Source: Nocardiopsis gilva YIM 90087 (GTDB lineage: Bacteria > Actinomycetota > Actinomycetes > Streptosporangiales > Streptosporangiaceae). From it: a DNA stretch of 64,000 nt. The stretch spans positions 2,232,001-2,296,000 of the forward strand of contig NZ_CP022753.1 in assembly GCF_002263495.1 (NCBI RefSeq). Reading direction: 5' to 3'. This document shows, in pieces, positions 1 to 64,000 of this stretch (its first letter is position 1; each line of letters begins with the position of its first letter). Both the position numbers and the translations under genes were made by a program. The notes beneath the pieces are model-generated. The model did no database searches, was not told the DNA's origin, and worked only from the letters and a program-made list of their open reading frames with translations.

Positions 1-122
1 GATACCACTGCTGTAGAAAAGGCCCGGCCGGAACACCCGCGCGTGCGACACGCCGACGCTCCGCCGCCATGGTGGCTGAGGAATCCGCGGCACAGCCGCC
101 AAGATGGGTGCCGTCGCGGGGC

Positions 123-151
123 TTGTCGAGCCACGGTCCCGGGGCTGTAGA
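123..151 (+). promoter_or_regulatory. possible promoter of the AAA ATPase gene
   Basis: TTGTCG (123-128) and TGTAGA (146-151) are separated by 17 bp, a fair match to a principal-sigma promoter, about 75 bp upstream of the ATG at 225. The -10-like stretch CTGTAGAAAAGG also occurs near 12-23, so the element may be duplicated. No start-site data exist; this is pattern recognition only. Confidence 0.3.
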
Positions 152-224
152 AAAGGTGAGCGGCCGCCGGTGCCGTGCGGACGCGGCGAGGCCCACGTCG
201 GGACGCGAGGGGGAGGAGCAGGTG

Positions 225-2671
225 ATGGCGCGCGAGGACCGAACCCGCATCACCCACAGACCCGAGCAGAAGACGCCGCTCTCCCGGCTGCGCACCGCCT
301 ACCACGGCTACCCGCTGCGCACCCGGCTGGTCGGAGGCCTGGCGGTGGTCACGGCCGCCGCCGTACTCGCCTACCTCGCCGCGTTCCCCGTGCTCATCGC
401 GATCACTATCGCCGTCGCGGCACTCTCCCTCTTCGCCGCGCTGATGCGGTCCTCCGACGCCGTCGCCACGGCGCTGGTCTCCCTCGTCTGGCTGGTCCTC
501 GCCTACGTCCTGTTCCAGATCCCGATCCCGGTCGCCGACTCCCCGGTCCTGCTGCTCCTCCCGCTCATCACGCTGCTGGTGTCGCTCCTGGCCACCCGCA
601 TCACCGCCTTCCCCGCCTGGCACACCACCCTGTTGGCTCTGCTGGTCGGGCTGATCGCGGGCCTCGCCGTCGCACTCGCCGGGCTGCTCACCGATACCGT
701 CGCGCCCGCCGCGGGCGTCGTCGTGTGCGCCGCGGCAGCGGGCGCGGCGCTCGGCTGGCGGGCCATCGCCGGATACCGGCTGCGCAGCGGCATGCGGCCC
801 GCGACGCGGCCGCGAACGCGGACCCGGGCACCCGGCCCGGACCCCGTCCGGGCAACGGGCCGGGCGGCCCCGAGACCACCCGCCGCCGCGCCACCGCGGG
901 CACATCCGGCGGCGGGAGCGCCACCCAGAACGGCGATGTCCCGGACCCCATCCCGGTCGACGAGGCCCTGGCCCGGCTGGAGAGCATGATCGGCCTCGAC
1001 CCGGTCAAGCAGCAGGTGCGCGCCATCGCGGCCTCCATCGAGGCGGCCCGGCTGCGCGCCGATGCCGGTTACTCGATCGACAAGCCCCTGCGCCACCTGG
1101 TGTTCTCCGGGCCGCCGGGGACCGGCAAGACCAGCGTGGCCCGCACCCTGGCGACGATCTTCCACTCCTTCGGCCTCCTTCCCACACCGCACGTGATCGA
1201 GGCACAGCGGGCCGACCTGGTCGGTGAGTACCTCGGCGCGACCGCGATCAAGACCAACGAGCTGGTGGACCGCGCCCTGGGCGGCGTGCTGTTCATCGAC
1301 GAGGCGTACGCACTGGTCAACGACGGCGACGGGCAACCCGACCGGTTCGGCAACGAGGCCGTGCAGACGCTGCTCAAGCGGGCCGAGGACGACCGGGACC
1401 GGCTCGTCGTCATCCTCGCCGGATACGAGGCCGAGATGGACCGCTTCCTCGCCTCCAACCCCGGCCTGGCCTCGCGCTTCGCCACCCGCGTCACCTTCCC
1501 CAGCTACACCGCCGAAGAGCTGCGGCGGATCTCCGAGCACCTGTTCGAGCAGCGCGGCGACTGGATCGAGGAGGAAGCCCGCCCGGCCCTGCACCGCCGG
1601 TTCGACCAGGTCGTGCAGCGGGGGGCCATCGACGACCTGGGCAACGGCCGCTTCGTCCGCTCGCTGGTGGAGAAGGCGGCCGAGGCCCGGGACGTGCGCG
1701 TGGTGACATCCGGTGCGAGTGAGCGCCGACCGGTGCCCGACGACCTGGTCACCGTGCGCGCCGACGACATCGCCACCGCCTTCGAGGAACTCACGGCGCG
1801 GCTGCCGGGCTTCGGCGACACACCGGACATCGCCGAGGCACTGGCCGAACTCGACGGCATGATCGGCCTGGAACCCGTCAAGGGGCAGGTGCGCTCGATC
1901 GTCGCCCAGCTGCAGGTGGCCAAGCTCCGCGAGGAGCAGGGCCTGCGCACCCAGGCGCCGATGCGGCACTTCGTGTTCTCCGGCCCGCCCGGTACCGGCA
2001 AGACCTCGGTGGCGCGCATCCTCGGCCGCGTGTTCGCGGCGCTCGGGCTGCTCGGGCGGGCCGAAGTCGTCGAGGCGCAACGCTCCGACCTGGTGGGGGA
2101 GCACCTCGGCGCGACCGCGATCAAGACCAACCGGCTCATCGACCGGGCGCTGGGCGGCGTGCTGTTCGTCGACGAGGCCTACGCCCTGGCCAACCCCGGC
2201 TACAGCGGCGGAGACGCGTTCGGCGCCGAGGCGATCCAGACGCTGCTCAAGCGGGCCGAGGACGACCGGGACCGGTTGGTCGTCGTCCTGGCCGGATACC
2301 CCGCCGAGATGGACCACTTCCTGGCCAGCAACGCCGGGCTGTCCTCCCGCTTCAGTGTGCGGGTGGCCTTCCCCAGCTACACCGCCGACGAGCTGAGCGA
2401 GATCGCCGATGTCGTGGCGGCCCGCACCGGCGACGCGTTCGACCCCGAGGCGCGTGAGGACCTGCGGCGCATCTTCGGCTACGTGTGCGACGGCGACTGG
2501 ATCGACGAGCTGGGCAACGGGCGCTTCGCCCGGTCCCTGTTCGAGAAGTCGTGCTCCCACCGCGACCTGCGGGTGGCCGAGGAGCTGGGCGACGCCGCGA
2601 CCGCCGCCGAACTGACCCGCATCACCAGCGCGGACCTGCGCCAGGCCTACTCCGAGCTCACCCAGGGCTGA
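225..2671 (+). CDS. membrane-anchored tandem AAA ATPase (CbxX/CfqX family), reading frame broken near 798
   Basis: The 5' part (from ATG 225, behind a GGGGAGGAG ribosome site) encodes a basic N-terminus and five or six hydrophobic segments (about residues 34-175). The 3' part encodes two CbxX/CfqX-type AAA modules related to EccA and SpoVK. Each module has a Walker A GPPGTGKT (near 1108 and 1980) and a Walker B ending FIDEAYAL or FVDEAYAL. The halves lie in different frames. GC-rich third positions switch frame at about 795-815, and one extra C at the CCC run 798-800 joins them into one 815-residue protein. As sequenced, the first frame stops at 987-989 and an ATG at 986 overlaps that stop (ATGA). 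Starting there would remove the helix VDEALARLES, which has a counterpart before the second module, so one fused protein is more likely. It probably acts as a membrane-tethered remodelling ATPase; the substrate is unknown. Confidence 0.75.
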
Positions 2672-2754
2672 TCCGCCGCCGCGGCGTGTCCGGGGCCGGA
2701 GTGCGGCCGGAGCGGGACCGCCGCCCTGCACAGGCGACTGCTACGCTCCGCTCC

Positions 2755-3483
2755 ATGACTGGACTTACCTCCCCTGTCACCCAGGCCATTATCCTGGCCG
2801 GAGGCCAGGCCACCCGACTGCGGCCCTACACCGATACCCGCCCCAAGGCCATGGTCGAGGTCGCCGGACGGCCGATCATCGACCACCAGCTCGACTGGCT
2901 GGCCGGGCACGGCGTCGAGCACGCCGTCGTGTCCTGCGGATACAAGGCGGAGGTGCTGCGCGACCACCTGGACGGGCGTACCGGCGGGCCCGAGACCACC
3001 CTGGTGGTCGAGGACGAGCCGCTGGGCCGCGGCGGCGGTCTGCGCTACGCGGCGAGCGGCCTGCGCGGTTCCGACGACCCGTTCTTCGCCCTGAACGGCG
3101 ACATCCTCACCTGGTTCCCGCTGGATGAGTTCACCGCCTACCACCGGGAGAAGGGCGGGCTGGTCACCCTGGGGCTGGCGCGGTTCCAGACCACCTGGGG
3201 CATCGTCGACGTCGCCGACGACGGCGTGATCGAGGGCTTCACGCAGAGCCCCCAGCTGCCGTTCTGGATCAACGCGGGCGTCTACCTCTTCGAGCGGTCC
3301 GTTGTCCCGCTGCTGCCGGTCAAGGGCGACCACGAGTCCAGCACCTTCCCGGAGCTGGCCAAGGAGGGGCGGCTGTTCGGGTACCGCATCGACGGCTTCT
3401 GGCGCGGCGTCGACACGGTCAAGGACGTCAAGGAGGCGGGCGACCAGATCGCGGCGCTGCGCGGTGAGACATCCACCTCCTGA
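2755..3483 (+). CDS. NDP-sugar nucleotidyltransferase
   Basis: A 242-residue protein beginning with the sugar-nucleotidyltransferase signature ILAGGQATRLRPYTDTRPKA. It resembles the RmlA, GlmU N-terminal and mannose-1-phosphate guanylyltransferase families. These transfer a nucleotide to a sugar 1-phosphate to make activated sugars for glycan or cell-envelope synthesis. The metal-binding region FALNGDILTW and the later WINAGVYLFE are also typical. It is a bare catalytic domain with no acyltransferase or CBS domain, so the sugar and base cannot be assigned. The ATG has no Shine-Dalgarno, but TACGCT (2742-2747) lies 7 nt upstream, which suggests a leaderless mRNA. It follows the AAA gene by 83 bp and precedes a tyrosine phosphatase on the same strand. 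Confidence 0.85.
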   Translation: MTGLTSPVTQAIILAGGQATRLRPYTDTRPKAMVEVAGRPIIDHQLDWLAGHGVEHAVVSCGYKAEVLRDHLDGRTGGPETTLVVEDEPLGRGGGLRYAASGLRGSDDPFFALNGDILTWFPLDEFTAYHREKGGLVTLGLARFQTTWGIVDVADDGVIEGFTQSPQLPFWINAGVYLFERSVVPLLPVKGDHESSTFPELAKEGRLFGYRIDGFWRGVDTVKDVKEAGDQIAALRGETSTS

Positions 3484-3537
3484 CCTGCCCCGCTCCCGGG
3501 TACGGGGCTGTGCGCGCCGGTCGGTATCGTCGCTTTC

Positions 3538-4326
3538 GTGACGAACGACGCCCATTTCCCGGCCACCGCCCCCAACTTCCGTGACCTCGGCGGACACACG
3601 ACGCGCGACGGGTCGGTGGTCCGCCGCGGCGTGGTCTACCGATCCGACGCCCTGTCCAACCTCACCGACGACGAACTCCACGGCCTCGGCAACCACCTGG
3701 GCCTGCGGCTCCAGGTCGACCTGCGCAGCTCCTTCGAGCGCGAGGCCGCGGCTGACCGCGTCCCCGAGGGCGTGGAGTACGTGGCCCTCGACGTCCAAGG
3801 GGACCACAGCACCGGCGCCGACCTCGCCGCGATGCTGACCGACCCCGAGCGCTCCACCGAGCTGCTGTCCGACGGCGGCGGCGAGCGGTTCGTGCACGAG
3901 GTCAACAGGATGCTCGTGAGCTGGGATGACGCTCTGGCGGGCTACCGCGAGCTGATCCGCTTGGCGGCCACCGGCCCCGCCCCGCTGGTGTTCCACTGCA
4001 GCGCGGGCAAGGACCGCACCGGCTGGGGCGCCGCCCTGCTGCTGGCCCTGCTGGACGTGCCCCGCGAGGCGATCGTCGCCGACTACCTCGCCAGCAACCC
4101 CCGCCTGGCCCAGGCACGCGAGTGGATGTACGGGGCGGCCGAGCGCCACGGCGTCAACCGGGACCTGCTGCAGCCGCTGGTGGAGGTCCGCGAGGAGTAC
4201 CTCCGGTCCGCGTTCGACGAGGCCGACCGCGTCTACGGCTCGTTCGAGGGCTATGTCGCCGACGGCCTCAAGATCGGCCCCGAGACCATCGACGCCCTGC
4301 GCGCCCGCTTCCTCGGACCGCGCTGA
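3538..4326 (+). CDS. tyrosine-protein phosphatase, PtpB-like
   Basis: A 262-residue cytoplasmic protein with the P-loop HCSAGKDRTG (Cys and Arg of the CX5R motif, near residues 153-162). The N-terminal NFRDLGGH motif is shared by the PtpB/LipA family of bacterial tyrosine or lipid phosphatases, as in Mycobacterium tuberculosis PtpB. It should dephosphorylate phosphotyrosine or phosphoinositide substrates through a cysteinyl-phosphate intermediate. The substrate in this organism is unknown. There is no signal peptide. The GTG start has no Shine-Dalgarno; TATCGT (3525-3530) ends 7 nt before it, again suggesting leaderless translation. It converges with the hypothetical gene at 4366-6051. Confidence 0.85.
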   Translation: MTNDAHFPATAPNFRDLGGHTTRDGSVVRRGVVYRSDALSNLTDDELHGLGNHLGLRLQVDLRSSFEREAAADRVPEGVEYVALDVQGDHSTGADLAAMLTDPERSTELLSDGGGERFVHEVNRMLVSWDDALAGYRELIRLAATGPAPLVFHCSAGKDRTGWGAALLLALLDVPREAIVADYLASNPRLAQAREWMYGAAERHGVNRDLLQPLVEVREEYLRSAFDEADRVYGSFEGYVADGLKIGPETIDALRARFLGPR

Positions 4327-4365
4327 GCCCCGGCCCCGGCACACGCCCGATGCGCCCGCCAGCGA

Positions 4366-6051
4366 CTACAGCTCGTCGAGCGCGGCGGTCAGGGCGTCGT
4401 CGTCCTCCGCGTGCTCGAGGGTGTCGAGCAGGGTCCGCAGCACGGCCGGGCGGCCGAAGCCGCGGTCGAGGAGGCGCTGGGCCGCCGCCCACAGGGCGGG
4501 CGGCTCGCCGTTCCACAGGCGTTCGGCCAGGTGCTCGTGGGCGGCGATCTCCTCTTCGGAGGCGGCGCGCGCCTTCGGGGTGTCCGGCGTGGCGTGGTCG
4601 TCGCCGCGCGTCCCGTGCTTGCCGCGGTGCCCCGCCGGGGCGTCATATTCCCCGAAGTGGTCCAGCCGCAGCAGCGCCCGGCGTCCGGCCGAGGTCGAGG
4701 GGTCGAAGTCGCCCGCCGACCCGTCCAGCAGGTCGCTGGCCAGGAGCGGGAAGGCGAACATGCGGCGGGGGAGTGCCGACAGGTCGCGGTCGGGCAGCAG
4801 CCGTGCGATCGCCGCCCGGTTGAGCCCGAACGACGCGGTCGGATCGCGGTAGGCGGTGGTGAAGGGGGCGGTCGACTCCCACAGCGCGTCGAGGGTGGCG
4901 CCGACCGCGATCTCGGGCAGCCCCGACCGGGGTCCGGCCCAGCGGATCCACGCCGCCAGCACGTGGGGCATCGCCTCCTGCTCGGCGGGCAGGAGCACGA
5001 CCCGGCGGGGCAGCCACGTCAGCAGGAACGCCTCGACCTTGCGCGGGCTGACGCGCAGCGGACGTCCGGCGTCGCGGTCGCAGCCGTAGTCGATGATGTG
5101 GTCCACGCATCTGCTCGCCGCATAGGAGTCGGAGAGCTCGGCGGCCTCTGCGGAGGCCAGGAACCGCGCGGCGAGCATCGCGCGGCGGTCGTGCCGCCAC
5201 ACCGGTTCGGTCAGGGCGTCGCCGTCCGCCTGGGGAAGGACCCGCAGTCGCGCGCGGAGGAGGGCGTGGTGCGCCGCCAGGGACCCGCCGGTGAGCCCGG
5301 CGGCCTCGGCGGCCGTGCCGGGGTCGGCATGCGTGGCCGTGCTGTCGGCGAGCCGCTGGTCGGTCCTGGCCAGCGCGTTCTCCAGCAGCAGGCGGGCGTG
5401 GCCGAGGTCGAGCGGGTCGAAGGTCGCCATGGGGTTGTCCGTCTGCTCGGCGCGGCAGTGCTCCAGGAGCCGCTCGACCTTGGTCGTCACCCAGGCGTCG
5501 CGCAGCACGCCGCCACTGTTGTGATCGACGACCGCGATCAGGGCGTGTCCGGCCTCGTCCGCCGCGCCCGAGGAGGCGTCTGGATCCGCGTCGCAGTCAT
5601 GGCGGAAGGTGAGGATGAGATCGTCGGTGTCGCCGAACCGGCTGCCCGAGACGTAGGCGGCCACGGGGCGCGCCTCGCCGAGGGCGCTGGCCCACGGCGG
5701 CCGCGCGATGCCCTGGCGTCCCAGCTCGACGATCCCCTTCTTGGCGAGGACGCGCTGACGGCGCGAGGTCCCCAGCACCGCGACTCCGCTCAGCAGGGCG
5801 AGCCCCGCTGCGGTTCCCGAGGAGGCGGCGTGCGCGACGAGCCCTTCGCCGAGCCGACGGTCGACGTCAGGGCCCGGCGTGCCGGGAATGGTTGCTCCCC
5901 ACCAGGAGCCCAGCATCTCGCTGACGCCGATCTCGGCGTCGAGCGGGTGCCGCATCGCGAGGAGGGCGCGCGCCGCTCGCAGCATTTCGGAGAAAACGGC
6001 CTCCGGTACTGGCTCCGGGTCCGGCTGTGGGGAGAGACGAGGTTCGGACAC
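4366..6051 (-). CDS. uncharacterised 561-residue protein
   Basis: The family is not recognised. From the GTG at 6051 the frame encodes 561 residues, mildly acidic, with no signal peptide or clear membrane segment. The middle is rich in Ala, Leu and Arg helices, and the C-terminal third has a charged linker followed by a short helical tail ending LDEL. The middle (about residues 130-210) carries beta-rich stretches such as RPVAAYVSGSRFGDTDDLIL and ALIAVVDHNSGGVLRDAW. The frame remains open upstream to an ATG at 6159, but the VSEPRLSP start at 6051 avoids an Arg/Cys-rich stretch that looks non-coding. GC-ending codons across the whole length support a real gene. Function unknown. Confidence 0.7.
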   Translation of the reverse strand: MSEPRLSPQPDPEPVPEAVFSEMLRAARALLAMRHPLDAEIGVSEMLGSWWGATIPGTPGPDVDRRLGEGLVAHAASSGTAAGLALLSGVAVLGTSRRQRVLAKKGIVELGRQGIARPPWASALGEARPVAAYVSGSRFGDTDDLILTFRHDCDADPDASSGAADEAGHALIAVVDHNSGGVLRDAWVTTKVERLLEHCRAEQTDNPMATFDPLDLGHARLLLENALARTDQRLADSTATHADPGTAAEAAGLTGGSLAAHHALLRARLRVLPQADGDALTEPVWRHDRRAMLAARFLASAEAAELSDSYAASRCVDHIIDYGCDRDAGRPLRVSPRKVEAFLLTWLPRRVVLLPAEQEAMPHVLAAWIRWAGPRSGLPEIAVGATLDALWESTAPFTTAYRDPTASFGLNRAAIARLLPDRDLSALPRRMFAFPLLASDLLDGSAGDFDPSTSAGRRALLRLDHFGEYDAPAGHRGKHGTRGDDHATPDTPKARAASEEEIAAHEHLAERLWNGEPPALWAAAQRLLDRGFGRPAVLRTLLDTLEHAEDDDALTAALDEL

Positions 6052-6184
6052 CCGATAAAGCCTATGGCACACGCCGTCCCGACCAGAGCAACCCGCCCGC
6101 ACCCAGCTGCGCACACAGAGGGGCGCCCCGGTGGGGCGCCCAGAAGATCGAACGGTCACCGCACGTCAGTGCCGGCTGCTCGCT

Positions 6185-6442
6185 CTACACCAGGCCTTCA
6201 TGTGGCTGGGCCGGTAGGGCGACGGCCAGTCGGGACGGCGGCTCGGAGTTGATCACGGCTTGCAGGTGCTCCCTGGCGAGTCCCTCCACCAGGCTCGGTG
6301 TGACCTGGTAGCCGAGGTGCTCCGCGCATTTCCAGCTGTCGCTGACACAGCGTTCGACGCATCTATGGGACAGGGCGCTGAACTCGTCGTGCAGTCGGGC
6401 CGCGACCTGCTGCAGGTCACGGACGGGATAGGTCTGGAGCAT
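6185..6442 (-). CDS. small protein resembling actinobacterial three-helix-bundle dimerisation proteins
   Basis: An 85-residue frame with a helical pattern: RDLQQVAARLHDEFSAL, then a Cys-containing central helix, then TPSLVEGLAREHLQAVI. This resembles the small actinobacterial three-helix-bundle dimerisation family by sequence feel (conserved FSAL-like turn and VTPSLVEGLAR helix). Two Cys and two His in the middle (SHRCVERCV) might bind metal but are not a standard zinc motif. It lies 133 bp upstream of the 561-residue gene on the same strand, so the two could be co-transcribed. Function unknown. Confidence 0.5.
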   Translation of the reverse strand: MLQTYPVRDLQQVAARLHDEFSALSHRCVERCVSDSWKCAEHLGYQVTPSLVEGLAREHLQAVINSEPPSRLAVALPAQPHEGLV

Positions 6443-6925
6443 CCTTGCTCACGCCCCTCGCTGGCGGTGGTCTGGACGGCGACCTCCATCCATTTCACTT
6501 GTTCGGGGAAGGGTGTCAACCCCTCTCAGGGCGTCCTTTAATTGGTGTATACCTTTTTCGGACCTAGAGGGAAATCCAGACCGCTGAGTAAATATCCATG
6601 TTCCTCCAGCTCAAGCTCGCGTTTCGCCGAGAATGGGCTGACCGAAACCCCGCCTGGGGCAGCGAACGTGAGTGTGACGACGTATCATTTACCTTCTGTG
6701 AAGGACGTTGACTTTCCGCCGCAGCATCGGCCGAGGGAAGGGTAGTGGCCTATGCTGGGGCGGAGTTGGTGTTGCGTCAGCACGCGTCGTCGCGAGGTCG
6801 CCGGAGCCGGGGTGGTGCCGGCCGTCCTCCCGTCTTCGCCCTCCCCCGAATTCGTTAAGCTCTTGGCGCTCGCATGAGCGAGCCCCACGCCCGTGGGGGT
6901 GACCCGGACCCCGGAGGTGTCATTG
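6443..6925. other. divergent intergenic region, AT-richer than its surroundings
   Basis: About 480 bp between two divergently transcribed genes. It is locally AT-rich (TTTAATTGGTGTATACC near 6537-6553, with the palindrome GTATAC) and contains no convincing coding frame; the open frames here lack GC-ending codons. It probably holds the promoters of the small protein and of the PAS/SpoIIE gene, but I cannot place them confidently. Confidence 0.4.
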
Positions 6926-9028
6926 TTGAGCACCGAGACATCCCTCCCTCTCCCACGCATGTCCGGACTCGGCTCCTCCGATTCGGCACTGCTCGACACG
7001 CTGCTCAAGGAAGCCCCCATCGGATTCGCGTTTCTCGACACGTCGGCCCGCTTCCGCCGGGTGAATCGGACCCTGGCCGCGATTTACGGACACGGCGAGG
7101 CCGAACTTCACGGACGCACCCCGGCGGAGGTCTGTGCGTCCCCTGACGACGTCGCGGCCCACGAGTCCGCGATCACGGCGGCACTGGCCGGAGAGACCGT
7201 GGTCTACAGCGACCACCACCTGGACGGCGGTGCCGTGGATGCCTACGGCAACCAGCCGCACTGGGCGATGTCCTGGTTCCCGGCCTACGGCGAGGATGGA
7301 GGGATCGACGGGGTGGCGCTGATCGCGGTCGACCTGAGCGACAGGCACAAGGCGGAGGTGGCGTTGCGACGCAGTGAGGAGCGCTACCGGTCCCTGCTCG
7401 CCGCCACCAACCAGGTGGTCTGGGCAGCGACCCCCGATGGGGACATCAGCGAGGACTGCCCGGAGTGGCGCGCCATCACGGGCCAGCCGGTCGAGCGCTA
7501 CCTGGGCCGCGGGTGGCTCGACGCCGTCCACCCCGACGACCGGGAGCGCGTCGAACGCGCCTGGGACGACGCCATCGCCGACCGGATGGTCTTCGACGCC
7601 ACCTTCCGGATCCGCATCCAGTCCGGTGAGACCCGCCACTACCGCTCGCGGGCGGTGCCGATCACCCGTGGCGGCGAGGTCGTCGAGTGGGTCGGCGCCA
7701 ACACCGACGTCACCGTCCAGCGCGAGGCCGACGACATGCGCCAGCGCCTCACCCAGCAGCTGGGCGAGGCCGCGCTGCGCACGGTGCGGTTGCAGAAAGC
7801 CACATCCGACCTGGCCGAGGCGCTGACCGTCGACCAGGTCGTCGAGGTCATGACCGAGATCGGCCGCTCGGCCGTGGGCGCCGACCGCACCACCCTGGCC
7901 GAGCTCGACCGCGACCACCTCCGGTTGCGGCTGCTGGGCTCCACCGCCCACGACCTGCCCGACATCCCCGGCGGCCAGCCGCGCGACGCCGCTCTGGACT
8001 ACCCCTGCACGATGGCGGCGGCCGTGCGCGAGCGCGGTCCCCTCATCGTCGGCAGCCCGCTGGAACTGCGCGCGCTGCTCGACGACGCGCCTGAGATCGT
8101 CGACTTCCTGGAACACACCGATGAGCAGGCCTGGATCGCCCTGCCCCTCCTCAGCGCCGGGCTGCCGATGGGCGCCCTGCGCTTCGCCTTCACCAGTCGC
8201 CGCGACGTCTCCGACGAGGAGAAGGTCTTCCTCGAAGCGCTCGCCGGCCAGTGCGCCCTGGCGCTGGAACGCGCGCAGCTGTTCGAGCGCGAGCACCGCA
8301 CCGCCGAGGCGCTGCAGCAGAGCCTGCTGCCCGAGGACCTCCCCGAGGTCAAGGGCATCCGGATGCGGGCGTCCTACAGCTCCGGCACCCAGCACGTGCA
8401 GGTGGGCGGCGACTGGTACGACGCCTTTCCCCTGCCCGACGGCCGGGTCGCCGGCGTCCTCGGCGATGTCATGGGCAAGGGGCTCAAGGCGGCCACCGGG
8501 ATGAGCCGCGTGCGCAACGCCCTGCGTGCGCTCGCGTTCAGCATGCCCGAGCCCGCCGACGTGCTCACCGGACTCGACCGAATGTTCGACGCCACTGAGG
8601 GAATGGACCAGGTCACCACCCTGGTCTACTTCGTCCTCGACCCGGAGACCGGGCAGATCGACCTGAGCAACGCGGGTCATCCGCCGCCCCTGGTGGTCTC
8701 CACCGACGGGGCGCCGCGGCTGCTCGAAGGAGAGCCCGACACACCGCTCGGGTTGATCTCGGAGCGTGGGCACCACAAATTTTTCGTGGAACCCGGTAAC
8801 ACCGTGGTGCTCTACTCCGATGGACTTGTTGAGAACCGGCGGCGGGCCGTCGCCACCGGGATCGAAGATCTAGTCGCCGTAGCGTCGCAGGCGCCGCCGG
8901 AGGTGGTGGGGGATCCACAGCACATGCTCGAGTACCTTGTTGAAGGCATGCTCGCAGGGTATGAGCAGGACGACGACGTCACACTGCTCGCCGTCCATCT
9001 TCCGGTGAACGAGGCCACGCCGGAGTAA
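6926..9028 (+). CDS. PAS-PAS-GAF-SpoIIE serine phosphatase
   Basis: A roughly 700-residue cytoplasmic signalling protein. Two PAS domains come first (about residues 20-130 and 150-260; RFRRVNRTLAAIYGHGEAEL and PDGDISEDCPEWRAITG are typical). A GAF domain follows (about 280-450) and then a PP2C-type SpoIIE phosphatase domain (about 470-690). The metal-site motif VGGDWYDAF and the following GDVMGKGLKAA are intact. Such proteins dephosphorylate anti-anti-sigma factors of the SpoIIAA/RsbV type in response to a sensed signal. No kinase or STAS gene is adjacent, so the partner is elsewhere. The start is not obvious: a GTG occurs at 6893, but GGAGG at 6913-6917 sits 8 nt before a TTG at 6926, which I prefer; ATG 6959 is a third option. 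It precedes the principal sigma factor gene. Confidence 0.85.
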   Translation: MSTETSLPLPRMSGLGSSDSALLDTLLKEAPIGFAFLDTSARFRRVNRTLAAIYGHGEAELHGRTPAEVCASPDDVAAHESAITAALAGETVVYSDHHLDGGAVDAYGNQPHWAMSWFPAYGEDGGIDGVALIAVDLSDRHKAEVALRRSEERYRSLLAATNQVVWAATPDGDISEDCPEWRAITGQPVERYLGRGWLDAVHPDDRERVERAWDDAIADRMVFDATFRIRIQSGETRHYRSRAVPITRGGEVVEWVGANTDVTVQREADDMRQRLTQQLGEAALRTVRLQKATSDLAEALTVDQVVEVMTEIGRSAVGADRTTLAELDRDHLRLRLLGSTAHDLPDIPGGQPRDAALDYPCTMAAAVRERGPLIVGSPLELRALLDDAPEIVDFLEHTDEQAWIALPLLSAGLPMGALRFAFTSRRDVSDEEKVFLEALAGQCALALERAQLFEREHRTAEALQQSLLPEDLPEVKGIRMRASYSSGTQHVQVGGDWYDAFPLPDGRVAGVLGDVMGKGLKAATGMSRVRNALRALAFSMPEPADVLTGLDRMFDATEGMDQVTTLVYFVLDPETGQIDLSNAGHPPPLVVSTDGAPRLLEGEPDTPLGLISERGHHKFFVEPGNTVVLYSDGLVENRRRAVATGIEDLVAVASQAPPEVVGDPQHMLEYLVEGMLAGYEQDDDVTLLAVHLPVNEATPE

Positions 9029-9080
9029 GCAGACCGTACGAAGAAGTCCGACACTTTGCCTAAGGTGGAGGAACCATTAG

Positions 9081-9096
9081 CCCCGCTCGCGCGGGG
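9081..9096 (+). terminator. hairpin after the SpoIIE phosphatase gene
   Basis: CCCCGC (9081-9086) pairs with GCGGGG (9091-9096) around a TCGC loop, 52 bp after the stop codon. There is no U-tract, as is common for actinobacterial hairpin terminators. Confidence 0.4.
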
Positions 9097-9125
9097 GGTG
9101 GGTTCGAGGACCCGACGGTGGGGTT

Positions 9126-9141
9126 CGATCCGCACGGATCG
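9126..9141 (+). promoter_or_regulatory. palindrome upstream of the principal sigma gene
   Basis: CGATCCG (9126-9132) and CGGATCG (9135-9141) form a perfect 7-bp inverted repeat with a 2-bp spacer, about 190 bp before the sigma gene. Just downstream, CATACGCT occurs twice in direct orientation (9172-9179 and 9190-9197, 18 bp apart). These may be operator or promoter elements of the sigma gene; no binding protein can be named. Confidence 0.3.
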
Positions 9142-9330
9142 CGGAGAAAAATCCTACTGGGCGGATGTGCCCATACGCTAGACAGGGCGCATACGCTGAA
9201 GAAAATAAGTCTTCCCCGTCCAGGCGGGGATGTTCCCGGGCAACAGCGAGGTCAGAGCGCCGCTCTCCCTCGTGGCTCATCGGGCCGCCGGGTCCAGCAA
9301 TCTCGCCACACGTCCGTTCGAGAGGTGTTT

Positions 9331-11004
<1,674 letters not shown>

Positions 11005-11044
11005 CCCGGTCGAATCCGTCCGACACACACGCGCGGTGTTTCCC

Positions 11045-11083
11045 GGGCCGACCTTCCCGCGACCTTGGAAGGTCGGCCCGGCC
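11045..11083 (+). terminator. strong hairpin terminator after rpoD
   Basis: CCGGGCCGACCTTCC (11045-11059) and GGAAGGTCGGCCCGG (11069-11083) form a perfect 15-bp stem with a 9-nt loop, 41 bp after the sigma stop codon. No U-tract follows. Confidence 0.8.
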
Positions 11084-11299
11084 CGTGTGCGGCCTGGTCC
11101 GGCGGCCCGCCGGCTCGGGTGTGGCGATGCCCGAGAGGGGCGCTGTGCCGGGGTGCCGCTCCGTACATCCTTCATCCGACGGACACGATGATGTCGGATG
11201 CCGTGTAGGACTGAGATAAAAGACCGAGACCGCTTCGTTACCCGTGGTCCGGGTGCGGAGGCGCTGCGTTGTCCGGTGTGCCGCTAATGTCGCAGAACC

Positions 11300-12322
11300 A
11301 TGGGACTGTTCGGCAACCGTAAGAAAGACGCGAAGATCGAGGCGCTCGCGGAGGGCTTCGTCACCACCGGTCTGTGGCAGGACCCGGCGCTGACCGCAGG
11401 CGAGCAAGCGGTGGGCGACGGCTATCTGCAGGCCGGACTGGCACTGCTGCGGGAGTGCCGCTACGACTACGAACAGCGCGTGCGCCGGGTGAGTGCCCTC
11501 GGCGACGCCGCGATCGGGCGCAGCGGCGAGGTCTACGACCTCCTGGCCGACGGGATGCCGGGCGAGGACGCCGCCGACATCCTGCTCTGGCTCGGCTCCA
11601 CGCTGATCAGCGAGGCCTGGGAGATCCGCGGCGGCGGATACGCCGCCACCGTCGGCGAGGACCGCTTCAAGCTCTTCTTCGCCAGCCTCGGGGCCGCCGA
11701 GGAACCGCTGCTGGAGGCGGCGAAGCTGCGGCCCGACGACCCCGTGCCCTGGCACGAGATGCTCGCCTTCGGCATGGGCATGCAGCTCGACCGCGAGCGG
11801 CAGGACCAGATCTGGGCCAACGTCGCCCAACGCGCCCGCTTCCTGGTCGACGCGAACTGGCGCCGCCTGCAGGTGCTGTGCGCGAAGTGGCACGGGTCGC
11901 ACGAGGAGATGTACGCCTTCGCCCGCGAGACCGTCGCCCTCGCGCCCAACGGGCACCCGGTCACCTACCTGCTGCCGCTCGCGCACTTCGAGTACGTCCG
12001 CGGGGTCTATGACGACCTCGTCGAGGACCAGGACCAGCTGTGGGAGTACTCGAAGTTCCAGGTCGACCACTGGTCCGAGCCGGTGGTGGCGGAACTGCGG
12101 ACCGCGGCCGCCAAGTGGTGCACCGCCGCGCCCGGCCCGCACCCGGACGACCTGGCCGCCCACCACCACTTCGGCTGGTGCTTCTTCGAGGCCGAGGCCA
12201 AGGACGCGGCCCGCTGGCACCTCGGGCAGGTGGGCAACCACGTCGCCACCAGCCCGTGGGGATACCGGCGGTCGGCGCGTCGCGAGTTCGCCGAGGCCCT
12301 GGTCGACCTCAAGTTGGCCTGA
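11300..12322 (+). CDS. uncharacterised 340-residue helical-repeat protein (possibly DUF4034-like)
   Basis: A 340-residue soluble protein starting MGLFGNRKKD, with no signal peptide. The body is helical and TPR-like in spacing (AGLALLRECRYDYEQRVRRV, LARETVALAPNG-type segments, AHHHFGWCFFEAEAKDAARW near the C-terminus). It resembles actinobacterial proteins I would tentatively place in DUF4034, but the assignment is weak. The ATG lacks a Shine-Dalgarno; TAATGT (11285-11290) lies 9 nt upstream and may be the -10 of a leaderless transcript. It converges with yaaA, leaving only 11 bp between stops. Function unknown. Confidence 0.7.
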   Translation: MGLFGNRKKDAKIEALAEGFVTTGLWQDPALTAGEQAVGDGYLQAGLALLRECRYDYEQRVRRVSALGDAAIGRSGEVYDLLADGMPGEDAADILLWLGSTLISEAWEIRGGGYAATVGEDRFKLFFASLGAAEEPLLEAAKLRPDDPVPWHEMLAFGMGMQLDRERQDQIWANVAQRARFLVDANWRRLQVLCAKWHGSHEEMYAFARETVALAPNGHPVTYLLPLAHFEYVRGVYDDLVEDQDQLWEYSKFQVDHWSEPVVAELRTAAAKWCTAAPGPHPDDLAAHHHFGWCFFEAEAKDAARWHLGQVGNHVATSPWGYRRSARREFAEALVDLKLA

Positions 12323-12333
12323 GGCGGGTCAGC

Positions 12334-13131
12334 TCACGCGCGAACGACGATGTCGAGCGTGGCCGGGCGCTTCCCGCGCGCGGGCGCGGCGAGCTCGGCG
12401 ACGTGCCCGAGGTCGTTGAGGGCATCGGCCAGCTCCCGGGGCGTGTGTGCGTCCACGCCCTCGGCGAGCAGCGTGTGCGCGATGGCGCCGCGCGTGGCCT
12501 TGGCCATGTGGCTGACGACGGAGCGCTTGGTCACGCCCCCGCTCGTGGTCTCCCGCAGCACCCGCACGGAAACCGCGCTCTCGGTGGCCTCACCCGTGGG
12601 AACGAACGCGGTGGCGTAGGCCGCCGAACGGCAGTCCACGATCAGCCGGCCCTCGGCACGGGCGGCGAGCACTCCGCTCAGCTGCGACTTCCAGAACGTC
12701 CCGAGCGCGCCCAGCGGCGGCAGCTTGATCCCCATCGACAACCGGTAGGGCGGCAGCGGGTCGGTCACCCCGACCGCACCCCACAGCCCGGAGAAGATCA
12801 GCACCGATGCCTGTGTGCGTGCTGCGGCGCCGCTGGCCAGCAGGTCGGGCAGGCGCAGGTGGTCGTAGAGGACCCCGGTGTAGAGGTCGGCCGCGCGCAG
12901 TGTCGGCGCGATCCGCACCTCCAGGTCCCGCTGGACGGTGTCGACCTGCCGCTCCGAGAGCCCCAACACCTCCCGCGCCGCGTCCACCGGACCCGAACAC
13001 ACCCGCTCCAGCGCATCCAGCACCGTCTCACGCGCCTCGGTCACCTCGGCCAGACTCAACGCGGACAGGTCCAACTTCGGACCATCCCCCGCCGTCGCCT
13101 TGCCTTCGGACGGGGGCAGCAGGATCAGCAT
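12334..13131 (-). CDS. yaaA: YaaA (UPF0246) peroxide-stress family protein
   Basis: A 265-residue protein beginning LILLPPSEGKA, the hallmark of the YaaA/UPF0246 family. YaaA lowers intracellular free iron and limits DNA damage during peroxide stress in E. coli, and family structures contain a DNA-binding helix-hairpin-helix. The central FSGLWGAVGVTDPLPPYRLS and later SVVSHMAKATRG motifs are conserved. The ATG at 13131 lies only 9 bp after the vapC stop codon on the same strand, so it is probably read through from the vapBC promoter. I cannot tell whether this is a functional link or only an insertion of vapBC upstream. Confidence 0.9.
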   Translation of the reverse strand: MLILLPPSEGKATAGDGPKLDLSALSLAEVTEARETVLDALERVCSGPVDAAREVLGLSERQVDTVQRDLEVRIAPTLRAADLYTGVLYDHLRLPDLLASGAAARTQASVLIFSGLWGAVGVTDPLPPYRLSMGIKLPPLGALGTFWKSQLSGVLAARAEGRLIVDCRSAAYATAFVPTGEATESAVSVRVLRETTSGGVTKRSVVSHMAKATRGAIAHTLLAEGVDAHTPRELADALNDLGHVAELAAPARGKRPATLDIVVRA

Positions 13132-13140
13132 GCGCTTCTC

Positions 13141-13563
13141 TCACAGGGAACCGGGTTCGGCGACCCATCGGGTGGGTTGGCCGGTACGGCGGGCGATCGT
13201 TTCGAAGTCCTGATCGTAGTGCAGCAGCGTCAACCCTGCGACCTCGGCACATGCGGCCACGAGTAGATCGACAGCCCCTGCGCTGCGGTGCTCGCCGTGC
13301 TGGGTCAGGAGGGCCTGAACCTGCCATGCGCGCGCATTATGGCGCTCGTCGAAGGGTGCGGGTACGAGCATCTCGTTGAGATCTCGCACCATACGTTCTC
13401 GGTCGGCTTTCGACCGCGCGCTATACAAGAACTCCAGCTCTGTCACTGGGCTCACCGCGATGACTCCGGCCTGCATCGCGCGATCCCACTCGATCAGGCT
13501 GTCGGGCTTGGCAAAGAGCCGGGCCAGAGCGCTGGTGTCGATGAGGTACTGCGCCTGGTTCAC
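13141..13563 (-). CDS. vapC: VapC-type PIN-domain RNase toxin
   Basis: A 140-residue PIN-domain protein. The first acidic residue lies in [11 protein letters not shown], a central Glu in [14 protein letters not shown], and the distal acids in [27 protein letters not shown]. This is the metal-binding set expected of a VapC ribonuclease, which typically cleaves tRNA or rRNA and stops growth. The GTG start overlaps the vapB stop by four bases (GTGA at 13560-13563), giving translational coupling. yaaA follows after 9 bp. Confidence 0.9.
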
Positions 13564-13775
13564 CGGCGGTAGTTTCGCTTTTCCATGAGCAGGTCGAGGT
13601 CGAATCCTCCCTCGGCAGCGAGTTCACGCATGTCAGCGAGGGCCCGTGCGCGCCTCATCTGCTGTACGACCTCACGCAGAGCCGTGTTGACCGTGTCCTT
13701 CTTGGTCTTGGTGCCCAGGAGTTCAGTGGCCTCGGTCAGGGCATCGTCGTCGATATCGATCAGAACCTTCGTCAT
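13560..13775 (-). CDS. vapB: VapB-type antitoxin
   Basis: A 71-residue protein with an N-terminal ribbon-helix-helix-like segment ([21 protein letters not shown], then [13 protein letters not shown]) and an acidic C-terminal tail ([12 protein letters not shown]) that should occupy the VapC active site. This is the usual VapB layout: DNA-binding and toxin-binding halves. A good AAGGAGG site precedes the ATG. A TATA-type palindrome upstream is the likely operator for autoregulation by the VapBC complex. Confidence 0.88.
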
Positions 13776-13804
13776 CCCGCCTCCTTGGTGTCGAGACAGA
13801 GCCG

Positions 13805-13835
13805 CGTATATACGAGCTGAGAGTCAGGATATACG
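13805..13835 (-). promoter_or_regulatory. candidate vapBC operator/promoter
   Basis: The palindrome CGTATATACG (13805-13814) is followed at 13828-13835 by a related half-site GATATACG, 30-60 bp upstream of the vapB start. Paired TATA-rich palindromes are typical VapB/VapBC binding sites that overlap the promoter. The region is clearly AT-richer than its surroundings. Confidence 0.5.
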
Positions 13836-13942
13836 TGTGTCTCGCGGTGTGGGGAAGACGGCGAAGGAACGCGGGCGCCATGCCCAGAGCGTCAGGCGGA
13901 GCGGGATGGGAGGAGAGCCCGCCATGTCGGTGACAAGACATC

Positions 13943-13973
13943 AGCGGCGGCCTCCGTGGTGGAGGCCGCCGCT
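13943..13973 (-). terminator. hairpin terminator of the DUF7455 gene
   Basis: AGCGGCGGCCTCC (13943-13955) and GGAGGCCGCCGCT (13961-13973) form a perfect 13-bp stem with a 5-nt loop, 22 bp beyond the stop codon of the minus-strand gene ending at 13995. Confidence 0.75.
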
Positions 13974-13994
13974 GGACGACTGTCGTCAGATGAC

Positions 13995-14225
13995 TTAACG
14001 CTCGTCCTCGGCCGGAGTGGCCGGTGCCTCGTGGAGGCGACTCGTCTCGTCCTGGATTTCCGAGGCGATCTTTCTGATCGAATCATCGTGCTTGCGCATG
14101 TGGTGCGCGCAGAACAGTAGTTCGCCACCGGAGTTGAGAACCACTCGGACGTACGCCTGCGCTCCGCAGCGGTCGCAGCGGTCTGCAGCGGTCAGGGGCT
14201 GCGTGGGGGCAAGAGTTCCAGTCAC
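13995..14225 (-). CDS. DUF7455-like small zinc-ribbon protein
   Basis: A 76-residue protein with CDRCGAQAYVRV followed by LLFCAHHMRKHD: a CxxC pair plus a distal Cys/His cluster, a likely zinc site. The C-terminal half is a charged helix. This small actinobacterial family is found beside rpoD and parE in many genomes, and I assign it from that context and the motif. Molecular function is not known. It is transcribed away from parE. Confidence 0.8.
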   Translation of the reverse strand: MTGTLAPTQPLTAADRCDRCGAQAYVRVVLNSGGELLFCAHHMRKHDDSIRKIASEIQDETSRLHEAPATPAEDER

Positions 14226-14699
14226 TTCGCCTTCCTCAATGCTCGGCGTTAGTCACTCTGGACAACATCTAACCGGACGAAGAGCTTCCCAACCAGCTCC
14301 TGTGTACGCCGACAGCGGAATCGGCCGGTTGTGTGGCGTGCTTCACCCGGTTTGGGGGGTTCTCTCCTTCGAGTTGTACCCGACGACACGCCCAGCTATC
14401 GGGCGGAAGGGGAGCAGCCGGGCCGTGCGGGCCGGAGATGGTAATGTCGCGCGTGGTGTGACCGTGAGAGAACCGGCGCGCCTCACTGCCGTCGGGCGGG
14501 TAGTGAGCCGCACGCGCAGTCACTCTCGGTGGTTTCGCCCCGGGATCGCGGGAGTGGCCAGGGGGTGCCCGGTCCTGTCGCACCCATGAACCAAGCTGGG
14601 CCTACGACCGCCCGCCCTCGTCCGCCCGTGTATGCGCACACTCCCGAGGCCGCGAGCCTGTGCGCGTGCCCCTGTCCTTCGACCGCAGGAGATGTCCAC
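14226..14699. other. divergent intergenic region upstream of parE
   Basis: About 470 bp between the DUF7455 gene and parE. The parE frame stays open back to 14529, but that stretch reads as Pro/Arg-rich non-coding sequence and the well-placed ribosome site is at 14687. No convincing small gene is seen. It presumably contains both divergent promoters, but no clear -35/-10 pair stands out. Confidence 0.4.
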
Positions 14700-16811
14700 G
14701 TGACCGCCCTCACCGCAGCCGTTCATGAACCTGAGGATTACTCCGCACGGCATCTTTCGGTCTTGGAGGGGCTGGAGGCGGTCCGCAAACGCCCCGGCAT
14801 GTACATCGGCTCGACCGACAGCCGTGGTCTGACCCACTGCATGTGGGAGATCATCGACAACTCCGTCGACGAGGCCCTCGCCGGGTCCTGCACCCGCATC
14901 GACGTCGTCCTGCACCGCGACGGATCGGTCGAAGTGCGCGATGACGGCCGCGGTATTCCGGTCGATATCGAGCCCAAATCGGGACTGTCCGGCGTCGAAC
15001 TGGTGATGACGAAGCTGCACGCGGGCGGCAAGTTCGGCAGCGGCTCCTACACCGCGTCCGGCGGCCTGCACGGCGTGGGCGCCTCGGTGGTCAACGCGCT
15101 CTCGGCCCGCCTGGACGTGGAGATCGACCGCAAGGGCCACACCCACGCCATCAGCTTCGGGCGCGGCGTCGCCGGCCGCTTCAACGCCCCCGGCCCCGAC
15201 GCGGACTTCACCCCGGCCCCCGGACTGGAGCTGGAGAAGGTGCGCCGGGTGGCCAAGAAGGTCACCGGCGCCCGCATCCGCTTCTGGCCCGACCGGCAGA
15301 TCTTCCTCAAGGAAGCCGACATCACGCGCGAGTCCCTCCTCGACCGCGCCCGGCAGACCGCCTTCCTCATCCCCGGCCTCACCATCGCGGTGCGCGACGA
15401 GCGCTCCGAGGAGGAGTCGGCCTACGAGGAGGAGTTCCGCTTCGACGGCGGCATCGGCGAGTTCTGCACCTACCTCGCGCCCGACGAGGGCCTCAACGAC
15501 GTCCTGCGCTTCGAGGGCTCCGGCCACTTCACCGAAACCGTGCCGGTGCTCGACGACCTGGGCCACATGGTCCCCACCGACGTCGAGCGGCAGCTGGAGG
15601 TCGACATCGCGCTGCGCTGGGGACGCGGCTACGACACCACCACGCGCTCGTTCGTGAACGTCATCGCCACCCCCAAGGGCGGCACCCACATGGCCGGCTT
15701 CGAGCGGGCGCTGGTGCGGGTCATCAACGACCAGCTGCGCACCACCAAGCTGCTCAAGGCCAACGACGAGGCGGTCACCAAGGAGGACGTGCTCGAAGGC
15801 CTGACCGCCGTGGTCACGGTGCGGCTGCCCGAGCCGCAGTTCGAGGGCCAGACCAAGGAGATCCTGGGCACCTCCGCGGCCTCCCGGATCGTCTCCTCGG
15901 TGGTCGGCAAGGAGCTGCGGCACTTCCTCACCTCCACCAAGCGCGGTGAGAAGCAGCAGGCCCGCGCCGTGCTGGAGAAGGTGGTCAACTCCGCCAAGGC
16001 CCGCCTGGCCGCCCGCCAGCAGCGGGAGACCCAGCGCCGCAAGAACGCCCTGGAGAGCTCGGCGCTCCCGGCCAAGCTGGTCGACTGCCGCAGCGAGGGG
16101 CTGGACCGCAGCGAGCTGTTCATCGTCGAGGGCGACTCCGCCCTGGGCACGGCGAAGCTCGCCCGCGACTCGGAGTTCCAGGCGCTGCTGCCCATCCGCG
16201 GCAAGATCCTCAACGTGCAGAAGTCGTCGGTGGCCGACATGCTCAAGAACGCCGAGTGTGCGGCGATCTTGCAGGTCATCGGTGCCGGTTCGGGGCGGAC
16301 CTTCGACATCGACGCGGCCCGCTACGGGCGCGTCATCCTCATGGCCGACGCCGACGTCGACGGCGCGCACATCCGCTGCCTGCTGCTGACCCTCTTCTAC
16401 CGGTACATGCGGCCGATGCTGGAGGCCGGACGGGTGTTCGCCGCGGTGCCCCCGCTGCACCGGATCGAGCTGACCAACGTGCGCAAGAAGCGCGGGGCCA
16501 AGCCCGAGGACCGCTACATCTACACCTACTCCGACGCCGAACTGCAGCGGAAGCTGCTGGAGCTGGAGAAGAAGGGCCTGAGCTGGAAGGAGCCGGTCCA
16601 GCGGTACAAGGGTCTGGGCGAGATGGACGCCGACCAGCTGGCCGAGACCACCATGGACCCGCGGTTCCGCACGCTGCGCCGCATCCGGGTGGAGGACGCC
16701 GAGGACGCCGCCAAGGTCTTCGGCCTGCTCATGGGCAACGAGGTCGCCCCGCGCCGCGAGTTCATCAGCAAGGGCGCCCAGGAGCTCGACCTCAACCGCA
16801 TCGACACCTGA
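14700..16811 (+). CDS. parE: DNA topoisomerase IV-like subunit B (ParE)
   Basis: A 703-residue type IIA topoisomerase ATPase subunit. The GHKL ATPase domain is at the N-terminus (RPGMYIGST, DDGRGIPVDI, GGLHGVGASVVNAL). The transducer domain follows, and then the TOPRIM domain with EGDSALGTAKLARDSEFQAL and the metal-binding DADVDGAH. The EGDSALGTA sequence, in place of EGDSAGGSA, fits actinobacterial ParE better than GyrB. It should pair with ParC (24104-26581) to decatenate or relax DNA using ATP. The GTG at 14700 follows AGGAGA by 7 nt. It converges with the ABM-domain gene, with a shared bidirectional hairpin between them. Confidence 0.95.
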   Translation: MTALTAAVHEPEDYSARHLSVLEGLEAVRKRPGMYIGSTDSRGLTHCMWEIIDNSVDEALAGSCTRIDVVLHRDGSVEVRDDGRGIPVDIEPKSGLSGVELVMTKLHAGGKFGSGSYTASGGLHGVGASVVNALSARLDVEIDRKGHTHAISFGRGVAGRFNAPGPDADFTPAPGLELEKVRRVAKKVTGARIRFWPDRQIFLKEADITRESLLDRARQTAFLIPGLTIAVRDERSEEESAYEEEFRFDGGIGEFCTYLAPDEGLNDVLRFEGSGHFTETVPVLDDLGHMVPTDVERQLEVDIALRWGRGYDTTTRSFVNVIATPKGGTHMAGFERALVRVINDQLRTTKLLKANDEAVTKEDVLEGLTAVVTVRLPEPQFEGQTKEILGTSAASRIVSSVVGKELRHFLTSTKRGEKQQARAVLEKVVNSAKARLAARQQRETQRRKNALESSALPAKLVDCRSEGLDRSELFIVEGDSALGTAKLARDSEFQALLPIRGKILNVQKSSVADMLKNAECAAILQVIGAGSGRTFDIDAARYGRVILMADADVDGAHIRCLLLTLFYRYMRPMLEAGRVFAAVPPLHRIELTNVRKKRGAKPEDRYIYTYSDAELQRKLLELEKKGLSWKEPVQRYKGLGEMDADQLAETTMDPRFRTLRRIRVEDAEDAAKVFGLLMGNEVAPRREFISKGAQELDLNRIDT

Positions 16812-16821
16812 CCGACCCGGT

Positions 16822-16865
16822 GCGGGGGTGGCCCTGGCGACCTCGGGCGCCGGGGCCACCCCCGC
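16822..16865. terminator. bidirectional terminator between parE and the ABM gene
   Basis: GCGGGGGTGGCCC (16822-16834) and GGGCCACCCCCGC (16853-16865) form a perfect 13-bp stem with an 18-nt loop, between two convergent genes that stop at 16811 and 16867. Confidence 0.8.
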
Positions 16866-16866
16866 G

Positions 16867-17430
16867 TCATCCCAGGTTCGGGTAGAGCCACCGGCGTAGC
16901 AGCTGGCTGAGCAGCGGCATGATCGCGTAGGTGAGCAGCGGGGCCATGACCATCGGCAGCACCAGCGCCCGCAGCGCGACCGGCCAGGGCGCCAGCTCGG
17001 CGGCGAACAGCACATTGAACAGCAGCACGCACGGGTAGACCGCGCAGAACGACACCAGCGACATCTTCCACCGGGGCGGCGGGCGTACCGCCGTGTGCGG
17101 CAGGCTGAACCAGGTCTCCAGGCCGGTGGTGTGCGCCCGGTCGGCGGCCTCCGCGGCGATCCCCTCCACGCGGCGGGTCCACGCGGCGCGCTCGTCGGAG
17201 CGCAGCCAGTCGGTGAGCTGGTCGGCGCTGCTGAAGCGCAGCACCGCGTGGTAGTGCCGTCCCTCGCCCGAGGGGCGCAGCCACGTGACGCCCTGGTGGC
17301 CGGGAAAGCGGGCGGCGGCCGCGTTGATCCCGCGCAGCCAGTCCTCGAACTCGTGCTCGCGGCCCGGCACGACCTTCCAGGTGAACAGGGTGGTGACGGG
17401 CTCGTCGGCGGGAGCGTCCGGCCGCTCCAT
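16867..17430 (-). CDS. ABM-domain protein with two C-terminal membrane segments
   Basis: A 187-residue protein. Residues about 10-100 form an antibiotic-biosynthesis-monooxygenase (ABM) dimeric alpha/beta-barrel-like domain (VTTLFTWKVVPGREHEFEDW, later HYHAVLRFSSADQLTDWL). Residues about 120-187 hold two hydrophobic segments and a short basic tail. This ABM-plus-membrane arrangement is a known actinobacterial family. No catalytic role is established, and ABM domains include both heme-degrading and non-enzymatic members. ATG 17430 follows a GGGAGG site. It lies downstream of the oxidoreductase operon but beyond a strong hairpin. Confidence 0.8.
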   Translation of the reverse strand: MERPDAPADEPVTTLFTWKVVPGREHEFEDWLRGINAAAARFPGHQGVTWLRPSGEGRHYHAVLRFSSADQLTDWLRSDERAAWTRRVEGIAAEAADRAHTTGLETWFSLPHTAVRPPPRWKMSLVSFCAVYPCVLLFNVLFAAELAPWPVALRALVLPMVMAPLLTYAIMPLLSQLLRRWLYPNLG

Positions 17431-17489
17431 GCCGCCGCCTCCCTTCCCGCGCGACACGCGTGCCGGGTGGGTCCCGGTCGCGCAGCCAA

Positions 17490-17536
17490 GGCGCCCGCCA
17501 TGTGCCCCGAGCCGGGCTGGGCACACAGCGGGCGCC
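17490..17536 (-). terminator. long hairpin terminator after the oxidoreductase operon
   Basis: Outer arms GGCGCCCGC (17490-17498) and GCGGGCGCC (17528-17536) enclose inner arms TGTGCCC (17501-17507) and GGGCACA (17519-17525), separated by symmetric CA/CA bulges. The hairpin starts 10 bp after the stop codon of the molybdenum subunit. Confidence 0.8.
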
Positions 17537-17545
17537 GTCCAGTGG

Positions 17546-19792
17546 TCAGATCACGCTCTCGATGGTGATCGGCAGGTCGTGGAAGCGCTGGCCGGTGGCG
17601 TGGAAGACCGCGTTGGCGATGGCCGCCGACACGCCAACCAGGCCGATCTCGCCGGCCCCCTTGACGCCGAGCGGGTTGACCACCCGGTCCTCGACCTCGA
17701 TCATCTCGACATCGACGTCCGGCGCGTCGGCGTTGACCGGGAGCAGGTAGTCGCCCATGCTCGCGTTGCCCCACCGGCCGTACTGCGGCTCCATGTGCGT
17801 GGCTTCGAGCAGCGCCTGCCCCACGCCCCAGAGCATGCCGCCCATCAGCTGGCTGCGCGCGGTCTTGCGGTTGAGCACCCGCCCCGGCGCGAACACGCCC
17901 GTCAGGTGGCGGACCCGGATCAGGCCCAGGTCCGGGTCGACCGCCACCTTGGCGAACTGGGCGCCGAAGGTGGCCATGCCGTGTCCGGTGTCCGGGCCGG
18001 GCGGGTTCCACGACCCCAGCGCCTCCGCGTCGAACATCATGTTGCGCTGCAGCAGCTCGGCGTAGGTCTCGCCGGTGTCCGGCCGGTCGCGCAGCACCAT
18101 CCGCCCGTCGCGCACCACGACGGCGGCCGGGTCGGCGCCGTGCAGTGGTGAGTGCGCGTCCGCCACGGCCTGCGCGATGAGCTGGTCGCGCAGGGCGGTG
18201 GCGGCCGTGTGCACCGCCGCGCTGACCGCGCCGGAGCCCGCGGACCCGACCGCGGCGACGGTGTTGGGCAGCTCGGTGTCGCCGTAGTGGACCGCGACCA
18301 CGTCGGTGGAGACGCCGAGGCCGTCGGCGGCCACCTGCCCCATGATGGTCCCGACCCCGGTGCCGAAGTCCGCGGCACCGCTCTCGATCACGGCGTGGCC
18401 GTCGGCGTAGACCCGGGCCCGCGCCCGCTGCGGGTTCATGGCCAGATAGACCGGGTAGATGGCGCTGGCCATCCCGGTACCGATCAGCCAGTTGCCCTCA
18501 CGTCGCATGCCCGGCCGCGGATCCCGGTCGGCCCAGCCGAAGAGTTCCGCGCCGCGGGCGTAGCACTCCTTGAGCCCCTTGCTGGACCACGGGTTGCCGG
18601 ACTCCGGGTCGACGTCGGCGTGGTTGCGCAGCCGCAGCTCCATCGGGTCGATGTCGAGCTCGTAGGCGAGCTCGTCCATCGCGGTCTCCAACGCGAAGAC
18701 CCCCGACGCCTCGCCCGGCCCCCGCATGAACGTCGGCGTCATGGTGTTGGCCTTGAACAGCCGGTAGACACCCTCGTAGTTGGGGCAGGCGTACACCTGG
18801 GACGCCGCGTTCAGGGACGGCTCCGCCCAGTCGTCGAAGTGCGAGGTCGGCGAGAGCTTGTGGTGGCGCATGGCCGTGAGCGTGCCGTCGCGCCGCGCCC
18901 CCAGGACGACGCGGTGCTCCTGCTCCTCGCGGTGCCCGCACGAGTGGAACATCTGCTCCCGCGTCAGCGCGAGCTTCACCGGCGCCCGCACGTGCTGGGC
19001 GGCGAACGCGGCCAGCGCGGGGTGGTGCCAGATCATCGCCTTGGAGCCGAAGCTTCCGCCGACGTAGTCGCTGATGACGCGGACGTTGGACGGCGGGACG
19101 CCGAGCAGATCGGCCACCGTCAGCCGGGTGGCCGTGGGGCCCTGCGTGGCGTCGTACAGGGTCAGCCGCGCGTCGTCCCAGACGGCCGTCGTCGCCGACG
19201 GCTCGATCGGGTTGTGGTGGTTGGCGGCCAGGTGGAACGTGCGGTCGATGCGCACCTCGGCTTGGCTCAGCCCGGACTCGACGTCGCCGCGCTCGGCTCG
19301 GCCGGGGATGAACCCGCCGAAGATCCGCTCGGCCTCATAGGCCTGGGCGCGCCCCTGCTCGATGGTGGTGATCGCCGGTTCCTCCCGGTAGCCGATCCGG
19401 ACCAGGGTGGCGGCGAACTGGGCGCGTTCGAGCGTGTTGGCGATGACCATCGCCACGGGCTGCCCCGCGTAGTGCACCGTGGCGTCCTGCATCGGGAAGA
19501 AGCTCTGCGCGTGCGCGGTGGTGCCCGCGATCGACGGGATCAGGTGCGGCTCCCCGGCGATCTTGGGCATGTTCAGGTGGCTGAGGACGGCGAAGACGCC
19601 CTCGGCCGCCAGCGCGTCGCTCGCTTCGATGGACGTGACGCTCCCGCTGGGGATCTCCGCGCCGATGAGGACGGCGTGCGCCGTCCCCGACGGCGTGAAC
19701 TCCGCCGAGTACCGGGCGCCGCCGGTGACCTTGGCGCGCGCGTCGACGCGGTCGAGTGGGCGCCCGATCTCCGATCTCGTCGGCGCACTCAT
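17546..19792 (-). CDS. paoC: molybdenum-binding subunit of a PaoC/XdhA-type aldehyde oxidoreductase
   Basis: A 748-residue xanthine-oxidase-family large subunit that binds the molybdenum cofactor and oxidises aldehydes or N-heterocycles. The N-terminal hammerhead domain (RPLDRVDARAKVTGGARY) is followed by the cofactor-binding domains (DYVGGSFGSKAMIW, FMRGPGEASG). The C-terminal GVKGAGEIGLVG contains the catalytic Glu. The protein has the size and layout of E. coli PaoC (YagR). It is the last gene of a paoABC-like operon; the upstream subunits carry the 2Fe-2S and FAD cofactors. The start ATG overlaps the stop of a 35-codon mini-frame (19789-19896). No XdhC/PaoD insertion chaperone is adjacent. 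Confidence 0.92.
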   Translation of the reverse strand: MSAPTRSEIGRPLDRVDARAKVTGGARYSAEFTPSGTAHAVLIGAEIPSGSVTSIEASDALAAEGVFAVLSHLNMPKIAGEPHLIPSIAGTTAHAQSFFPMQDATVHYAGQPVAMVIANTLERAQFAATLVRIGYREEPAITTIEQGRAQAYEAERIFGGFIPGRAERGDVESGLSQAEVRIDRTFHLAANHHNPIEPSATTAVWDDARLTLYDATQGPTATRLTVADLLGVPPSNVRVISDYVGGSFGSKAMIWHHPALAAFAAQHVRAPVKLALTREQMFHSCGHREEQEHRVVLGARRDGTLTAMRHHKLSPTSHFDDWAEPSLNAASQVYACPNYEGVYRLFKANTMTPTFMRGPGEASGVFALETAMDELAYELDIDPMELRLRNHADVDPESGNPWSSKGLKECYARGAELFGWADRDPRPGMRREGNWLIGTGMASAIYPVYLAMNPQRARARVYADGHAVIESGAADFGTGVGTIMGQVAADGLGVSTDVVAVHYGDTELPNTVAAVGSAGSGAVSAAVHTAATALRDQLIAQAVADAHSPLHGADPAAVVVRDGRMVLRDRPDTGETYAELLQRNMMFDAEALGSWNPPGPDTGHGMATFGAQFAKVAVDPDLGLIRVRHLTGVFAPGRVLNRKTARSQLMGGMLWGVGQALLEATHMEPQYGRWGNASMGDYLLPVNADAPDVDVEMIEVEDRVVNPLGVKGAGEIGLVGVSAAIANAVFHATGQRFHDLPITIESVI

Positions 19793-19896
19793 GGTGTACC
19801 TCCTTCGCGCTCAGGCTCCTCGCACGCTCCGCCGCCCGAGCCATCGGGCCTGCGGCCGGTCAGCACCGACGCCTCCGCCTGCTCGATCGCCTTCAC
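19789..19896 (-). CDS. 35-codon mini-ORF between the FAD and molybdenum subunit genes
   Basis: A GTG at 19896 overlaps the paoB stop (GTGA) and opens a 35-residue frame (VKAIEQAEASVLTGRRPDG, then a Gly-rich turn) ending EEPEREGGTP, whose TGA overlaps the ATG of the molybdenum subunit (ATGA). Its tail and ribosome site repeat the 3' end of paoB almost exactly. It may be a bridging leader that keeps ribosomes moving into paoC after a local duplication; a real peptide function is unproven. Confidence 0.4.
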   Translation of the reverse strand: MKAIEQAEASVLTGRRPDGSGGGACEEPEREGGTP

Positions 19897-19925
19897 GTCG
19901 TACCTCCTTGGCGCTCAGGCTCCTC
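19796..19925 (-). repeat. 26-bp direct repeat carrying a ribosome site
   Basis: Two copies at 19796-19821 and 19900-19925 match at 25 of 26 positions and lie 104 bp apart. On the minus strand each encodes EEPER(Q/E)GG and contains the AAGGAGG site that precedes the next start codon. The copies flank the mini-ORF and look like a tandem duplication of the paoB 3' end. Confidence 0.7.
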
Positions 19926-20909
19926 ACTCGCGGCGACAGTCTCCAGCGCGCGGACCATGGTGCGCTGGGCCAGCTCGATCTTGAACCCGTTCATGGTCTG
20001 CGGGACGGCCGGGGCCATCTCCTCGCGCGCCGCCCGCTCGAAGGCGTCGCGGTCGTCGGCGCGCGCCCCGGTCAGGATCTCCTCGGCGCGCCGGGCGCGC
20101 CAGGGCTTGGTGGCCACGCCGCCGAGGCCGATACGCACCTCGCCGATGACGCCGCCGTCCATCCGCATCGCCACCGCCGCGGCGGCCAGGGCGAACTCGT
20201 AGGACTCGCGGTCGCGCACCTTCAGGAAGGTCGACCTGCGGGCCATCGGTGTGGCCGGAATATCGATCGCGGTGATCAGCTCGCCGTGGCTGATCGGGTG
20301 TTCCCGCTCGGGTGTGTCTCCGGGCAGCAGGAAGAAGTCGTCGAAGTCGACGGTGCGCGTCCCCTGCGGTCCCTGGATGTGCACGACGGCGTCGAGCGCG
20401 ACCAGCGGGACGGCCACGTCCGACGGGTGGGTGGCGATGCAGTGGTCGCTGGTGCCGAGCACCGCGTGGGTGCGGTTGATCCCGCTGATGGCGGCGCAGC
20501 CCGAGCCGGGCTCCCGCTTGTTGCACGGGGCGGTCCCGTCACGGAAGTAGCCGCAGCGTACGCGCTGCATGAGGTTGCCGCCCATCGACGCCATATTGCG
20601 CAGCTGCGCCGACGCGCCGAGCTCCAGCGCCTGGGCGACCATCGGGAAGCGCTCCCGCGCGCCGGGCGCGCGGGCGACGTCGCTCATGCGGGCCATGGCG
20701 CCGAGCCGCACGCCGCCGTCCGGCAGGTCCTCGATGCGGGAGATCGGCAGGTCGTTGATGTCCACGACGCGGCGCGGCCGGGCGACGCCGATCCTGAGCA
20801 TGTCGACCTCGGTGGTGCCGCCGGCCAGGAACTCGCTGTCGGGGTCGGTGGCGGCCTCGGCTATGGCGGTGGGGACGTCGGAGACGCGGGTGTAGGCGAC
20901 GGGTCGCAT
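19893..20909 (-). CDS. paoB: FAD/4Fe-4S subunit of a PaoB-type aldehyde oxidoreductase
   Basis: A 338-residue FAD-binding subunit of the xanthine oxidase family (FLAGGTTEVDMLRIG, then MGGNLMQRVRCGYFRDG). The cysteine-rich insert RCGYFRD...PCNKREPGSGC matches the extra 4Fe-4S cluster loop of E. coli PaoB (YagS) and is absent from ordinary xanthine dehydrogenase FAD subunits. It passes electrons from the molybdenum centre through the iron-sulfur clusters to FAD. Its ATG at 20909 overlaps the upstream paoA stop (TGATG). The C-terminal codons and ribosome site are duplicated downstream. Confidence 0.9.
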   Translation of the reverse strand: MRPVAYTRVSDVPTAIAEAATDPDSEFLAGGTTEVDMLRIGVARPRRVVDINDLPISRIEDLPDGGVRLGAMARMSDVARAPGARERFPMVAQALELGASAQLRNMASMGGNLMQRVRCGYFRDGTAPCNKREPGSGCAAISGINRTHAVLGTSDHCIATHPSDVAVPLVALDAVVHIQGPQGTRTVDFDDFFLLPGDTPEREHPISHGELITAIDIPATPMARRSTFLKVRDRESYEFALAAAAVAMRMDGGVIGEVRIGLGGVATKPWRARRAEEILTGARADDRDAFERAAREEMAPAVPQTMNGFKIELAQRTMVRALETVAASEEPERQGGTT

Positions 20910-21469
20910 CACCGACCCCCTTCCGCCGTGTCGCGCACCTCGCGGATGGCGTCGCGGATGTTGGGGTAGGCGGCGCACCGGCAGATGTTGCCGCTCATCC
21001 ACTCCCGGATCTCGGCGTCGTCACCGGCGTGGCCCTCGTCGAGCAGCGCGATGGCCGACATCAGCTGGCCGGGCGTGCAGTAGCCGCACTGGAACGCGTC
21101 GTGCTCGATGAACGCCTGCTGCATCGGGTGCAGCTGCTCGCCGTCGGCGAGGCCCTCGACGGTGGAGATCTCGTGGCCCTCGCAGGAGATGGCCAGGGTG
21201 AGGCAGGAGACGATCCGGCGGCCGTCCATCCAGACCGTGCAGGCGCCGCAGGCCCCCTGGTTGCAGCCCCGCTTGGGGCCGGTGATGTCGAGGTGCTCGC
21301 GCAGGGCGTCGAGCAGGCTGACCCGCGGCTCGATGTCCAGGCTGTGGTCGGTTCCGTTGATGGTCAGTTTGACCTCGACGGTGCCTGGGCCGCGTTCCGC
21401 GGGAGCGGCCACCGCTTCCGTCGGGCGGGTCGGCCCGGGTACGTGTGCCGCGCGCGTCTGGTGGGTCAT
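20909..21469 (-). CDS. paoA: 2Fe-2S subunit of a PaoA-type aldehyde oxidoreductase
   Basis: A 186-residue protein with two 2Fe-2S domains. The plant-ferredoxin-like site is GCNQGACGACTVWMDG with the distal Cys in VSCLTLA, and the helical-domain site is CGYCTPGQLM with CRCAAYPNI. It is the first gene of the operon, equivalent to E. coli PaoA (YagT). E. coli PaoA is exported by Tat, but the N-terminus here (MTHQTRAAHVPGP) has no twin-Arg or hydrophobic segment, so this enzyme is probably cytoplasmic. The frame is open upstream to 21517; ATG 21469 gives the more natural start. Confidence 0.9.
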   Translation of the reverse strand: MTHQTRAAHVPGPTRPTEAVAAPAERGPGTVEVKLTINGTDHSLDIEPRVSLLDALREHLDITGPKRGCNQGACGACTVWMDGRRIVSCLTLAISCEGHEISTVEGLADGEQLHPMQQAFIEHDAFQCGYCTPGQLMSAIALLDEGHAGDDAEIREWMSGNICRCAAYPNIRDAIREVRDTAEGGR

Positions 21470-21766
21470 CGTCCGGCCCCCCGCTTCGCGCCGTCGGCCG
21501 AACACGAGTCGCTGCACATGTGCATCCCCCTATGCCCATGGATGTCAGGATCGCCGTCGGCCCAGGTCGGGGGTGTGTCCTCCGATGGCGGCCAACGTCA
21601 CCTACCCTTCCCACGGTGGGTGACCTAGGACACACAAGAGCGGTAAAGATCGCGCCATGGATCGTTGACGGAGTCCCGGGTGTCGGTCTCTGGCCGCGCC
21701 TGCGGTCGACTCCGAAGAGTTGTCGGTCGACTACTGAATGGAGTCGTCGCGTCCGTGGCGGTGCGC

Positions 21767-22930
21767 TCAGCGGTCGGGGACCCCGTCGGTCCCGCCGCTC
21801 TCCGGCGGTGCCCACGTCCCCGTGGCGAGGAAGCGCTCGATGGTGGCGGTGTAGGGCGCGAGCCCCAGCCCCGTGGCCGCCACCCAGTCATCGTCGTAGT
21901 AGCTGTGCCGGTAGCGCTCACCGCCGTCGCACAGGAGGGTGACGACGCTGCCGCGCCGCCCCTCGCGCAGCATGCGCGCGATGATCTGCCAGACGCCCCA
22001 CAGGTTGGTGCCGGTGGACCCTCCGGCGCACAGTCCGGTGGCGTCGTTGAGGTGGCGCATCGCCGCGATGCTCGCGGCGTCGGGCACGGACACCATCAGG
22101 TCGATGACCGAGGCGACGAAGCTCGGCTCCATCCGGGGGCGCCCGATGCCCTCGATCCGGGAGGGCATGCCCGTGCTGTAGTCCGACGCGCCGGTGACCC
22201 AGCCGGGGAAGAACGCGGAGTTCTCCGGGTCGACCACGGCCAGCCGGGTGTGGTGGCGCTGGTAGCGCAGGTAGCGGCCGATGGTCGCGGAGGTGCCGCC
22301 GGTGCCCGCCCCCACCACGATCCAGTCGGGGACGGGGTGGCGTTCCATGGCGAGCTGTTCGAAGACCGACTGGGCGATGTTGTTGTTGCCGCGCCAGTCC
22401 GTGGCCCGCTCGGCGTAGGTGAACTGGTCCATGTAGTGGCCGCCGCACTCGGCGGCCAGCCGCTCGGCCTCGGTGTACATCTCGGCCGGGATGTCCACGA
22501 AGTGGCAGCGCCCGCCGTAGCGCTCGATCAGCTCGATCTTCTCCGGACTGGTCGACCGCGGCATCACGGTGATGAAGTCGACGCCGATGAGCCGGGCGAA
22601 GTACGCCTCGGAGACGGCGGTGGAGCCCGAGCTGGCCTCGACGACGGTGGTGTTCTCGGTGATCCAGCCGTTGGCCAGGCCATAGAGGAACAGCGACCGG
22701 GCCAGGCGGTGCTTGAGGCTGCCGGTGGGGTGGACGGACTCGTCCTTCAGGTAGAGGTCGATGCCCCACTCCAGGGGGAGAGGGAACACGTGCAGGTGGG
22801 TGTCGGCCGAGCGGTTGGCGTCGGCGACGACCCTGCGCATCGCCTCGTCCACCCAGGACCGGGTGCGCGCGCAGCTGCGGTCGACCCAGGCCGGGCCGTG
22901 TTCGTCTCCCGGGGCTGTCATACGCCGCAT
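21767..22930 (-). CDS. cds1: PLP-dependent L-cysteine desulfhydrase/cysteine synthase family protein
   Basis: A 387-residue PLP fold-type II enzyme. [15 protein letters not shown] contains the Schiff-base Lys, [15 protein letters not shown] the substrate loop, and [17 protein letters not shown] the phosphate-binding loop. The overall sequence closely resembles mycobacterial Rv3684 (Cds1), which degrades L-cysteine to sulfide, ammonia and pyruvate, supporting respiration and redox balance. A biosynthetic role cannot be excluded. Two start codons are possible (ATG 22930 or 22921); neither has a strong Shine-Dalgarno. It stands alone, downstream of a hairpin that separates it from the TPR gene. 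Confidence 0.88.
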
Positions 22931-22960
22931 GCTACCCCGGTTCCCGGGCGTCAGCGCAGG

Positions 22961-22994
22961 TCGGGCCGGGCCCCGGGAGTGGGGCCCGGCCCGA
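22961..22994 (-). terminator. hairpin terminator of the TPR gene
   Basis: TCGGGCCGGGCCCC (22961-22974) and GGGGCCCGGCCCGA (22981-22994) form a perfect 14-bp stem with a 6-nt loop, 45 bp beyond the minus-strand stop at 23040 and just upstream of cds1. Confidence 0.75.
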
Positions 22995-23039
22995 TGGGCG
23001 TCGATCGCGAGGCGGGAGCGGGAACGGCGCACCCGAGGC

Positions 23040-23372
23040 TCAGTCGAGCGAGCCGCCGGACATCACGGAGTGCATCCGCCGGTGCGGTGCCGCCTCGTCC
23101 TCGCGGCTCTGCCGCTCCAGTGAACGTGCCAGCGCGATGTGCGCCCAGCTGTCGCACGGGTCGAGCTCGACGAGCTTGCGGAACGTTCGCTCGGCCTTCT
23201 TCAGCTGGGCGGAGTGGAAGTAGGCCCGGCCCAGGAGTTCCAGGATCGAGCGGCTGTGCGGTTCTGATTCAGCGAGTGGGGCCAGTATCCGGGCAGCTCT
23301 GATCGGGTCGCCGAGGTCGAAGTACTTGCGGCCGCGGGCGAAGGTCTCGTAGGTCGTCTCCTCCACGTGCAC
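23040..23372 (-). CDS. small tetratricopeptide-repeat protein
   Basis: A 110-residue protein made of about two and a half TPR units ([56 protein letters not shown]). It is soluble, with no signal peptide, and probably serves as a protein-protein scaffold. The reading frame is open far upstream across the carbonic anhydrase gene, but coding character starts at the GTG near 23372. The neighbouring carbonic anhydrase is on the same strand 64 bp upstream. Partner unknown. Confidence 0.85.
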
Positions 23373-23436
23373 CCCCAAACGTCTCCGCAGCACAACAGCC
23401 GACGGCGTTGTGCTATTCCCGCCTCGGGCCAGGGGG

Positions 23437-23940
23437 TCAGGCGTCGACCGGAGTGACCTTCCCGCTGTCCACGTCGTAGATCGCTCCGGCCACCGACAGC
23501 CCCTTGGGCAGCAGCGGGTGGTGCCGGATCCGCTCCAGGTCATGCCGGAGTGCGCCGAGCTGGTCGTTGTCGGTCTTGAACTCCAGGCTGCGGGTGTCCA
23601 CGCCGTGGGTGGCCAGGATGGTGTCGTGCACCTCCTCGTCACTGGCGACCGAGGCCATCTTGCAGCGGGTGTGGGGGAGGACCAGGACCCGCTCGACCCC
23701 CAGCAGGTACACGGCGAGGACCAGGGTGCGCAGCGTGTCATCGGTGACGCGCGCTCCGGCGTTGCGCAGGATCTTGGCGTCGCCCGGCTGCAGGCCGAGC
23801 ATGTCCAGCGGCTCGATACGCGAGTCCATGCACGTCACCAGGGCCAGCCCGCGCGCGGCCACGGGCTGCAGACCCTTCAGACGGAATTCGGCGACATAGG
23901 CCGCATTGGCCTCGAGTACGTCGTCGAAGGCGCCGCTCAT
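23437..23940 (-). CDS. beta-class carbonic anhydrase
   Basis: A 167-residue beta-carbonic anhydrase interconverting CO2 and bicarbonate. Zinc ligands are Cys37 (TCMDSR), His90 and Cys93 (PHTRCKM), with the catalytic Asp39/Arg41 pair in CMDSR. The short length matches the Rv1284-type subclass. ATG 23940 is preceded by GGAGGAGA at good spacing; a longer frame to 23955 is less likely. Transcribed toward the TPR gene and probably co-transcribed with it. Confidence 0.93.
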   Translation of the reverse strand: MSGAFDDVLEANAAYVAEFRLKGLQPVAARGLALVTCMDSRIEPLDMLGLQPGDAKILRNAGARVTDDTLRTLVLAVYLLGVERVLVLPHTRCKMASVASDEEVHDTILATHGVDTRSLEFKTDNDQLGALRHDLERIRHHPLLPKGLSVAGAIYDVDSGKVTPVDA

Positions 23941-24003
23941 CTGTTTCTCCTCCACTCTCCCCGCACCTCACCACGGGTGCGGTCGCCACATCGGCGGTGT
24001 GCT

Positions 24004-24038
24004 GTTCCCTCCCACTCTCTCAACCGAGGGGAGGGAAC
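24004..24038 (-). terminator. hairpin terminator of parC
   Basis: GTTCCCTCCC (24004-24013) and GGGAGGGAAC (24029-24038) form a perfect 10-bp stem with a 15-nt loop, 65 bp beyond the parC stop codon. Between the two lies a short tandem array of three GTCGGTGCC units (24053-24079). Confidence 0.65.
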
Positions 24039-24103
24039 CGCACGTCAGGGTCGTCGGTGCCGTCGGTGCCGTCGGTGCCGTCAGCGGCGGCGCCGTGGCG
24101 CGA

Positions 24104-26581
24104 TCAGGCCGGGGGCGTTGCCCCGGAGTCGGTCCGCCCACTGCCCACGATGGCGACGGGGCTGGTCAGCGGCTCGCCGGAGCCGTCGCGGCGCTGATCG
24201 AGGTCGGGCAGGCGCACCGGGCCGCCGTCGGCGCGGTTGGCGCGGGCCGGGGCGCGGCCGATCCAGGCGAACAGCAGGGTGTCCTCCCCCTTGAGGAAGC
24301 GCTGGCAGCGAACGCCGCCGGTGGCGCGGCCCTTGGCCGGGTACACCTCGAACGGCGTCACCTTCGCCGCCCCGGCCTGGGTGCCGGGCAGCGCCGTCGA
24401 GGAACCCGTGACCGTGACGACCACCGAGTCCTCGGGCAGGGCGACCACTCCGAACCACACGGCCCGGGCGTCGTCGGACAGCTTCACCCCGGCAACGCCG
24501 CCGGCCGCGCGCCCCTGCGGTCGGACGGCCGAGGCGGGGAACCGCAGCAGTTGGGCCTGCGAGGTGACGAAGACGAGGTCCTCCTCACCCGTGGACAGCT
24601 GGGCGGCGCCGATGATCCGGTCGCCCTCCTTGAGGTTGATGACCTCGAAGTCGTCCTTGTTCGTCGGGTACTCCGGCGCGACGCGCTTGACGATCCCGTG
24701 CTCGGTCCCCAGGACGATCCCCGGGCCATCGGCGTTCATCGCGACGATGGAGGCCAGCCGTTCGTCGGTGTCCAGTTCCACGAACTCGCTCGCCGGGACC
24801 CCCGCGGCCAGGGCCGGGGTGTCGCCGTCGCCGTCCGGCAGTTCGGGGAGCTCCACCACGGGCACGCGGATCATCCGGCCGAGATCGGTGATGAACCCGA
24901 GGTCGCCGCGCGTCCGCGCCGGGATCGACAGGGCGACGGCGTCGTGCTCGGTACGGAGGCCGTCGTGCATCCGCGGCAGCGTGGCACCCTTGCTGCGGCC
25001 CAGCTGGCCGGTGGTGCTCATCAGCACGTGGCAGGGCTCGTCGCCCATCTCCAGTGGAATCACCGCGCTGCGCGTGGCGCCGGAGCTCTCCCGCAGGACG
25101 GTGCGGCGGGGCACGCCGAACTCCTTGGCCACCTTGGCCAGCTCGCCGGAGACCACCTTGCGCAGCTTCTTGTCCGACTCCAGGATCGCGGTGAGCTCGG
25201 CGATCTCCGAGTTGAGCTGGTCGCGCTCGTTCTCCAGCTCCAGCCGGTCGTACTTGGTGAGTCGGCGCAGCGGAGTGTCGAGGATGTAGCGGGCCTGGGT
25301 GTCGGAGAGCTCGAAGGTCGACATCAGCCGCTGCCGCGCCTGCGCGGTGTCCTCGGACTGCCGGATCAGCGCGATGACCTCGTCGATGTTGAGCAGCGCG
25401 ACGAGGAGGCCGGCGACCAGGTGCAGGCGCTCCTGGCGCTTGCTGCGGCGGTGCTCGCAGCGGCGGCGCACCACGTCGAGCCGGTGGTCGACGAAGACCT
25501 GCAGCAGTTCGCGCAGGCCCAGCGTCTGCGGCTGCCCGTCGACGAGCGCCACGTTGTTGATGCCGAAGGACTCCTCCATCGGCGTGAGCCGGTACAGCTC
25601 CTCCAGGACCGCCTCGGGGTTGAACCCGTTCTTCAGCTCGATGACCAGGCGCAGGCCCTGGTTGCGGTCGGTGAGGTCCTTGAGGTCCGAGATGCCCTGC
25701 AGCTTCTTGGACTGGACCAGCTCCTTGATCCGGCCGACGACCTTCTCCGGGCCGACGTTGTAGGGGAGCTCGGTGATGACCAGGCCGGTGCGGCGCGGCG
25801 AGACCTTCTCGATGGAGACGGTGGCGCGGGTCTTGAAGGTGCCGCGGCCCTTGGCGTAGGCGTCGCGGATGCCGTCGAGCCCGTTGATGGTGCCGCCGGT
25901 GGGCAGGTCCGGGCCGGGCACGAACTCCATGAGCTCGTCCAGCGTGGCGTCGGGCTTGGCGATGAGGTGCCGCGCGGCCGCGATGACCTCGCCCAGGTTG
26001 TGCGGGGCCATGTTGGTGGCCATGCCCACCGCGATCCCCGAGGCGCCGTTGACCAGGAGGTTGGGGAAGGCCGCCGGGAGCACCTCCGGCTCCATCTCCT
26101 GGCCGTCGTAGTTGGGCTGGAAATCCACGACGTTCTCGTCGATGGACGTGACCAGGAGCTGGGCGGCGCGGGCCATCCGGGACTCGGTGTAGCGCATGGC
26201 GGCGGGGGCGTCGTCGCCGCCCAGCGAGCCGAAGTTGCCGTGCCCGTCGACGAGCGGGACGCGCATGGCGAAGTCCTGGCTCATCCGCACCATGGCGTCG
26301 TAGATCGCGCTGTCGCCGTGGGGGTGGAGCTTACCCATCACCTCGCCGACCACGCGGGCGCACTTCACGTGGGCGCGGTCGGGGCGCAGCCCCATCTCGT
26401 TCATCTGGTAGAGGATGCGGCGCTGTACCGGCTTCATCCCGTCGCGGGCGTCCGGCAGCGCGCGCGAGTAGATCACCGAGTAGGCGTACTCCAGGAAGCT
26501 GCCGCGCATCTCCTCGGAGACATCGATGTCGATGATCTTCTCGGCGGGTTCCTCAGGGGGAGCGGATGTAGTACGGGCCAT
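24104..26581 (-). CDS. parC: DNA topoisomerase IV-like subunit A (ParC)
   Basis: An 825-residue type IIA topoisomerase breakage-reunion subunit. The quinolone-resistance region reads [15 protein letters not shown], with Ser and Asp at the two positions usually altered in resistant strains. The catalytic Tyr lies in [12 protein letters not shown]. The winged-helix and tower domains are followed by a beta-pinwheel C-terminal domain (blades such as [15 protein letters not shown] and [13 protein letters not shown]). No gyrase-type GyrA-box (QRRGGKG) is seen, which supports ParC over GyrA. It should form a heterotetramer with ParE encoded 7 kb away on the other strand. ATG 26581 gives the natural start [10 protein letters not shown]. 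Confidence 0.94.
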
Positions 26582-27067
26582 GCCGGTAATTCTGACCCGC
26601 CGAAGAGACCATCGCGAACCGATTGGCGCGATCGGGCGCGGCGCGGGGCCGGAATCGGCGGCGCAGAGGGGCGTCAAGATCCCGTTAAAACCGCGTGAAG
26701 AGGCCGTTCCCAGGGCGGTGAACGGGTGGCAGAAGGACGGTGATGACTACTTTGTGTGATGCTTTCCCCCGACGTCTGCGGTTCCGTCCGACGGGAGCGA
26801 ATCGGCCCTCCGACCGCCGTTTCGGGCATTCGGTGAGATCAAACACGGTGTATCTGGGAACTCGCCCCGGCCCGCGATGGGCTCCGCCGGCGTTGTTCCT
26901 GGTCGGGCCGGTGCAGCACGGAGAGTAATTATACGCGGAGGGTGAAAAAGCGCGGCGAATGCTACACCGGATCGCGTCGGAGTCAAGGTGTGCTGTGTGA
27001 CTCAGGCTAATCTTGCGGTGTCCGGTCCGCCCAACCCCGTCCCACCCCGTCCGTTCACCGCCCGGAG
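26582..27067. other. divergent intergenic region between parC and the Mnh operon
   Basis: About 490 bp with no coding character in any frame. It contains AT-rich patches (TTTGTGTGATG near 26752, TAATTATACG near 26926) unlike the surroundings. It should carry the divergent promoters of parC and mnhA. No clear operator or riboswitch was identified. Confidence 0.4.
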
Positions 27068-29590
27068 GTGAGCACCGCGCACTCCGGAGCGCTCCCAACG
27101 GTTGGCCTCCACATGCTGTTGCCCTTCATCCTCCTGCTGCACGCCGCGGTCGCCGCGCTGCTGCCGCGGCTGGTGCGCGCCCTGGGCCCGCGCGCGTTCC
27201 TGGTGGCGGCCCTCCCGCCCGCGACGGCCGCGATCTGGGCCCTGGTCCAGGCCCCCGACGTGGTGGCCGGACATCCCGTCACCACGTCCGTGCCCTGGGT
27301 GCCCGGCCTGGGGATCGGCTTCGACCTGCTGCTGGACCCCCTCGCCCTGGCGATGGTGGTGCTGGTCAGCGGCGTCGGCGCGGTGATCTTCGGCTACTGC
27401 GCCTGGTACTTCCACGCCGAGGAGCGCGCCCTGGGGCGCCTGGCCGCCCTGCTGGTGCTGTTCTCCGGCGCGATGCTCGGCGTCGTCACGACCGACAACC
27501 TCTTCGCGCTCTTCGTCTTCTGGGAGCTGACGTCGGTCACCTCCTTCCTGCTGATCGGCCACGACGACCGCAAGGAGCACGCCCGCCGCGCGGCCACCCA
27601 GTCGCTGGTCGTCACCGCCGGGTTCGGCCTGCTGATGCTCATCGGGTTCGTCCTGCTCGGCCACATCGGCGGCAGCTACCGGATCTCCGTCCTGCTCGCC
27701 GACCCGCCGCTGGCCAGCCCCCTGCTGCCGGTGGCGCTCGTGCTCATCCTGGCGGGGGCGTTCGCCAAGTCTGCCCAGGCGCCCCTGCACTTCTGGCTGC
27801 CCGGCGCCATGGTGGCGCCGACCCCGGTCAGCGCCTACCTGCACGCCGCGGCGATGGTCAAGGGCGGGGTCTACCTCATCGCCCGGCTCGCCCCGGGCTT
27901 CGCCGACGTCGACCCCTGGCGCGCGATCGTGCTCACCTTCGGCCTGGTCACCATGGTCATCGGCGGCTGGCGCGCACTCCGCCAGGACGACCTCAAACTG
28001 CTGCTCGCCTACGGCACCGTCAGCCAGCTGGGCTTCCTCACCCTCCTCGCCGGGGCGGGGACGAAGACCGCGGCGGCCGCCACCATCGGCGTGCTGCTCG
28101 CGCACGGGTTCTTCAAGTCGACGCTGTTCCTCACCGTCGGCATCATCGACCACCAGACCGGCACCCGCAGCATCTCCCTGCTGACCGGGATCGGCCGCCG
28201 CATGCCGCTCCTGGCCGGTGCCGCAGTGCTGGCCGCCGCGTCGATGGCCGGGGTGCCCCCACTGCTCGGGTTCATCGGCAAGGAGGCGGCACTCGAGGCC
28301 TTCCTGCCCGATCGCGCCCCGGGGACGTGGCCGCTGACCGCGCCCCTCATGCTCACCGGCCTGGTCATCGCCTCCATCCTGACGTTCGGCTACAGCGCGC
28401 GCTTCGCGTGGGGCGCGTTCGCCGACAAGGAGACCGTCTCCGAACGGCGCTTCGCCGCGCCCGCCGCCGCGTTCGTCGCGGCACCCCTGCTGACCTCGGC
28501 GCTGGGCCTGCTGCTCGGCCTCTACCCCGTGCCCGTCGACGCCGTCGCGCGGGGCCACGCGGCGCTGTTCGCCGTCGGGGAGCCCTACCACCTCGCGCTG
28601 TGGCACGGACTGACCCCCACCCTGGGACTCACCGCGCTGGTGATCGCGGCCGGTGTGCTGCTGTTCCTCGGGCGGGCCCTGGTAACCCGGGTGCAGAACG
28701 CGATGCCGCGCTGGCTCGACGCCGAGGTCGGCTACCACTTCTTCCTGCACGCGGTCTACGCCGCCGCGCTGGGCGTCACCCGGCGGACGCAGAGCGGCTC
28801 GCTGCCGGTCTACCTCGGGATCATCCTGGCCACACTGCTCGCGCTGCCCGGCTCCTACCTGGTCGCGGGTCTGGCCGACGGGGGCATCTCCCTGCCCGGC
28901 GGCTCCGACGGGCCACTGCTGTGGAACACGCCGTTGGAGGGCCTGGTCGCGGTGGTCATCTCGGTCACCGCGATCGCCACCATCCGCGAACATCGGCGGT
29001 TCGGCGCGCTGATCCTGATCAGCGCGACGGGTTTCGGTATCGCCGGGCTGTTCGTGCTGTACGGCGCCCCCGACCTGGCGCTGACCCTCGTCCTGGTGGA
29101 GACGCTCACCACGATCATCCTGGTGTTCGTCCTGCGGCGGCTGCCCCCCACGTTCGGCACCCGCCCCAACGGCTGGGGCAAGCGGTTGACCGTCCTGCTC
29201 TGCGCGGCGGCCGGAACGTTCATCGCCGTCGCCCTGTGGGCGATGACGGCGGCGCGCACCGACGCGCCCATCTCGCGGGATACGCCCGGCACGCCGCCGA
29301 GGCCGGCGGGGACAACCTCGTCAACCTGATCCTCGCCGACTTCCGGGCGCTGGACACCTTCGGCGAGATCGTCGTGCTCGCGACCGCGGCGATCGCGGTG
29401 GCCTCCCTGGTCCTGCTCAACCGGCGGGCGCGCGTGGTCGTGGAGGAACCGGAGGAGGAGAACGGCGAGGACGCCCCGGCGGCGGGGAGAACTCAGTGGC
29501 CGCGACGGCCCCGAACCCGGCGGATCGGGGTCAGGCGGGTCGGCGAGCGGCGGATCGGCAGATGGGGCAACGAACGGAGGGACGCCATGA
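27068..29590 (+). CDS. mnhA: Mrp/Mnh cation:proton antiporter subunit A (3' end frame-broken)
   Basis: A large membrane protein of the MrpA family, homologous to complex I NuoL. It has about 15-20 hydrophobic segments and conserved motifs such as FWELTSVTSFLLIGHDD, FAKSAQAPLHFWLPGAM and LLAHGFFKSTLFL. It forms part of the hetero-oligomeric Na+/H+ antiporter used for pH and sodium homeostasis. As sequenced, translation from GTG 27068 stops at 29329. The family C-terminus (DNLVNLILADFRALDTFGE) continues in another frame. Adding one G at 29277-29279, one G at 29484-29487 and one C at 29509-29512 gives an 841-residue protein. It then ends in a Gly/Ser-rich tail whose TGA overlaps the mnhB ATG (ATGA). 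The start is uncertain: ATG 27113 is an alternative. Confidence 0.85.
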
Positions 29591-30217
29591 CCGAGGACAC
29601 CCGCCGGGTCCGCGGCGCGCCTCCGAGGGCTGGGAAGCGCCCGCGAGCGCTGGCTCAGCACAGTCACCCGCCCGGTGTTCGGCCCCGGTCGGTGCTGCTG
29701 GAGGTCGTCGCCCGGCTGCTCATCCCTCGATCCTGACCTTCGCGGTGTTCCTCCTGGTCTCCGGGCACGACCGGCCCGGCGGAGGATTCGCGGCCGGTCT
29801 GGTCGCCGGGATGGCCTACGTCCTGCGCTACATCGCGGGCGGCCGCCGCGAGCTCGCCGCCGGGCTGCCGATGCGGCCCCAGGGCCTGCTCGCCATCGGT
29901 CTGCTGGTCGCCGCCGGCACCGCCACCCTCCCGCTGCTGTGGGGAGCGCCGATCCTGCAGACGTTCGCCGGCACCGCCGACCTCCCCGTCTTCGGAAGGT
30001 GAAGTTCTCCAGCTACCTCCTCTTCGAGCTGGGGGTCGTGCTCATCGTCGTCGGCCTCGTGCTGGCGGTGGTGGCCGCCCTGGGCGCGCGCATGGAGGCC
30101 GAGGAAGAGGAGGCCCGGGCCGTCAGCGCGATCCGGCGGCGCCGGATGCGACCCGCGAACACCACCCCCACGACCGCGTCCCGACCCACCACCGGAGGGA
30201 GTGAGGAAACGCCGTGA
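29587..30217 (+). pseudogene. mnhB: Mnh antiporter subunit B, broken across three frames as sequenced
   Basis: The MnhB signature is split over three frames: RSVLLEVVARLLIP, then SILTFAVFLLVSGHDRPGGG, then KFSSYLLFELGVVLIVVGL. Five added bases give a single 211-residue protein of normal MnhB length: one C at about 29620, an A at 29635-29636, a C at 29683-29686, a C at 29724-29726 and an A at 29995-29996. It would have four membrane segments. The ATG at 29587 is well placed (GGAGGG 6 nt upstream) and overlaps the corrected mnhA stop. Its end overlaps the mnhC start (GTGA). All neighbours are intact, so sequence error is more likely than real loss; if real, the antiporter would be inactive. Confidence 0.7.
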
Positions 30218-30588
30218 ACGTCCCCGGACTCGTCCTCGTCATCGCCCTGGCGATCCTCTACTCCAGCGGCTTCTACCTGTTGCTGCAGCGCTCCCTCATG
30301 CGCGTGGTCTTCGGCATCGTCATGCTCGGCCACGCCGCGAACCTGTCGCTGATGCTGACCGACGCGGCCATCACCCTGCCGCCCCTGCTCGGCGGGCGCA
30401 GCGGGCAGATCTCCGACCCGCTGCCGCAGGCCCTGGCCCTGACCGCCATCGTCATCACCTTCGGCGTGACGACCTACCTGCTCGCGCTCGCCTACCGCGT
30501 CTGGCTGGGCGACGCCAACGACGAGGTCCCCGACGACCTGGAGGACCGGCGCATCGGGCGGCTGAGTGAGCCGGAGGACTCCCAGTGA
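30214..30588 (+). CDS. mnhC: Mnh antiporter subunit C
   Basis: A 124-residue membrane protein with three hydrophobic segments, homologous to complex I NuoK. The motif MRVVFGIVMLGHAANLSLML and the later LTAIVITFGVTTYLLAL are typical of MnhC. It starts at GTG 30214 inside the mnhB stop and its own stop overlaps the mnhD start (GTGA), showing translational coupling. It assembles with MnhA and MnhD. Confidence 0.92.
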   Translation: MNVPGLVLVIALAILYSSGFYLLLQRSLMRVVFGIVMLGHAANLSLMLTDAAITLPPLLGGRSGQISDPLPQALALTAIVITFGVTTYLLALAYRVWLGDANDEVPDDLEDRRIGRLSEPEDSQ

Positions 30589-32111
30589 ACCTGCTGCTCG
30601 CCGGACCGTTCGTGATCCCGCTGCTGGGGGCGGGCATCACTCTGCTGCTCCGCCGCACCCCGCGCTCCCAGCAGGTGGCGGGCGTCGTCACACTGGCCGC
30701 GGTGGTCGCCGACGCGGCGTGGCTGCTGTCGCTGACCGCCGACGGCACGGTGCTCACCAGCCACGCCGGAAACTGGCCCGCCCCGCTGGGCATCACCCTG
30801 GTGGCCGACCCGCTGGCCGCGCTGCTGCTCACGGTCTCGGCTGTCGTACTGATCCTGGTGCTCCTGTACGCCATCGGCCAGGACATCGGCGGCCTCAGCC
30901 GCGCCACCCCGCAGACCTTCCATCCCCTGTACCTGGTGCTCACCGCCGGGGTCTGCCTCAGCTTCCTGGCCGGGGACCTGTTCAACCTGTTCGTCGCCTT
31001 CGAGGTCATGCTGACCGCGAGCTACGCGCTGATCACCCAGGCCCCCACCCGGGCGCGGGTGCGCGCCAGCATGATCTACACCGTCGTCGGGCTCACCTCC
31101 TCGATCCTGTTCCTCACCGGGATCGCGCTGGTCTACGCGCTCGTCGGCACGGTGAACATGGCCGACATCGCCGTCAAGCTCGACGGCGCCCCCGACGACC
31201 TGCGCATGGTGCTGGCGCTGCTGTTCCTGGTGGTGTTCGGGATCAAGGCCGCCATCGTCCCCATGCACTTCTGGCTGCCCGACAGCTACCCGGTGGCGAT
31301 CACCCGCATCTCCGCGATCTTCGCGGCGCTGCTGACCAAGGTCGCGGTCTACGCCATCATCCGCACCCAGACCCTGCTCTTCGGCGGCGATGACGTCTCC
31401 GCGGTACTGCTGTGGATCGCGATCGCCACCATGGTCGTCGGCATCATGGGCGCCCTCGTCCAGGACGACATCAACCGGATCATGTCGTTCGCCCTGGTCA
31501 GCCACATCGGGTTCATGATCTTCGGGCTGGCGCTGAACACGGTGGCCGGAATCGCCGGGGTCATGGTCTACCTGGTCCACCACATCGTCGTGCAGGCCAC
31601 GATGTTCCTGGTCAACGGCTTGGTCCGACAGTTCGTCGGGCACACGTCGCTGCGCTCCATCCGCGGTCTGACAGCGGTGTCGCCCGCCCTGGCGATCTAC
31701 TTCTTCCTGCCTGCGGTCAGCCTCGCCGGGATCCCGCCGATGTCGGGGTTCATCGCCAAGGTCGCGCTGTTCCAGGCCGGTGTCGAGGTCGGCGGGTGGC
31801 TGACCTGGGTCGCCATCGGCGCGGGCCTACTGACCAGCCTGCTCACCCTCATCGCGATCTTCCGGGTGTGGACCCGCGCGTTCTGGGGGACCCCGCTGCC
31901 GGACATGCTCACGGCCCGGGCCGAGCTCAAGCGCGGCCCCGACGCCGCCGGTCTGCGGATGATGACGGCGACGACCGGCGTGATGGTCGCCGTCGGCGTG
32001 CTCGTCGCGCTGCTGGGCGGCCCGCTGGTCGACCTCTCCTTCACCGCGGCGCACGACCTGCTCGACGGCGGCGCCTACATCGAGGCCGTCCTTCCCGGAG
32101 GCGCGTCATGA
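30585..32111 (+). CDS. mnhD: Mnh antiporter subunit D
   Basis: A 508-residue polytopic protein of the NuoM/NuoN type with about 14 hydrophobic segments. Conserved features include LFNLFVAFEVMLTASYALI, KAAIVPMHFWLPDSYPVA and the ion-path motif LLTKVAVYAIIRT. It is one of the two large proton- or cation-translocating subunits. The GTG start overlaps the mnhC stop and its TGA overlaps the mnhE ATG. Confidence 0.94.
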   Translation: MNLLLAGPFVIPLLGAGITLLLRRTPRSQQVAGVVTLAAVVADAAWLLSLTADGTVLTSHAGNWPAPLGITLVADPLAALLLTVSAVVLILVLLYAIGQDIGGLSRATPQTFHPLYLVLTAGVCLSFLAGDLFNLFVAFEVMLTASYALITQAPTRARVRASMIYTVVGLTSSILFLTGIALVYALVGTVNMADIAVKLDGAPDDLRMVLALLFLVVFGIKAAIVPMHFWLPDSYPVAITRISAIFAALLTKVAVYAIIRTQTLLFGGDDVSAVLLWIAIATMVVGIMGALVQDDINRIMSFALVSHIGFMIFGLALNTVAGIAGVMVYLVHHIVVQATMFLVNGLVRQFVGHTSLRSIRGLTAVSPALAIYFFLPAVSLAGIPPMSGFIAKVALFQAGVEVGGWLTWVAIGAGLLTSLLTLIAIFRVWTRAFWGTPLPDMLTARAELKRGPDAAGLRMMTATTGVMVAVGVLVALLGGPLVDLSFTAAHDLLDGGAYIEAVLPGGAS

Positions 32112-32701
32112 CCCCGCCGCTCGCGCACGACCACCCGGCCGCCGCGCGCCCCCGCTGGCGCCGGATCCTGGGGCGACTGCCCACGGTCGCCTGGCTGACC
32201 GTGATGTGGACGCTGCTGTGGGGCGACGCGAGCCCGGGAACCGTCCTCGCCGGGGCCGGGGTCGCCACGGTCTGCTACTCCGTGGCCAAGCTGCCGCACA
32301 TCCCGGTCCGGCTGGGCTTCCGCCCGCTGCGCGTGCTGCGGCTCATCGGACACTTCGTGTCCGACCTGATCCTCTCCAGCGCCCACGTCGCCTTCCGGGT
32401 GCTGTGGCGGCCGCGCGAGGCCAACGGCGCGATCGTCGCCGTGCCGATGCGCACCGACTCCGACCTGCTGCTGGCCATGGTCAGCGGGGGGCTCTCGCTC
32501 ATCACCGGGAGCCTGGTCATCGAGCTCAACCGGGACCAGGGCGTCATCTACGTGCACGGCATGCCGATCGGGACGCCGGAGGAGGCGGAACGGCTGCGCC
32601 GCCGCGTGCGGCGCACCGAGGAGCTGTTCGTCCGGGCGTTCGGCACCGCCGACGACATCGCCGGGTTCGAGGCGGCGGAGGAGGAGTTCTCCCGTGAATG
32701 A
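32108..32701 (+). CDS. mnhE: Mnh antiporter subunit E
   Basis: A 197-residue protein of the MnhE family. A short hydrophilic leader is followed by two or three hydrophobic segments (LPTVAWLTVMWTLLWGDASP, then LRLIGHFVSDLILSSAHVAF). A soluble C-terminal half contains LLAMVSGGLSLITGSLVIEL and VYVHGMP-like residues. It starts at ATG 32108 overlapping the mnhD stop. A 64-bp gap without a gene separates it from mnhF. Confidence 0.92.
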   Translation: MTPPLAHDHPAAARPRWRRILGRLPTVAWLTVMWTLLWGDASPGTVLAGAGVATVCYSVAKLPHIPVRLGFRPLRVLRLIGHFVSDLILSSAHVAFRVLWRPREANGAIVAVPMRTDSDLLLAMVSGGLSLITGSLVIELNRDQGVIYVHGMPIGTPEEAERLRRRVRRTEELFVRAFGTADDIAGFEAAEEEFSRE

Positions 32702-32765
32702 GACGGCGGCGCGATCACCGCGCCACAGCGGCGAACCGGCCACCGCGCGGAAGGGTGGGTGAGAC

Positions 32766-33038
32766 ATGCTCGACATCGTCTACACGGCGACCGCCGCCAT
32801 GCTGGCGCTGGCGGTGCTGTTCGTCCTGTTCCGGCTGGTGCGCGGACCCTCCGTGCTGGACCGGGTCATGTGCCTGAGCACGCTGTCGGTGCTGTTCGTC
32901 AGCTTCGTGGCGGTGGAGATGGCGGTGCGCGGGGACAACGCCTACATCGGCGTGATGGTCAGCATCGCGCTCCTGGGCTTCGTCTCCACGCTGACGGCGG
33001 CGCGGTTCGCGGAGAGGCGGGCGCATGACCGCGACTGA
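32766..33038 (+). CDS. mnhF: Mnh antiporter subunit F
   Basis: A 90-residue protein with three hydrophobic segments. The family motif RGPSVLDRVMCLSTLSVLFV is clear. It is a small accessory subunit of the antiporter. Its 3' end overlaps mnhG by 14 bp. Confidence 0.92.
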   Translation: MLDIVYTATAAMLALAVLFVLFRLVRGPSVLDRVMCLSTLSVLFVSFVAVEMAVRGDNAYIGVMVSIALLGFVSTLTAARFAERRAHDRD

Positions 33039-33414
33039 CGTGATGACCGCCGTGCTGATGCCGCTCGGCGCCCTGTTCACCCTCTTCGGCACGCTGGGCC
33101 TGCTGCGGTTCCCGACGCTGCTGGGCCGCATGCACGCCGCCACCAAGCCCGACACCGTCGGCCTGGTGCTCATTCTCGCGGGCGCGGCGTTCCAGCTCCC
33201 CGACGTGGCGGCCGCCGCCCCGCTGGTGCTGGTCGCCCTCTTCCAGTTCATCACCATCCCGGTGCTCGCCCAGACCATGGGCCGGGTGGCCTACAGCCGC
33301 GGCGAGACCGAGGAGGAGCACCTGGTCGTCGACGAGCTGGCCGACGCCGTGCATGCGAGCGGAACGGGGAACGGAGCCGACGCCCCGGAGGAGCCGGGGC
33401 CGCGGCGCCGGTGA
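33025..33414 (+). CDS. mnhG: Mnh antiporter subunit G
   Basis: A 129-residue protein with three hydrophobic segments and the MnhG motif LLRFPTLLGRMHAATKPDTVG. The acidic C-terminal tail (about 35 residues) is longer than in many homologues. It is the last gene of the operon and converges with a small hypothetical gene ten bases away. Confidence 0.92.
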   Translation: MTATDVMTAVLMPLGALFTLFGTLGLLRFPTLLGRMHAATKPDTVGLVLILAGAAFQLPDVAAAAPLVLVALFQFITIPVLAQTMGRVAYSRGETEEEHLVVDELADAVHASGTGNGADAPEEPGPRRR

Positions 33415-33424
33415 GCCCCCGGCC

Positions 33425-33739
33425 TCAGGTCGGCGGATGGCGCCGCATGTCGTCCAGCACACGCCGCAGTCCCGGCTCGCGGTAGGTGGCGGCGAAGCGC
33501 AGCACCAGGTCGGAGTCGCAGCGGGTGTCGGGCAGGATCTTGGTGATGGCCGCGCACTGCAGCGTCACCCAGTCCAGGCGGCGCAGTACGTCGGGCGGCA
33601 GCACGTCATAGAGGTGCAGGGGGCGGTCGCCCGGTTCGGGCGGGGGATGGCCGGAGGCGGCGGCGTGCCCCTCGGCCCACGCCCTCCAGGCGGCGTCGAA
33701 GGACCCACCGCGGCTCAGGTCGGTGAGGTCGACGCTCAT
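33425..33739 (-). CDS. uncharacterised 104-residue protein
   Basis: A 104-residue soluble protein (MSVDLTDLSRGGSFDAAWRA start). The second half is helical with a Cys pair in LQCAAITKILPDTRCDSDL. The family is not recognised. The ATG at 33739 overlaps the stop of a 38-residue zinc-ribbon frame (ATGA), so the two are translationally coupled and probably act together. The frame is open to 33793, but that extension would duplicate the upstream gene's region. Confidence 0.6.
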   Translation of the reverse strand: MSVDLTDLSRGGSFDAAWRAWAEGHAAASGHPPPEPGDRPLHLYDVLPPDVLRRLDWVTLQCAAITKILPDTRCDSDLVLRFAATYREPGLRRVLDDMRRHPPT

Positions 33740-33852
33740 GACGAGGGGGCCGGGGCGAGCTGGGTCTCCCCGTTCCCCCTGCAGAAATAGCACTTGCCGG
33801 ATCCGTCGGGGCTGTTACCGGAGCCGCCGCAGCGGGGACACGGACGGGCCAT
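33736..33852 (-). CDS. 38-residue zinc-ribbon protein
   Basis: A very short frame from ATG 33852 encodes MARPCPRCGGSGNSPDGSGK followed by CYFCRGNGET and a Pro/Ala tail. Two CxxC pairs with Gly spacing resemble a single DnaJ-type zinc finger (CxxCxGxG). AAGGAGAG lies about 10 nt upstream. Its TGA overlaps the ATG of the next gene (ATGA), which supports it being real. Such mini zinc ribbons usually bind protein or nucleic acid; the role here is unknown. Confidence 0.65.
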   Translation of the reverse strand: MARPCPRCGGSGNSPDGSGKCYFCRGNGETQLAPAPSS

Positions 33853-34190
33853 GGGTGGTTCTCTCCTTGAGACGATCGCGCGTGACGACGCGGTCTCCGC
33901 GAGGTCGGCTGTGACCGCGGTTTCCTAGGAGCTTAGGGCGACGTCGCGCCGCTTGTGGGGACTTTCGGCGATTTCGGTCGGTGCGGGCACGGGCTCGGCA
34001 GACGACCAAGATCGTCCCCGGATCCGCCCGGATGACACGGCCCGGGCGCCGTATTCCGCGCCTTCGAACGGAAATACCGCCCTGCGACGTGGTGTTTCCT
34101 GCGCTGGATATCCGATGGTCGTTCACGGCGGCGGAGATTCGAATTACTCTGGCGTTTCCAGTGCGCTCCGATCGGGTCGGAGGATCCCAC

Positions 34191-35576
34191 ATGCGGTATC
34201 GAAGAACGGCCGCGGAGGTGCTGAGCGGGATCATCGTGGCGCCATTGGCGGCGGTCGCGGTGGCGGACGTCGCGGACCGCGACCATTCGACCGAATGGCG
34301 CCTGGTCGCGGAGGAGGATTTCGGTGATCCCCTGCACATCGACGCCGCCCCCTGGACGCGTGACCCGCAGGACCGGGGCAGTCCCTGGTATATCGACGCG
34401 TTCGGGGACGACGGCGAGGCGTGGCACGCGATCAGTGACCCCGATTTCTCCGAGCAGCTCGCCACCCTGGACGTGTATCGCAAACGTGTGGCCTTCGGCC
34501 AGGACGGCTGGTTGACCGCGGAGATCGCGGCCGTGGACAAGGACACGTCCGGCGCACCCGACTCATCTCCGGGCCTGTCCACCGTCGAGCTGCCGGACGG
34601 GCAGCGTGCCGCCCGGATCGACGAACCCAGCTGGGACGCCGGTGTGCTGATCCGCTCCACCGACCCGCTCCCGGAGCGGTACCGCGTGGAGATGACGCTC
34701 CGCGACATCGACTTCGGCGGAATGCGGGACGGTTCGTTCGAATACGACGGAAAGTACAACGGGTACCGGACCGAAAACACGTGCAAGACGAGTTTCCCGT
34801 GGACCTTCAACGGCGCGCTGCCCGGAGTCGGCCGCTGCGACTACCACAACGTGACCAAGGAGAACGGCTTCTACTATCTCGGGATACTCGACCACGCCAC
34901 GCCGTCTCCGCAAGGCAACCCCGGGATCCACTTTCGCCGCAAAGTGGTCATGGACGGCTATTACAGCCACCAGACGTGGTCGCTCAAGAACGGCGTCTGC
35001 GACCCGGAAACCGGAAAGATCCACGGCGTCGACGACGGGACGTTCAACGGCGTCAACGCGATCTTCATCCGCGGCGACAAAATGCGCTCCGGAATCAACA
35101 ACATCGGCAACGAGTACTACTTCAAGACCGCCTGCGGAGAATACTCCGGCGATGAGCCCTTCGACGACGAGGGGCGGTATTCGGGCATCCTCACCAGCAC
35201 CGAGCTGCGTCCCGAACTCCTGCCGGAGGCCGCCTACCGCTTCGCCGTCGAACGCGACGCCGCCGGCTACACGCTGGAGATGAGCGGTCCGTTCCGGCAC
35301 AGCGGGGCGCCCGGGCCGATCACGCTGCGCTTCCGGCACGACTTCGTCGAGGACGGCCGCCCGATCTGGCACTACAACCAGACGCCCGAGGAGTACGACG
35401 GCGCCTTCGACCGCAGCCTCACGCACACCGGCCACTCCGGCACCTACACGACCGAGCACGCCTGGCCCGCCGGGTCCGCCTACCCCGACTCCCTCATCAT
35501 CGGCGACCCCCACCTGAACTTCTACGAGGGCTCCGCCGTGGTCGACGACATCCGCCTCTATGTTCCCGAGAAGTGA
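34191..35576 (+). CDS. secreted protein of unknown family next to a PTS transporter
   Basis: A 461-residue protein with an N-terminal Sec-type signal (MRYRRTAAEV, then IIVAPLAAVAVA, cleavage predicted after AVA). The mature part is rich in aromatic and charged beta-strand sequence (WHAISDPDFSEQLATLDVY, DGYYSHQTWSLKNGVCDPET, GNEYYFKTACGEYSGDE) and contains five or so Cys that could pair. It looks like a beta-sandwich carbohydrate-active or carbohydrate-binding protein, but I cannot name a family. The start ATG follows GGAGG by 7 nt. The UlaA-type PTS permease gene starts 15 bp after its stop, which suggests one operon and a role in releasing or binding the sugar taken up. Confidence 0.75.
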   Translation: MRYRRTAAEVLSGIIVAPLAAVAVADVADRDHSTEWRLVAEEDFGDPLHIDAAPWTRDPQDRGSPWYIDAFGDDGEAWHAISDPDFSEQLATLDVYRKRVAFGQDGWLTAEIAAVDKDTSGAPDSSPGLSTVELPDGQRAARIDEPSWDAGVLIRSTDPLPERYRVEMTLRDIDFGGMRDGSFEYDGKYNGYRTENTCKTSFPWTFNGALPGVGRCDYHNVTKENGFYYLGILDHATPSPQGNPGIHFRRKVVMDGYYSHQTWSLKNGVCDPETGKIHGVDDGTFNGVNAIFIRGDKMRSGINNIGNEYYFKTACGEYSGDEPFDDEGRYSGILTSTELRPELLPEAAYRFAVERDAAGYTLEMSGPFRHSGAPGPITLRFRHDFVEDGRPIWHYNQTPEEYDGAFDRSLTHTGHSGTYTTEHAWPAGSAYPDSLIIGDPHLNFYEGSAVVDDIRLYVPEK

Positions 35577-35591
35577 GAGCGCGTCCCCCGC

Positions 35592-37025
35592 ATGGACCTC
35601 GTCACGGACAGCGTCACGAACGCACTGGTGTTCCTCGCCGACAACCTGTTCGGCCAGGTGCCGCTGCTCATCGGCCTGATCACCCTGGCCGGGCTGCTGC
35701 TGCAGCGCAAGCCCGTCGAGGACGTGGTCGGCGGTGCTCTGCGGGCCGCCGTGGGCGTGGTCATCCTCTTTATCGGCGTCGAGGTGTTCACCGGCGGACT
35801 GGAGGGCTTCCAGGCCGTCCTCGCCGACGCCGTGGGGGCCGCGCCGCCCGCCGCCGACCGCTCGCTGGGCGACTTCCTCGGCTCGCACGGCGGCACCATC
35901 GCGCTGGTCCTCACCCTGGCCTTCCTCGCCCACGTGGTGCTGGTCCGGCTCTTCACCGCCGCGCGCTACCTCTACCTCACCGGCCACCTGATGTTCTGGA
36001 TCAGCACGATCGTCGTGGCCGCCCTGGTGACCGCCGCGCCCGGCGCCGGCCGCCCCACCCTCGTGCTGTGCGGTGCGGGTGTCGTGGCCGCCTACTGGAC
36101 CCTGCAACCGGTGTGGATGCGCCCGTTGATGCTGCGCGTCATGCCCGAGGACCGCTTCGGCTTCGCCCACACCAGCTCGCTGATCTGCCTCCTCACCGGC
36201 TGGGCCGGGCGGGCGTTCGGCCGCTTGGAGGCGCGGAGCACCGAGCAGCTCGTGCTGCCCCGCCGACTCTCCTTCTTCAAGGACGTCAACGTCAGCACCG
36301 CCCTGGTCGTCTCCGTCCTGCTCCTCGGCGCGGTCGCGGCAGCCGGCCCCGACACGGCGGCCGATCGGGCGGCGGAGATGGACCCCGGGCTCTCCCCGTG
36401 GGTGTGGGCGCTGCTCGTCGGTCTGCGCTTCGCGGGCGGCATCGCGATCCTGCTCTTCGGCGTGCGCATGTTCCTGGCCGAGATCGTGCCCGCGTTCAAA
36501 GGCCTCAGCGACCGGGTCATCCCGGGCACCCGCCCCGCGCTCGACGCGCCCACGGTCTTCCCCGCCGCGCCGGCAGCGGTGATGCTCGGCTTCGTCGCCG
36601 CCACCGCCGTCTTCCTGCTCCTGCTCGGCCTGTTCGCCGCGGCGGGGTGGTTCACCCTCATCCCCCCGATGATCATGCTCTTCTTCGTCGGAGGTTCGGC
36701 CGCCGTGTTCGGCAACGCCGTCGCGGGCTGGCCGGGCGCGGTGCTGGGCGGTGCGCTCACCGGGGTCGTGCTCGCCGTCGGCCAGGCCCTCACCTGGGGG
36801 CTGCTGGCGGGAACCGCCCCCGAGCTCGCGACCCTGGCCGACCCCGACTGGTACGCCATCGCCTGGCTGATCGCCGGGATGCGGCCGCTGATCGGCGGCG
36901 CCGCGATCTGGGCGATCCCCGTCGTCGCGCTCGTGACCACCGTCGCCGTGCTGCTGGCACTGGGCCGCAGGGAGCGGCGCACAGCGGGGGAGCGCACCCC
37001 CGCGACCGAGAGCGAACAGGGCTGA
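35592..37025 (+). CDS. PTS ascorbate/galactitol-family IIC permease (UlaA/SgaT type)
   Basis: A 477-residue membrane protein with about 11 hydrophobic segments. It matches the UlaA/SgaT fold: NALVFLADNLFGQVPLLIG near the N-terminus, VVGGALRAAVGVVILFIGVE, then a central SLICLLTGWAGRAFG and the LFFVGGSAAVFGNAVAGWPG repeat. In other bacteria this family transports L-ascorbate or related sugars with phosphorylation by a IIB subunit. The IIB gene follows 48 bp downstream. No IIA gene is nearby. ATG 35592 has a modest purine-rich leader. Confidence 0.88.
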   Translation: MDLVTDSVTNALVFLADNLFGQVPLLIGLITLAGLLLQRKPVEDVVGGALRAAVGVVILFIGVEVFTGGLEGFQAVLADAVGAAPPAADRSLGDFLGSHGGTIALVLTLAFLAHVVLVRLFTAARYLYLTGHLMFWISTIVVAALVTAAPGAGRPTLVLCGAGVVAAYWTLQPVWMRPLMLRVMPEDRFGFAHTSSLICLLTGWAGRAFGRLEARSTEQLVLPRRLSFFKDVNVSTALVVSVLLLGAVAAAGPDTAADRAAEMDPGLSPWVWALLVGLRFAGGIAILLFGVRMFLAEIVPAFKGLSDRVIPGTRPALDAPTVFPAAPAAVMLGFVAATAVFLLLLGLFAAAGWFTLIPPMIMLFFVGGSAAVFGNAVAGWPGAVLGGALTGVVLAVGQALTWGLLAGTAPELATLADPDWYAIAWLIAGMRPLIGGAAIWAIPVVALVTTVAVLLALGRRERRTAGERTPATESEQG

Positions 37026-37073
37026 AGGGGCCTTCGCGCCGACCGATCGACCACAGGAAAGGGAGAACGCGAC

Positions 37074-37370
37074 ATGGACCGGACACTGGAGGTGCTCACC
37101 GTCTGCGGTGTCGGCATGGGATCGAGCCTGATGCTCAAGGTCACCGCCGAGGACGCGCTGCGCGCGCTCGACCTGCCCGCGCGGGTCGAGGCCACCGACG
37201 TGTCGTCGGCACGCGGCATGCGCGCGGACGTCGTCATCGGGCAGGAGCTGCACACCGCCGAACTGGGCGACCTCGCCCCGATCGTCGTCACGATCACCGA
37301 CTTCCTGGACGTCGACGGGTTGGCCTCCGCCCTGCACGAGCGGCTGGCGGCCCACGGGCTGCTGCCCTGA
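37074..37370 (+). CDS. PTS IIB subunit (lactose/cellobiose-ascorbate fold)
   Basis: A 98-residue cytoplasmic PTS IIB protein. The phospho-acceptor Cys lies in the P-loop VCGVGMGSSLML near residue 11. It receives phosphate from a IIA subunit and passes it to the sugar moved by the IIC permease encoded immediately upstream. Good AAAGGGAG site before the ATG. The missing IIA must be encoded elsewhere or is shared. Confidence 0.9.
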   Translation: MDRTLEVLTVCGVGMGSSLMLKVTAEDALRALDLPARVEATDVSSARGMRADVVIGQELHTAELGDLAPIVVTITDFLDVDGLASALHERLAAHGLLP

Positions 37371-37453
37371 CGGGCGGTCGCCCCGCACCGTTCGGCGCCA
37401 CGGCTGTGGACGAAGAGCGGCGTCCGCGGGGGGCTTCTGATAGCAAGGAGCAC

Positions 37454-39610
37454 ATGGTTACCTCCGTGCCCCCTGAGAGCGTGCTCGCGACCTCCGCCAC
37501 CGACCCCGCCATGCGCGAGGCGGCCGAGCGCCACCTGCGCGCGCTCGCCGGGCCGTCCGCCCGCCTGCGCGAGGACCAGTGGCGGGCCATCCACGCGCTG
37601 GCCGCCGAGCGGCGGCGCGCCCTGGTCGTCCAGCGCACCGGGTGGGGCAAGTCGGCGGTGTACTTCGTGGCCACCGCGCTGCGCCGGGCCGCGGGCGCCG
37701 GGCCCACGGTCATCATCTCGCCGCTGCTCGCCCTCATGCGCAACCAGATCGCCGCGGCCGAGCGCGCCGGAATCCGCGCGCACACCATCAACAGCTCCAA
37801 CATGACCGCGTGGGAGCAGACGTACGCGGAGGTCGCCGCCGGCGCGGTCGACGTCCTCCTGGTCAGTCCCGAGCGCCTGAACAACCCCGAGTTCCGCGAC
37901 CGCGTCCTCCCCGAGCTCGCCGCGGGTGCCGGGCTCGTGGTCATCGACGAGGCCCACTGCGTCTCCGACTGGGGGCACGACTTCCGCCCCGACTACCGGC
38001 GCATCCGCACCCTGCTGCGCGATCTCCCCGCGGGAATCCCGGTGCTGGCCACCACCGCCACCGCCAACGAGCGGGTCACCCGCGACGTCGCCGAGCAGCT
38101 GGAGGTCGGCGACGGGGCCGGGACGCTTGTCCTGCGCGGGTCCCTGGACCGCGCCAGCCTGCGCCTGGCCGTCGTCGATCTGCCCGACTCCACCGCGCGC
38201 TGGAGCTGGCTCGCCCACCACCTGCCCGAGCTGCCCGGGTCGGGGATCATCTACACGCTCACCGTCGCCGCCGCCACCGAGACGGCGGCGTTCCTCACCG
38301 AGTGCGGGCGCGACGTCCGCGCCTACACCGGGCAGACCGACCCCGAGGATCGCCAGCGGGCCGAGGACGACCTGTTGAACAACCGCATCGAGGCGCTGGT
38401 CGCCACCAGCGCGCTGGGGATGGGCTTCGACAAACCCGACCTGGGGTTCGTCATCCACCTCGGCGCCCCGCAGTCGCCCATCTCCTACTACCAGCAGGTG
38501 GGCCGCGCCGGGCGCGGCGTCGACCGGGCCGAGGCCATCCTGCTGCCCGGCCGCGAGGACCAGGAGATCTGGCGCTACTTCTCGAGCCTGGCGTTCCCAC
38601 CGGAGCAGACCGTCCGCCGGACGCTCGACGCGCTCGCCGCCGCCGACGGCCCGGTGTCCACCCCGCGTCTGGAGACCGAGGTCGACCTGGGGCGGAGCCG
38701 CCTGGAGCAGATGCTCAAGGTGCTCGACGTCGACGGCGCGGTCCGACGGGTGCGCGGCGGCTGGGTGACCACCGGCCAGCCGTGGAGCTATGACGCCGAA
38801 CGCTACGCCGCGGTGACCGCGGCGCGTGAGCGTGAACAGCAGGCCATGCTCGACTACATCGCCACCGACGGCTGCCGCATGGAGTTCCTCCGCCGCCAGC
38901 TCGACGACCCGGAGGCCGCGCCGTGCGGGCGCTGCGACTCCTGCACCGGACGCCGCTGGTCCGCCGAGATCGACCCCGAGCGGCGCGCCGCCGCGGCCGC
39001 GCACCTGGCCCGCCCCGGCACCGCCGTCGCGCCGCGCAAGCAGTGGCCCACCGGGATGGCGGCGCTGGGCGTCTCCGCCTCCGGCAACATCCCCGCCGGA
39101 CAGCGCGCTCAGGAGGGCCGCGCCCTGGCCCGCCTCACCGACATCGGCTGGGGCACCGAGATGCGGCGTCTCCTCGCCGCCGACGCTCCAGACGACCCCG
39201 TGAGCGACCGCGTCTTCCAGGGGATCATCGACGTCCTCGCGGCCTGGCCATGGGAACAGCGCCCGGCCGGGGTCGTCGCGATGCCCTCACGCACCCGCCC
39301 CCGGATGATCACCGACCTGGCCGCGCGCCTGGCCCGGGTCGGCCGCCTCGCACCGGTGGGCACGCTCGACTACACGCACCCCGACGGCCCCGGGCCGCGC
39401 CGCCACAACAGCGCCCAGCGGCTCGCCCAGGTGTGGAACGCGCTGACGGTCGGCGAACCGGTCGCCGCGGCCCTGGCCACCCTGGATGGCCCGGTCCTGC
39501 TGATCGACGACTACACCGACACCGGCTGGACCCTCACCTTGGCTTCTCGCCTGCTGCGCGAGGCGGGAGCCGACGCCGTCCTTCCGCTCACCCTGGCCAC
39601 GCGAGGGTGA
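37454..39610 (+). CDS. recQ: RecQ-family DNA helicase fused to a phosphoribosyltransferase-like domain
   Basis: A 718-residue SF2 helicase. Walker A is QRTGWGKSAVYF, the DEAH box is VIDEAHCVSDWGHDF, and the motif VI region is YYQQVGRAGRGVDRAEA. The zinc-binding segment CGRCDSC follows the RecQ core. No HRDC domain is present. Instead the C-terminal 200 residues end in a type I phosphoribosyltransferase fold with VLLIDDYTDTGWTLTLA, the PRPP-binding loop. This fusion is known in Actinobacteria, but its purpose is unclear. It may couple nucleotide metabolism to repair, or the fold may only bind a nucleotide. The ATG follows AAGGAG by 3 nt. The reading frame is open upstream through ulaA, but only the part from 37454 is coding. 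Confidence 0.93.
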   Translation: MVTSVPPESVLATSATDPAMREAAERHLRALAGPSARLREDQWRAIHALAAERRRALVVQRTGWGKSAVYFVATALRRAAGAGPTVIISPLLALMRNQIAAAERAGIRAHTINSSNMTAWEQTYAEVAAGAVDVLLVSPERLNNPEFRDRVLPELAAGAGLVVIDEAHCVSDWGHDFRPDYRRIRTLLRDLPAGIPVLATTATANERVTRDVAEQLEVGDGAGTLVLRGSLDRASLRLAVVDLPDSTARWSWLAHHLPELPGSGIIYTLTVAAATETAAFLTECGRDVRAYTGQTDPEDRQRAEDDLLNNRIEALVATSALGMGFDKPDLGFVIHLGAPQSPISYYQQVGRAGRGVDRAEAILLPGREDQEIWRYFSSLAFPPEQTVRRTLDALAAADGPVSTPRLETEVDLGRSRLEQMLKVLDVDGAVRRVRGGWVTTGQPWSYDAERYAAVTAAREREQQAMLDYIATDGCRMEFLRRQLDDPEAAPCGRCDSCTGRRWSAEIDPERRAAAAAHLARPGTAVAPRKQWPTGMAALGVSASGNIPAGQRAQEGRALARLTDIGWGTEMRRLLAADAPDDPVSDRVFQGIIDVLAAWPWEQRPAGVVAMPSRTRPRMITDLAARLARVGRLAPVGTLDYTHPDGPGPRRHNSAQRLAQVWNALTVGEPVAAALATLDGPVLLIDDYTDTGWTLTLASRLLREAGADAVLPLTLATRG

Positions 39611-39950
39611 CGGGGGCGCTGGGCGCTGGGCGCTGGACGCCTGTCGCATGCCGCTCCGCGCTGCGGGGCGCACGTGTCCCCCCGAGGTCTGCTGGGCGGC
39701 CTTGTCCGCGGTCGCCCGCGCGATGTTCGGTGGTGAAAAGCAGCACCGACGGCGGAGGGGGCTTGGGGCGCCGATCGCCTGGCGGGCGGGTGAGGGGTCG
39801 GGCAAGCGTCGGGAGCATTGGCCGCTAGCAGGCTCCAGATCCGTAATGCGGGGCGGCACCGACGAGAAGGGGGTTGGGGCCCGCTCGGCTCCTGGGGCGG
39901 GACGCGGGACCCGGCGGCGGGCGTGGGAAAGCGCTCTCCGTCCCCTCCCT

Positions 39951-40015
39951 CCGTTGATCTCGGGATATCGACGGAATTCTCGCCAAAATTCCGTCGATAT
40001 CCCCGAGATCAACGG
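39951..40015. repeat. palindromic intergenic repeat, copy A
   Basis: Arms CCGTTGATCTCGG and CCGAGATCAACGG bound a 65-bp inverted repeat, with GATATCGACGGAATT and AATTCCGTCGATATC inside. A second copy with the same outer and inner arms occurs at 46995-47060. The arms are nearly perfect and could fold into a long hairpin. Confidence 0.8.
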
Positions 40016-40126
40016 AGAGACGGGTGACTGCGGTGGTGAAACGTCAGTAGCGGTCGGGCCGGAATGCCGGTGTTCCGCTGGACGTGAGCGTGCTTCCGCC
40101 ATGCGGGAGCCGGGAGTCCCTTCCGC

Positions 40127-40189
40127 CGATGATCACGGGGATTTTCCCGACAAAACGGGCAAAATCAGTGGCTTATCCCATGATCATCG
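40127..40189. repeat. third palindrome in the repeat nest
   Basis: CGATGATCA (40127-40135) and TGATCATCG (40181-40189) are perfect 9-bp arms around an imperfect inner pairing (GGGATTTTCCCG against CGGGCAAAATC). It differs in sequence from copies A and B and may belong to another repeat family. Confidence 0.55.
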
Positions 40190-40372
40190 CGCAGTAGGGA
40201 TTCCGGACAGCGTCTTACCCGTCTTCCGGCTGCCCGGCCCCGCCTGCGAGCCGACAGGGTGCCTCCACCCCCTCCGCCGTCGGTGCCGCTTTTCACCACC
40301 GAACACCGGAGAGGCCGACCGCGGACAAGGCCGCACAGCAGACCCCCGGCCCCCAGCCAGAGGGACGACGGC

Positions 40373-41275
40373 CTAGGCGTCCCCGAGGTCGGGGCGGGCG
40401 CCGGGCTGGTGGAGGGCACGGGCCGCCAGGGTCTGGGCGTGGCCCAGGGCGTCCTTGGGGTGGCGGCCGGCGAGCCAGGCCGGGAGGAAACCGGCGATGA
40501 AGGCGTCGCCCGCGCCGATCGAGCCCGGTGAGGGCTCCACCGGCTCGGCCGGGACGGTGACGATGTCGTCGCGGGTCTTGGACGCCCACAGCGCTCCCTC
40601 GTCGCCCATCTTGATGACGACGTTGGGGAACCAGGCGGTGAGAACCTTGGCGGCGGCCTCGGGCTCGTCGCGGCCGGTCAACACGCGGGCCTGGTCGTTG
40701 TTGGCGAACAGCAGCCGGGCGCCGTTGGTCCAGTCGAGGAAGTTCTCCGCGCCAGCACGCTCCAGCGGGGCGTGGGAACCGGAGTCGACGGAGATCGACA
40801 TCCCGGTCTCGCGCGCCATGCGCAGCGCCATCCGGGCCGCGCGCCGGGAGTCGTCGTTGATCAGGGTGTAGCCGGAGACGTGCAGGTGGCCGTCGGGGGC
40901 GAAGACGTCGCGCGGCAGGTCCTCGGGCTGGAGCCGGGCGTTGGCGCCGGGGTCGCTGAGCATCGTGCGGTCGCCGCGATGGGTGATCATCACCACGCAG
41001 GTGCCCGTGGGCCGCTCCGGGTCCATGACGAGGCGGGAGTCGATGCCGTAGCCCATCAGCTCCATCTCCCGGGTGCGCCCCGTGATATCGGAGCCGCGAC
41101 GGCCGACGAATGTGGTCTCGGTGCCCTCGATGGCCAGCCACGCCGCGACGTTCGCGCCGGCGCCACCGCCGTAGGTGATGACCGACGCGGGGGTGTCGCT
41201 GCCGCGTGCCAGCGGGTGGAACGCCCGCGCGACAGCGTCGGTCATGAGATCGCCGATCACTACCACTCGTGCCAT
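40373..41275 (-). CDS. PfkB-family sugar kinase
   Basis: A 300-residue ribokinase/PfkB-family carbohydrate kinase. It begins with ARVVVIGDLMTDAVARA. The substrate-binding GGGAGANVAAWLA motif and the catalytic signature SIGAGDAFIAGFLPAWLAG (GAGD with the general-base Asp) are intact. It phosphorylates a sugar or nucleoside, but the substrate cannot be told from the sequence. ATG 41275 is used; the frame is open to 41323. Confidence 0.88.
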   Translation of the reverse strand: MARVVVIGDLMTDAVARAFHPLARGSDTPASVITYGGGAGANVAAWLAIEGTETTFVGRRGSDITGRTREMELMGYGIDSRLVMDPERPTGTCVVMITHRGDRTMLSDPGANARLQPEDLPRDVFAPDGHLHVSGYTLINDDSRRAARMALRMARETGMSISVDSGSHAPLERAGAENFLDWTNGARLLFANNDQARVLTGRDEPEAAAKVLTAWFPNVVIKMGDEGALWASKTRDDIVTVPAEPVEPSPGSIGAGDAFIAGFLPAWLAGRHPKDALGHAQTLAARALHQPGARPDLGDA

Positions 41276-41456
41276 TGCTTCAGCCACCACCTTGCCGCCG
41301 CGTCCCGCGGGTACCGCGCGCATTCGTGCCCGTTAAGACCGTCTGCCATGCGACGTTAACAGGTCTGAGGGGGGCGGCGGGTAACGAAGTGGCAGACCAT
41401 GTAAAGCAGGCGTGGGGTTCGTCACGCCCGGTCGGATCTCGTTTAGGCTCAAAACC

Positions 41457-44183
41457 GTGCAGTCATACCCGAACCACTGGGAAGCCGACGTAGTCCTCAC
41501 CGATGGCGGGACCGCCCACATCCGCCCCATCGTGCCCGAGGACGCCGATCTGCTCCGGGACTTCCATTCACGCCTGTCGCCGGAGACCATCTACTACCGC
41601 TTCTTCGCTCCCTACCCGAAACTCTCCGACCGCGACGTGAAGCGCTTCACCCACGTCGACTACGAGGACCGGGTCGCCCTCGTCGCGACCATCTCCGACG
41701 TCATGCTGGCCGTGGTCCGCTACGACAAGGTGAGCGAGGGCGAGGCCGAGGTGGCCTTCGTCGTGGAGGACGCGCACCAGGGGCGCGGCCTGGCCTCGGT
41801 GCTGCTGGAGCACATCGGTGCGGCCGCCCGTGAGCGCGGTATCCACCGGTTCATCGCCGACGTGCTCCCGGAGAACCGGCGGATGGTCAACGTCTTCCGC
41901 GAGGCCGGGTACACCGCGCAGCAGACCTTCGACGAGGGCGTCATCCGGCTCACCCTCGACCTGGAGCCCACCGCCTCCTCGCAGGAGGTCATGCGCGCCC
42001 GTGAGCAGCGCGCCGAGTCGCGCTCCATCTCCCGGCTGCTGTTCCCCGAGTCGGTCGCCGTCATCGGCGCCAGCCGCACCGCGCACACCATCGGCCAGAC
42101 CGCCCTGCGCAACGTCCTGGCCGGGGACTTCCAGGGACCCGTGTTCCCCGTGCACCCCGAGGCCAAGGCCGTGGCGGGCGTGCGCGCCTACCGGAGCGTG
42201 CTCGACATCCCCGACCCCGTCGACCTCGCCATCGTCGCCGTGCGCGCCGACATGGTCCACGACGTCGTGGACGAATGCGCCCGCAAGGGCGTGCACGGCC
42301 TGGTGGTCGTCAGCTCCGGCTTCGGCGAGGCCGGCCCCGAGGGGCGCGCCCGCCAGGACGAGCTGGTGCGCACCGCCCGCGCCGCCGGAATGCGCGTGGT
42401 GGGACCCAACTGCCTGGGCATCGCCAACACGGACCGCTCGGTGTCGCTCAACGCCACCCTGTCCCCGGACCTGCCGCCGCGCGGCCCCATCGGGTTCTTC
42501 TCCCAGTCCGGCGCGCTCGGCCGGGCCATCCTGCAGCGGGTGGCCGACCGCGGCATGGGACTGACCACCTTCGTCTCGGCCGGGAACCGCGCCGACGTGT
42601 CCGGCAACGACCTGGTGCAGTACTGGCAGGAGGACCCCGCCACCGAGGTCGTCCTGCAGTACCTGGAATCGCTGGGCAACCCGCGCAAGTTCACCCGGCT
42701 GGCGCGGCGCTTGGCCCAGCACAAGCCGGTCGTGGCGGTGCGCAGCGGCGGCTCCTCCCAGGGTGTCCCCACCGGGCACGCCGCCGGTGCGCTGGCCCTT
42801 CCCGACTACGGGGTCGCCTCGCTGTTCCGGCAGGCCGGTGTCGTGCGGGTCGACGACATCACGCAGATGTTCGACGTCGCGCAGCTCTTCGCCTACCAGC
42901 CGCTGCCCACAGGGCCGCGCGTCGGCATCCTCGGCAACTCCGACTCGCTGGGACTGCTGGTCAAGGACGCCTGCCTGCGCTCCGGCCTGAAGCCGCACGA
43001 GCCCGTCGACCTGGGGCCCACGGCCACCGCCGAGGACTTCGACCGCGCGCTGACCGACGCCCTCGCCGACGACGCGGTGCACTCCGTGGTCGTCGTCTTC
43101 ATCCCCGCGCTGAACCCGATCTCCGACGACGTCGCCGAGGTCATGCGGGCCAAGGCCGCGACCAGCGCCAAGCCCATCGTCACGACCTACCTCGGCTACC
43201 AGGGGCTGCCCGAGGAGCTGCGCCGAACCGGGGAGAACGGGGAGACGGTCCGCGGGTCGGTCCCCTCCTACCCCGCGCCGGAGGACGCCGTGCGCGCCCT
43301 CTCCCACGCCACGCGGTACGCCATGTGGCGCCGGCGCGACGCCGGGCGGCACCCCGAACTCCCCGACATCGACGGGGCGCGGGCGCGCGAGATCATCGAC
43401 CGGACCCTCGCCAAGGCCGAGGAGGCCGGGGACATCCCGCAGCCGGTGTGGTTCACCAGCGAGCCGGTGCACAACGAGGAGAACGCCGTCGCGCCGGAGG
43501 ACGCCCGCGACGTGCTCGGCTGCTACGGCATCGACGTGTGGGAGGACATCCCGGTGGCCTCCGCCGAGGAGGCCGTCGCCGCGGCCGAGCGGCTCGGCTA
43601 CCCGGTCGTGGTCAAGGCCAACGCCCCCGACCTGCGGCTGCGCGCGGGGGGCAGCGGCATCCGTGCCGACCTGCGCACGCCGACCGACGTCCGGGGGGCG
43701 TTCACCGCCCTGTTCGACCGGCTCGGCGAGGACGCCATGCTGGCGGTCCAGCGGATGGTGGTCCCGGGAGTGCCAACGGTGATCCGCGCCGGGGAGAACC
43801 CGTCGTTCGGCTCGGTCGTCGGGTTCGGCCTGGCCGACGTCACCGCCGAACTGCTCGACGACCGGGCGTTTCGGCTGGCTCCGCTGACCGACGCCGACGC
43901 CGCCGACCTGGTGCGCGCGGTGCGCTCCTCGCCCCTGCTGTTCGGCCTGCCGGCCGGAGCCACCTCGCTGGCCGAGACGCCCGACGTCGACGCGCTGGAG
44001 GAGCTGCTGATCCGGGTCTCCCGGCTGGTCGACGCGTTCGGTGAGGTCGCCCACGTCGACCTGGACCCGGTCGTCGTGAACGCCGACGGCGCGCATGTCC
44101 TGGGCGCCCGCGTGTGGCTGCGCGAACCGCCCGACCTGCGTCCCGACGTGGGACCGCGGCGGCTGCGCGGGGTCACGTTCTGA
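41457..44183 (+). CDS. GNAT acetyltransferase fused to an NDP-forming acyl-CoA synthetase (Pat-like)
   Basis: A 908-residue protein. The GNAT domain comes first (about residues 15-165; acetyl-CoA loop VVEDAHQGRGLASVLL). A CoA-binding Rossmann domain follows (about 200-300; LFPESVAVIGASRT). Then come the succinyl-CoA-synthetase-like domains (about 310-640; GPNCLGIANTDRSVS and GFFSQSGALGRAIL) and a C-terminal ATP-grasp domain (about 690-890; GYPVVVKANAPDLRLRAGGSG). This is the architecture of Pat-type lysine acetyltransferases that regulate acetyl-CoA synthetase, here with GNAT at the N-terminus as in Actinobacteria. Whether the synthetase half is active is not clear. TAGGCT (41444-41449) lies 7 nt before the GTG start. 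Confidence 0.88.
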   Translation: MQSYPNHWEADVVLTDGGTAHIRPIVPEDADLLRDFHSRLSPETIYYRFFAPYPKLSDRDVKRFTHVDYEDRVALVATISDVMLAVVRYDKVSEGEAEVAFVVEDAHQGRGLASVLLEHIGAAARERGIHRFIADVLPENRRMVNVFREAGYTAQQTFDEGVIRLTLDLEPTASSQEVMRAREQRAESRSISRLLFPESVAVIGASRTAHTIGQTALRNVLAGDFQGPVFPVHPEAKAVAGVRAYRSVLDIPDPVDLAIVAVRADMVHDVVDECARKGVHGLVVVSSGFGEAGPEGRARQDELVRTARAAGMRVVGPNCLGIANTDRSVSLNATLSPDLPPRGPIGFFSQSGALGRAILQRVADRGMGLTTFVSAGNRADVSGNDLVQYWQEDPATEVVLQYLESLGNPRKFTRLARRLAQHKPVVAVRSGGSSQGVPTGHAAGALALPDYGVASLFRQAGVVRVDDITQMFDVAQLFAYQPLPTGPRVGILGNSDSLGLLVKDACLRSGLKPHEPVDLGPTATAEDFDRALTDALADDAVHSVVVVFIPALNPISDDVAEVMRAKAATSAKPIVTTYLGYQGLPEELRRTGENGETVRGSVPSYPAPEDAVRALSHATRYAMWRRRDAGRHPELPDIDGARAREIIDRTLAKAEEAGDIPQPVWFTSEPVHNEENAVAPEDARDVLGCYGIDVWEDIPVASAEEAVAAAERLGYPVVVKANAPDLRLRAGGSGIRADLRTPTDVRGAFTALFDRLGEDAMLAVQRMVVPGVPTVIRAGENPSFGSVVGFGLADVTAELLDDRAFRLAPLTDADAADLVRAVRSSPLLFGLPAGATSLAETPDVDALEELLIRVSRLVDAFGEVAHVDLDPVVVNADGAHVLGARVWLREPPDLRPDVGPRRLRGVTF

Positions 44184-44256
44184 TCCGCCGGTGATCAGTG
44201 GGTCTGGGCCGCGGAAGGGGACCGCGCACGTGCCCGCCGCGGCCGCGGCGCCGCTG

Positions 44257-44439
44257 TCAGGCCGGACGGGGCTCCGGCTCCGGTTCCGGCGGCAGCGGCC
44301 CCGGCCCTGGACCCGGTCCAGGTTCGGGCATCGGCGGCTCGGGCGGCGTGGGCGTCGGGTCGGGCGGCACAGGACCGGGACCCGGCGGCTGCGGTCCGGG
44401 CGGTTCCGGTACGGGTACCGGTGGCACGGTCGCATACAT
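44257..44439 (-). CDS. small proline-rich low-complexity ORF
   Basis: A 60-residue frame from ATG 44439: MYATVPPVPVPEPPGPQPPG followed by Pro/Glu/Gly repeats to the stop. The other strand reads as Gly/Ser-rich repeats, so this may only be a low-complexity spacer. The Pro-Glu periodicity, an ATG and the absence of any competing gene make a small surface or tail-like peptide possible. Low confidence. Confidence 0.35.
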   Translation of the reverse strand: MYATVPPVPVPEPPGPQPPGPGPVPPDPTPTPPEPPMPEPGPGPGPGPLPPEPEPEPRPA

Positions 44440-44589
44440 GTCATCGGCCCTACCCCAGATCAATTCCGGTTATCCGTATCAGCCGCGTCCGTTGATCCGC
44501 GCGCCGATCCGCCCGCCGGTGGGCCGGTCCGCGGCGCACCCTGGGGGCGCGGGATGCGATCTGCTGCCGGAAGAGGGCAGGATGGAGGC

Positions 44590-45186
44590 ATGAGGAAAAC
44601 GCGTGCCGTGCCCACCGACTGGCGCTTGGAGATCGAGCGCAGCGGGTATTACCCCGGTCTCGTGATCGATGCCGTAGCCACAGCTCTCGGCAGCGAGACC
44701 GCCGAGGCCTTCGTGGTCCACCACGAGGCCATTTTCGATCCCGCGATGGAAATGCGGCGGCACACCACGGTCCTGCTGCTCACCCCCACGCGGCTGATCG
44801 TCTGCCACACCGACGAACATCCGCCGACGGAGGGGAACGGGCGTCCGCACGCTTCGACCACCACCGACGCCATCCGGCTCGACAACATCCAGTCCGTCGC
44901 GCTGACGCGGGTGGTCGCCGACCCGGCCAACTACACCCCCGCCAGCCTGCCCAGTGAGGTCGTGCTGAGTATCAGCCTCAACGTCAACTGGGGAGCCATC
45001 GCCCACATCGACCTCGAACCCGCGTCCTGCGCGGACGAGTCCTGCGAGCTCGACCACGGCTACACCGGAGCCATCACCGCCGAACCGCTGACCCTGCGGG
45101 TCAGCCAGGCCGCAGATGGCACCGACTCCGTGTCCACCATGGTCAACTTCGCCAACGTGCTGTCCGAGGCCACGTCCCGCGGCTGA
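44590..45186 (+). CDS. DUF5998 family protein
   Basis: A 198-residue soluble protein starting MRKTRAVPTDWRLEIERSG. It has an all-beta central region (VLLLTPTRLIVCHTDEHP, then IQSVALTRVVADPANY) and a Cys pair in CADESCELDHGYTG. I assign it to DUF5998, an actinobacterial family seen next to the phosphodiesterase gene that follows here. No molecular function is known. GGAGG is only one base before the ATG, so the real ribosome site may be the upstream purine stretch. Confidence 0.78.
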   Translation: MRKTRAVPTDWRLEIERSGYYPGLVIDAVATALGSETAEAFVVHHEAIFDPAMEMRRHTTVLLLTPTRLIVCHTDEHPPTEGNGRPHASTTTDAIRLDNIQSVALTRVVADPANYTPASLPSEVVLSISLNVNWGAIAHIDLEPASCADESCELDHGYTGAITAEPLTLRVSQAADGTDSVSTMVNFANVLSEATSRG

Positions 45187-45356
45187 CGGGTGAGGCGGGC
45201 GGCACCGGCGGGTAGGTGTAGCGACGCCGAACAGCGGAAATCGATCGGTCGCGGATCCGACATCTCCGGCTCTCAACGCCATCCCCGCACGGGGCGGCCC
45301 GGGCCGGGGCGGACATCGGTCCCGACCCGGCCCGAGAGGCAGGTGGATCATCCCCG

Positions 45357-46490
45357 ATGAACGCGACCCCGTTCGAATCCCCGCGCTACGGCGGCGCCTC
45401 GCTCGCCGACCTGACCCCGTCGGTTCTCGCGTCGCTCGGCGTACCGGGGGAGAGCGCCCCTCTGGGCCTGCCCCCGGTGCGCCGCGCCTGCGTACTGCTG
45501 GTCGACGGCATGGGCTGGGAGCCGCTCCTCGCGAACCGCTCCTGCGCTCCGTTCCTGTCCTCCCTCGTCGACGCCGCCGCGCCGATCACCGCCGCTTTCC
45601 CGACGACCACCGCCACCAGCCTCACCACCCTGGGCACCGGCCTGTCGCCCGGGCACCACGGCGTCATCGGCCTCCAGGTCGCCATCCCGGGCAGTGACCG
45701 CATCCTGCACCAGCTCCGCTGGGACCCCGACGTCGAGCCCGAGACCTGGCAGCCCCGCGCCACCGTCTACGAGCGCGCCGAGCGGGCCGGGGTGACGACC
45801 TCCTACATCGCGGCCGGCGAGTTCGAGGGCGGCGGGCTGAGCCGGGCATCGGCGCGCGGCAGCACCTACGTGCCCGCCAACGACATCACCGAGCTCGCGG
45901 TCCAGACCGCCGCAACGCTCACCTCCGCCGATCGCGCCCTGGCGTTCGTCTACCACCCCGACCTCGACCTGTACGGCCACATGTTCGGTGTGGACTCCGC
46001 CTACTGGCGGCTGCACCTGGGGCACGTCGACCGCCTCGCCGAACAGATCGCCGACGCCCTGCCGCCCGACGCCGCGCTCTACATCACCGCCGACCACGGC
46101 ATGGTCGACACCGGCCCCGACACCCGCATCGACGTCGAGTCCGACCCCGACCTCAGCGCGGGCGTCCGGGTCCTGGCGGGCGAGGCGCGGGTCCGGCAGG
46201 TCTACGTCCGCGACGGCGCGGCCGACGATGTCCTGGCCGCTTGGCGGGAGCGCCTCGACGGGCGCGCGGAGGTGATCACCCGCGACGACGCCATCGCCCG
46301 GGACCTGTTCGGCGCGGTCGACGACGGCGTCCGCGAACGCATCGGCGACGTCCTGGCGCTGGCCCACGGGGACATCGCGCTGGTCGCCCCGAAGGCCGAG
46401 CCGGTGGAGAGCTCTCTGGTCGGTCAGCACGGGTCGCTCACACCCGTGGAACTGAGGGTGCCCCTGTTGCGGGTGACCACGGTGGCCTAA
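45357..46490 (+). CDS. alkaline-phosphatase-superfamily nucleotide pyrophosphatase/phosphodiesterase
   Basis: A 377-residue protein of the alkaline phosphatase/phosphodiesterase superfamily. The first metal ligand lies in LLVDGMGWEPLL and the nucleophile Thr in PTTTATSLTTLGTGLSPG. Further ligands lie in YHPDLDLYGHMFG and ITADHGMVDTGP. It should hydrolyse phosphodiesters or nucleotides. No signal peptide is seen, so it is cytoplasmic. The ATG at 45357 follows the DUF5998 gene by 170 bp. Confidence 0.88.
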   Translation: MNATPFESPRYGGASLADLTPSVLASLGVPGESAPLGLPPVRRACVLLVDGMGWEPLLANRSCAPFLSSLVDAAAPITAAFPTTTATSLTTLGTGLSPGHHGVIGLQVAIPGSDRILHQLRWDPDVEPETWQPRATVYERAERAGVTTSYIAAGEFEGGGLSRASARGSTYVPANDITELAVQTAATLTSADRALAFVYHPDLDLYGHMFGVDSAYWRLHLGHVDRLAEQIADALPPDAALYITADHGMVDTGPDTRIDVESDPDLSAGVRVLAGEARVRQVYVRDGAADDVLAAWRERLDGRAEVITRDDAIARDLFGAVDDGVRERIGDVLALAHGDIALVAPKAEPVESSLVGQHGSLTPVELRVPLLRVTTVA

Positions 46491-46499
46491 GGTTGCGCC

Positions 46500-46964
46500 G
46501 TGGACATCGCAGAGCTGGCCCCCGAATTCGAGCTGCCCGACCAGGACGGCGTCCCGCGTCGGCTCACCGACCTGCTCGCCACCGGCCCCGTCGTGCTGTT
46601 CTTCTATCCCGCCGCGATGACGCCCGGCTGTACCGCGGAGACCTGCCACTTCCGCGACCTGGGCGCGGAGTTCGCCGAAGTCGGCGCGCGGCGGGTCGGA
46701 ATCAGCGCCGACCCGGTCGGCCGCCAGTCGGAGTTCTCCGGGGCGCACGAGGTCGACTTCCCCCTCCTCTCCGATACCGACGGCACCGTGGCCGACCTCT
46801 ACGGCGTGCGACGGGGCGGCGTGCTCTCCGCGGTGGCGCCGACCAAGCGCAAGACGTTCGTCATCGGCACCGACCGCCGCGTGCTGCACATCGTCAGCAG
46901 CGAGATCCGCATGCAGGCCCACGCCGACGGCGCACTGCGCGCTCTCCGGGACCACGCGCGCTGA
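46500..46964 (+). CDS. bcp: thioredoxin-dependent peroxiredoxin (Bcp/PrxQ)
   Basis: A 154-residue peroxiredoxin. The peroxidatic Cys44 lies in AAMTPGCTAETC and the likely resolving Cys49 is five residues later, the PrxQ/Bcp pattern. It reduces hydroperoxides with thioredoxin-type electron donors. The GTG start has no Shine-Dalgarno. TAAGGT (46488-46493), which includes the stop codon of the upstream gene, lies 6 nt before it and could serve as a -10 for a leaderless transcript. Confidence 0.92.
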   Translation: MDIAELAPEFELPDQDGVPRRLTDLLATGPVVLFFYPAAMTPGCTAETCHFRDLGAEFAEVGARRVGISADPVGRQSEFSGAHEVDFPLLSDTDGTVADLYGVRRGGVLSAVAPTKRKTFVIGTDRRVLHIVSSEIRMQAHADGALRALRDHAR

Positions 46965-46994
46965 TCGCTCGGCCCCAGCGCCCCACCTCCCATT

Positions 46995-47060
46995 CCGTTG
47001 ATCTCGGGGATATCGACGTAATACCGACGAGTATTCGGTCGATATCCCCGAGATCAACGG
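46995..47060. repeat. palindromic intergenic repeat, copy B
   Basis: A 66-bp inverted repeat with the same outer arms (CCGTTGATCTCGG and CCGAGATCAACGG) and inner GATATCGAC/GTCGATATC as copy A at 39951-40015. Only the loop-proximal sequence differs. It lies between the peroxiredoxin and enoyl-CoA hydratase genes, 48 bp before the latter's ATG. Confidence 0.8.
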
Positions 47061-47107
47061 AGGTGACGACCAGGACAACGCAGAACCACGAAAGGGCTCA
47101 ACGAACC

Positions 47108-47893
47108 ATGGTGGACGCCACCGCGCCGCTGGTGCGCCGGAGCACCGAGAGAGGTATCGCGACCCTCACCCTCGACTCGCCGCACAACCGCAACGCGCTC
47201 TCGGCGCGGCTGCGCACCGAACTCGCGGACGGTCTGGCCGTGGCCCTGGCCGACGACGGCGTGCGCGCGATCGTCCTCACCGCCGTCGGCCCGGCCTTCT
47301 GCGCCGGAGCCGACCTGAAGGAGGTGGCCGCGGAACGCGCCGGCCAGGCCCCCGACCCCGACGCGCCCGGCATGCCGGAGCTGTTCTCCACGATCATGGA
47401 TGCGGAGAAGCCCGTCGTCGCCCGCCTCAACGGTCCGGCCCGGGCCGGAGGCATCGGTCTGGTCGCCGCCGCCGACATCGCCGTCGCACCGGAGGAGGCC
47501 ACCTTCGCCTTCACCGAAGTCCGCATCGGCGTCGTCCCGGCCATCATCTCCGTCCCCGTCACCGCGCGCATGCACGACCGCCAGCTCAGCCGCTACTTCC
47601 TGACCGGTGAGGCCTTCGACGCCCGTGCCGCCGCCGAGGCCGGACTGCTGACCGCCGCCGTCCCGTCCGACCGCGTCGACGCGGTGACCGAGGAGATCCT
47701 CGACGGGCTGCGCAAGAGCGCGCCGCGCGCCTTGGCGCGCACCAAGGCGCTGCTGGGCGGGCCGGAGGCCGACGCGCGGGCGTCGGCTTTCACGGAAATG
47801 GGCGAGGTGTCCCGCGAATTCTTCGCCAGTGACGACGCGGCGGAGGGACGCGAGGCCTTCTTCCAGAAGCGCCCGCCGCGTTGGGTGCTGTAA
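47108..47893 (+). CDS. enoyl-CoA hydratase/isomerase family protein
   Basis: A 261-residue crotonase-fold protein. GPAFCAGADLKEVAA contains the first oxyanion-hole Gly/Ala and ARAGGIGLVAAADIAVAPEE the second; FTEVRIGVVPAIISVPV is the acidic-residue region. It would hydrate or isomerise an acyl-CoA in fatty-acid or amino-acid breakdown. The frame is open far upstream, but the ATG at 47108 gives the natural start MVDATAPLVRRST. Downstream a GTG begins the MBL gene 7 bp after its stop. Confidence 0.9.
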   Translation: MVDATAPLVRRSTERGIATLTLDSPHNRNALSARLRTELADGLAVALADDGVRAIVLTAVGPAFCAGADLKEVAAERAGQAPDPDAPGMPELFSTIMDAEKPVVARLNGPARAGGIGLVAAADIAVAPEEATFAFTEVRIGVVPAIISVPVTARMHDRQLSRYFLTGEAFDARAAAEAGLLTAAVPSDRVDAVTEEILDGLRKSAPRALARTKALLGGPEADARASAFTEMGEVSREFFASDDAAEGREAFFQKRPPRWVL

Positions 47894-47900
47894 TGGGGGC

Positions 47901-48554
47901 GTGAGTTATTCCGGAGATACGCGGGTCGGTGGGCCCGCCGACGTACGCGAACTGCCCGAGCTCGTCATCGCCAAGCTCGCCGTGGGGCCGATGGACAACA
48001 ACGCCTACCTGCTGCGTTGCCGGCGCACGGGCGAGGCGGTGTTGATCGACGCCGCGAACGAGGTCGACCGCCTCCTCGAGCTCATCGGCGACCAGGGGCT
48101 CGCCCGGGTGATCACCACCCACCGCCACCACGACCACTGGCAGGCACTGGCCGAGATCGTGGGCATGACCGGTGCCCGGACCGTCGCCCATCCCGAGGAC
48201 GCGGAGGAGCTTCCGGTGTCGGTGGACGAGCCGGTCGAGCACGGCGGGCGCATCCCCGTGGGGGAGTGCGGCCTGGAGGTCATCCACCTGCGGGGCCACA
48301 CCCCCGGCTCGATCGCCCTGCGCTACGACGACCCGCAGGGCCACACCCACCTCTTCACCGGGGACAGCCTCTTCCCCGGTGGCGTGGGCAAGACCTGGGC
48401 GCCGGAGGACTTCCGGTCGCTGCTGGACGACGTGGAGAAGCGGGTCTTCGGCATGCTGCCGGACGACACCTGGGTCTACCCGGGCCACGGCAAGGACACC
48501 ACCCTGGGCGCCGAACGCCCGCACGTGGGCGGCTGGCGCGAGCGTGGCTGGTAG
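47901..48554 (+). CDS. MBL-fold (glyoxalase II-like) hydrolase
   Basis: A 217-residue metallo-beta-lactamase-fold protein. The metal motif TTHRHHDHW (HxHxDH), a later GHTPGS and an FTGDSLF-type Asp, and VYPGHGKDT provide the zinc ligands. The size and spacing resemble glyoxalase II-like thioesterases, but the substrate is not known. It starts at GTG 47901, close behind the enoyl-CoA hydratase, so the two are probably one unit. A bidirectional hairpin follows. Confidence 0.88.
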   Translation: MSYSGDTRVGGPADVRELPELVIAKLAVGPMDNNAYLLRCRRTGEAVLIDAANEVDRLLELIGDQGLARVITTHRHHDHWQALAEIVGMTGARTVAHPEDAEELPVSVDEPVEHGGRIPVGECGLEVIHLRGHTPGSIALRYDDPQGHTHLFTGDSLFPGGVGKTWAPEDFRSLLDDVEKRVFGMLPDDTWVYPGHGKDTTLGAERPHVGGWRERGW

Positions 48555-48601
48555 GAGGAAGGGCGTCGGCGAACGCCCCTGAGACGAACGACGCCACAAC
48601 C

Positions 48602-48639
48602 GGGAGACCCCTTGCCGCCTCGCGGGCGAGGGGTCTCCC
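48602..48639. terminator. bidirectional terminator between MBL and DUF2203 genes
   Basis: GGGAGACCCCT (48602-48612) and AGGGGTCTCCC (48629-48639) form a perfect 11-bp stem with a 16-nt loop between two convergent genes that stop at 48554 and 48642. Confidence 0.8.
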
Positions 48640-48641
48640 CG

Positions 48642-49061
48642 TCAACTCGGCGGCAGGCGACGGCGACCGATGAAGCCGAGTTCGCTGCGGTGGTACCAGG
48701 CGAGTTCGGGTTCTCCCTCCAGCCAGCACAGGCGCACCGCGGCCCCGTCGAGCAGCGCGGGAAAGTCGATGAGCACCGGCGCCAGGTTCTTCACCTCGAT
48801 GCCGTGGTCGGGAAACCAGCCGTGCAGCTCGCTGAACCGCGCCTCCATCGCCTTGAGTTCCGGCATCCCGCCCAGGGGCGAACGCCCGGCGACCCGCAGA
48901 TCAGCGGCGAGTTCCGCCAGGTCGGCGCGGAGCCGGACGAACTCGTCGACATGCTCGTGCACCTCGGGCATCAGAGCGCGTGCCTCGTCGAGGGTGAACA
49001 CGTGCGGCTCGGCCGGTTCCCCCTCCTGTCCCGTCCCCGCCGGGGGAATGTCGTCGTCCAT
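48642..49061 (-). CDS. DUF2203 family protein
   Basis: A 139-residue protein with the DUF2203 pattern: FTLDEARALMPEVHEHVDEF, then GWFPDHGIEVKNLAPVLIDF and a C-terminal LCWLEGEPELAWYHRSELGF. The acidic N-terminal extension is short. No biochemical function is known for the family. It lies 38 bp beyond the CHAT gene on the same strand and may be read from the same transcript. Confidence 0.85.
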   Translation of the reverse strand: MDDDIPPAGTGQEGEPAEPHVFTLDEARALMPEVHEHVDEFVRLRADLAELAADLRVAGRSPLGGMPELKAMEARFSELHGWFPDHGIEVKNLAPVLIDFPALLDGAAVRLCWLEGEPELAWYHRSELGFIGRRRLPPS

Positions 49062-49099
49062 GGACTCACGGTACCGATCGTCCTGCGAGGAGAGGCGGA

Positions 49100-51655
49100 T
49101 CAACCAGCGCCGAAGCAGACGAAGCCGGTACCGGCGAGGTGGTCGGCCACCGCGCGTGCGGGTGTCGCGCCGGAGGCGACCGCGTGGTGGAACCGGGTCA
49201 TGGCGTCCGGCGTGCCGTGGTCGCGCACCGGGAGCACACCCGCGACGACGGTCGCTCCGCCCAGCGCCAGCAGCGCGGCTCCGAAGCCGATCGGAACCCC
49301 GGCCGGTGAGGTGACCGCCGCCCCCACCCGGCACGACGACAGCACGGTCAGGGCAGGCACCGAGGAGAGGAGTTCCAGGTCATAGGCGAACAGGGGACCG
49401 TCGGCGAGAGCGACTCCCGAGAGCATCGGCGCACCGGCGGGCATCAGCCCGTGGGCGGCGATGTGCGCCAGGTCGGCGTGGACCAGCCGGTCCATGACGG
49501 CCTCGACGCGGGCATCGGGTCCGGTCAGCGTGTCGGCCTCGGGAAAGCACCGGTGCAGGGCGCGGATCTCCGAGGCCGCCGCATCGAGTTCCCCGCCGGC
49601 CGCGAGTAGGACCCGCGGCGCGCGGCGGTCGACGGTCCGCGCCCGCTTGCGGCAGGCCAGCCACGCCTGGCCCGAGGGGACCACGCTCACCTCCCGCCCA
49701 CGTAGTGCGGGCAGCATCCCCCAGGGCAGCGCCTGGGAGAACGGCGCCGGGGCGATCACCAGCGGGCGATCGTCGGGGAGACCGGAGATCGGCGCGAACA
49801 GCAGTCGCTCGACCTCCGCGGCGAGAGCGGTCAAACCCGCGTCCATGCCGCGGTCGTCGGCGCGGGCGTTCATCCGGGCGAGGCCGTTGAGCCGCTGGAC
49901 GGCGTCGTCGATGGCGTGGAGCGGCGGAAGCGGATGGGCCGCCACCTGCCCGTCCACGACCGTGATCGCCGCCGGCACACCGTGCGGCTGCGTGAAGCAG
50001 ACAAAGGCGTGGCGTCCGAGCCGTTCGGCGAGCTCGGTGGTGTCGAAAGCCAACGGGGCCGTGGGAGCGCGCGGCCCCGCGGCCACACACCCGCTGTGCC
50101 ACTGTGCCGGGCCGAGCAGTGAGGCGAGCCGCCGCGCAGTGGTCGGCGCGTCATCGTCCCCGGCCCGGAGACGCGCGAACGCCGCCCGGCAGCGGTCCAG
50201 CATGCCCTGCCACGCCGGGTCGCGGCATCGCCCCGGGGCGCTGAACAGCGTCCGTCCGTACTCGATCCACTCCAGTGCGGCCGCGGCATCGCCGTCGCCC
50301 AGTGCCCCGCGGGCTCCGGCGGCGGCCACCTCGCGTTCGTGGGAACGCTGGTGGGCCAGCAGCTCCAGGTGGCGCACGGCGGGGGCCGTCGGGCGGCCAT
50401 CGTCGGTTGCGCGCAGCAGTTCGCGTCGCGCCCCGGCGTGATGACCGTTGGCGATCGCGCGCAGGGCACTGGTGTGGCGCGGAGCCAGTACCTCCGGCGA
50501 CAACGGACCCAGCGGTGCGCTGGACACGCACCGAGCGATGGTCAGAGCCGTGCCCGCCGACGGGGGAGCGGTACCCGGGTCGGTGGACGCTGACGTATCA
50601 GTGAGCGTCCTACTCGCGGGCAGTGCGGGACGAGGGCGGGGAATCCCCGCGGGCCGGGGGCGCGGACCGGCGGGCCTTCCCGGTTCCGGTCGGGGAGCGG
50701 GGATGTGCAGGGCGGACCACACCACCTGATCGGCCAACCGCGCCCACAGCGAGTCGGGAGCGCACCGCGCCCGAACGCGCAACGCCTGGTCCCGGGCGGC
50801 GTCGCGCTCGTCGCGGCTCAGGTGGACCTTGGCGCGCAGCAACCGTGCGGTGATCTCCTCCGCGGAAACGCTCTCCGGCCGGATCCCGAGCAGGAACCGC
50901 CGGGCCTCCCCGAACATTCCGGCGGCCAGGAGAGCGTCGACATGGTCGAGGCGCAGTCCCACCCTGCGCTGCTCGGGCACCAGACAGGCGGCTGCCTTGA
51001 AGCAGGAGACGGCGGTGGCGATGTCGCCCCGCCGCGTCGCCAGACACCCCAGGTTCTGCAGGGCGACCCCGCGCAGGCAGTCCAGCGCGTCGCGCTCGGC
51101 CAGCTCCAGCGCCTGCCCCAGGTCCTCGGCCGACGCCGCGAATCGCCCGGAGTACATCAGGGCCAGTCCGCGGTTGGCCAGGAGTCCTGGCAGCATGCGG
51201 TCATCGGCGTCACCACGGAGCTCCGCCAGCGCCGCGTCGAAACAGGCGATCGCCGCCCCGAAGCGCCCGCGCTGGGCGGCCGCGACCCCCTGATGCAGCA
51301 GAGCCGGTACCCGCGCCGTCGGGGTACCCGCCGCCATCCGATCCAGCGTGGCCCCGGCGATCCCACCACCCCCACGCAGCGCCAACAGCCCCAACCGCGA
51401 CGCCCGCGCGTGTGCCGCCGGCTCGTCCAACCCCGCCCGCACGGCCACCGCCGCGGCCTGCCGCAACGTCCGATGCGCCCGCGCGGTCTCACCGAACTCC
51501 CGCTGCGCCATACCCACGATCCGCAGCGCGACGGATCTCGTCCCGGGCTCAGGCGAACCGGCGAGCATCTCCTCGGCCCGCTGCCGCGCCTTCTCCGGAT
51601 CGCGGGCGATGAGCGTAATCGGCAGGTGGACATCGACATGCTGCGGATCCGCCAT
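49100..51655 (-). CDS. TPR-CHAT caspase-like protease
   Basis: An 851-residue cytoplasmic protein. Residues about 15-330 form tetratricopeptide-like helical repeats (ARAHRTLRQAAAVAVRAGL, GLALMYSGRFAASAEDLGQA). A Pro/Ser/Thr-rich linker follows (about 335-390), then a second helical block. Residues about 600-851 form a CHAT domain, a caspase-fold cysteine protease. The catalytic dyad is present: His735 in LAHIAAHGLM and Cys775 in VLSSCRVGA. CHAT proteases act in regulated proteolysis and in some CRISPR and conflict systems, where TPRs sense partners. An ECF sigma factor and a small protein lie upstream on the same strand, suggesting a signalling module. ATG 51655 follows AAAGG by 8 nt. Confidence 0.87.
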   Translation of the reverse strand: MADPQHVDVHLPITLIARDPEKARQRAEEMLAGSPEPGTRSVALRIVGMAQREFGETARAHRTLRQAAAVAVRAGLDEPAAHARASRLGLLALRGGGGIAGATLDRMAAGTPTARVPALLHQGVAAAQRGRFGAAIACFDAALAELRGDADDRMLPGLLANRGLALMYSGRFAASAEDLGQALELAERDALDCLRGVALQNLGCLATRRGDIATAVSCFKAAACLVPEQRRVGLRLDHVDALLAAGMFGEARRFLLGIRPESVSAEEITARLLRAKVHLSRDERDAARDQALRVRARCAPDSLWARLADQVVWSALHIPAPRPEPGRPAGPRPRPAGIPRPRPALPASRTLTDTSASTDPGTAPPSAGTALTIARCVSSAPLGPLSPEVLAPRHTSALRAIANGHHAGARRELLRATDDGRPTAPAVRHLELLAHQRSHEREVAAAGARGALGDGDAAAALEWIEYGRTLFSAPGRCRDPAWQGMLDRCRAAFARLRAGDDDAPTTARRLASLLGPAQWHSGCVAAGPRAPTAPLAFDTTELAERLGRHAFVCFTQPHGVPAAITVVDGQVAAHPLPPLHAIDDAVQRLNGLARMNARADDRGMDAGLTALAAEVERLLFAPISGLPDDRPLVIAPAPFSQALPWGMLPALRGREVSVVPSGQAWLACRKRARTVDRRAPRVLLAAGGELDAAASEIRALHRCFPEADTLTGPDARVEAVMDRLVHADLAHIAAHGLMPAGAPMLSGVALADGPLFAYDLELLSSVPALTVLSSCRVGAAVTSPAGVPIGFGAALLALGGATVVAGVLPVRDHGTPDAMTRFHHAVASGATPARAVADHLAGTGFVCFGAG

Positions 51656-51851
51656 GCGTGAGCCTTTCGCACGTGACGATCGTGCAGGGAAACGGCTGAA
51701 CAGCAACAGCATTGCTGCCTGTTGGCTATGCGTCACTGTAAGTGATATCACTCCCCGATCCTCTTACGGGAGGGGCAATCTGGTTTTCCACAGCCCGAAC
51801 CGCCCCGATTCCTCGCCCGACGTCGGAAAACAGCGTCGATCGGCGTCCCGA

Positions 51852-51885
51852 GTGACCATCCGTAACTACGGTTACGGATGGTCAC
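51852..51885. promoter_or_regulatory. perfect 15-bp inverted repeat upstream of the CHAT gene
   Basis: GTGACCATCCGTAAC (51852-51866) and GTTACGGATGGTCAC (51871-51885) are perfect inverted copies with a 4-bp spacer TACG. It lies 197 bp upstream of the CHAT start. It could be an operator for a dimeric regulator or a terminator for transcripts coming from the sigma-factor side. There is no U-tract. Confidence 0.5.
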
Positions 51886-52429
51886 CGGCGGACCGGTGAG
51901 TGCGAAGCCCCCGAGCCGACCGATCTAGGGTGCACGACGCGTTATGGGGCCGATGATGTGACCGGACGCGCTCGATCGTCTGCACCGACGGGACATCGAT
52001 GGTGAGCTGAGGGCCGCTCTTGAGAGGAGCCGCTTGCAGCGGCTGGACGAGGGAAGCGCCTGGTGGAAACGGGGGAGCACGGAAGGCAGCACCCGGTCGC
52101 GGAGGTGGACGCGCATCCCGTCGATCGCCACGCTGAGCGGCGCGGGCCAGCTGCGGCGCTGCCTGACACCCGGCAGTGGTGGAAGCCGTCGGCCCGCCAG
52201 GCCACGCGCGCCCAGTTCTGGCCGTGCCGAGGGTTCTGTGGCGAGCGCCGATGCCGCGGCACGCGCTGACCTGACCGATGCGCTTGGAGACATCGCGTTC
52301 GGCGATCTCGATGGGGCGGTGATCTATGGGGGCGATGGTGCGGGTGGTGCGTGATCGCGGCCGTTGGGCCGACCCCTCGTGCTGCTCGTGCTTGGTTCCG
52401 CCCGGGCTCGTGGACGCCGCGGAGCTTTT
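51886..52429. other. gene-poor stretch inside the ECF/CHAT region
   Basis: About 540 bp without a convincing gene. Frames on both strands stay open (for example 52034-52354 plus and 51925-52293 minus), but none has consistent GC-ending codons, a good start site and a recognisable product. It may be a regulatory leader or the eroded remnant of a gene. I could not match it to any transposase. Confidence 0.4.
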
Positions 52430-52981
52430 CTAGTAGGCCATCCACGGGGTGCTGACCGGTGGCCCGTCTTTCCGGTGGAGGAGGATGCTGACCGGTCCCC
52501 GGGGGAGTGAGCGGGCGGCGAAGGTGCCGGATTCGTCGAGGTGGTGCCAGGTGGAGCCGCATGGCCAGCGGACGTGGATGTCGGTGGCGTCGGTGGGGCT
52601 GACGCGGCCCACGATGTCGCGGTGGTCGTCGCGGACCGTGATCTCCACCCGCACGGTCAGGCCCGCGGCGTGGAAGCGTATGTAGCGGGGGGAGGCCGCG
52701 AGGTCCGACACGGCGCGCAGGTCGGTGGCCGGGTCGTCGAGGGAGTCGTTGACCACCTCGGCGATGATGGCGTCGTCCGTGCACGTCGCGAAGGCGGCGC
52801 GGGCTGTGGCGCGGATGTCGGCGGGTGTGGGGTCACCGGGGGGAGGACTGCCGCGCGGCGGTTCCGCCATCCGTTCGTCGAGGACGGCCTCCCACGGCTC
52901 CGGGGCGGGGGCGGCCTGCCGCTGCCGCGCGCGGTGGCGGCTCGGTCGGTGGTTGTCGATGCCCTGGTCCTCGGCGGTCAT
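52430..52981 (-). CDS. uncharacterised partner of the ECF sigma factor
   Basis: A 183-residue soluble protein. The first third is Arg/Pro-rich and disordered-looking, the middle is a helix (PADIRATARAAFATCTDDAI), and the rest is beta-rich (YIRFHAAGLTVRVEITVRDD, VGRVSPTDATDIHVRWPCGS). No membrane segment and no zinc-binding anti-sigma HxxxCxxC motif are seen. It starts one base after the sigma gene's stop, so it is almost certainly co-expressed with it. Its place suggests an anti-sigma or adaptor role, but this is inference. Confidence 0.65.
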   Translation of the reverse strand: MTAEDQGIDNHRPSRHRARQRQAAPAPEPWEAVLDERMAEPPRGSPPPGDPTPADIRATARAAFATCTDDAIIAEVVNDSLDDPATDLRAVSDLAASPRYIRFHAAGLTVRVEITVRDDHRDIVGRVSPTDATDIHVRWPCGSTWHHLDESGTFAARSLPRGPVSILLHRKDGPPVSTPWMAY

Positions 52982-52982
52982 C

Positions 52983-53570
52983 TCACGGACACTCCCCGGT
53001 GTTGTCGTCCATTAGCAGGCGGCGCAGCCGCCGTCTGGCGCGGCGCCGGGCGTTGGGGATCCGCTCGCGGGGCAGGCCGGTGAAGTCCGCGACGTAGGAC
53101 GCCGATGACCGAGGGGCGTCCATGTCCAGGATGGCGATCGTCCGGTCGGGCTCGGCCAGTTCGGTGATGGCGCGGTAGACCCGGCGGCGGCGTTCGGTGG
53201 CCAGGAGGTGTTCCTCGGGGGTCGGCTGGTCCCTGGCGGCTGGGGCGTCGAACGTGTCCAGCTGGACGGGGTCCTCCAGGGTGAGGCGCCGCGCGAGTTT
53301 CAGCTGTTTGCGGCACGCGTTGTGGGTGGCCGCGGCGAGCCACGCGCCGACGTGCTCCGGGGTGCGGATCAGCGGCAGGTGCTGCCAGAAGCTGAACCAG
53401 ACCGTCTGCTCCGCGTCCTGCGCGTCGTGGACGGACATGCCGTAGAAGCGGACCACCGCCCGGACGCGGCGGGCGAATCTGGCGATCAGGTGCTCCAGCG
53501 CCTCGGCGTCGTCGAGTGCGCGCTTCACCAGTTCGCCGGTCGCCATCTCGGTCCAGGGCTGGTCACTCAC
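52983..53570 (-). CDS. ECF-type sigma-70 factor
   Basis: A 195-residue group 4 sigma factor. Region 2 spans about residues 15-85 (DAEALEHLIARFARRVRAVV, HDAQDAEQTVWFSFWQHLP) and region 4 about residues 120-185, with the helix-turn-helix SYVADFTGLPRERIPNARRR. It should direct RNA polymerase to a small regulon in response to a signal. No membrane anti-sigma gene is adjacent. The GTG at 53570 is chosen; an ATG at 53606 is possible. The divergent DUF3145 gene begins 228 bp away. Confidence 0.88.
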   Translation of the reverse strand: MSDQPWTEMATGELVKRALDDAEALEHLIARFARRVRAVVRFYGMSVHDAQDAEQTVWFSFWQHLPLIRTPEHVGAWLAAATHNACRKQLKLARRLTLEDPVQLDTFDAPAARDQPTPEEHLLATERRRRVYRAITELAEPDRTIAILDMDAPRSSASYVADFTGLPRERIPNARRRARRRLRRLLMDDNTGECP

Positions 53571-53797
53571 CCGTACCCCCGATAGACTCGCTGCTCCCGC
53601 AGTCACGCGGAAGAACGGAGATCACAGTAACCGATCGGTCACCGCCGTAGCCGGACAAGTTTCGGATCTTCGGGACCACGATGACCTGGTGCCTATGGGG
53701 CCCATGGGGCACAATAGGCCGAGGAGAATTACACGGACGGCTCCTCTGCGGATACGAGGGCGTCGGGGAAGCGCACTCGTTCGTATCAGGAGGTTCG

Positions 53798-54292
53798 GTG
53801 TCCGCACGTGGCGTCTTGTACGTCCACTCCGCGCCCGCGGCGCTGTGCCCACACGTCGAGTGGGCGGTCGCGGGCGTAGTTGGCGTGCCTGTGAAACTCG
53901 ACTGGGGCGACCAGCCCGCGGCTCCCGGTACCCACCGCGCAGAGCTGAACTGGCAGGGTGCCCCCGGTCTGTCGGGCGCGATCGCGTCGGCCTTGAACGG
54001 CTGGCAGCGGTTGCGCTTCGAGGTGACCGAAGAGGCGACTCCGGGGTGTGACGGCGCACGCTACAGTTACACACCGGCCCTCGGGATCTTCACCGCTGTG
54101 ATCAGCGCGTCAGGTGAGGTCATGGTGCCGGAGGCACGGTTACGCAACGCCATGGAGCGCGCCGCCGCCCACGACGTCGATCTCGCCGAGGAACTCGACC
54201 GCCTCACCGGCCGGGTCTGGGATGAGGAGCTGGAGCCCTTCCGCTACGCCGGGGACGGCGCCCCGGTGCGCTGGCTGCATGCCGCCGGCTGA
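53798..54292 (+). CDS. DUF3145 family protein
   Basis: A 164-residue protein that starts VSARGVLYVHSAPAALCPHV and ends WDEELEPFRYAGDGAPVRWL, matching the strongly conserved actinobacterial family DUF3145. The family's function is unknown. The GTG at 53798 is preceded by AGGAGG at 53788-53793. It is transcribed divergently from the ECF sigma gene and converges with the DUF1707 gene. Confidence 0.9.
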   Translation: MSARGVLYVHSAPAALCPHVEWAVAGVVGVPVKLDWGDQPAAPGTHRAELNWQGAPGLSGAIASALNGWQRLRFEVTEEATPGCDGARYSYTPALGIFTAVISASGEVMVPEARLRNAMERAAAHDVDLAEELDRLTGRVWDEELEPFRYAGDGAPVRWLHAAG

Positions 54293-54315
54293 GGTGGACC
54301 GGCCCCGCGTCCTGA

Positions 54316-54765
54316 CTATCGGCGACTGCCGGTGTTCTCGTCCGGCCAGATGGCGGCGGCGACCAGGATGGCGGCCCAGATTCCCAGCGGAACCAGGGGC
54401 CAGAACGGGAGCATGGCGCCGCCCATGACGCTGGTGACGCCCCAGATCCCGGTCATGATGACGGCTCCGCCCAGCCACCAGCGCCACTCGTCCACCCAGT
54501 CGCGCCAGGGAGACAGCGCGGCGCGGCCCGCGGCGACCAGTTCACCCTCGTCTTCCTCCGCGGGCTCGGGAGGCAATGGAAGGTCGGCCGTCAGGGCGCG
54601 CAGTTCGCCGAGGACGACCGCGTGCATTGCCTTGTCGAGCCGGAGTTCGTATTCGGCCAGATCGAGACGGCCCTCGGTCAGGGCCGTCGCGAGCCGTTCG
54701 GCAACGGCGTCGCGGTCGGCGTCCGAGGCGCGCATCTGGCTCTCCGGGACGCGATCGTCGTCCAA
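54316..54765 (-). CDS. DUF1707 membrane protein, paralogue 1
   Basis: A roughly 149-residue protein. The DUF1707 domain is at the N-terminus (MRASDADRDAVAERLATALT, then GRLDLAEYELRLDKAM). Two hydrophobic segments follow (WRWWLGGAVIMTGIWGVTSV and LPFWPLVPLGIWAAILVAAA), giving a small membrane-bound protein with a cytoplasmic DUF1707 head. A TTG at 54765 behind AGGGGG is the preferred start; an ATG at 54798 is the alternative. It is a tandem paralogue of the gene at 54914-55459. Confidence 0.8.
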   Translation of the reverse strand: MDDDRVPESQMRASDADRDAVAERLATALTEGRLDLAEYELRLDKAMHAVVLGELRALTADLPLPPEPAEEDEGELVAAGRAALSPWRDWVDEWRWWLGGAVIMTGIWGVTSVMGGAMLPFWPLVPLGIWAAILVAAAIWPDENTGSRR

Positions 54766-54913
54766 CGCCCACCCCCTGCCGCACGATGCTGGGGACATTT
54801 ACGATACGCCGCACGCTGAGACGAGAAAAGGCACCCGATCGGCAGAGTCGTGTCGCGGTGTTTCTTCCTCCCGGAGCTGCGGACGGACCGGAGGAGGGGG
54901 ACCGCCGCGGCGC

Positions 54914-55459
54914 TCAGCGGTGGCGCCTGTGGTCCCTGCGTCTCATTTTTCTCCTGCGCCTTTCCGCGTGCCTGTCCTTTTCCCTGTCCTCCACGTCCAC
55001 GTCGAGATCCAGGTCGTCGTCATCGCACCGGGAGGGGAAGACGAGGTGGGCGAGGAGGACGGCGGCCCAGATCCCCAGCGGAATGGCCGGCCAGAAGTGG
55101 GTGAATTCCCCGTCGCGGAGGCTGCTGACGCCCCAGATTCCCGTCATGATGATCGCGCCGCCGAGCCACCAGCGCCATTCGTCGAACCATTCGCGCCAGG
55201 GCGAGGGGGCGTAGTTCTCCGCGCCGACCGCGGCCAGGTCGACGGGTTCCCGGTCCGGCTGCTGGGATGTCGGTAGATCCGCGGTGAGGGGCTCCAGCTC
55301 ACCGAAGACGGTGGCGGACATGGCTGTGTCCAGGCGCCGTTCGTATTCGGCCAGGTCCAGCCGCCCCTCCGACAGCGCCGATGCCAGACGCTGGGCCACA
55401 GCGTCCCGATCGGCGTCGGCTGCGCGCATCCCGCTGTGCGGCGTGATGTCGGAACCCAT
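54914..55459 (-). CDS. DUF1707 membrane protein, paralogue 2
   Basis: A 181-residue protein with the same layout as the neighbour: MRAADADRDAVAQRLASALS, EYERRLDTAM, then WRWWLGGAIIMTGIWGVSSL and WPAIPLGIWAAVLLAHLVFP. It ends in a very basic tail (RRRRKMRRRDHRRHR). The DEWRWWLGGA stretch is shared with paralogue 1, so the pair arose by tandem duplication. ATG 55459 follows GGAGGGG by 7 nt. Confidence 0.82.
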   Translation of the reverse strand: MGSDITPHSGMRAADADRDAVAQRLASALSEGRLDLAEYERRLDTAMSATVFGELEPLTADLPTSQQPDREPVDLAAVGAENYAPSPWREWFDEWRWWLGGAIIMTGIWGVSSLRDGEFTHFWPAIPLGIWAAVLLAHLVFPSRCDDDDLDLDVDVEDREKDRHAERRRRKMRRRDHRRHR

Positions 55460-55666
55460 CGCCGTCCCCTCCGTCGAATCCCCTGCTGTGCCCGTCCGCC
55501 GAGGCTCGTCGGCTCGGCGATCGCCTGCGGGCACCTCCGTGGGATCCGGCGGTGCCCGGTTGCCAGCGTAGTTGGCGTGGTATGCGAAGTTCATCCTCCC
55601 GGCGACCAGATCGACCGTACAGCTTTCGTATGACGCGGCCCCAGTGGACCGGCCGCCGTGGTCGGT

Positions 55667-56518
55667 TCAGCGGCACGTGGCCGTGCGTGTGGAATACCAA
55701 TCGGTGATGCCGTCCCGACCGCCGGATCGGCCGCGCCGATCAGCCCGGTGTGCTCGAAGCCCCCGCTGTAGCCGAACCGCGTGCCGTCCAGCCTGCTCAG
55801 GTAAGCACCGGTCTCCCGAGCAGCAGCTCGGGGCGGCGACGTCCCAGTCGCGGACCGGGACGTCCTTGACGAACAGGTGCGCCGCCCCCTCGGCGATCCG
55901 GCACAGCTTCAGCGAGATGCTGCCGCACTCCAGGTACGCGGTGTAGCCGAAGTGCTCATAGACCTCGCGGGCGATTCCGTGCGGGGCGGGGGTGTTGTCG
56001 GTGAGCACGCCCGCCCCCGGGCCGATCCGGGCCGTGCGCGGCAGCGGGCGGCCGTTGGCGGCGGCGCCTCCCCCGCGCGCCGCCGTGTACAGTGCGTCGT
56101 CCTCGGGCGCGTAGACCGCGGCGAGCACGGGCCGACCGTCGCTCACCAGCGCCGCCTGGGTGACATAGCCGGGGTAGCCGTGCGCGTAGCTGGCGGTACC
56201 GTCGATCGGGTCGATCAGCCAGTAGCTCGCGGGCCGGTCACCGCGCAGCGAGTCCGGGTCCTCCTCGCTGAGCACCGGGATGTCGGCGGCGATCCCCCGC
56301 AGCCGCCCACTCAGGGCCTCGTGCGCCCTCGCGTCCGCCTCGGCCTTGAACTGGCTCCCCTCCCAGACCCCCCGCGTCGCCCGCGCGTCGCAGCGCCAGG
56401 TGCGGAGCAGCGCACCCACGTCCAGGACGGCCCGGGCCATGCCGGCCAGCAGAGTGTCCGAGCGCGGACGGTACCCGTGGTCGTCGGCGGCGTCCGCCTG
56501 CCGGTCGTGCTCGCTCAC
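55667..56518 (-). CDS. inositol-monophosphatase-family phosphatase with an out-of-frame inner segment
   Basis: A 283-residue frame of the IMPase superfamily, Mg2+-dependent sugar or nucleotide phosphatases. Metal ligands are seen in VLSEEDPDS and WLIDPIDGTASYAHG, and a further Asp in RDWDVAAP. After that motif, roughly 40 codons read as nonsense (PSCCSGDRCLPEQAGRHAV). Adding one base at each of 55830-55833, 55815-55817 and 55714-55716 restores ELLLGETGAYLSRLDGTRFG and FEHTGLIGAADPAV. It then rejoins the same frame and the same stop, giving 284 residues. The GTG start overlaps the upstream ATP-grasp stop (GTGA). The substrate is unknown. Confidence 0.8.
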   Translation of the reverse strand: MSEHDRQADAADDHGYRPRSDTLLAGMARAVLDVGALLRTWRCDARATRGVWEGSQFKAEADARAHEALSGRLRGIAADIPVLSEEDPDSLRGDRPASYWLIDPIDGTASYAHGYPGYVTQAALVSDGRPVLAAVYAPEDDALYTAARGGGAAANGRPLPRTARIGPGAGVLTDNTPAPHGIAREVYEHFGYTAYLECGSISLKLCRIAEGAAHLFVKDVPVRDWDVAAPSCCSGDRCLPEQAGRHAVRLQRGLRAHRADRRGRSGGRDGITDWYSTRTATCR

Positions 56519-57561
56519 CGGGCGACCTGGGCGATCTGCGGGGCGGGGGCGGCGACGGCGTCCGTCGCGGCCGGGGAGATGCCGTGGCCGGTGAACTCCG
56601 CCTCCTGGAGGAACTCGTCGCTCCAGCGCCGCACCATCACCAGCCCTTCCTCCCAGTCGTCAGCGAGGCGCGGGCCACCGAACGTGGCCTGGCGCAGCAG
56701 GCCGGTGACCTCGTCGACGCCGGAGGCGATGGTCAGCGGCGCGGTGGAGGAGAAGCGCGGGTTGATCTCGAAGATCCGCGGCTCGCCATCGCCGTCCAGG
56801 GCGAGCTGGACGTTGAACGGGCCGTCGGCGCGGAGCTCGTGCTGCACCGCGCGGCACACGGCGGCCACGCGTTCGTTGCGGCGGGTCACGGCGTACTTGG
56901 TGACCCCGCGCTTGAGGATCACCTCCTTGGACACCACGGCCTGTACCTCGCCGTCGCGCCACACGACCACCGACACGGTGTACTCGGGCCCGCCGATCCG
57001 CTCCTGGACGATGAGGTCGTTGGGCGCGTAGGGGCCGTCGGCGAGCAGTCCGAGGAGCTCGTCGCGCGACGCGCACACGGTCACCCCGCGGCTGCCGCGG
57101 CCGGCGCGCGGTTTGACCACGAGCGGCGGCTCCAGCGCCCCGTCCCACTCGGAGGCCAGACGGGTCGCGGGAACACCGATCCCCGCCGCCGCGAGTCGCC
57201 GCATCAGCACATACTTGTCCAGGCACGTGGTGACGAAGTCGGGTCTGGGCAGGAGCACCGCGATGTCGTCGAAGGCGAGTTCGGCGACGGGGACCAGCTC
57301 CTCGTCGACCAGCGGGACGATCGCGATGGCCCCTTCGTCCTGGCAGATGCGCCGGATCTGCGGGAGGTAGGCGTCGTTGTTTCCAGAGGGGACGAGGTAG
57401 CCCCGATCAGCGAGGTAGAGCCCCGGAGCGGCGGGGTCGATGTCGGTGGCGACGACGCGGAAGCCCTGGCGGCGGAGGTGCAGGATCGTTCCGGAGGTCT
57501 GGGCTGATCCGGCGGTGGTCACCACGACGGTCGGCTGATCGGGGAGCTGTTCAGCGGGCAC
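56515..57561 (-). CDS. ATP-grasp enzyme (carbamoyl-phosphate-synthase-like)
   Basis: A 348-residue ATP-grasp ligase. A Rossmann-like N-terminal domain (PTVVVTTAGSAQTSGTILHL) is followed by the ATP-grasp core. Core motifs are LVVKPRAGRGSRGVTVC, then IVQERIGGPEYTVSVVVW and the Mg-binding LALDGDGEPRIFEINPRFSS. It should form a C-N or similar bond with ATP-driven activation of a carboxylate; the substrates are not known. It is translationally coupled to the phosphatase downstream. The GTG at 57561 follows AAAGG by 7 nt, giving VPAEQLPDQP. Confidence 0.86.
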   Translation of the reverse strand: MPAEQLPDQPTVVVTTAGSAQTSGTILHLRRQGFRVVATDIDPAAPGLYLADRGYLVPSGNNDAYLPQIRRICQDEGAIAIVPLVDEELVPVAELAFDDIAVLLPRPDFVTTCLDKYVLMRRLAAAGIGVPATRLASEWDGALEPPLVVKPRAGRGSRGVTVCASRDELLGLLADGPYAPNDLIVQERIGGPEYTVSVVVWRDGEVQAVVSKEVILKRGVTKYAVTRRNERVAAVCRAVQHELRADGPFNVQLALDGDGEPRIFEINPRFSSTAPLTIASGVDEVTGLLRQATFGGPRLADDWEEGLVMVRRWSDEFLQEAEFTGHGISPAATDAVAAPAPQIAQVAR

Positions 57562-57932
57562 CGATGAACCTTTCCACTCGAAGATGGAGTTGCACTGCGA
57601 TCGGCTCGGGTCAGCGAGGCGTGTCGGCGGGCCCGGACGGGACAGTCGATCGATCCTTAGTACATTTCGAGCGTATGCCTCTGACCAGCGCTTGGCCTGA
57701 GGGTGGCCGGATTCGGTTCTCGGGGCAACCGCGAGGGACCGTCGCGCGTGGCGAATCGGCTCGGGGCCGCGGGGGGACGGGAGGCGGGACAAAGGCTCTG
57801 GCGCACCCTGCTCAGACGGGAGCCGTGTACCGGGAATCTGTTCCCTGTCGCAATTCCGCGTCCGATCGGCGCCCGGCTACGCTGCGTGCAGGAGAATGCG
57901 GGTATCCAGCCGCGGCGTTGCGCAACCCCTCT

Positions 57933-57958
57933 TCCCCTGACCGTTATCGGCCAGGGGA
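57933..57958 (-). terminator. hairpin terminator of the HAD gene
   Basis: TCCCCTG (57933-57939) and CAGGGGA (57952-57958) form a 7-bp stem 30 bp beyond the minus-strand stop at 57989. The rest of the 57562-57988 interval shows no gene; it should also hold the promoter of the ATP-grasp gene. Confidence 0.5.
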
Positions 57959-57988
57959 GATCGTTTTATGGTCAACCAATCCGCGATT

Positions 57989-58627
57989 TCAGAACTTTCC
58001 GAATCGCTCGGTGAGGAACGATTCCAGATCGTCCGCGTCCCCGTGGTGGTACGCGTCGATCCCCAGTCGCTTCGCGGCGAGGACATTCTCCTCGCGGTCG
58101 TCGATGAAGACGGTCTCCTCCGGCGTGACGCCGAGCTCCGTCAGCACGTGCGTGTAGATGTCCGGGGCCGGTTTGCGTATCCCCAGGTCACAGCTGAAGA
58201 ACAGGGCATCGAACCGGGCCAGGACCGGCGAGTGGCGCAGGGCTCCGGCGATGTCGGCCGGGGCGTTGGACAGCAGCGCGAGCCGTACTCCCCGGTCGGC
58301 GAGCCGGTCCACCAGTCCCGCGCTCCGCTCGGTGACGTGCAGCCAGGAGGACACGTCGGTCGCCCACAGGTCCTGCCGCTGGGCCCCGTCCCACTCGGCT
58401 CCCAGGCGCAGGGAGATGCGGTCCCAATACTCCGTCGAGGTGAGCCCGCCGTCGTAGTCGGAGCGCTCGTCCCAGTAGGCGGTCCAGAAGTCCCGGGGGT
58501 CGACCCCGGCGATCCGCTCCATCCGGTCCCGTGCTTCGGACAGCTGCGGCCGGGAGATCACCTCGCCGTAGTCGAAGACCGCCGTCGTAGGGGAGGACAG
58601 GGGAGTGGGACCCCGGTTGATCGCCAC
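57989..58627 (-). CDS. HAD-superfamily hydrolase
   Basis: A 212-residue HAD-IA phosphatase-type enzyme. Motif I is TAVFDYGEV, where the usual DxD second Asp is replaced (DYG), motif II LALLSNAP, the Lys motif GIRKPAPDIYTHV, and motif IV FIDDREENVLAA. The altered motif I occurs in non-phosphatase HAD members as well as active ones, so activity should be tested. Substrate unknown. GTG start at 58627. It is separated from the ATP-grasp gene by 427 bp. Confidence 0.83.
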   Translation of the reverse strand: MAINRGPTPLSSPTTAVFDYGEVISRPQLSEARDRMERIAGVDPRDFWTAYWDERSDYDGGLTSTEYWDRISLRLGAEWDGAQRQDLWATDVSSWLHVTERSAGLVDRLADRGVRLALLSNAPADIAGALRHSPVLARFDALFFSCDLGIRKPAPDIYTHVLTELGVTPEETVFIDDREENVLAAKRLGIDAYHHGDADDLESFLTERFGKF

Positions 58628-58712
58628 GTGAATTCACACCCCGTTCATGTTCGAATTCGGCTGCTTCGAACAGAGACTATGTGCGAATGCTGGGGGCGTC
58701 GAGTCCGGGGCG

Positions 58713-58783
58713 GCGTCGGAGCCGCCGACCGGCGACTCCGACGCACCTGCCCGACGACCGCACAGGCGTCCCGCCGGGACGCC
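58713..58783 (-). terminator. two hairpins after the PEBP gene
   Basis: GGCGTCC (58765-58771) pairs with GGACGCC (58777-58783), 12 bp beyond the stop at 58795. A second hairpin follows, GCGTCGGAG (58713-58721) with CTCCGACGC (58736-58744). Together they make a likely transcription end for the minus-strand gene. Confidence 0.6.
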
Positions 58784-58794
58784 CGCGCGGCGGG

Positions 58795-59331
58795 TCATTT
58801 CTGCTCGTACAGCCCCGTGATGACGCCGCGGCCGAGCGAGTGCGCGAACAGGTTGAAGCCGAGGAAGGCCGGGCTCGCGGAGTCGTCGATCCCGAGCGTC
58901 GGCACGTCCACGGCGTGCACCGCGAACATGTAGCGGTGCGGCCCGTGTCCGGGCGGCGGTGCGGCGCCGATGTAGCGCTTGCCGCCGGCGTCGTTGCGGA
59001 TCGTGACGGCCCCGGGCGGCAGGCCGGCACCCTCGGCGCCGCCCGCTCCCGCGGGCAGGTCGGTCACCGACGCCGGGATGTCGCAGACCGCCCAGTGCCA
59101 GAACCCGCTGGCCGTGGGCGCGTCGGGGTCGAAGCAGGTGACGGCGAAGCTCTGCGTCCCCTCGGGGAAGCCGCTCCACGACAGCTGCGGGGAGATGTCC
59201 TCCCCGCCCGCCCCCATGAGCCCGCTGACCTGAGCCATCGGCAGTGTCTGGCCCTCGCTGACGTCCTGGCTGGTGACGGTGAACGACGCGACGTCCGGAA
59301 GGAAGTCGTAGGGAGATGGCGGCTGTGCCAC
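58795..59331 (-). CDS. YbhB/YbcL-type phosphatidylethanolamine-binding family protein
   Basis: A 178-residue PEBP-fold protein. Signature motifs are [35 protein letters not shown] and [16 protein letters not shown]. Bacterial members resemble eukaryotic Raf-kinase inhibitor protein; function is uncertain and may involve small-molecule binding. It has no signal peptide. GTG 59331 follows AGGAGG by 6 nt. Confidence 0.9.
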
Positions 59332-59436
59332 GTTTCGCCTCCTGAAGTCATCAGAGTCCCGGGAGCGGGTCCGCCCCCGTACGTCCACGATTATCGTGCC
59401 GCGGCCCGGCTCGCGCGGCGGACCACGCGCGGCGCG

Positions 59437-60156
59437 CTATGCGGTGTCGACCACCCGGAACATCTCGGCCAGCCGCCCCTCGGGCAGGCCGCCCTTGGCC
59501 GCGTTCTCGGCGAGCCAGTCGCGCATGGCGGTGTCGAGCTCGGTGAAGTCGCGGATCTGGCTGGTGTGCGAGGCGAGCGCGGCCATGCGCCGGTCGACGA
59601 CGCCGGTGATGTCGGAGTAGTGATCGGGGGAGGGTCCGTGGGCCAGCCACACCTCGGCCACCTTCCATGTGCCCAGGCCCTCATCGGCGAGCAGCTCGGG
59701 GTGGGCGTGCGGGTTGCGGGCGTCGGGGTAGACGGCGTTGATCGCCGCCTCCCCCACCGCCAGGTGGTCGGGGTGGCTCGGCGCTATGGCCGACCAGTCG
59801 CGGTCCGGGCTCGGGATCAGCATGCGCTGCGGCCGGACCTGTCGGATGACGCGGGTGATGTCGCGGCGAAGCTCGAAGGAGGGGGTGATACGTCCGTCGG
59901 GGTAGCCGAGGAACCGGACGTCGCGCACGTTCAGGATCTCCGCTGCCTTGCGCTGTTCGTTGCGGCGCAGCTCGGCCATGTGCGCACCGTCCAGGGAGCG
60001 TTCGTCACCTCCCGCGTCGCCGTCGGAGACGATCAGGTAGGTGACCCGGACCCCGGCGTCGGTCCAGAGCGCGATCGTTCCCGCGCATCCGAAGTCCACA
60101 TCGTCGGGGTGGGCCATGACGACCAGGGCCCGTTCGACGTCGTTGTCGTGCAGCAT
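59437..60156 (-). CDS. PIG-L/LmbE-family zinc deacetylase
   Basis: A 239-residue PIG-L deacetylase-fold protein. The zinc/catalytic motif MAHPDDVDFGCAG and the distal SHPDHLAVGEAAINAV are intact, giving the expected His/Asp/His ligands. Related actinobacterial enzymes remove acetyl groups from GlcNAc-inositol (MshB) or mycothiol conjugates (Mca). The short size and lack of an Mca signature leave the substrate open. ATG 60156 follows AGAGGA by about 7 nt. Confidence 0.88.
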   Translation of the reverse strand: MLHDNDVERALVVMAHPDDVDFGCAGTIALWTDAGVRVTYLIVSDGDAGGDERSLDGAHMAELRRNEQRKAAEILNVRDVRFLGYPDGRITPSFELRRDITRVIRQVRPQRMLIPSPDRDWSAIAPSHPDHLAVGEAAINAVYPDARNPHAHPELLADEGLGTWKVAEVWLAHGPSPDHYSDITGVVDRRMAALASHTSQIRDFTELDTAMRDWLAENAAKGGLPEGRLAEMFRVVDTA

Positions 60157-60330
60157 CGGCGATTCCTCTCTGCGAGATCCTCGTCCGGAGCCGCGGAGCG
60201 GGGGAACCCCCGTGTTTCGGGGGGCATCGACGGCTGACACCATTTTCCCACCGTGACCCGGGTCACCAGCGGGCACAGTGTTTGGGCTGACCACGGGGCC
60301 GAGCCGCGCCGTGTGGGGGAGCCGACGCGA

Positions 60331-60363
60331 ACCGGCCTCCGCCCGCTTCGGGCGGAGGCCGGT
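60331..60363 (-). terminator. hairpin terminator of the penicillin acylase gene
   Basis: ACCGGCCTCCGCCC (60331-60344) and GGGCGGAGGCCGGT (60350-60363) form a perfect 14-bp stem with a 5-nt GCTTC loop, 31 bp beyond the acylase stop. Confidence 0.8.
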
Positions 60364-60394
60364 GCAAGCCGCTGCCGTTCCCGGCGCCGCTTTC

Positions 60395-62767
60395 CTAGGG
60401 CCGCAGGTGGGTCGTGGAGGCGGTGTTCCGCTCCACGGCATCCCTGCTGTACAGCAGCGGGAAGTACTCCCCCTTCCGCCACGCCGGCAGCAGGTCCGCA
60501 TAGTGCGGGCTGCTGGGGTCGCCGGACTGGCCGGGGGCGTTGATGGCGCGCGAGGCGTCCCAGTTCCCGACGTCGAGCACCATCTTGAACGACGCGCCCG
60601 AGGTCTGCTCGAAGGTTTCCCAGTTGTAGTTCGACGCGTTCACCGTGTGCGGCGAGCCGCCGCGCGGGAAGGGGCCGAGATGCTCGCCGGTCGGATTGGT
60701 GAACGTGGTCTGCTGGATGTCCCCCCACTTCCACGTGCTCGTGTCCGAGCCGAGCCGGTCCGACACGTCGGCGTAGGCGCTCTTCAACGATGACAGCAGG
60801 ATGCGGTCCCGAACGGCCTCGCCGTCGGCGCCGAACCACGGCTCGGGGTCCTGCAGCAGGTCGATCATGGTCGCGCCGGAGTCGGCGAACACGATGATCT
60901 CCGCCATCTGCTCCGACACCGCCTCGGCGACGACGGCCGGGCCCAGGTGCCGCATGAACCACGGCTCGAACAGCGCGGCCTGCGGCGAGTCCTCGCCGAC
61001 GGTGCCGTCCCAGGAGCGCAGGAGCTTCAGCGCGGCGGCGGTCTGCGGGTCGTCGCTCTCCAGCCCCCGCAGCAGCGCGGCGATCCGCCGGGCCGGGATC
61101 GACACCTGGTCGTTCTGGAGCGCCATCGAGTCCTCGAGCGAGCTGCAGCGGTTGGCCGACAGCACCTCGCTGATGCGCTCGTGCCGGTAGGGCGGCTGCC
61201 ACTCGTAGCCGTAGACCGCCGCCTGCTCGTCGGAGATGTTGAACTCGTTGGCGGTGGCGAAGAAGCCGCTCTTCGGGTTGTAGACGCTCGGCAGGTTGCC
61301 CGGGTCCACGAAACCGTCCCACTCGTAGCGTCCGTCGCCCGGCACCGGCATCAGGCCGTCGTAGCCAACGCGCTTGGGCGTCAGTCCACCGGGCTGCCAG
61401 CCGATGTTGCCGTCGGTGTCGGCATAGGTGAAGTTGAGCGGCGGGGTGCCCCAGCCCCGCATCCCCTCCTGGAACTCGGCGAAGTTCTGCGCCCGCATCA
61501 GCCGCATGCTCCGGTAGTAGGGCGACGTGCCCGGCTCCAGCCACACGCTGCGCACGGCGTAGGCCAGATTGCGGTCGGTGTCGGTAAAGATGACCGGCCC
61601 GTGCCGGGTGAACCGAAGTTCGGCCTCGTGCGACTCTGCCCCCTTGACCTCGACCTTCTCCTCTTCCGTGCGCATCTTCTCCCAGCCGTCGCCGTAGCGG
61701 TACCGGGTGGGGTCGTCGGGATCGAGCTCGTAGACGTAGAGGTCTTCCTGGTCGATGGTGAAGATCGTCAGACCGAAGGCGATCTTGCCGTTGTGGCCCA
61801 TGGAGACGCCCGGGAGCGCCGGCTCGCCCGCCCCGATGACGTCCAGCCCCGGCGCGGACAGGTGGGTGATGTAGCGCAGGGACGGCGCCGACATCGCCCG
61901 GTGCGGGTCCCCGGCCAGGATCGGGCGGCCGGTGGAGGTGCGCTCCGGCGCGATGGCCCAGCTGTTGCTGCCCTCCGAGGAGCCGGGCTTCATGCCGAGG
62001 AGGCCCACCTCACCGTCCTCGTTGATGGTCACCGGCTGGGTGCCCAGCACGTAGGTCTCGAGGAAGTCCAGCGGGTCGTCCTGGTGCGGTAGCGCGCAGG
62101 GTTCGAAGCCCTCGGGGACCTTCGCGCTCTTTCCCGCTTCCAGCTTCTGCTGGAACTTGTGCGCGTCGGGGTCGGCCCAGCAGGACATGTAGGACCGGCT
62201 GACCTCGTGGTAGAAGTTGTTGGCCAGCGCGTGGCTGCGGATGCGGACGACGTCCTCCGGCTTCCACTTGGCGGGCGTGTAGCCGAGGTCGCGGAACTCC
62301 TTCGGCAGGGCGTCGGGGTCGTCCTTGATCACGTCGATGTAGGCGTTGATGCCCTCGGTGAACCGCGTGGCCGCCATCTTGGTCTCGGGGCCGTAGCTGG
62401 CCCACTCCTCGTCCATGTCCCCGCGGTAGAGGAAGAGCCGGGCGGCGCGGTCCTGCTTGACGTACTTCTCCCCGAGGACCTCCGAGAGTCGGCCCAGGCC
62501 GCGCCGCCGCCACAGGTCGATCTGGAAGAGGCGGTCCTGCGCGACGGCATAGCCCTGCGCGAGGAACAGGTCCTCGGTGTTCTTCGCGTAGATGTGCGGC
62601 ACACCCCACGTGTCCCGCAGGATCCGCACCGGCTCACGCAGGCCGGAGATCTTCGGCGAGCGGTGGTGGGGCGCCGGGGCCGCCCCCGCCGTCATGGTGG
62701 TCAGCGTCGTCGCGATCAGGGCGACACCGGTGAGCAGCGTCGCCGCGAGCAGTCCCTTTGGTCGCAT
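60395..62767 (-). CDS. secreted penicillin acylase-family N-terminal-nucleophile hydrolase
   Basis: A 790-residue precursor of the penicillin/acyl-homoserine-lactone acylase family. The signal peptide (MRPKGLLAATLLTGVALIAT, cleavage after AGA-A) exports it. The alpha chain (about residues 35-260) contains RDTWGVPHIYAKNTEDLF. Autoproteolysis before Ser267 in EGSNSW should free the catalytic Ser of the beta chain, which contains ILAGDPHRAMSAPS and the later family motif PLNFTYADTDGN. The substrate could be penicillin, AHL or other acyl amides. ATG 62767 is used; the open frame runs on to 63145 but that part is not coding. Confidence 0.9.
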   Translation of the reverse strand: MRPKGLLAATLLTGVALIATTLTTMTAGAAPAPHHRSPKISGLREPVRILRDTWGVPHIYAKNTEDLFLAQGYAVAQDRLFQIDLWRRRGLGRLSEVLGEKYVKQDRAARLFLYRGDMDEEWASYGPETKMAATRFTEGINAYIDVIKDDPDALPKEFRDLGYTPAKWKPEDVVRIRSHALANNFYHEVSRSYMSCWADPDAHKFQQKLEAGKSAKVPEGFEPCALPHQDDPLDFLETYVLGTQPVTINEDGEVGLLGMKPGSSEGSNSWAIAPERTSTGRPILAGDPHRAMSAPSLRYITHLSAPGLDVIGAGEPALPGVSMGHNGKIAFGLTIFTIDQEDLYVYELDPDDPTRYRYGDGWEKMRTEEEKVEVKGAESHEAELRFTRHGPVIFTDTDRNLAYAVRSVWLEPGTSPYYRSMRLMRAQNFAEFQEGMRGWGTPPLNFTYADTDGNIGWQPGGLTPKRVGYDGLMPVPGDGRYEWDGFVDPGNLPSVYNPKSGFFATANEFNISDEQAAVYGYEWQPPYRHERISEVLSANRCSSLEDSMALQNDQVSIPARRIAALLRGLESDDPQTAAALKLLRSWDGTVGEDSPQAALFEPWFMRHLGPAVVAEAVSEQMAEIIVFADSGATMIDLLQDPEPWFGADGEAVRDRILLSSLKSAYADVSDRLGSDTSTWKWGDIQQTTFTNPTGEHLGPFPRGGSPHTVNASNYNWETFEQTSGASFKMVLDVGNWDASRAINAPGQSGDPSSPHYADLLPAWRKGEYFPLLYSRDAVERNTASTTHLRP

Positions 62768-63219
62768 GCGTCTCCTAGTCGAGGGGGTGGTGGGGAATGG
62801 GGGAGTGGGGGAATGGGCGTGCAGGTGGCTGTGTGGGAGGAAGAGGGCGCGGCGGGGCGCTCGCCTGCCGCCGTGCGCGGTCGGCCCCTGGCTCGCGCTC
62901 GGCCCGTTCCCACGAGGTGCCGTCCGCCAGCGCACAGCATGCGTCCGTCGATGGTGCTGAATTGGAGCGACCCTTTTCGGACAGTGCCAGGTGGCGACAC
63001 ACCGGCACCACCCGTACCTGCCCCTGAGTCGGCGCGATGCTTCAGCCACCGGACATAAGGGGTGGCCTGCCCGATCACCGTGGTCACGGCCGGGACGAGC
63101 ACTGTTCACCCCTTGGTGGGGGATAGGCCGGACAGAGTTGGGCATATCGGGTGGCTGGGGCTTGCAGAGTCATGAGTCACAGCCCCGATGTCCCCCAACC
63201 GAGAGGCAGACCAAGAGAA
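62768..63219. other. divergent intergenic region of two secreted proteins
   Basis: About 450 bp between the penicillin acylase and the next secreted protein. It is slightly AT-richer near 63045-63120 and has no coding frame. It should hold both divergent promoters, but no clear box could be placed. Confidence 0.4.
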
Positions 63220-64000
63220 ATGCGCGACTGGCAGCGCCGCGTCCTGGCGGCCGTATCCGTCGGCATGCTGGCCCTGTCTGCGGCACCCGCCGCAGCGGGC
63301 ACCGAAGATTCCCCCGAGTCCTCCGGCTCGCTGGCCGCGTCCGCGGAGGCGGTCGTGGCGGGCGAGTCGATCTCCTTCGACTACGCCACCGCCGAGCCGC
63401 ACGACACCAACTGGATCGGGCTCTACGACGCCAACGGCGGCGGCCCGGTCGACGAGGAGTACGTCTCCCCGTCCCTCGACTGGCAGTACACGCCCGGCAC
63501 CGAGGGAACCGCGGAGTTCGCCACCTCCTCCCTGGAGCCGGGCGCCTACACCGCGTTCTACCTGGCGCGGGACGGCTACACCTGGCTGGCCGACCCCGTG
63601 GACTTCCAGGTCCACTCCGATGGTGAGATCTCCTTCCCCGTCGACGAGGCCACCCTGCGCAACGCCCGCGTGGGCGACCCCTACGAGGCGCGGCTGGGCG
63701 GTCTGGCCACTGATGGCGGCCCCGGCACGGTGTTCCGCCGCGTCGACGGCGACGACTGGATCGACGTCGCCGAGGACGGCACCATCAGCGGGACGCCGGA
63801 CGGGACCGGCGGCGACGCCCGGGTGACCGTCGAGGCGACCGGCGCCAACGGCTCCACGGCCCGCCTGACCGCCGTCGTCCCGGTGCGGGAGCGCGGCCAG
63901 CCACTCGTCGACGAGGTGAGCGTGCTCAGCTACAACACCTGGCACGGTGGCACGCAGGTGAACGGCTACCACGACAAGCAGGTCCGCTTCCTGCTGGAGA
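63220..64000 (+). CDS. secreted endonuclease/exonuclease/phosphatase-family protein, 3' truncated by the window edge
   Basis: 260 residues of a secreted protein without a stop in the window. Signal peptide MRDWQRRVLAAVSVGMLALS with cleavage after AAA-G. Then come an Ig-like beta domain (GESISFDYATAEPHDTNWIG, LDWQYTPGTEGTAEFATSSL) and a second beta domain (ISGTPDGTGGDARVTVEATG, about residues 140-220). At the edge, VLSYNTWHGGTQVNGYHDKQ begins an endonuclease/exonuclease/phosphatase domain. Such extracellular proteins may be nucleases, phosphodiesterases or sphingomyelinase-like. The rest lies beyond the window. Confidence 0.8.
   Translation, partial: MRDWQRRVLAAVSVGMLALSAAPAAAGTEDSPESSGSLAASAEAVVAGESISFDYATAEPHDTNWIGLYDANGGGPVDEEYVSPSLDWQYTPGTEGTAEFATSSLEPGAYTAFYLARDGYTWLADPVDFQVHSDGEISFPVDEATLRNARVGDPYEARLGGLATDGGPGTVFRRVDGDDWIDVAEDGTISGTPDGTGGDARVTVEATGANGSTARLTAVVPVRERGQPLVDEVSVLSYNTWHGGTQVNGYHDKQVRFLLE

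Follow-up and report, generated by a model that had tools for sequence, protein, structure and literature searches.

A conserved ECF sigma factor, partner and TPR-CHAT gene module of Nocardiopsis gilva YIM 90087 and a proposed proteolytic switch

Genes and features of the locus

The window analyzed here is the 64,000-nucleotide stretch at positions 2,232,001 to 2,296,000 of contig NZ_CP022753.1 from Nocardiopsis gilva YIM 90087. Three minus-strand genes lie at 49100–53570 of the window in the order given by a previous sequence-only reading: an ECF-type sigma factor, a small partner and a TPR-CHAT protein. The features are as follows:

52983..53570, minus strand: ECF-type sigma factor gene; GTG start, 195 aa; Sigma70_r2 and TIGR02937 matches
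52430..52981, minus strand: partner gene; 183 aa, with its ATG one base past the ECF stop
51656..52429, minus strand: gap between the partner and CHAT genes; 774 bp, GC 0.669
51852..51885, no strand assigned: inverted repeat of 34 bp; strong hairpin
51731..51747, minus strand: TATCACTTACAGTGACG, upstream of the CHAT ATG; similar elements in several relatives
49100..51655, minus strand: TPR-CHAT protein gene; 851 aa from the ATG at 51655; CHAT and TPR_1 profiles
49451..49453, minus strand: codon of the catalytic His735 of CHAT
49331..49333, minus strand: codon of the catalytic Cys775 of CHAT
52715..52717, minus strand: codon of Arg89 of the partner; near-invariant, proposed P1 residue of a CHAT cut

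The sigma factor was recognized by Pfam Sigma70_r2 (3.5e-8, 33.5 bits vs. a cut-off of 24) and TIGR02937 sigma70-ECF (6.4e-16, 58.4 bits vs. 42.9), and its top solved-structure match by sequence was RpoE (1or7, 4.5e-6). The CHAT domain occupies residues 611–837 of the third protein (Pfam 1.6e-24, 87.3 bits vs. a cut-off of 24), which also matched TPR_1 (3e-9). Hydropathy gave no clear transmembrane stretch in the sigma factor, the partner or the TPR-CHAT protein; the highest 19-residue value in the latter was 1.98, within its CHAT part. Only two CHAT matches were present in the 6.14-Mb genome, which, together with the retention of the grouping across many actinobacteria, argues that the three genes do not stand together by chance.

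The ATG at 51655 was preferred by judgement over the GTG at 51751 as the CHAT start, and with this start the previously reported gap of about 775 bp measures 774 bases. Its GC of 0.669 compares with 0.714–0.745 in the three genes. Searches with 51656–52429 yielded no Rfam match and no second copy in the genome, the inverted repeat matching only itself; the 34-bp hairpin is a possible terminator of the ECF–partner transcript. Apart from the stretch 51731–51747, the genome has no exact match to TATCACTNNNNGTGACG. The CHAT-upstream pattern had one exact and three one-mismatch genomic matches, and its reversed control none. A promoter common to the ECF and CHAT genes was considered and rejected: the upstream elements differ by eye in the window clade, and no common motif was seen by eye at the sites of family f21, where CHAT is unlinked.

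The His735/Cys775 dyad, already described as intact, was found at both residues and is invariant in 24/24 and 64/64 aligned sequences; alignment A4 combined the window CHAT with 63 of 73 usable CHATs, near-identical rows having been dropped. The predicted fold of the TPR-CHAT protein matches both Csx29 (Craspase) and separase. Its CHAT part was superposed on the separase ctSPD (5fby) at 3.0 Å over 299 residues, although the identity is 15%, the Pfam Peptidase_C50 score (12.9 bits) lies under the cut-off of 27.8, and the substrate of separase is the eukaryotic cohesin. Foldseek also matched the protein to DdvA (8rw5, 1.9e-9), and 8rot_B matched the CHAT profile by sequence (3e-8, positions 721–854). 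DdvA (PDB 8rot, 8rw5) is a CHAT-domain protein tied to sigma regulation and, going by its PDB title, a "transmembrane anti-sigma factor", and these matches favor a scheme in which the TPR-CHAT protein itself would be the sigma-binding inhibitor, tuned by the partner. However, the window protein shows no clear transmembrane stretch, its invariant catalytic dyad would be needless for pure binding, and it is the partner, not CHAT, that directly follows the sigma factor, with CHAT lying away from them in some genomes of families f21 and f30. This role of CHAT appears quite unlikely.

Co-occurrence and chromosomal setting

The co-occurrence of the three genes, on which the sequence-only reading had staked its grouping, proved conserved (76/80 loci, and a cognate CHAT in 94/96 partner-bearing genomes). 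The first count was obtained by starting from CHAT and covers named actinobacterial loci, the best 80 of 264. Of the four loci that fall short, three have their CHAT match at the edge of a contig, and L142 has a partner but no detected ECF gene. A partner fused to ECF or CHAT was seen in none of these best 80 of 264. Starting from the partner, it was found in 41 of 60 relatives, with CHAT nearby at 36 of the 40 places examined (out of 48 matches). At 40 further partner places, hand-picked and spread along the 109 rows of a class sample, ECF was present at 39 and CHAT at 28; among the 12 places lacking a CHAT match, three (L202, L204 and L207) run into the end of a contig, and of these L207 includes the CHAT start. 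Nocardiopsaceae, for instance Actinorugispora, Thermobifida and Marinitenerispora, are among the close relatives named.

Gene order and strand differ among the loci, so the adjacency is not that of one frozen operon. In relatives, the partner was taken to begin at whichever start codon came closest to overlapping the ECF stop by 4 bases, which biases any figure for overlap. Tree distances of ECF, partner and CHAT are correlated (0.73 to 0.81; 110 of 112 loci, best CHAT stretch), which is explained in part by the species tree. Counts over the 112, 120 and 160 loci are partly dependent because the sets overlap (for example L034/L073, L035/L074, L045/L116, L098/L195 and L079/L200); the table of 296 class genomes is unaffected. 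In that table, 94 genomes carry partner and cognate CHAT, 2 the partner only, 6 CHAT only and 194 neither (phi 0.94; Fisher 5e-67, a p-value not to be taken literally as the genomes are related). A cognate CHAT was defined as E 1e-60 or better, a threshold chosen after inspection of the list; the 15 genomes whose matches were weaker, between 1e-21 and 1e-29, were scored as lacking it.

In family f21, the partner and CHAT lie apart or on separate contigs, and CHAT is still present in 17/18 partner-bearing genomes. When 17 partner-bearing genomes were searched directly (16 from f21, one from f30), each yielded a CHAT gene. Reading genomes in full placed CHAT away from the sigma–partner pair in seven of f21 and one of f30; two other f30 genomes have it linked. 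At eight unlinked CHAT sites that were read (seven of f21, one of f30), a subtilase stands beside CHAT in 8/8. There thus seem to be two sub-units, sigma + partner and CHAT + subtilase, which stay together in genomes even when split. A subtilase-profile match occurs in 96/120 loci and in 24/40 of the class places, and two example genes are Pfam Peptidase_S8. Hydropathy of 99 subtilase frames, scanned from the profile match onward, revealed no strongly hydrophobic stretch, and a signal peptide may lie ahead of that point; all three simple triad motifs are present in 73/99. A linked subtilase is absent from the window locus and from its relatives L033–L038, L041, L073–L078 and L082 (L075 being cut by a contig end), and five S8 genes lie elsewhere in the window genome. 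At L081, the gene in the place of the subtilase is trypsin-like by eye.

The steady pairing of CHAT with subtilase even at unlinked sites, together with the work of CHAT proteins in defence in other systems, would suit a pair of effectors whose expression is turned on by the sigma factor and which act in defence or programmed death by killing or remodelling the cell. The chromosomal setting speaks against this. Within the fetched flank, at least one of four neighbours of the module in the window (a type I phosphodiesterase, DUF5998, a GNAT-CoA-ligase-like protein and DUF3145) was found in 77/160 loci from several families, and the remaining 83 show none. One viral scan found no relative, and PADLOC gave only weak matches for CHAT (generic TPR 0.0025, BovA 0.046) and none for ECF and partner. 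The shared housekeeping neighbours and the empty viral scan argue against a mobile conflict island and for vertical inheritance; moreover, no promoter motif common to the ECF and CHAT genes was discerned by eye. We consider the effector role very unlikely. Overall, of the suggestion that the genes form a signalling or conflict module, the conserved signalling unit is genetically well supported, and the conflict half finds no support in the neighbours, the viral scan or the PADLOC result.

The partner, its linker arginine and the proposed switch

The partner is composed of N-terminal helices (residues 29–39 and 54–65), a linker at about residues 80–98 whose length varies among relatives, and a C-terminal Ig-like beta-sandwich at about residues 98–183. 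In the AlphaFold2 model (pLDDT 83), the C-terminal sandwich is confident and the N-terminal helices are less certain. At E 0.5, the window partner matched nothing in Pfam, NCBIfam or PADLOC; CarboxypepD_reg, a regulatory-like domain rather than a peptidase, weakly matched 10/23 of its relatives (best 0.0025). Judging from the predicted fold, the partner is probably no enzyme. Csx30 was not among the matches listed for the partner model.

Arg89 is present in 59/59 sequences of alignment A3 (the window partner and 58 of 74 usable partners, near-identical rows dropped), in 109/112 unique partner sequences and in 40/40 class places, whose loci are partly shared with the other sets. By eye, the three exceptions comprise a fragment (the second match at L148) and two sequences with an Arg nearby (L039 and L055). 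The surrounding linker is variable: in columns 84–88, 90, 91 and 98, the top residue reaches at most 44%; R99, at the start of the sandwich, is kept in 94/112. A single fixed residue in an otherwise variable linker fits a protease site. The residue after R89 is Gly, Ser or Ala in 94/109. In the accessible part of PMC4357240, a basic P1 is the commonest preference in clan CD, and Arg is listed for separase, on which the CHAT part superposes. From these sequence patterns, the CHAT cut site is predicted to lie after R89; the residue may alternatively be structural or a subtilase site. Its conservation in f21, where CHAT is present but unlinked, neither helps nor hurts the proteolytic model.

A rival reading assigns the cut at R89 chiefly to the subtilase, with CHAT acting upstream of it. 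The subtilase-profile match in 96/120 loci would agree with this, and so would the tighter constraint on the position after R89 in loci with a linked subtilase (83/90 have Gly, Ser or Ala there, vs. 11/19 of those lacking the link, counts uncorrected for kinship). Against it, the window clade keeps R89 in the absence of a linked subtilase, even if the five S8 genes elsewhere are left as candidates; this division of labor seems highly improbable.

The arrangement that we prefer, and to which we give about an even chance, is a cytosolic switch of three proteins in which CHAT cuts an anti-sigma partner and frees the ECF sigma factor. Here, the sigma factor would be bound and silenced by the partner, whose conserved helical segment at the N-terminus would probably make the contact. 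Once the TPR region senses a signal, the TPR-CHAT protease would become active and cut the partner linker after Arg89, so that the helices and the Ig-like domain come apart; what is left of the partner would then lose its grip or be degraded, leaving the sigma factor free. The gene order and the co-inheritance were observed; the partner as soluble anti-sigma factor and protease substrate is proposed by analogy. We infer sigma binding, inhibition, cleavage, the cut site, the sensor role of the TPR region and the order of events, with Csx29/Csx30 and CalpL/CalpT as the models for CHAT as the cutter of an anti-sigma factor.

Group ECF54 and known protease–sigma systems

Proteolytic control was proposed earlier for group ECF54. 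In the accessible part of a 2022 review (PMC8999054), section 3.3 puts the group in a "regulated by proteolysis" class, and CHAT, subtilase and a "carboxypeptidase" are given as its neighbours. The window module very probably belongs to ECF54, a membership judged from gene context: the same gene types stand beside an ECF sigma factor that lacks a classical anti-sigma factor. CHAT is part of the conserved context of the module. The subtilase is frequent in related loci, yet absent beside the window module and its close relatives. As to the "carboxypeptidase", we infer from the weak CarboxypepD_reg matches among partner relatives that it is probably the regulatory-type domain of the partner. The module differs from ECF54 as described in that its partner is predicted to be a sandwich protein that is not an enzyme and keeps an Arg in its linker, and in that the window clade is missing the linked subtilase. 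For ECF54, both this set of neighbours and control by proteolysis as a general idea are already in print, and such control, suggested for this locus by the sequence-only reading, is plausible. In the literature searched, mostly outside subscription papers and partly in accessible sections, only PMC8999054 connects an ECF sigma factor with CHAT and subtilase outside CRISPR.

The same section 3.3 offers proteolysis as the off-state: the sigma factor itself is broken down by the proteases for as long as no signal halts them. The partner would then be an adaptor. The co-occurrence of the genes suits this version as well. However, its "carboxypeptidase" is probably the partner, a predicted sandwich with no catalytic domain, and the conserved linker Arg sits in the partner; we judge sigma degradation unlikely.

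For the preferred switch, in which the partner is cut, the precedents are CRISPR-linked. In the available text of PMC10028731, Csx30 inhibits an ECF sigma factor and is the protein that Csx29 cuts. The resemblance to this Craspase system (Csx29/Csx30/CASP-sigma, type III-E CRISPR) lies in the TPR-CHAT protease, whose Csx29 fold is predicted here too. In contrast, the Cas7-11 effector is missing, with no RAMP-family PF03787 match in the whole window genome, and the window partner has 183 aa vs. at least 560 residues in Csx30, as far as the accessible source gives it. In CalpL/CalpT/CalpS (PMC11417357, PMC11229360, accessible parts), the protease CalpL cuts CalpT, the anti-sigma factor holding an ECF sigma factor, much as is suggested for the present module; CalpL differs in being a Lon protease with a SAVED domain, cA4-activated and CRISPR-linked.

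Somewhat short of an even chance, in our estimate, is the broader claim that the module is the counterpart, across Actinomycetota, of the Craspase switch, inherited on the chromosome and independent of CRISPR, with a separase-like TPR-CHAT protease that cuts a small Ig-like anti-sigma factor after R89 to release an ECF sigma factor. If true, the CRISPR-linked Csx29–Csx30–sigma switch would be a single case of recruitment from a signalling design used more widely by bacteria, and the caspase/separase-like proteases of bacteria would serve, beyond defence, in ordinary signalling that is inherited vertically. The general proposal of proteolysis for ECF54 is turned into a testable mechanism with substrate and residue named, the reported "carboxypeptidase" is suggested to be a non-enzyme, and a widespread actinobacterial regulator is linked to the protease–sigma switches of CRISPR systems. 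In the literature searched, we met no earlier mention that the partner is probably not an enzyme, that an Arg is conserved in its linker, that the fold of the TPR-CHAT protein matches Csx29 and separase, that the sub-units occur split yet almost always in the same genomes, or that the window clade lacks a linked subtilase. In a phylum-wide sample of Actinomycetota, the partner was found in 22 of 246 genomes and is widespread but patchy.

Elements flanking the partner and CHAT genes

Two features lie between the partner gene and the downstream TPR-CHAT gene of the module:

51852-51885, a 34-bp inverted repeat between the partner and CHAT genes
51731-51747, the TATCACTnnnnGTGACG element upstream of the CHAT gene

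The 61-base stretch around the inverted repeat had a folding energy of -38.7 kcal/mol, and the repeat is possibly a terminator, albeit one without a T run. Several relatives carried an element resembling TATCACTnnnnGTGACG upstream of CHAT; a search of the whole genome returned one exact match and three one-mismatch matches to it, while the reversed control gave none. Upstream of the ECF gene, a GGTTAnnGT-like element was conserved, as judged by eye, in the window and in relatives L033-L038 and L041. The housekeeping -10 has the form TAnnnT, with which the sequence of this element is compatible.

Partner linker and proteases at related loci

The residue following R89, the near-invariant linker arginine and predicted CHAT cut site, was G, S or A in 83 of the 90 partner sequences with a linked subtilase versus 11 of the 19 without (all loci).

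At one related locus, a protease gene that looked trypsin-like by eye (L081:3881-6877) stood between sigma-partner and CHAT, the place of the subtilase in other loci. Two subtilase-profile matches occurred near a single module at both L258 and L104, perhaps as tandem copies.

Other CHAT genes and neighbours

Among the matches listed, the cognate CHAT matches (E 1e-60 or better) of genomes G047 (contig C907), G266, G315, G195 and G103 each contained one in-frame TGA and are perhaps decaying copies. The window genome's second CHAT gene (L002, G000:C1:4652841-4653392), lying in a 1264-aa open frame, was distant from the module. Within the window, two adjacent minus-strand genes at 54316-55594 had similar starts (MRA-DADRDAVA) and are probably a DUF1707 pair.
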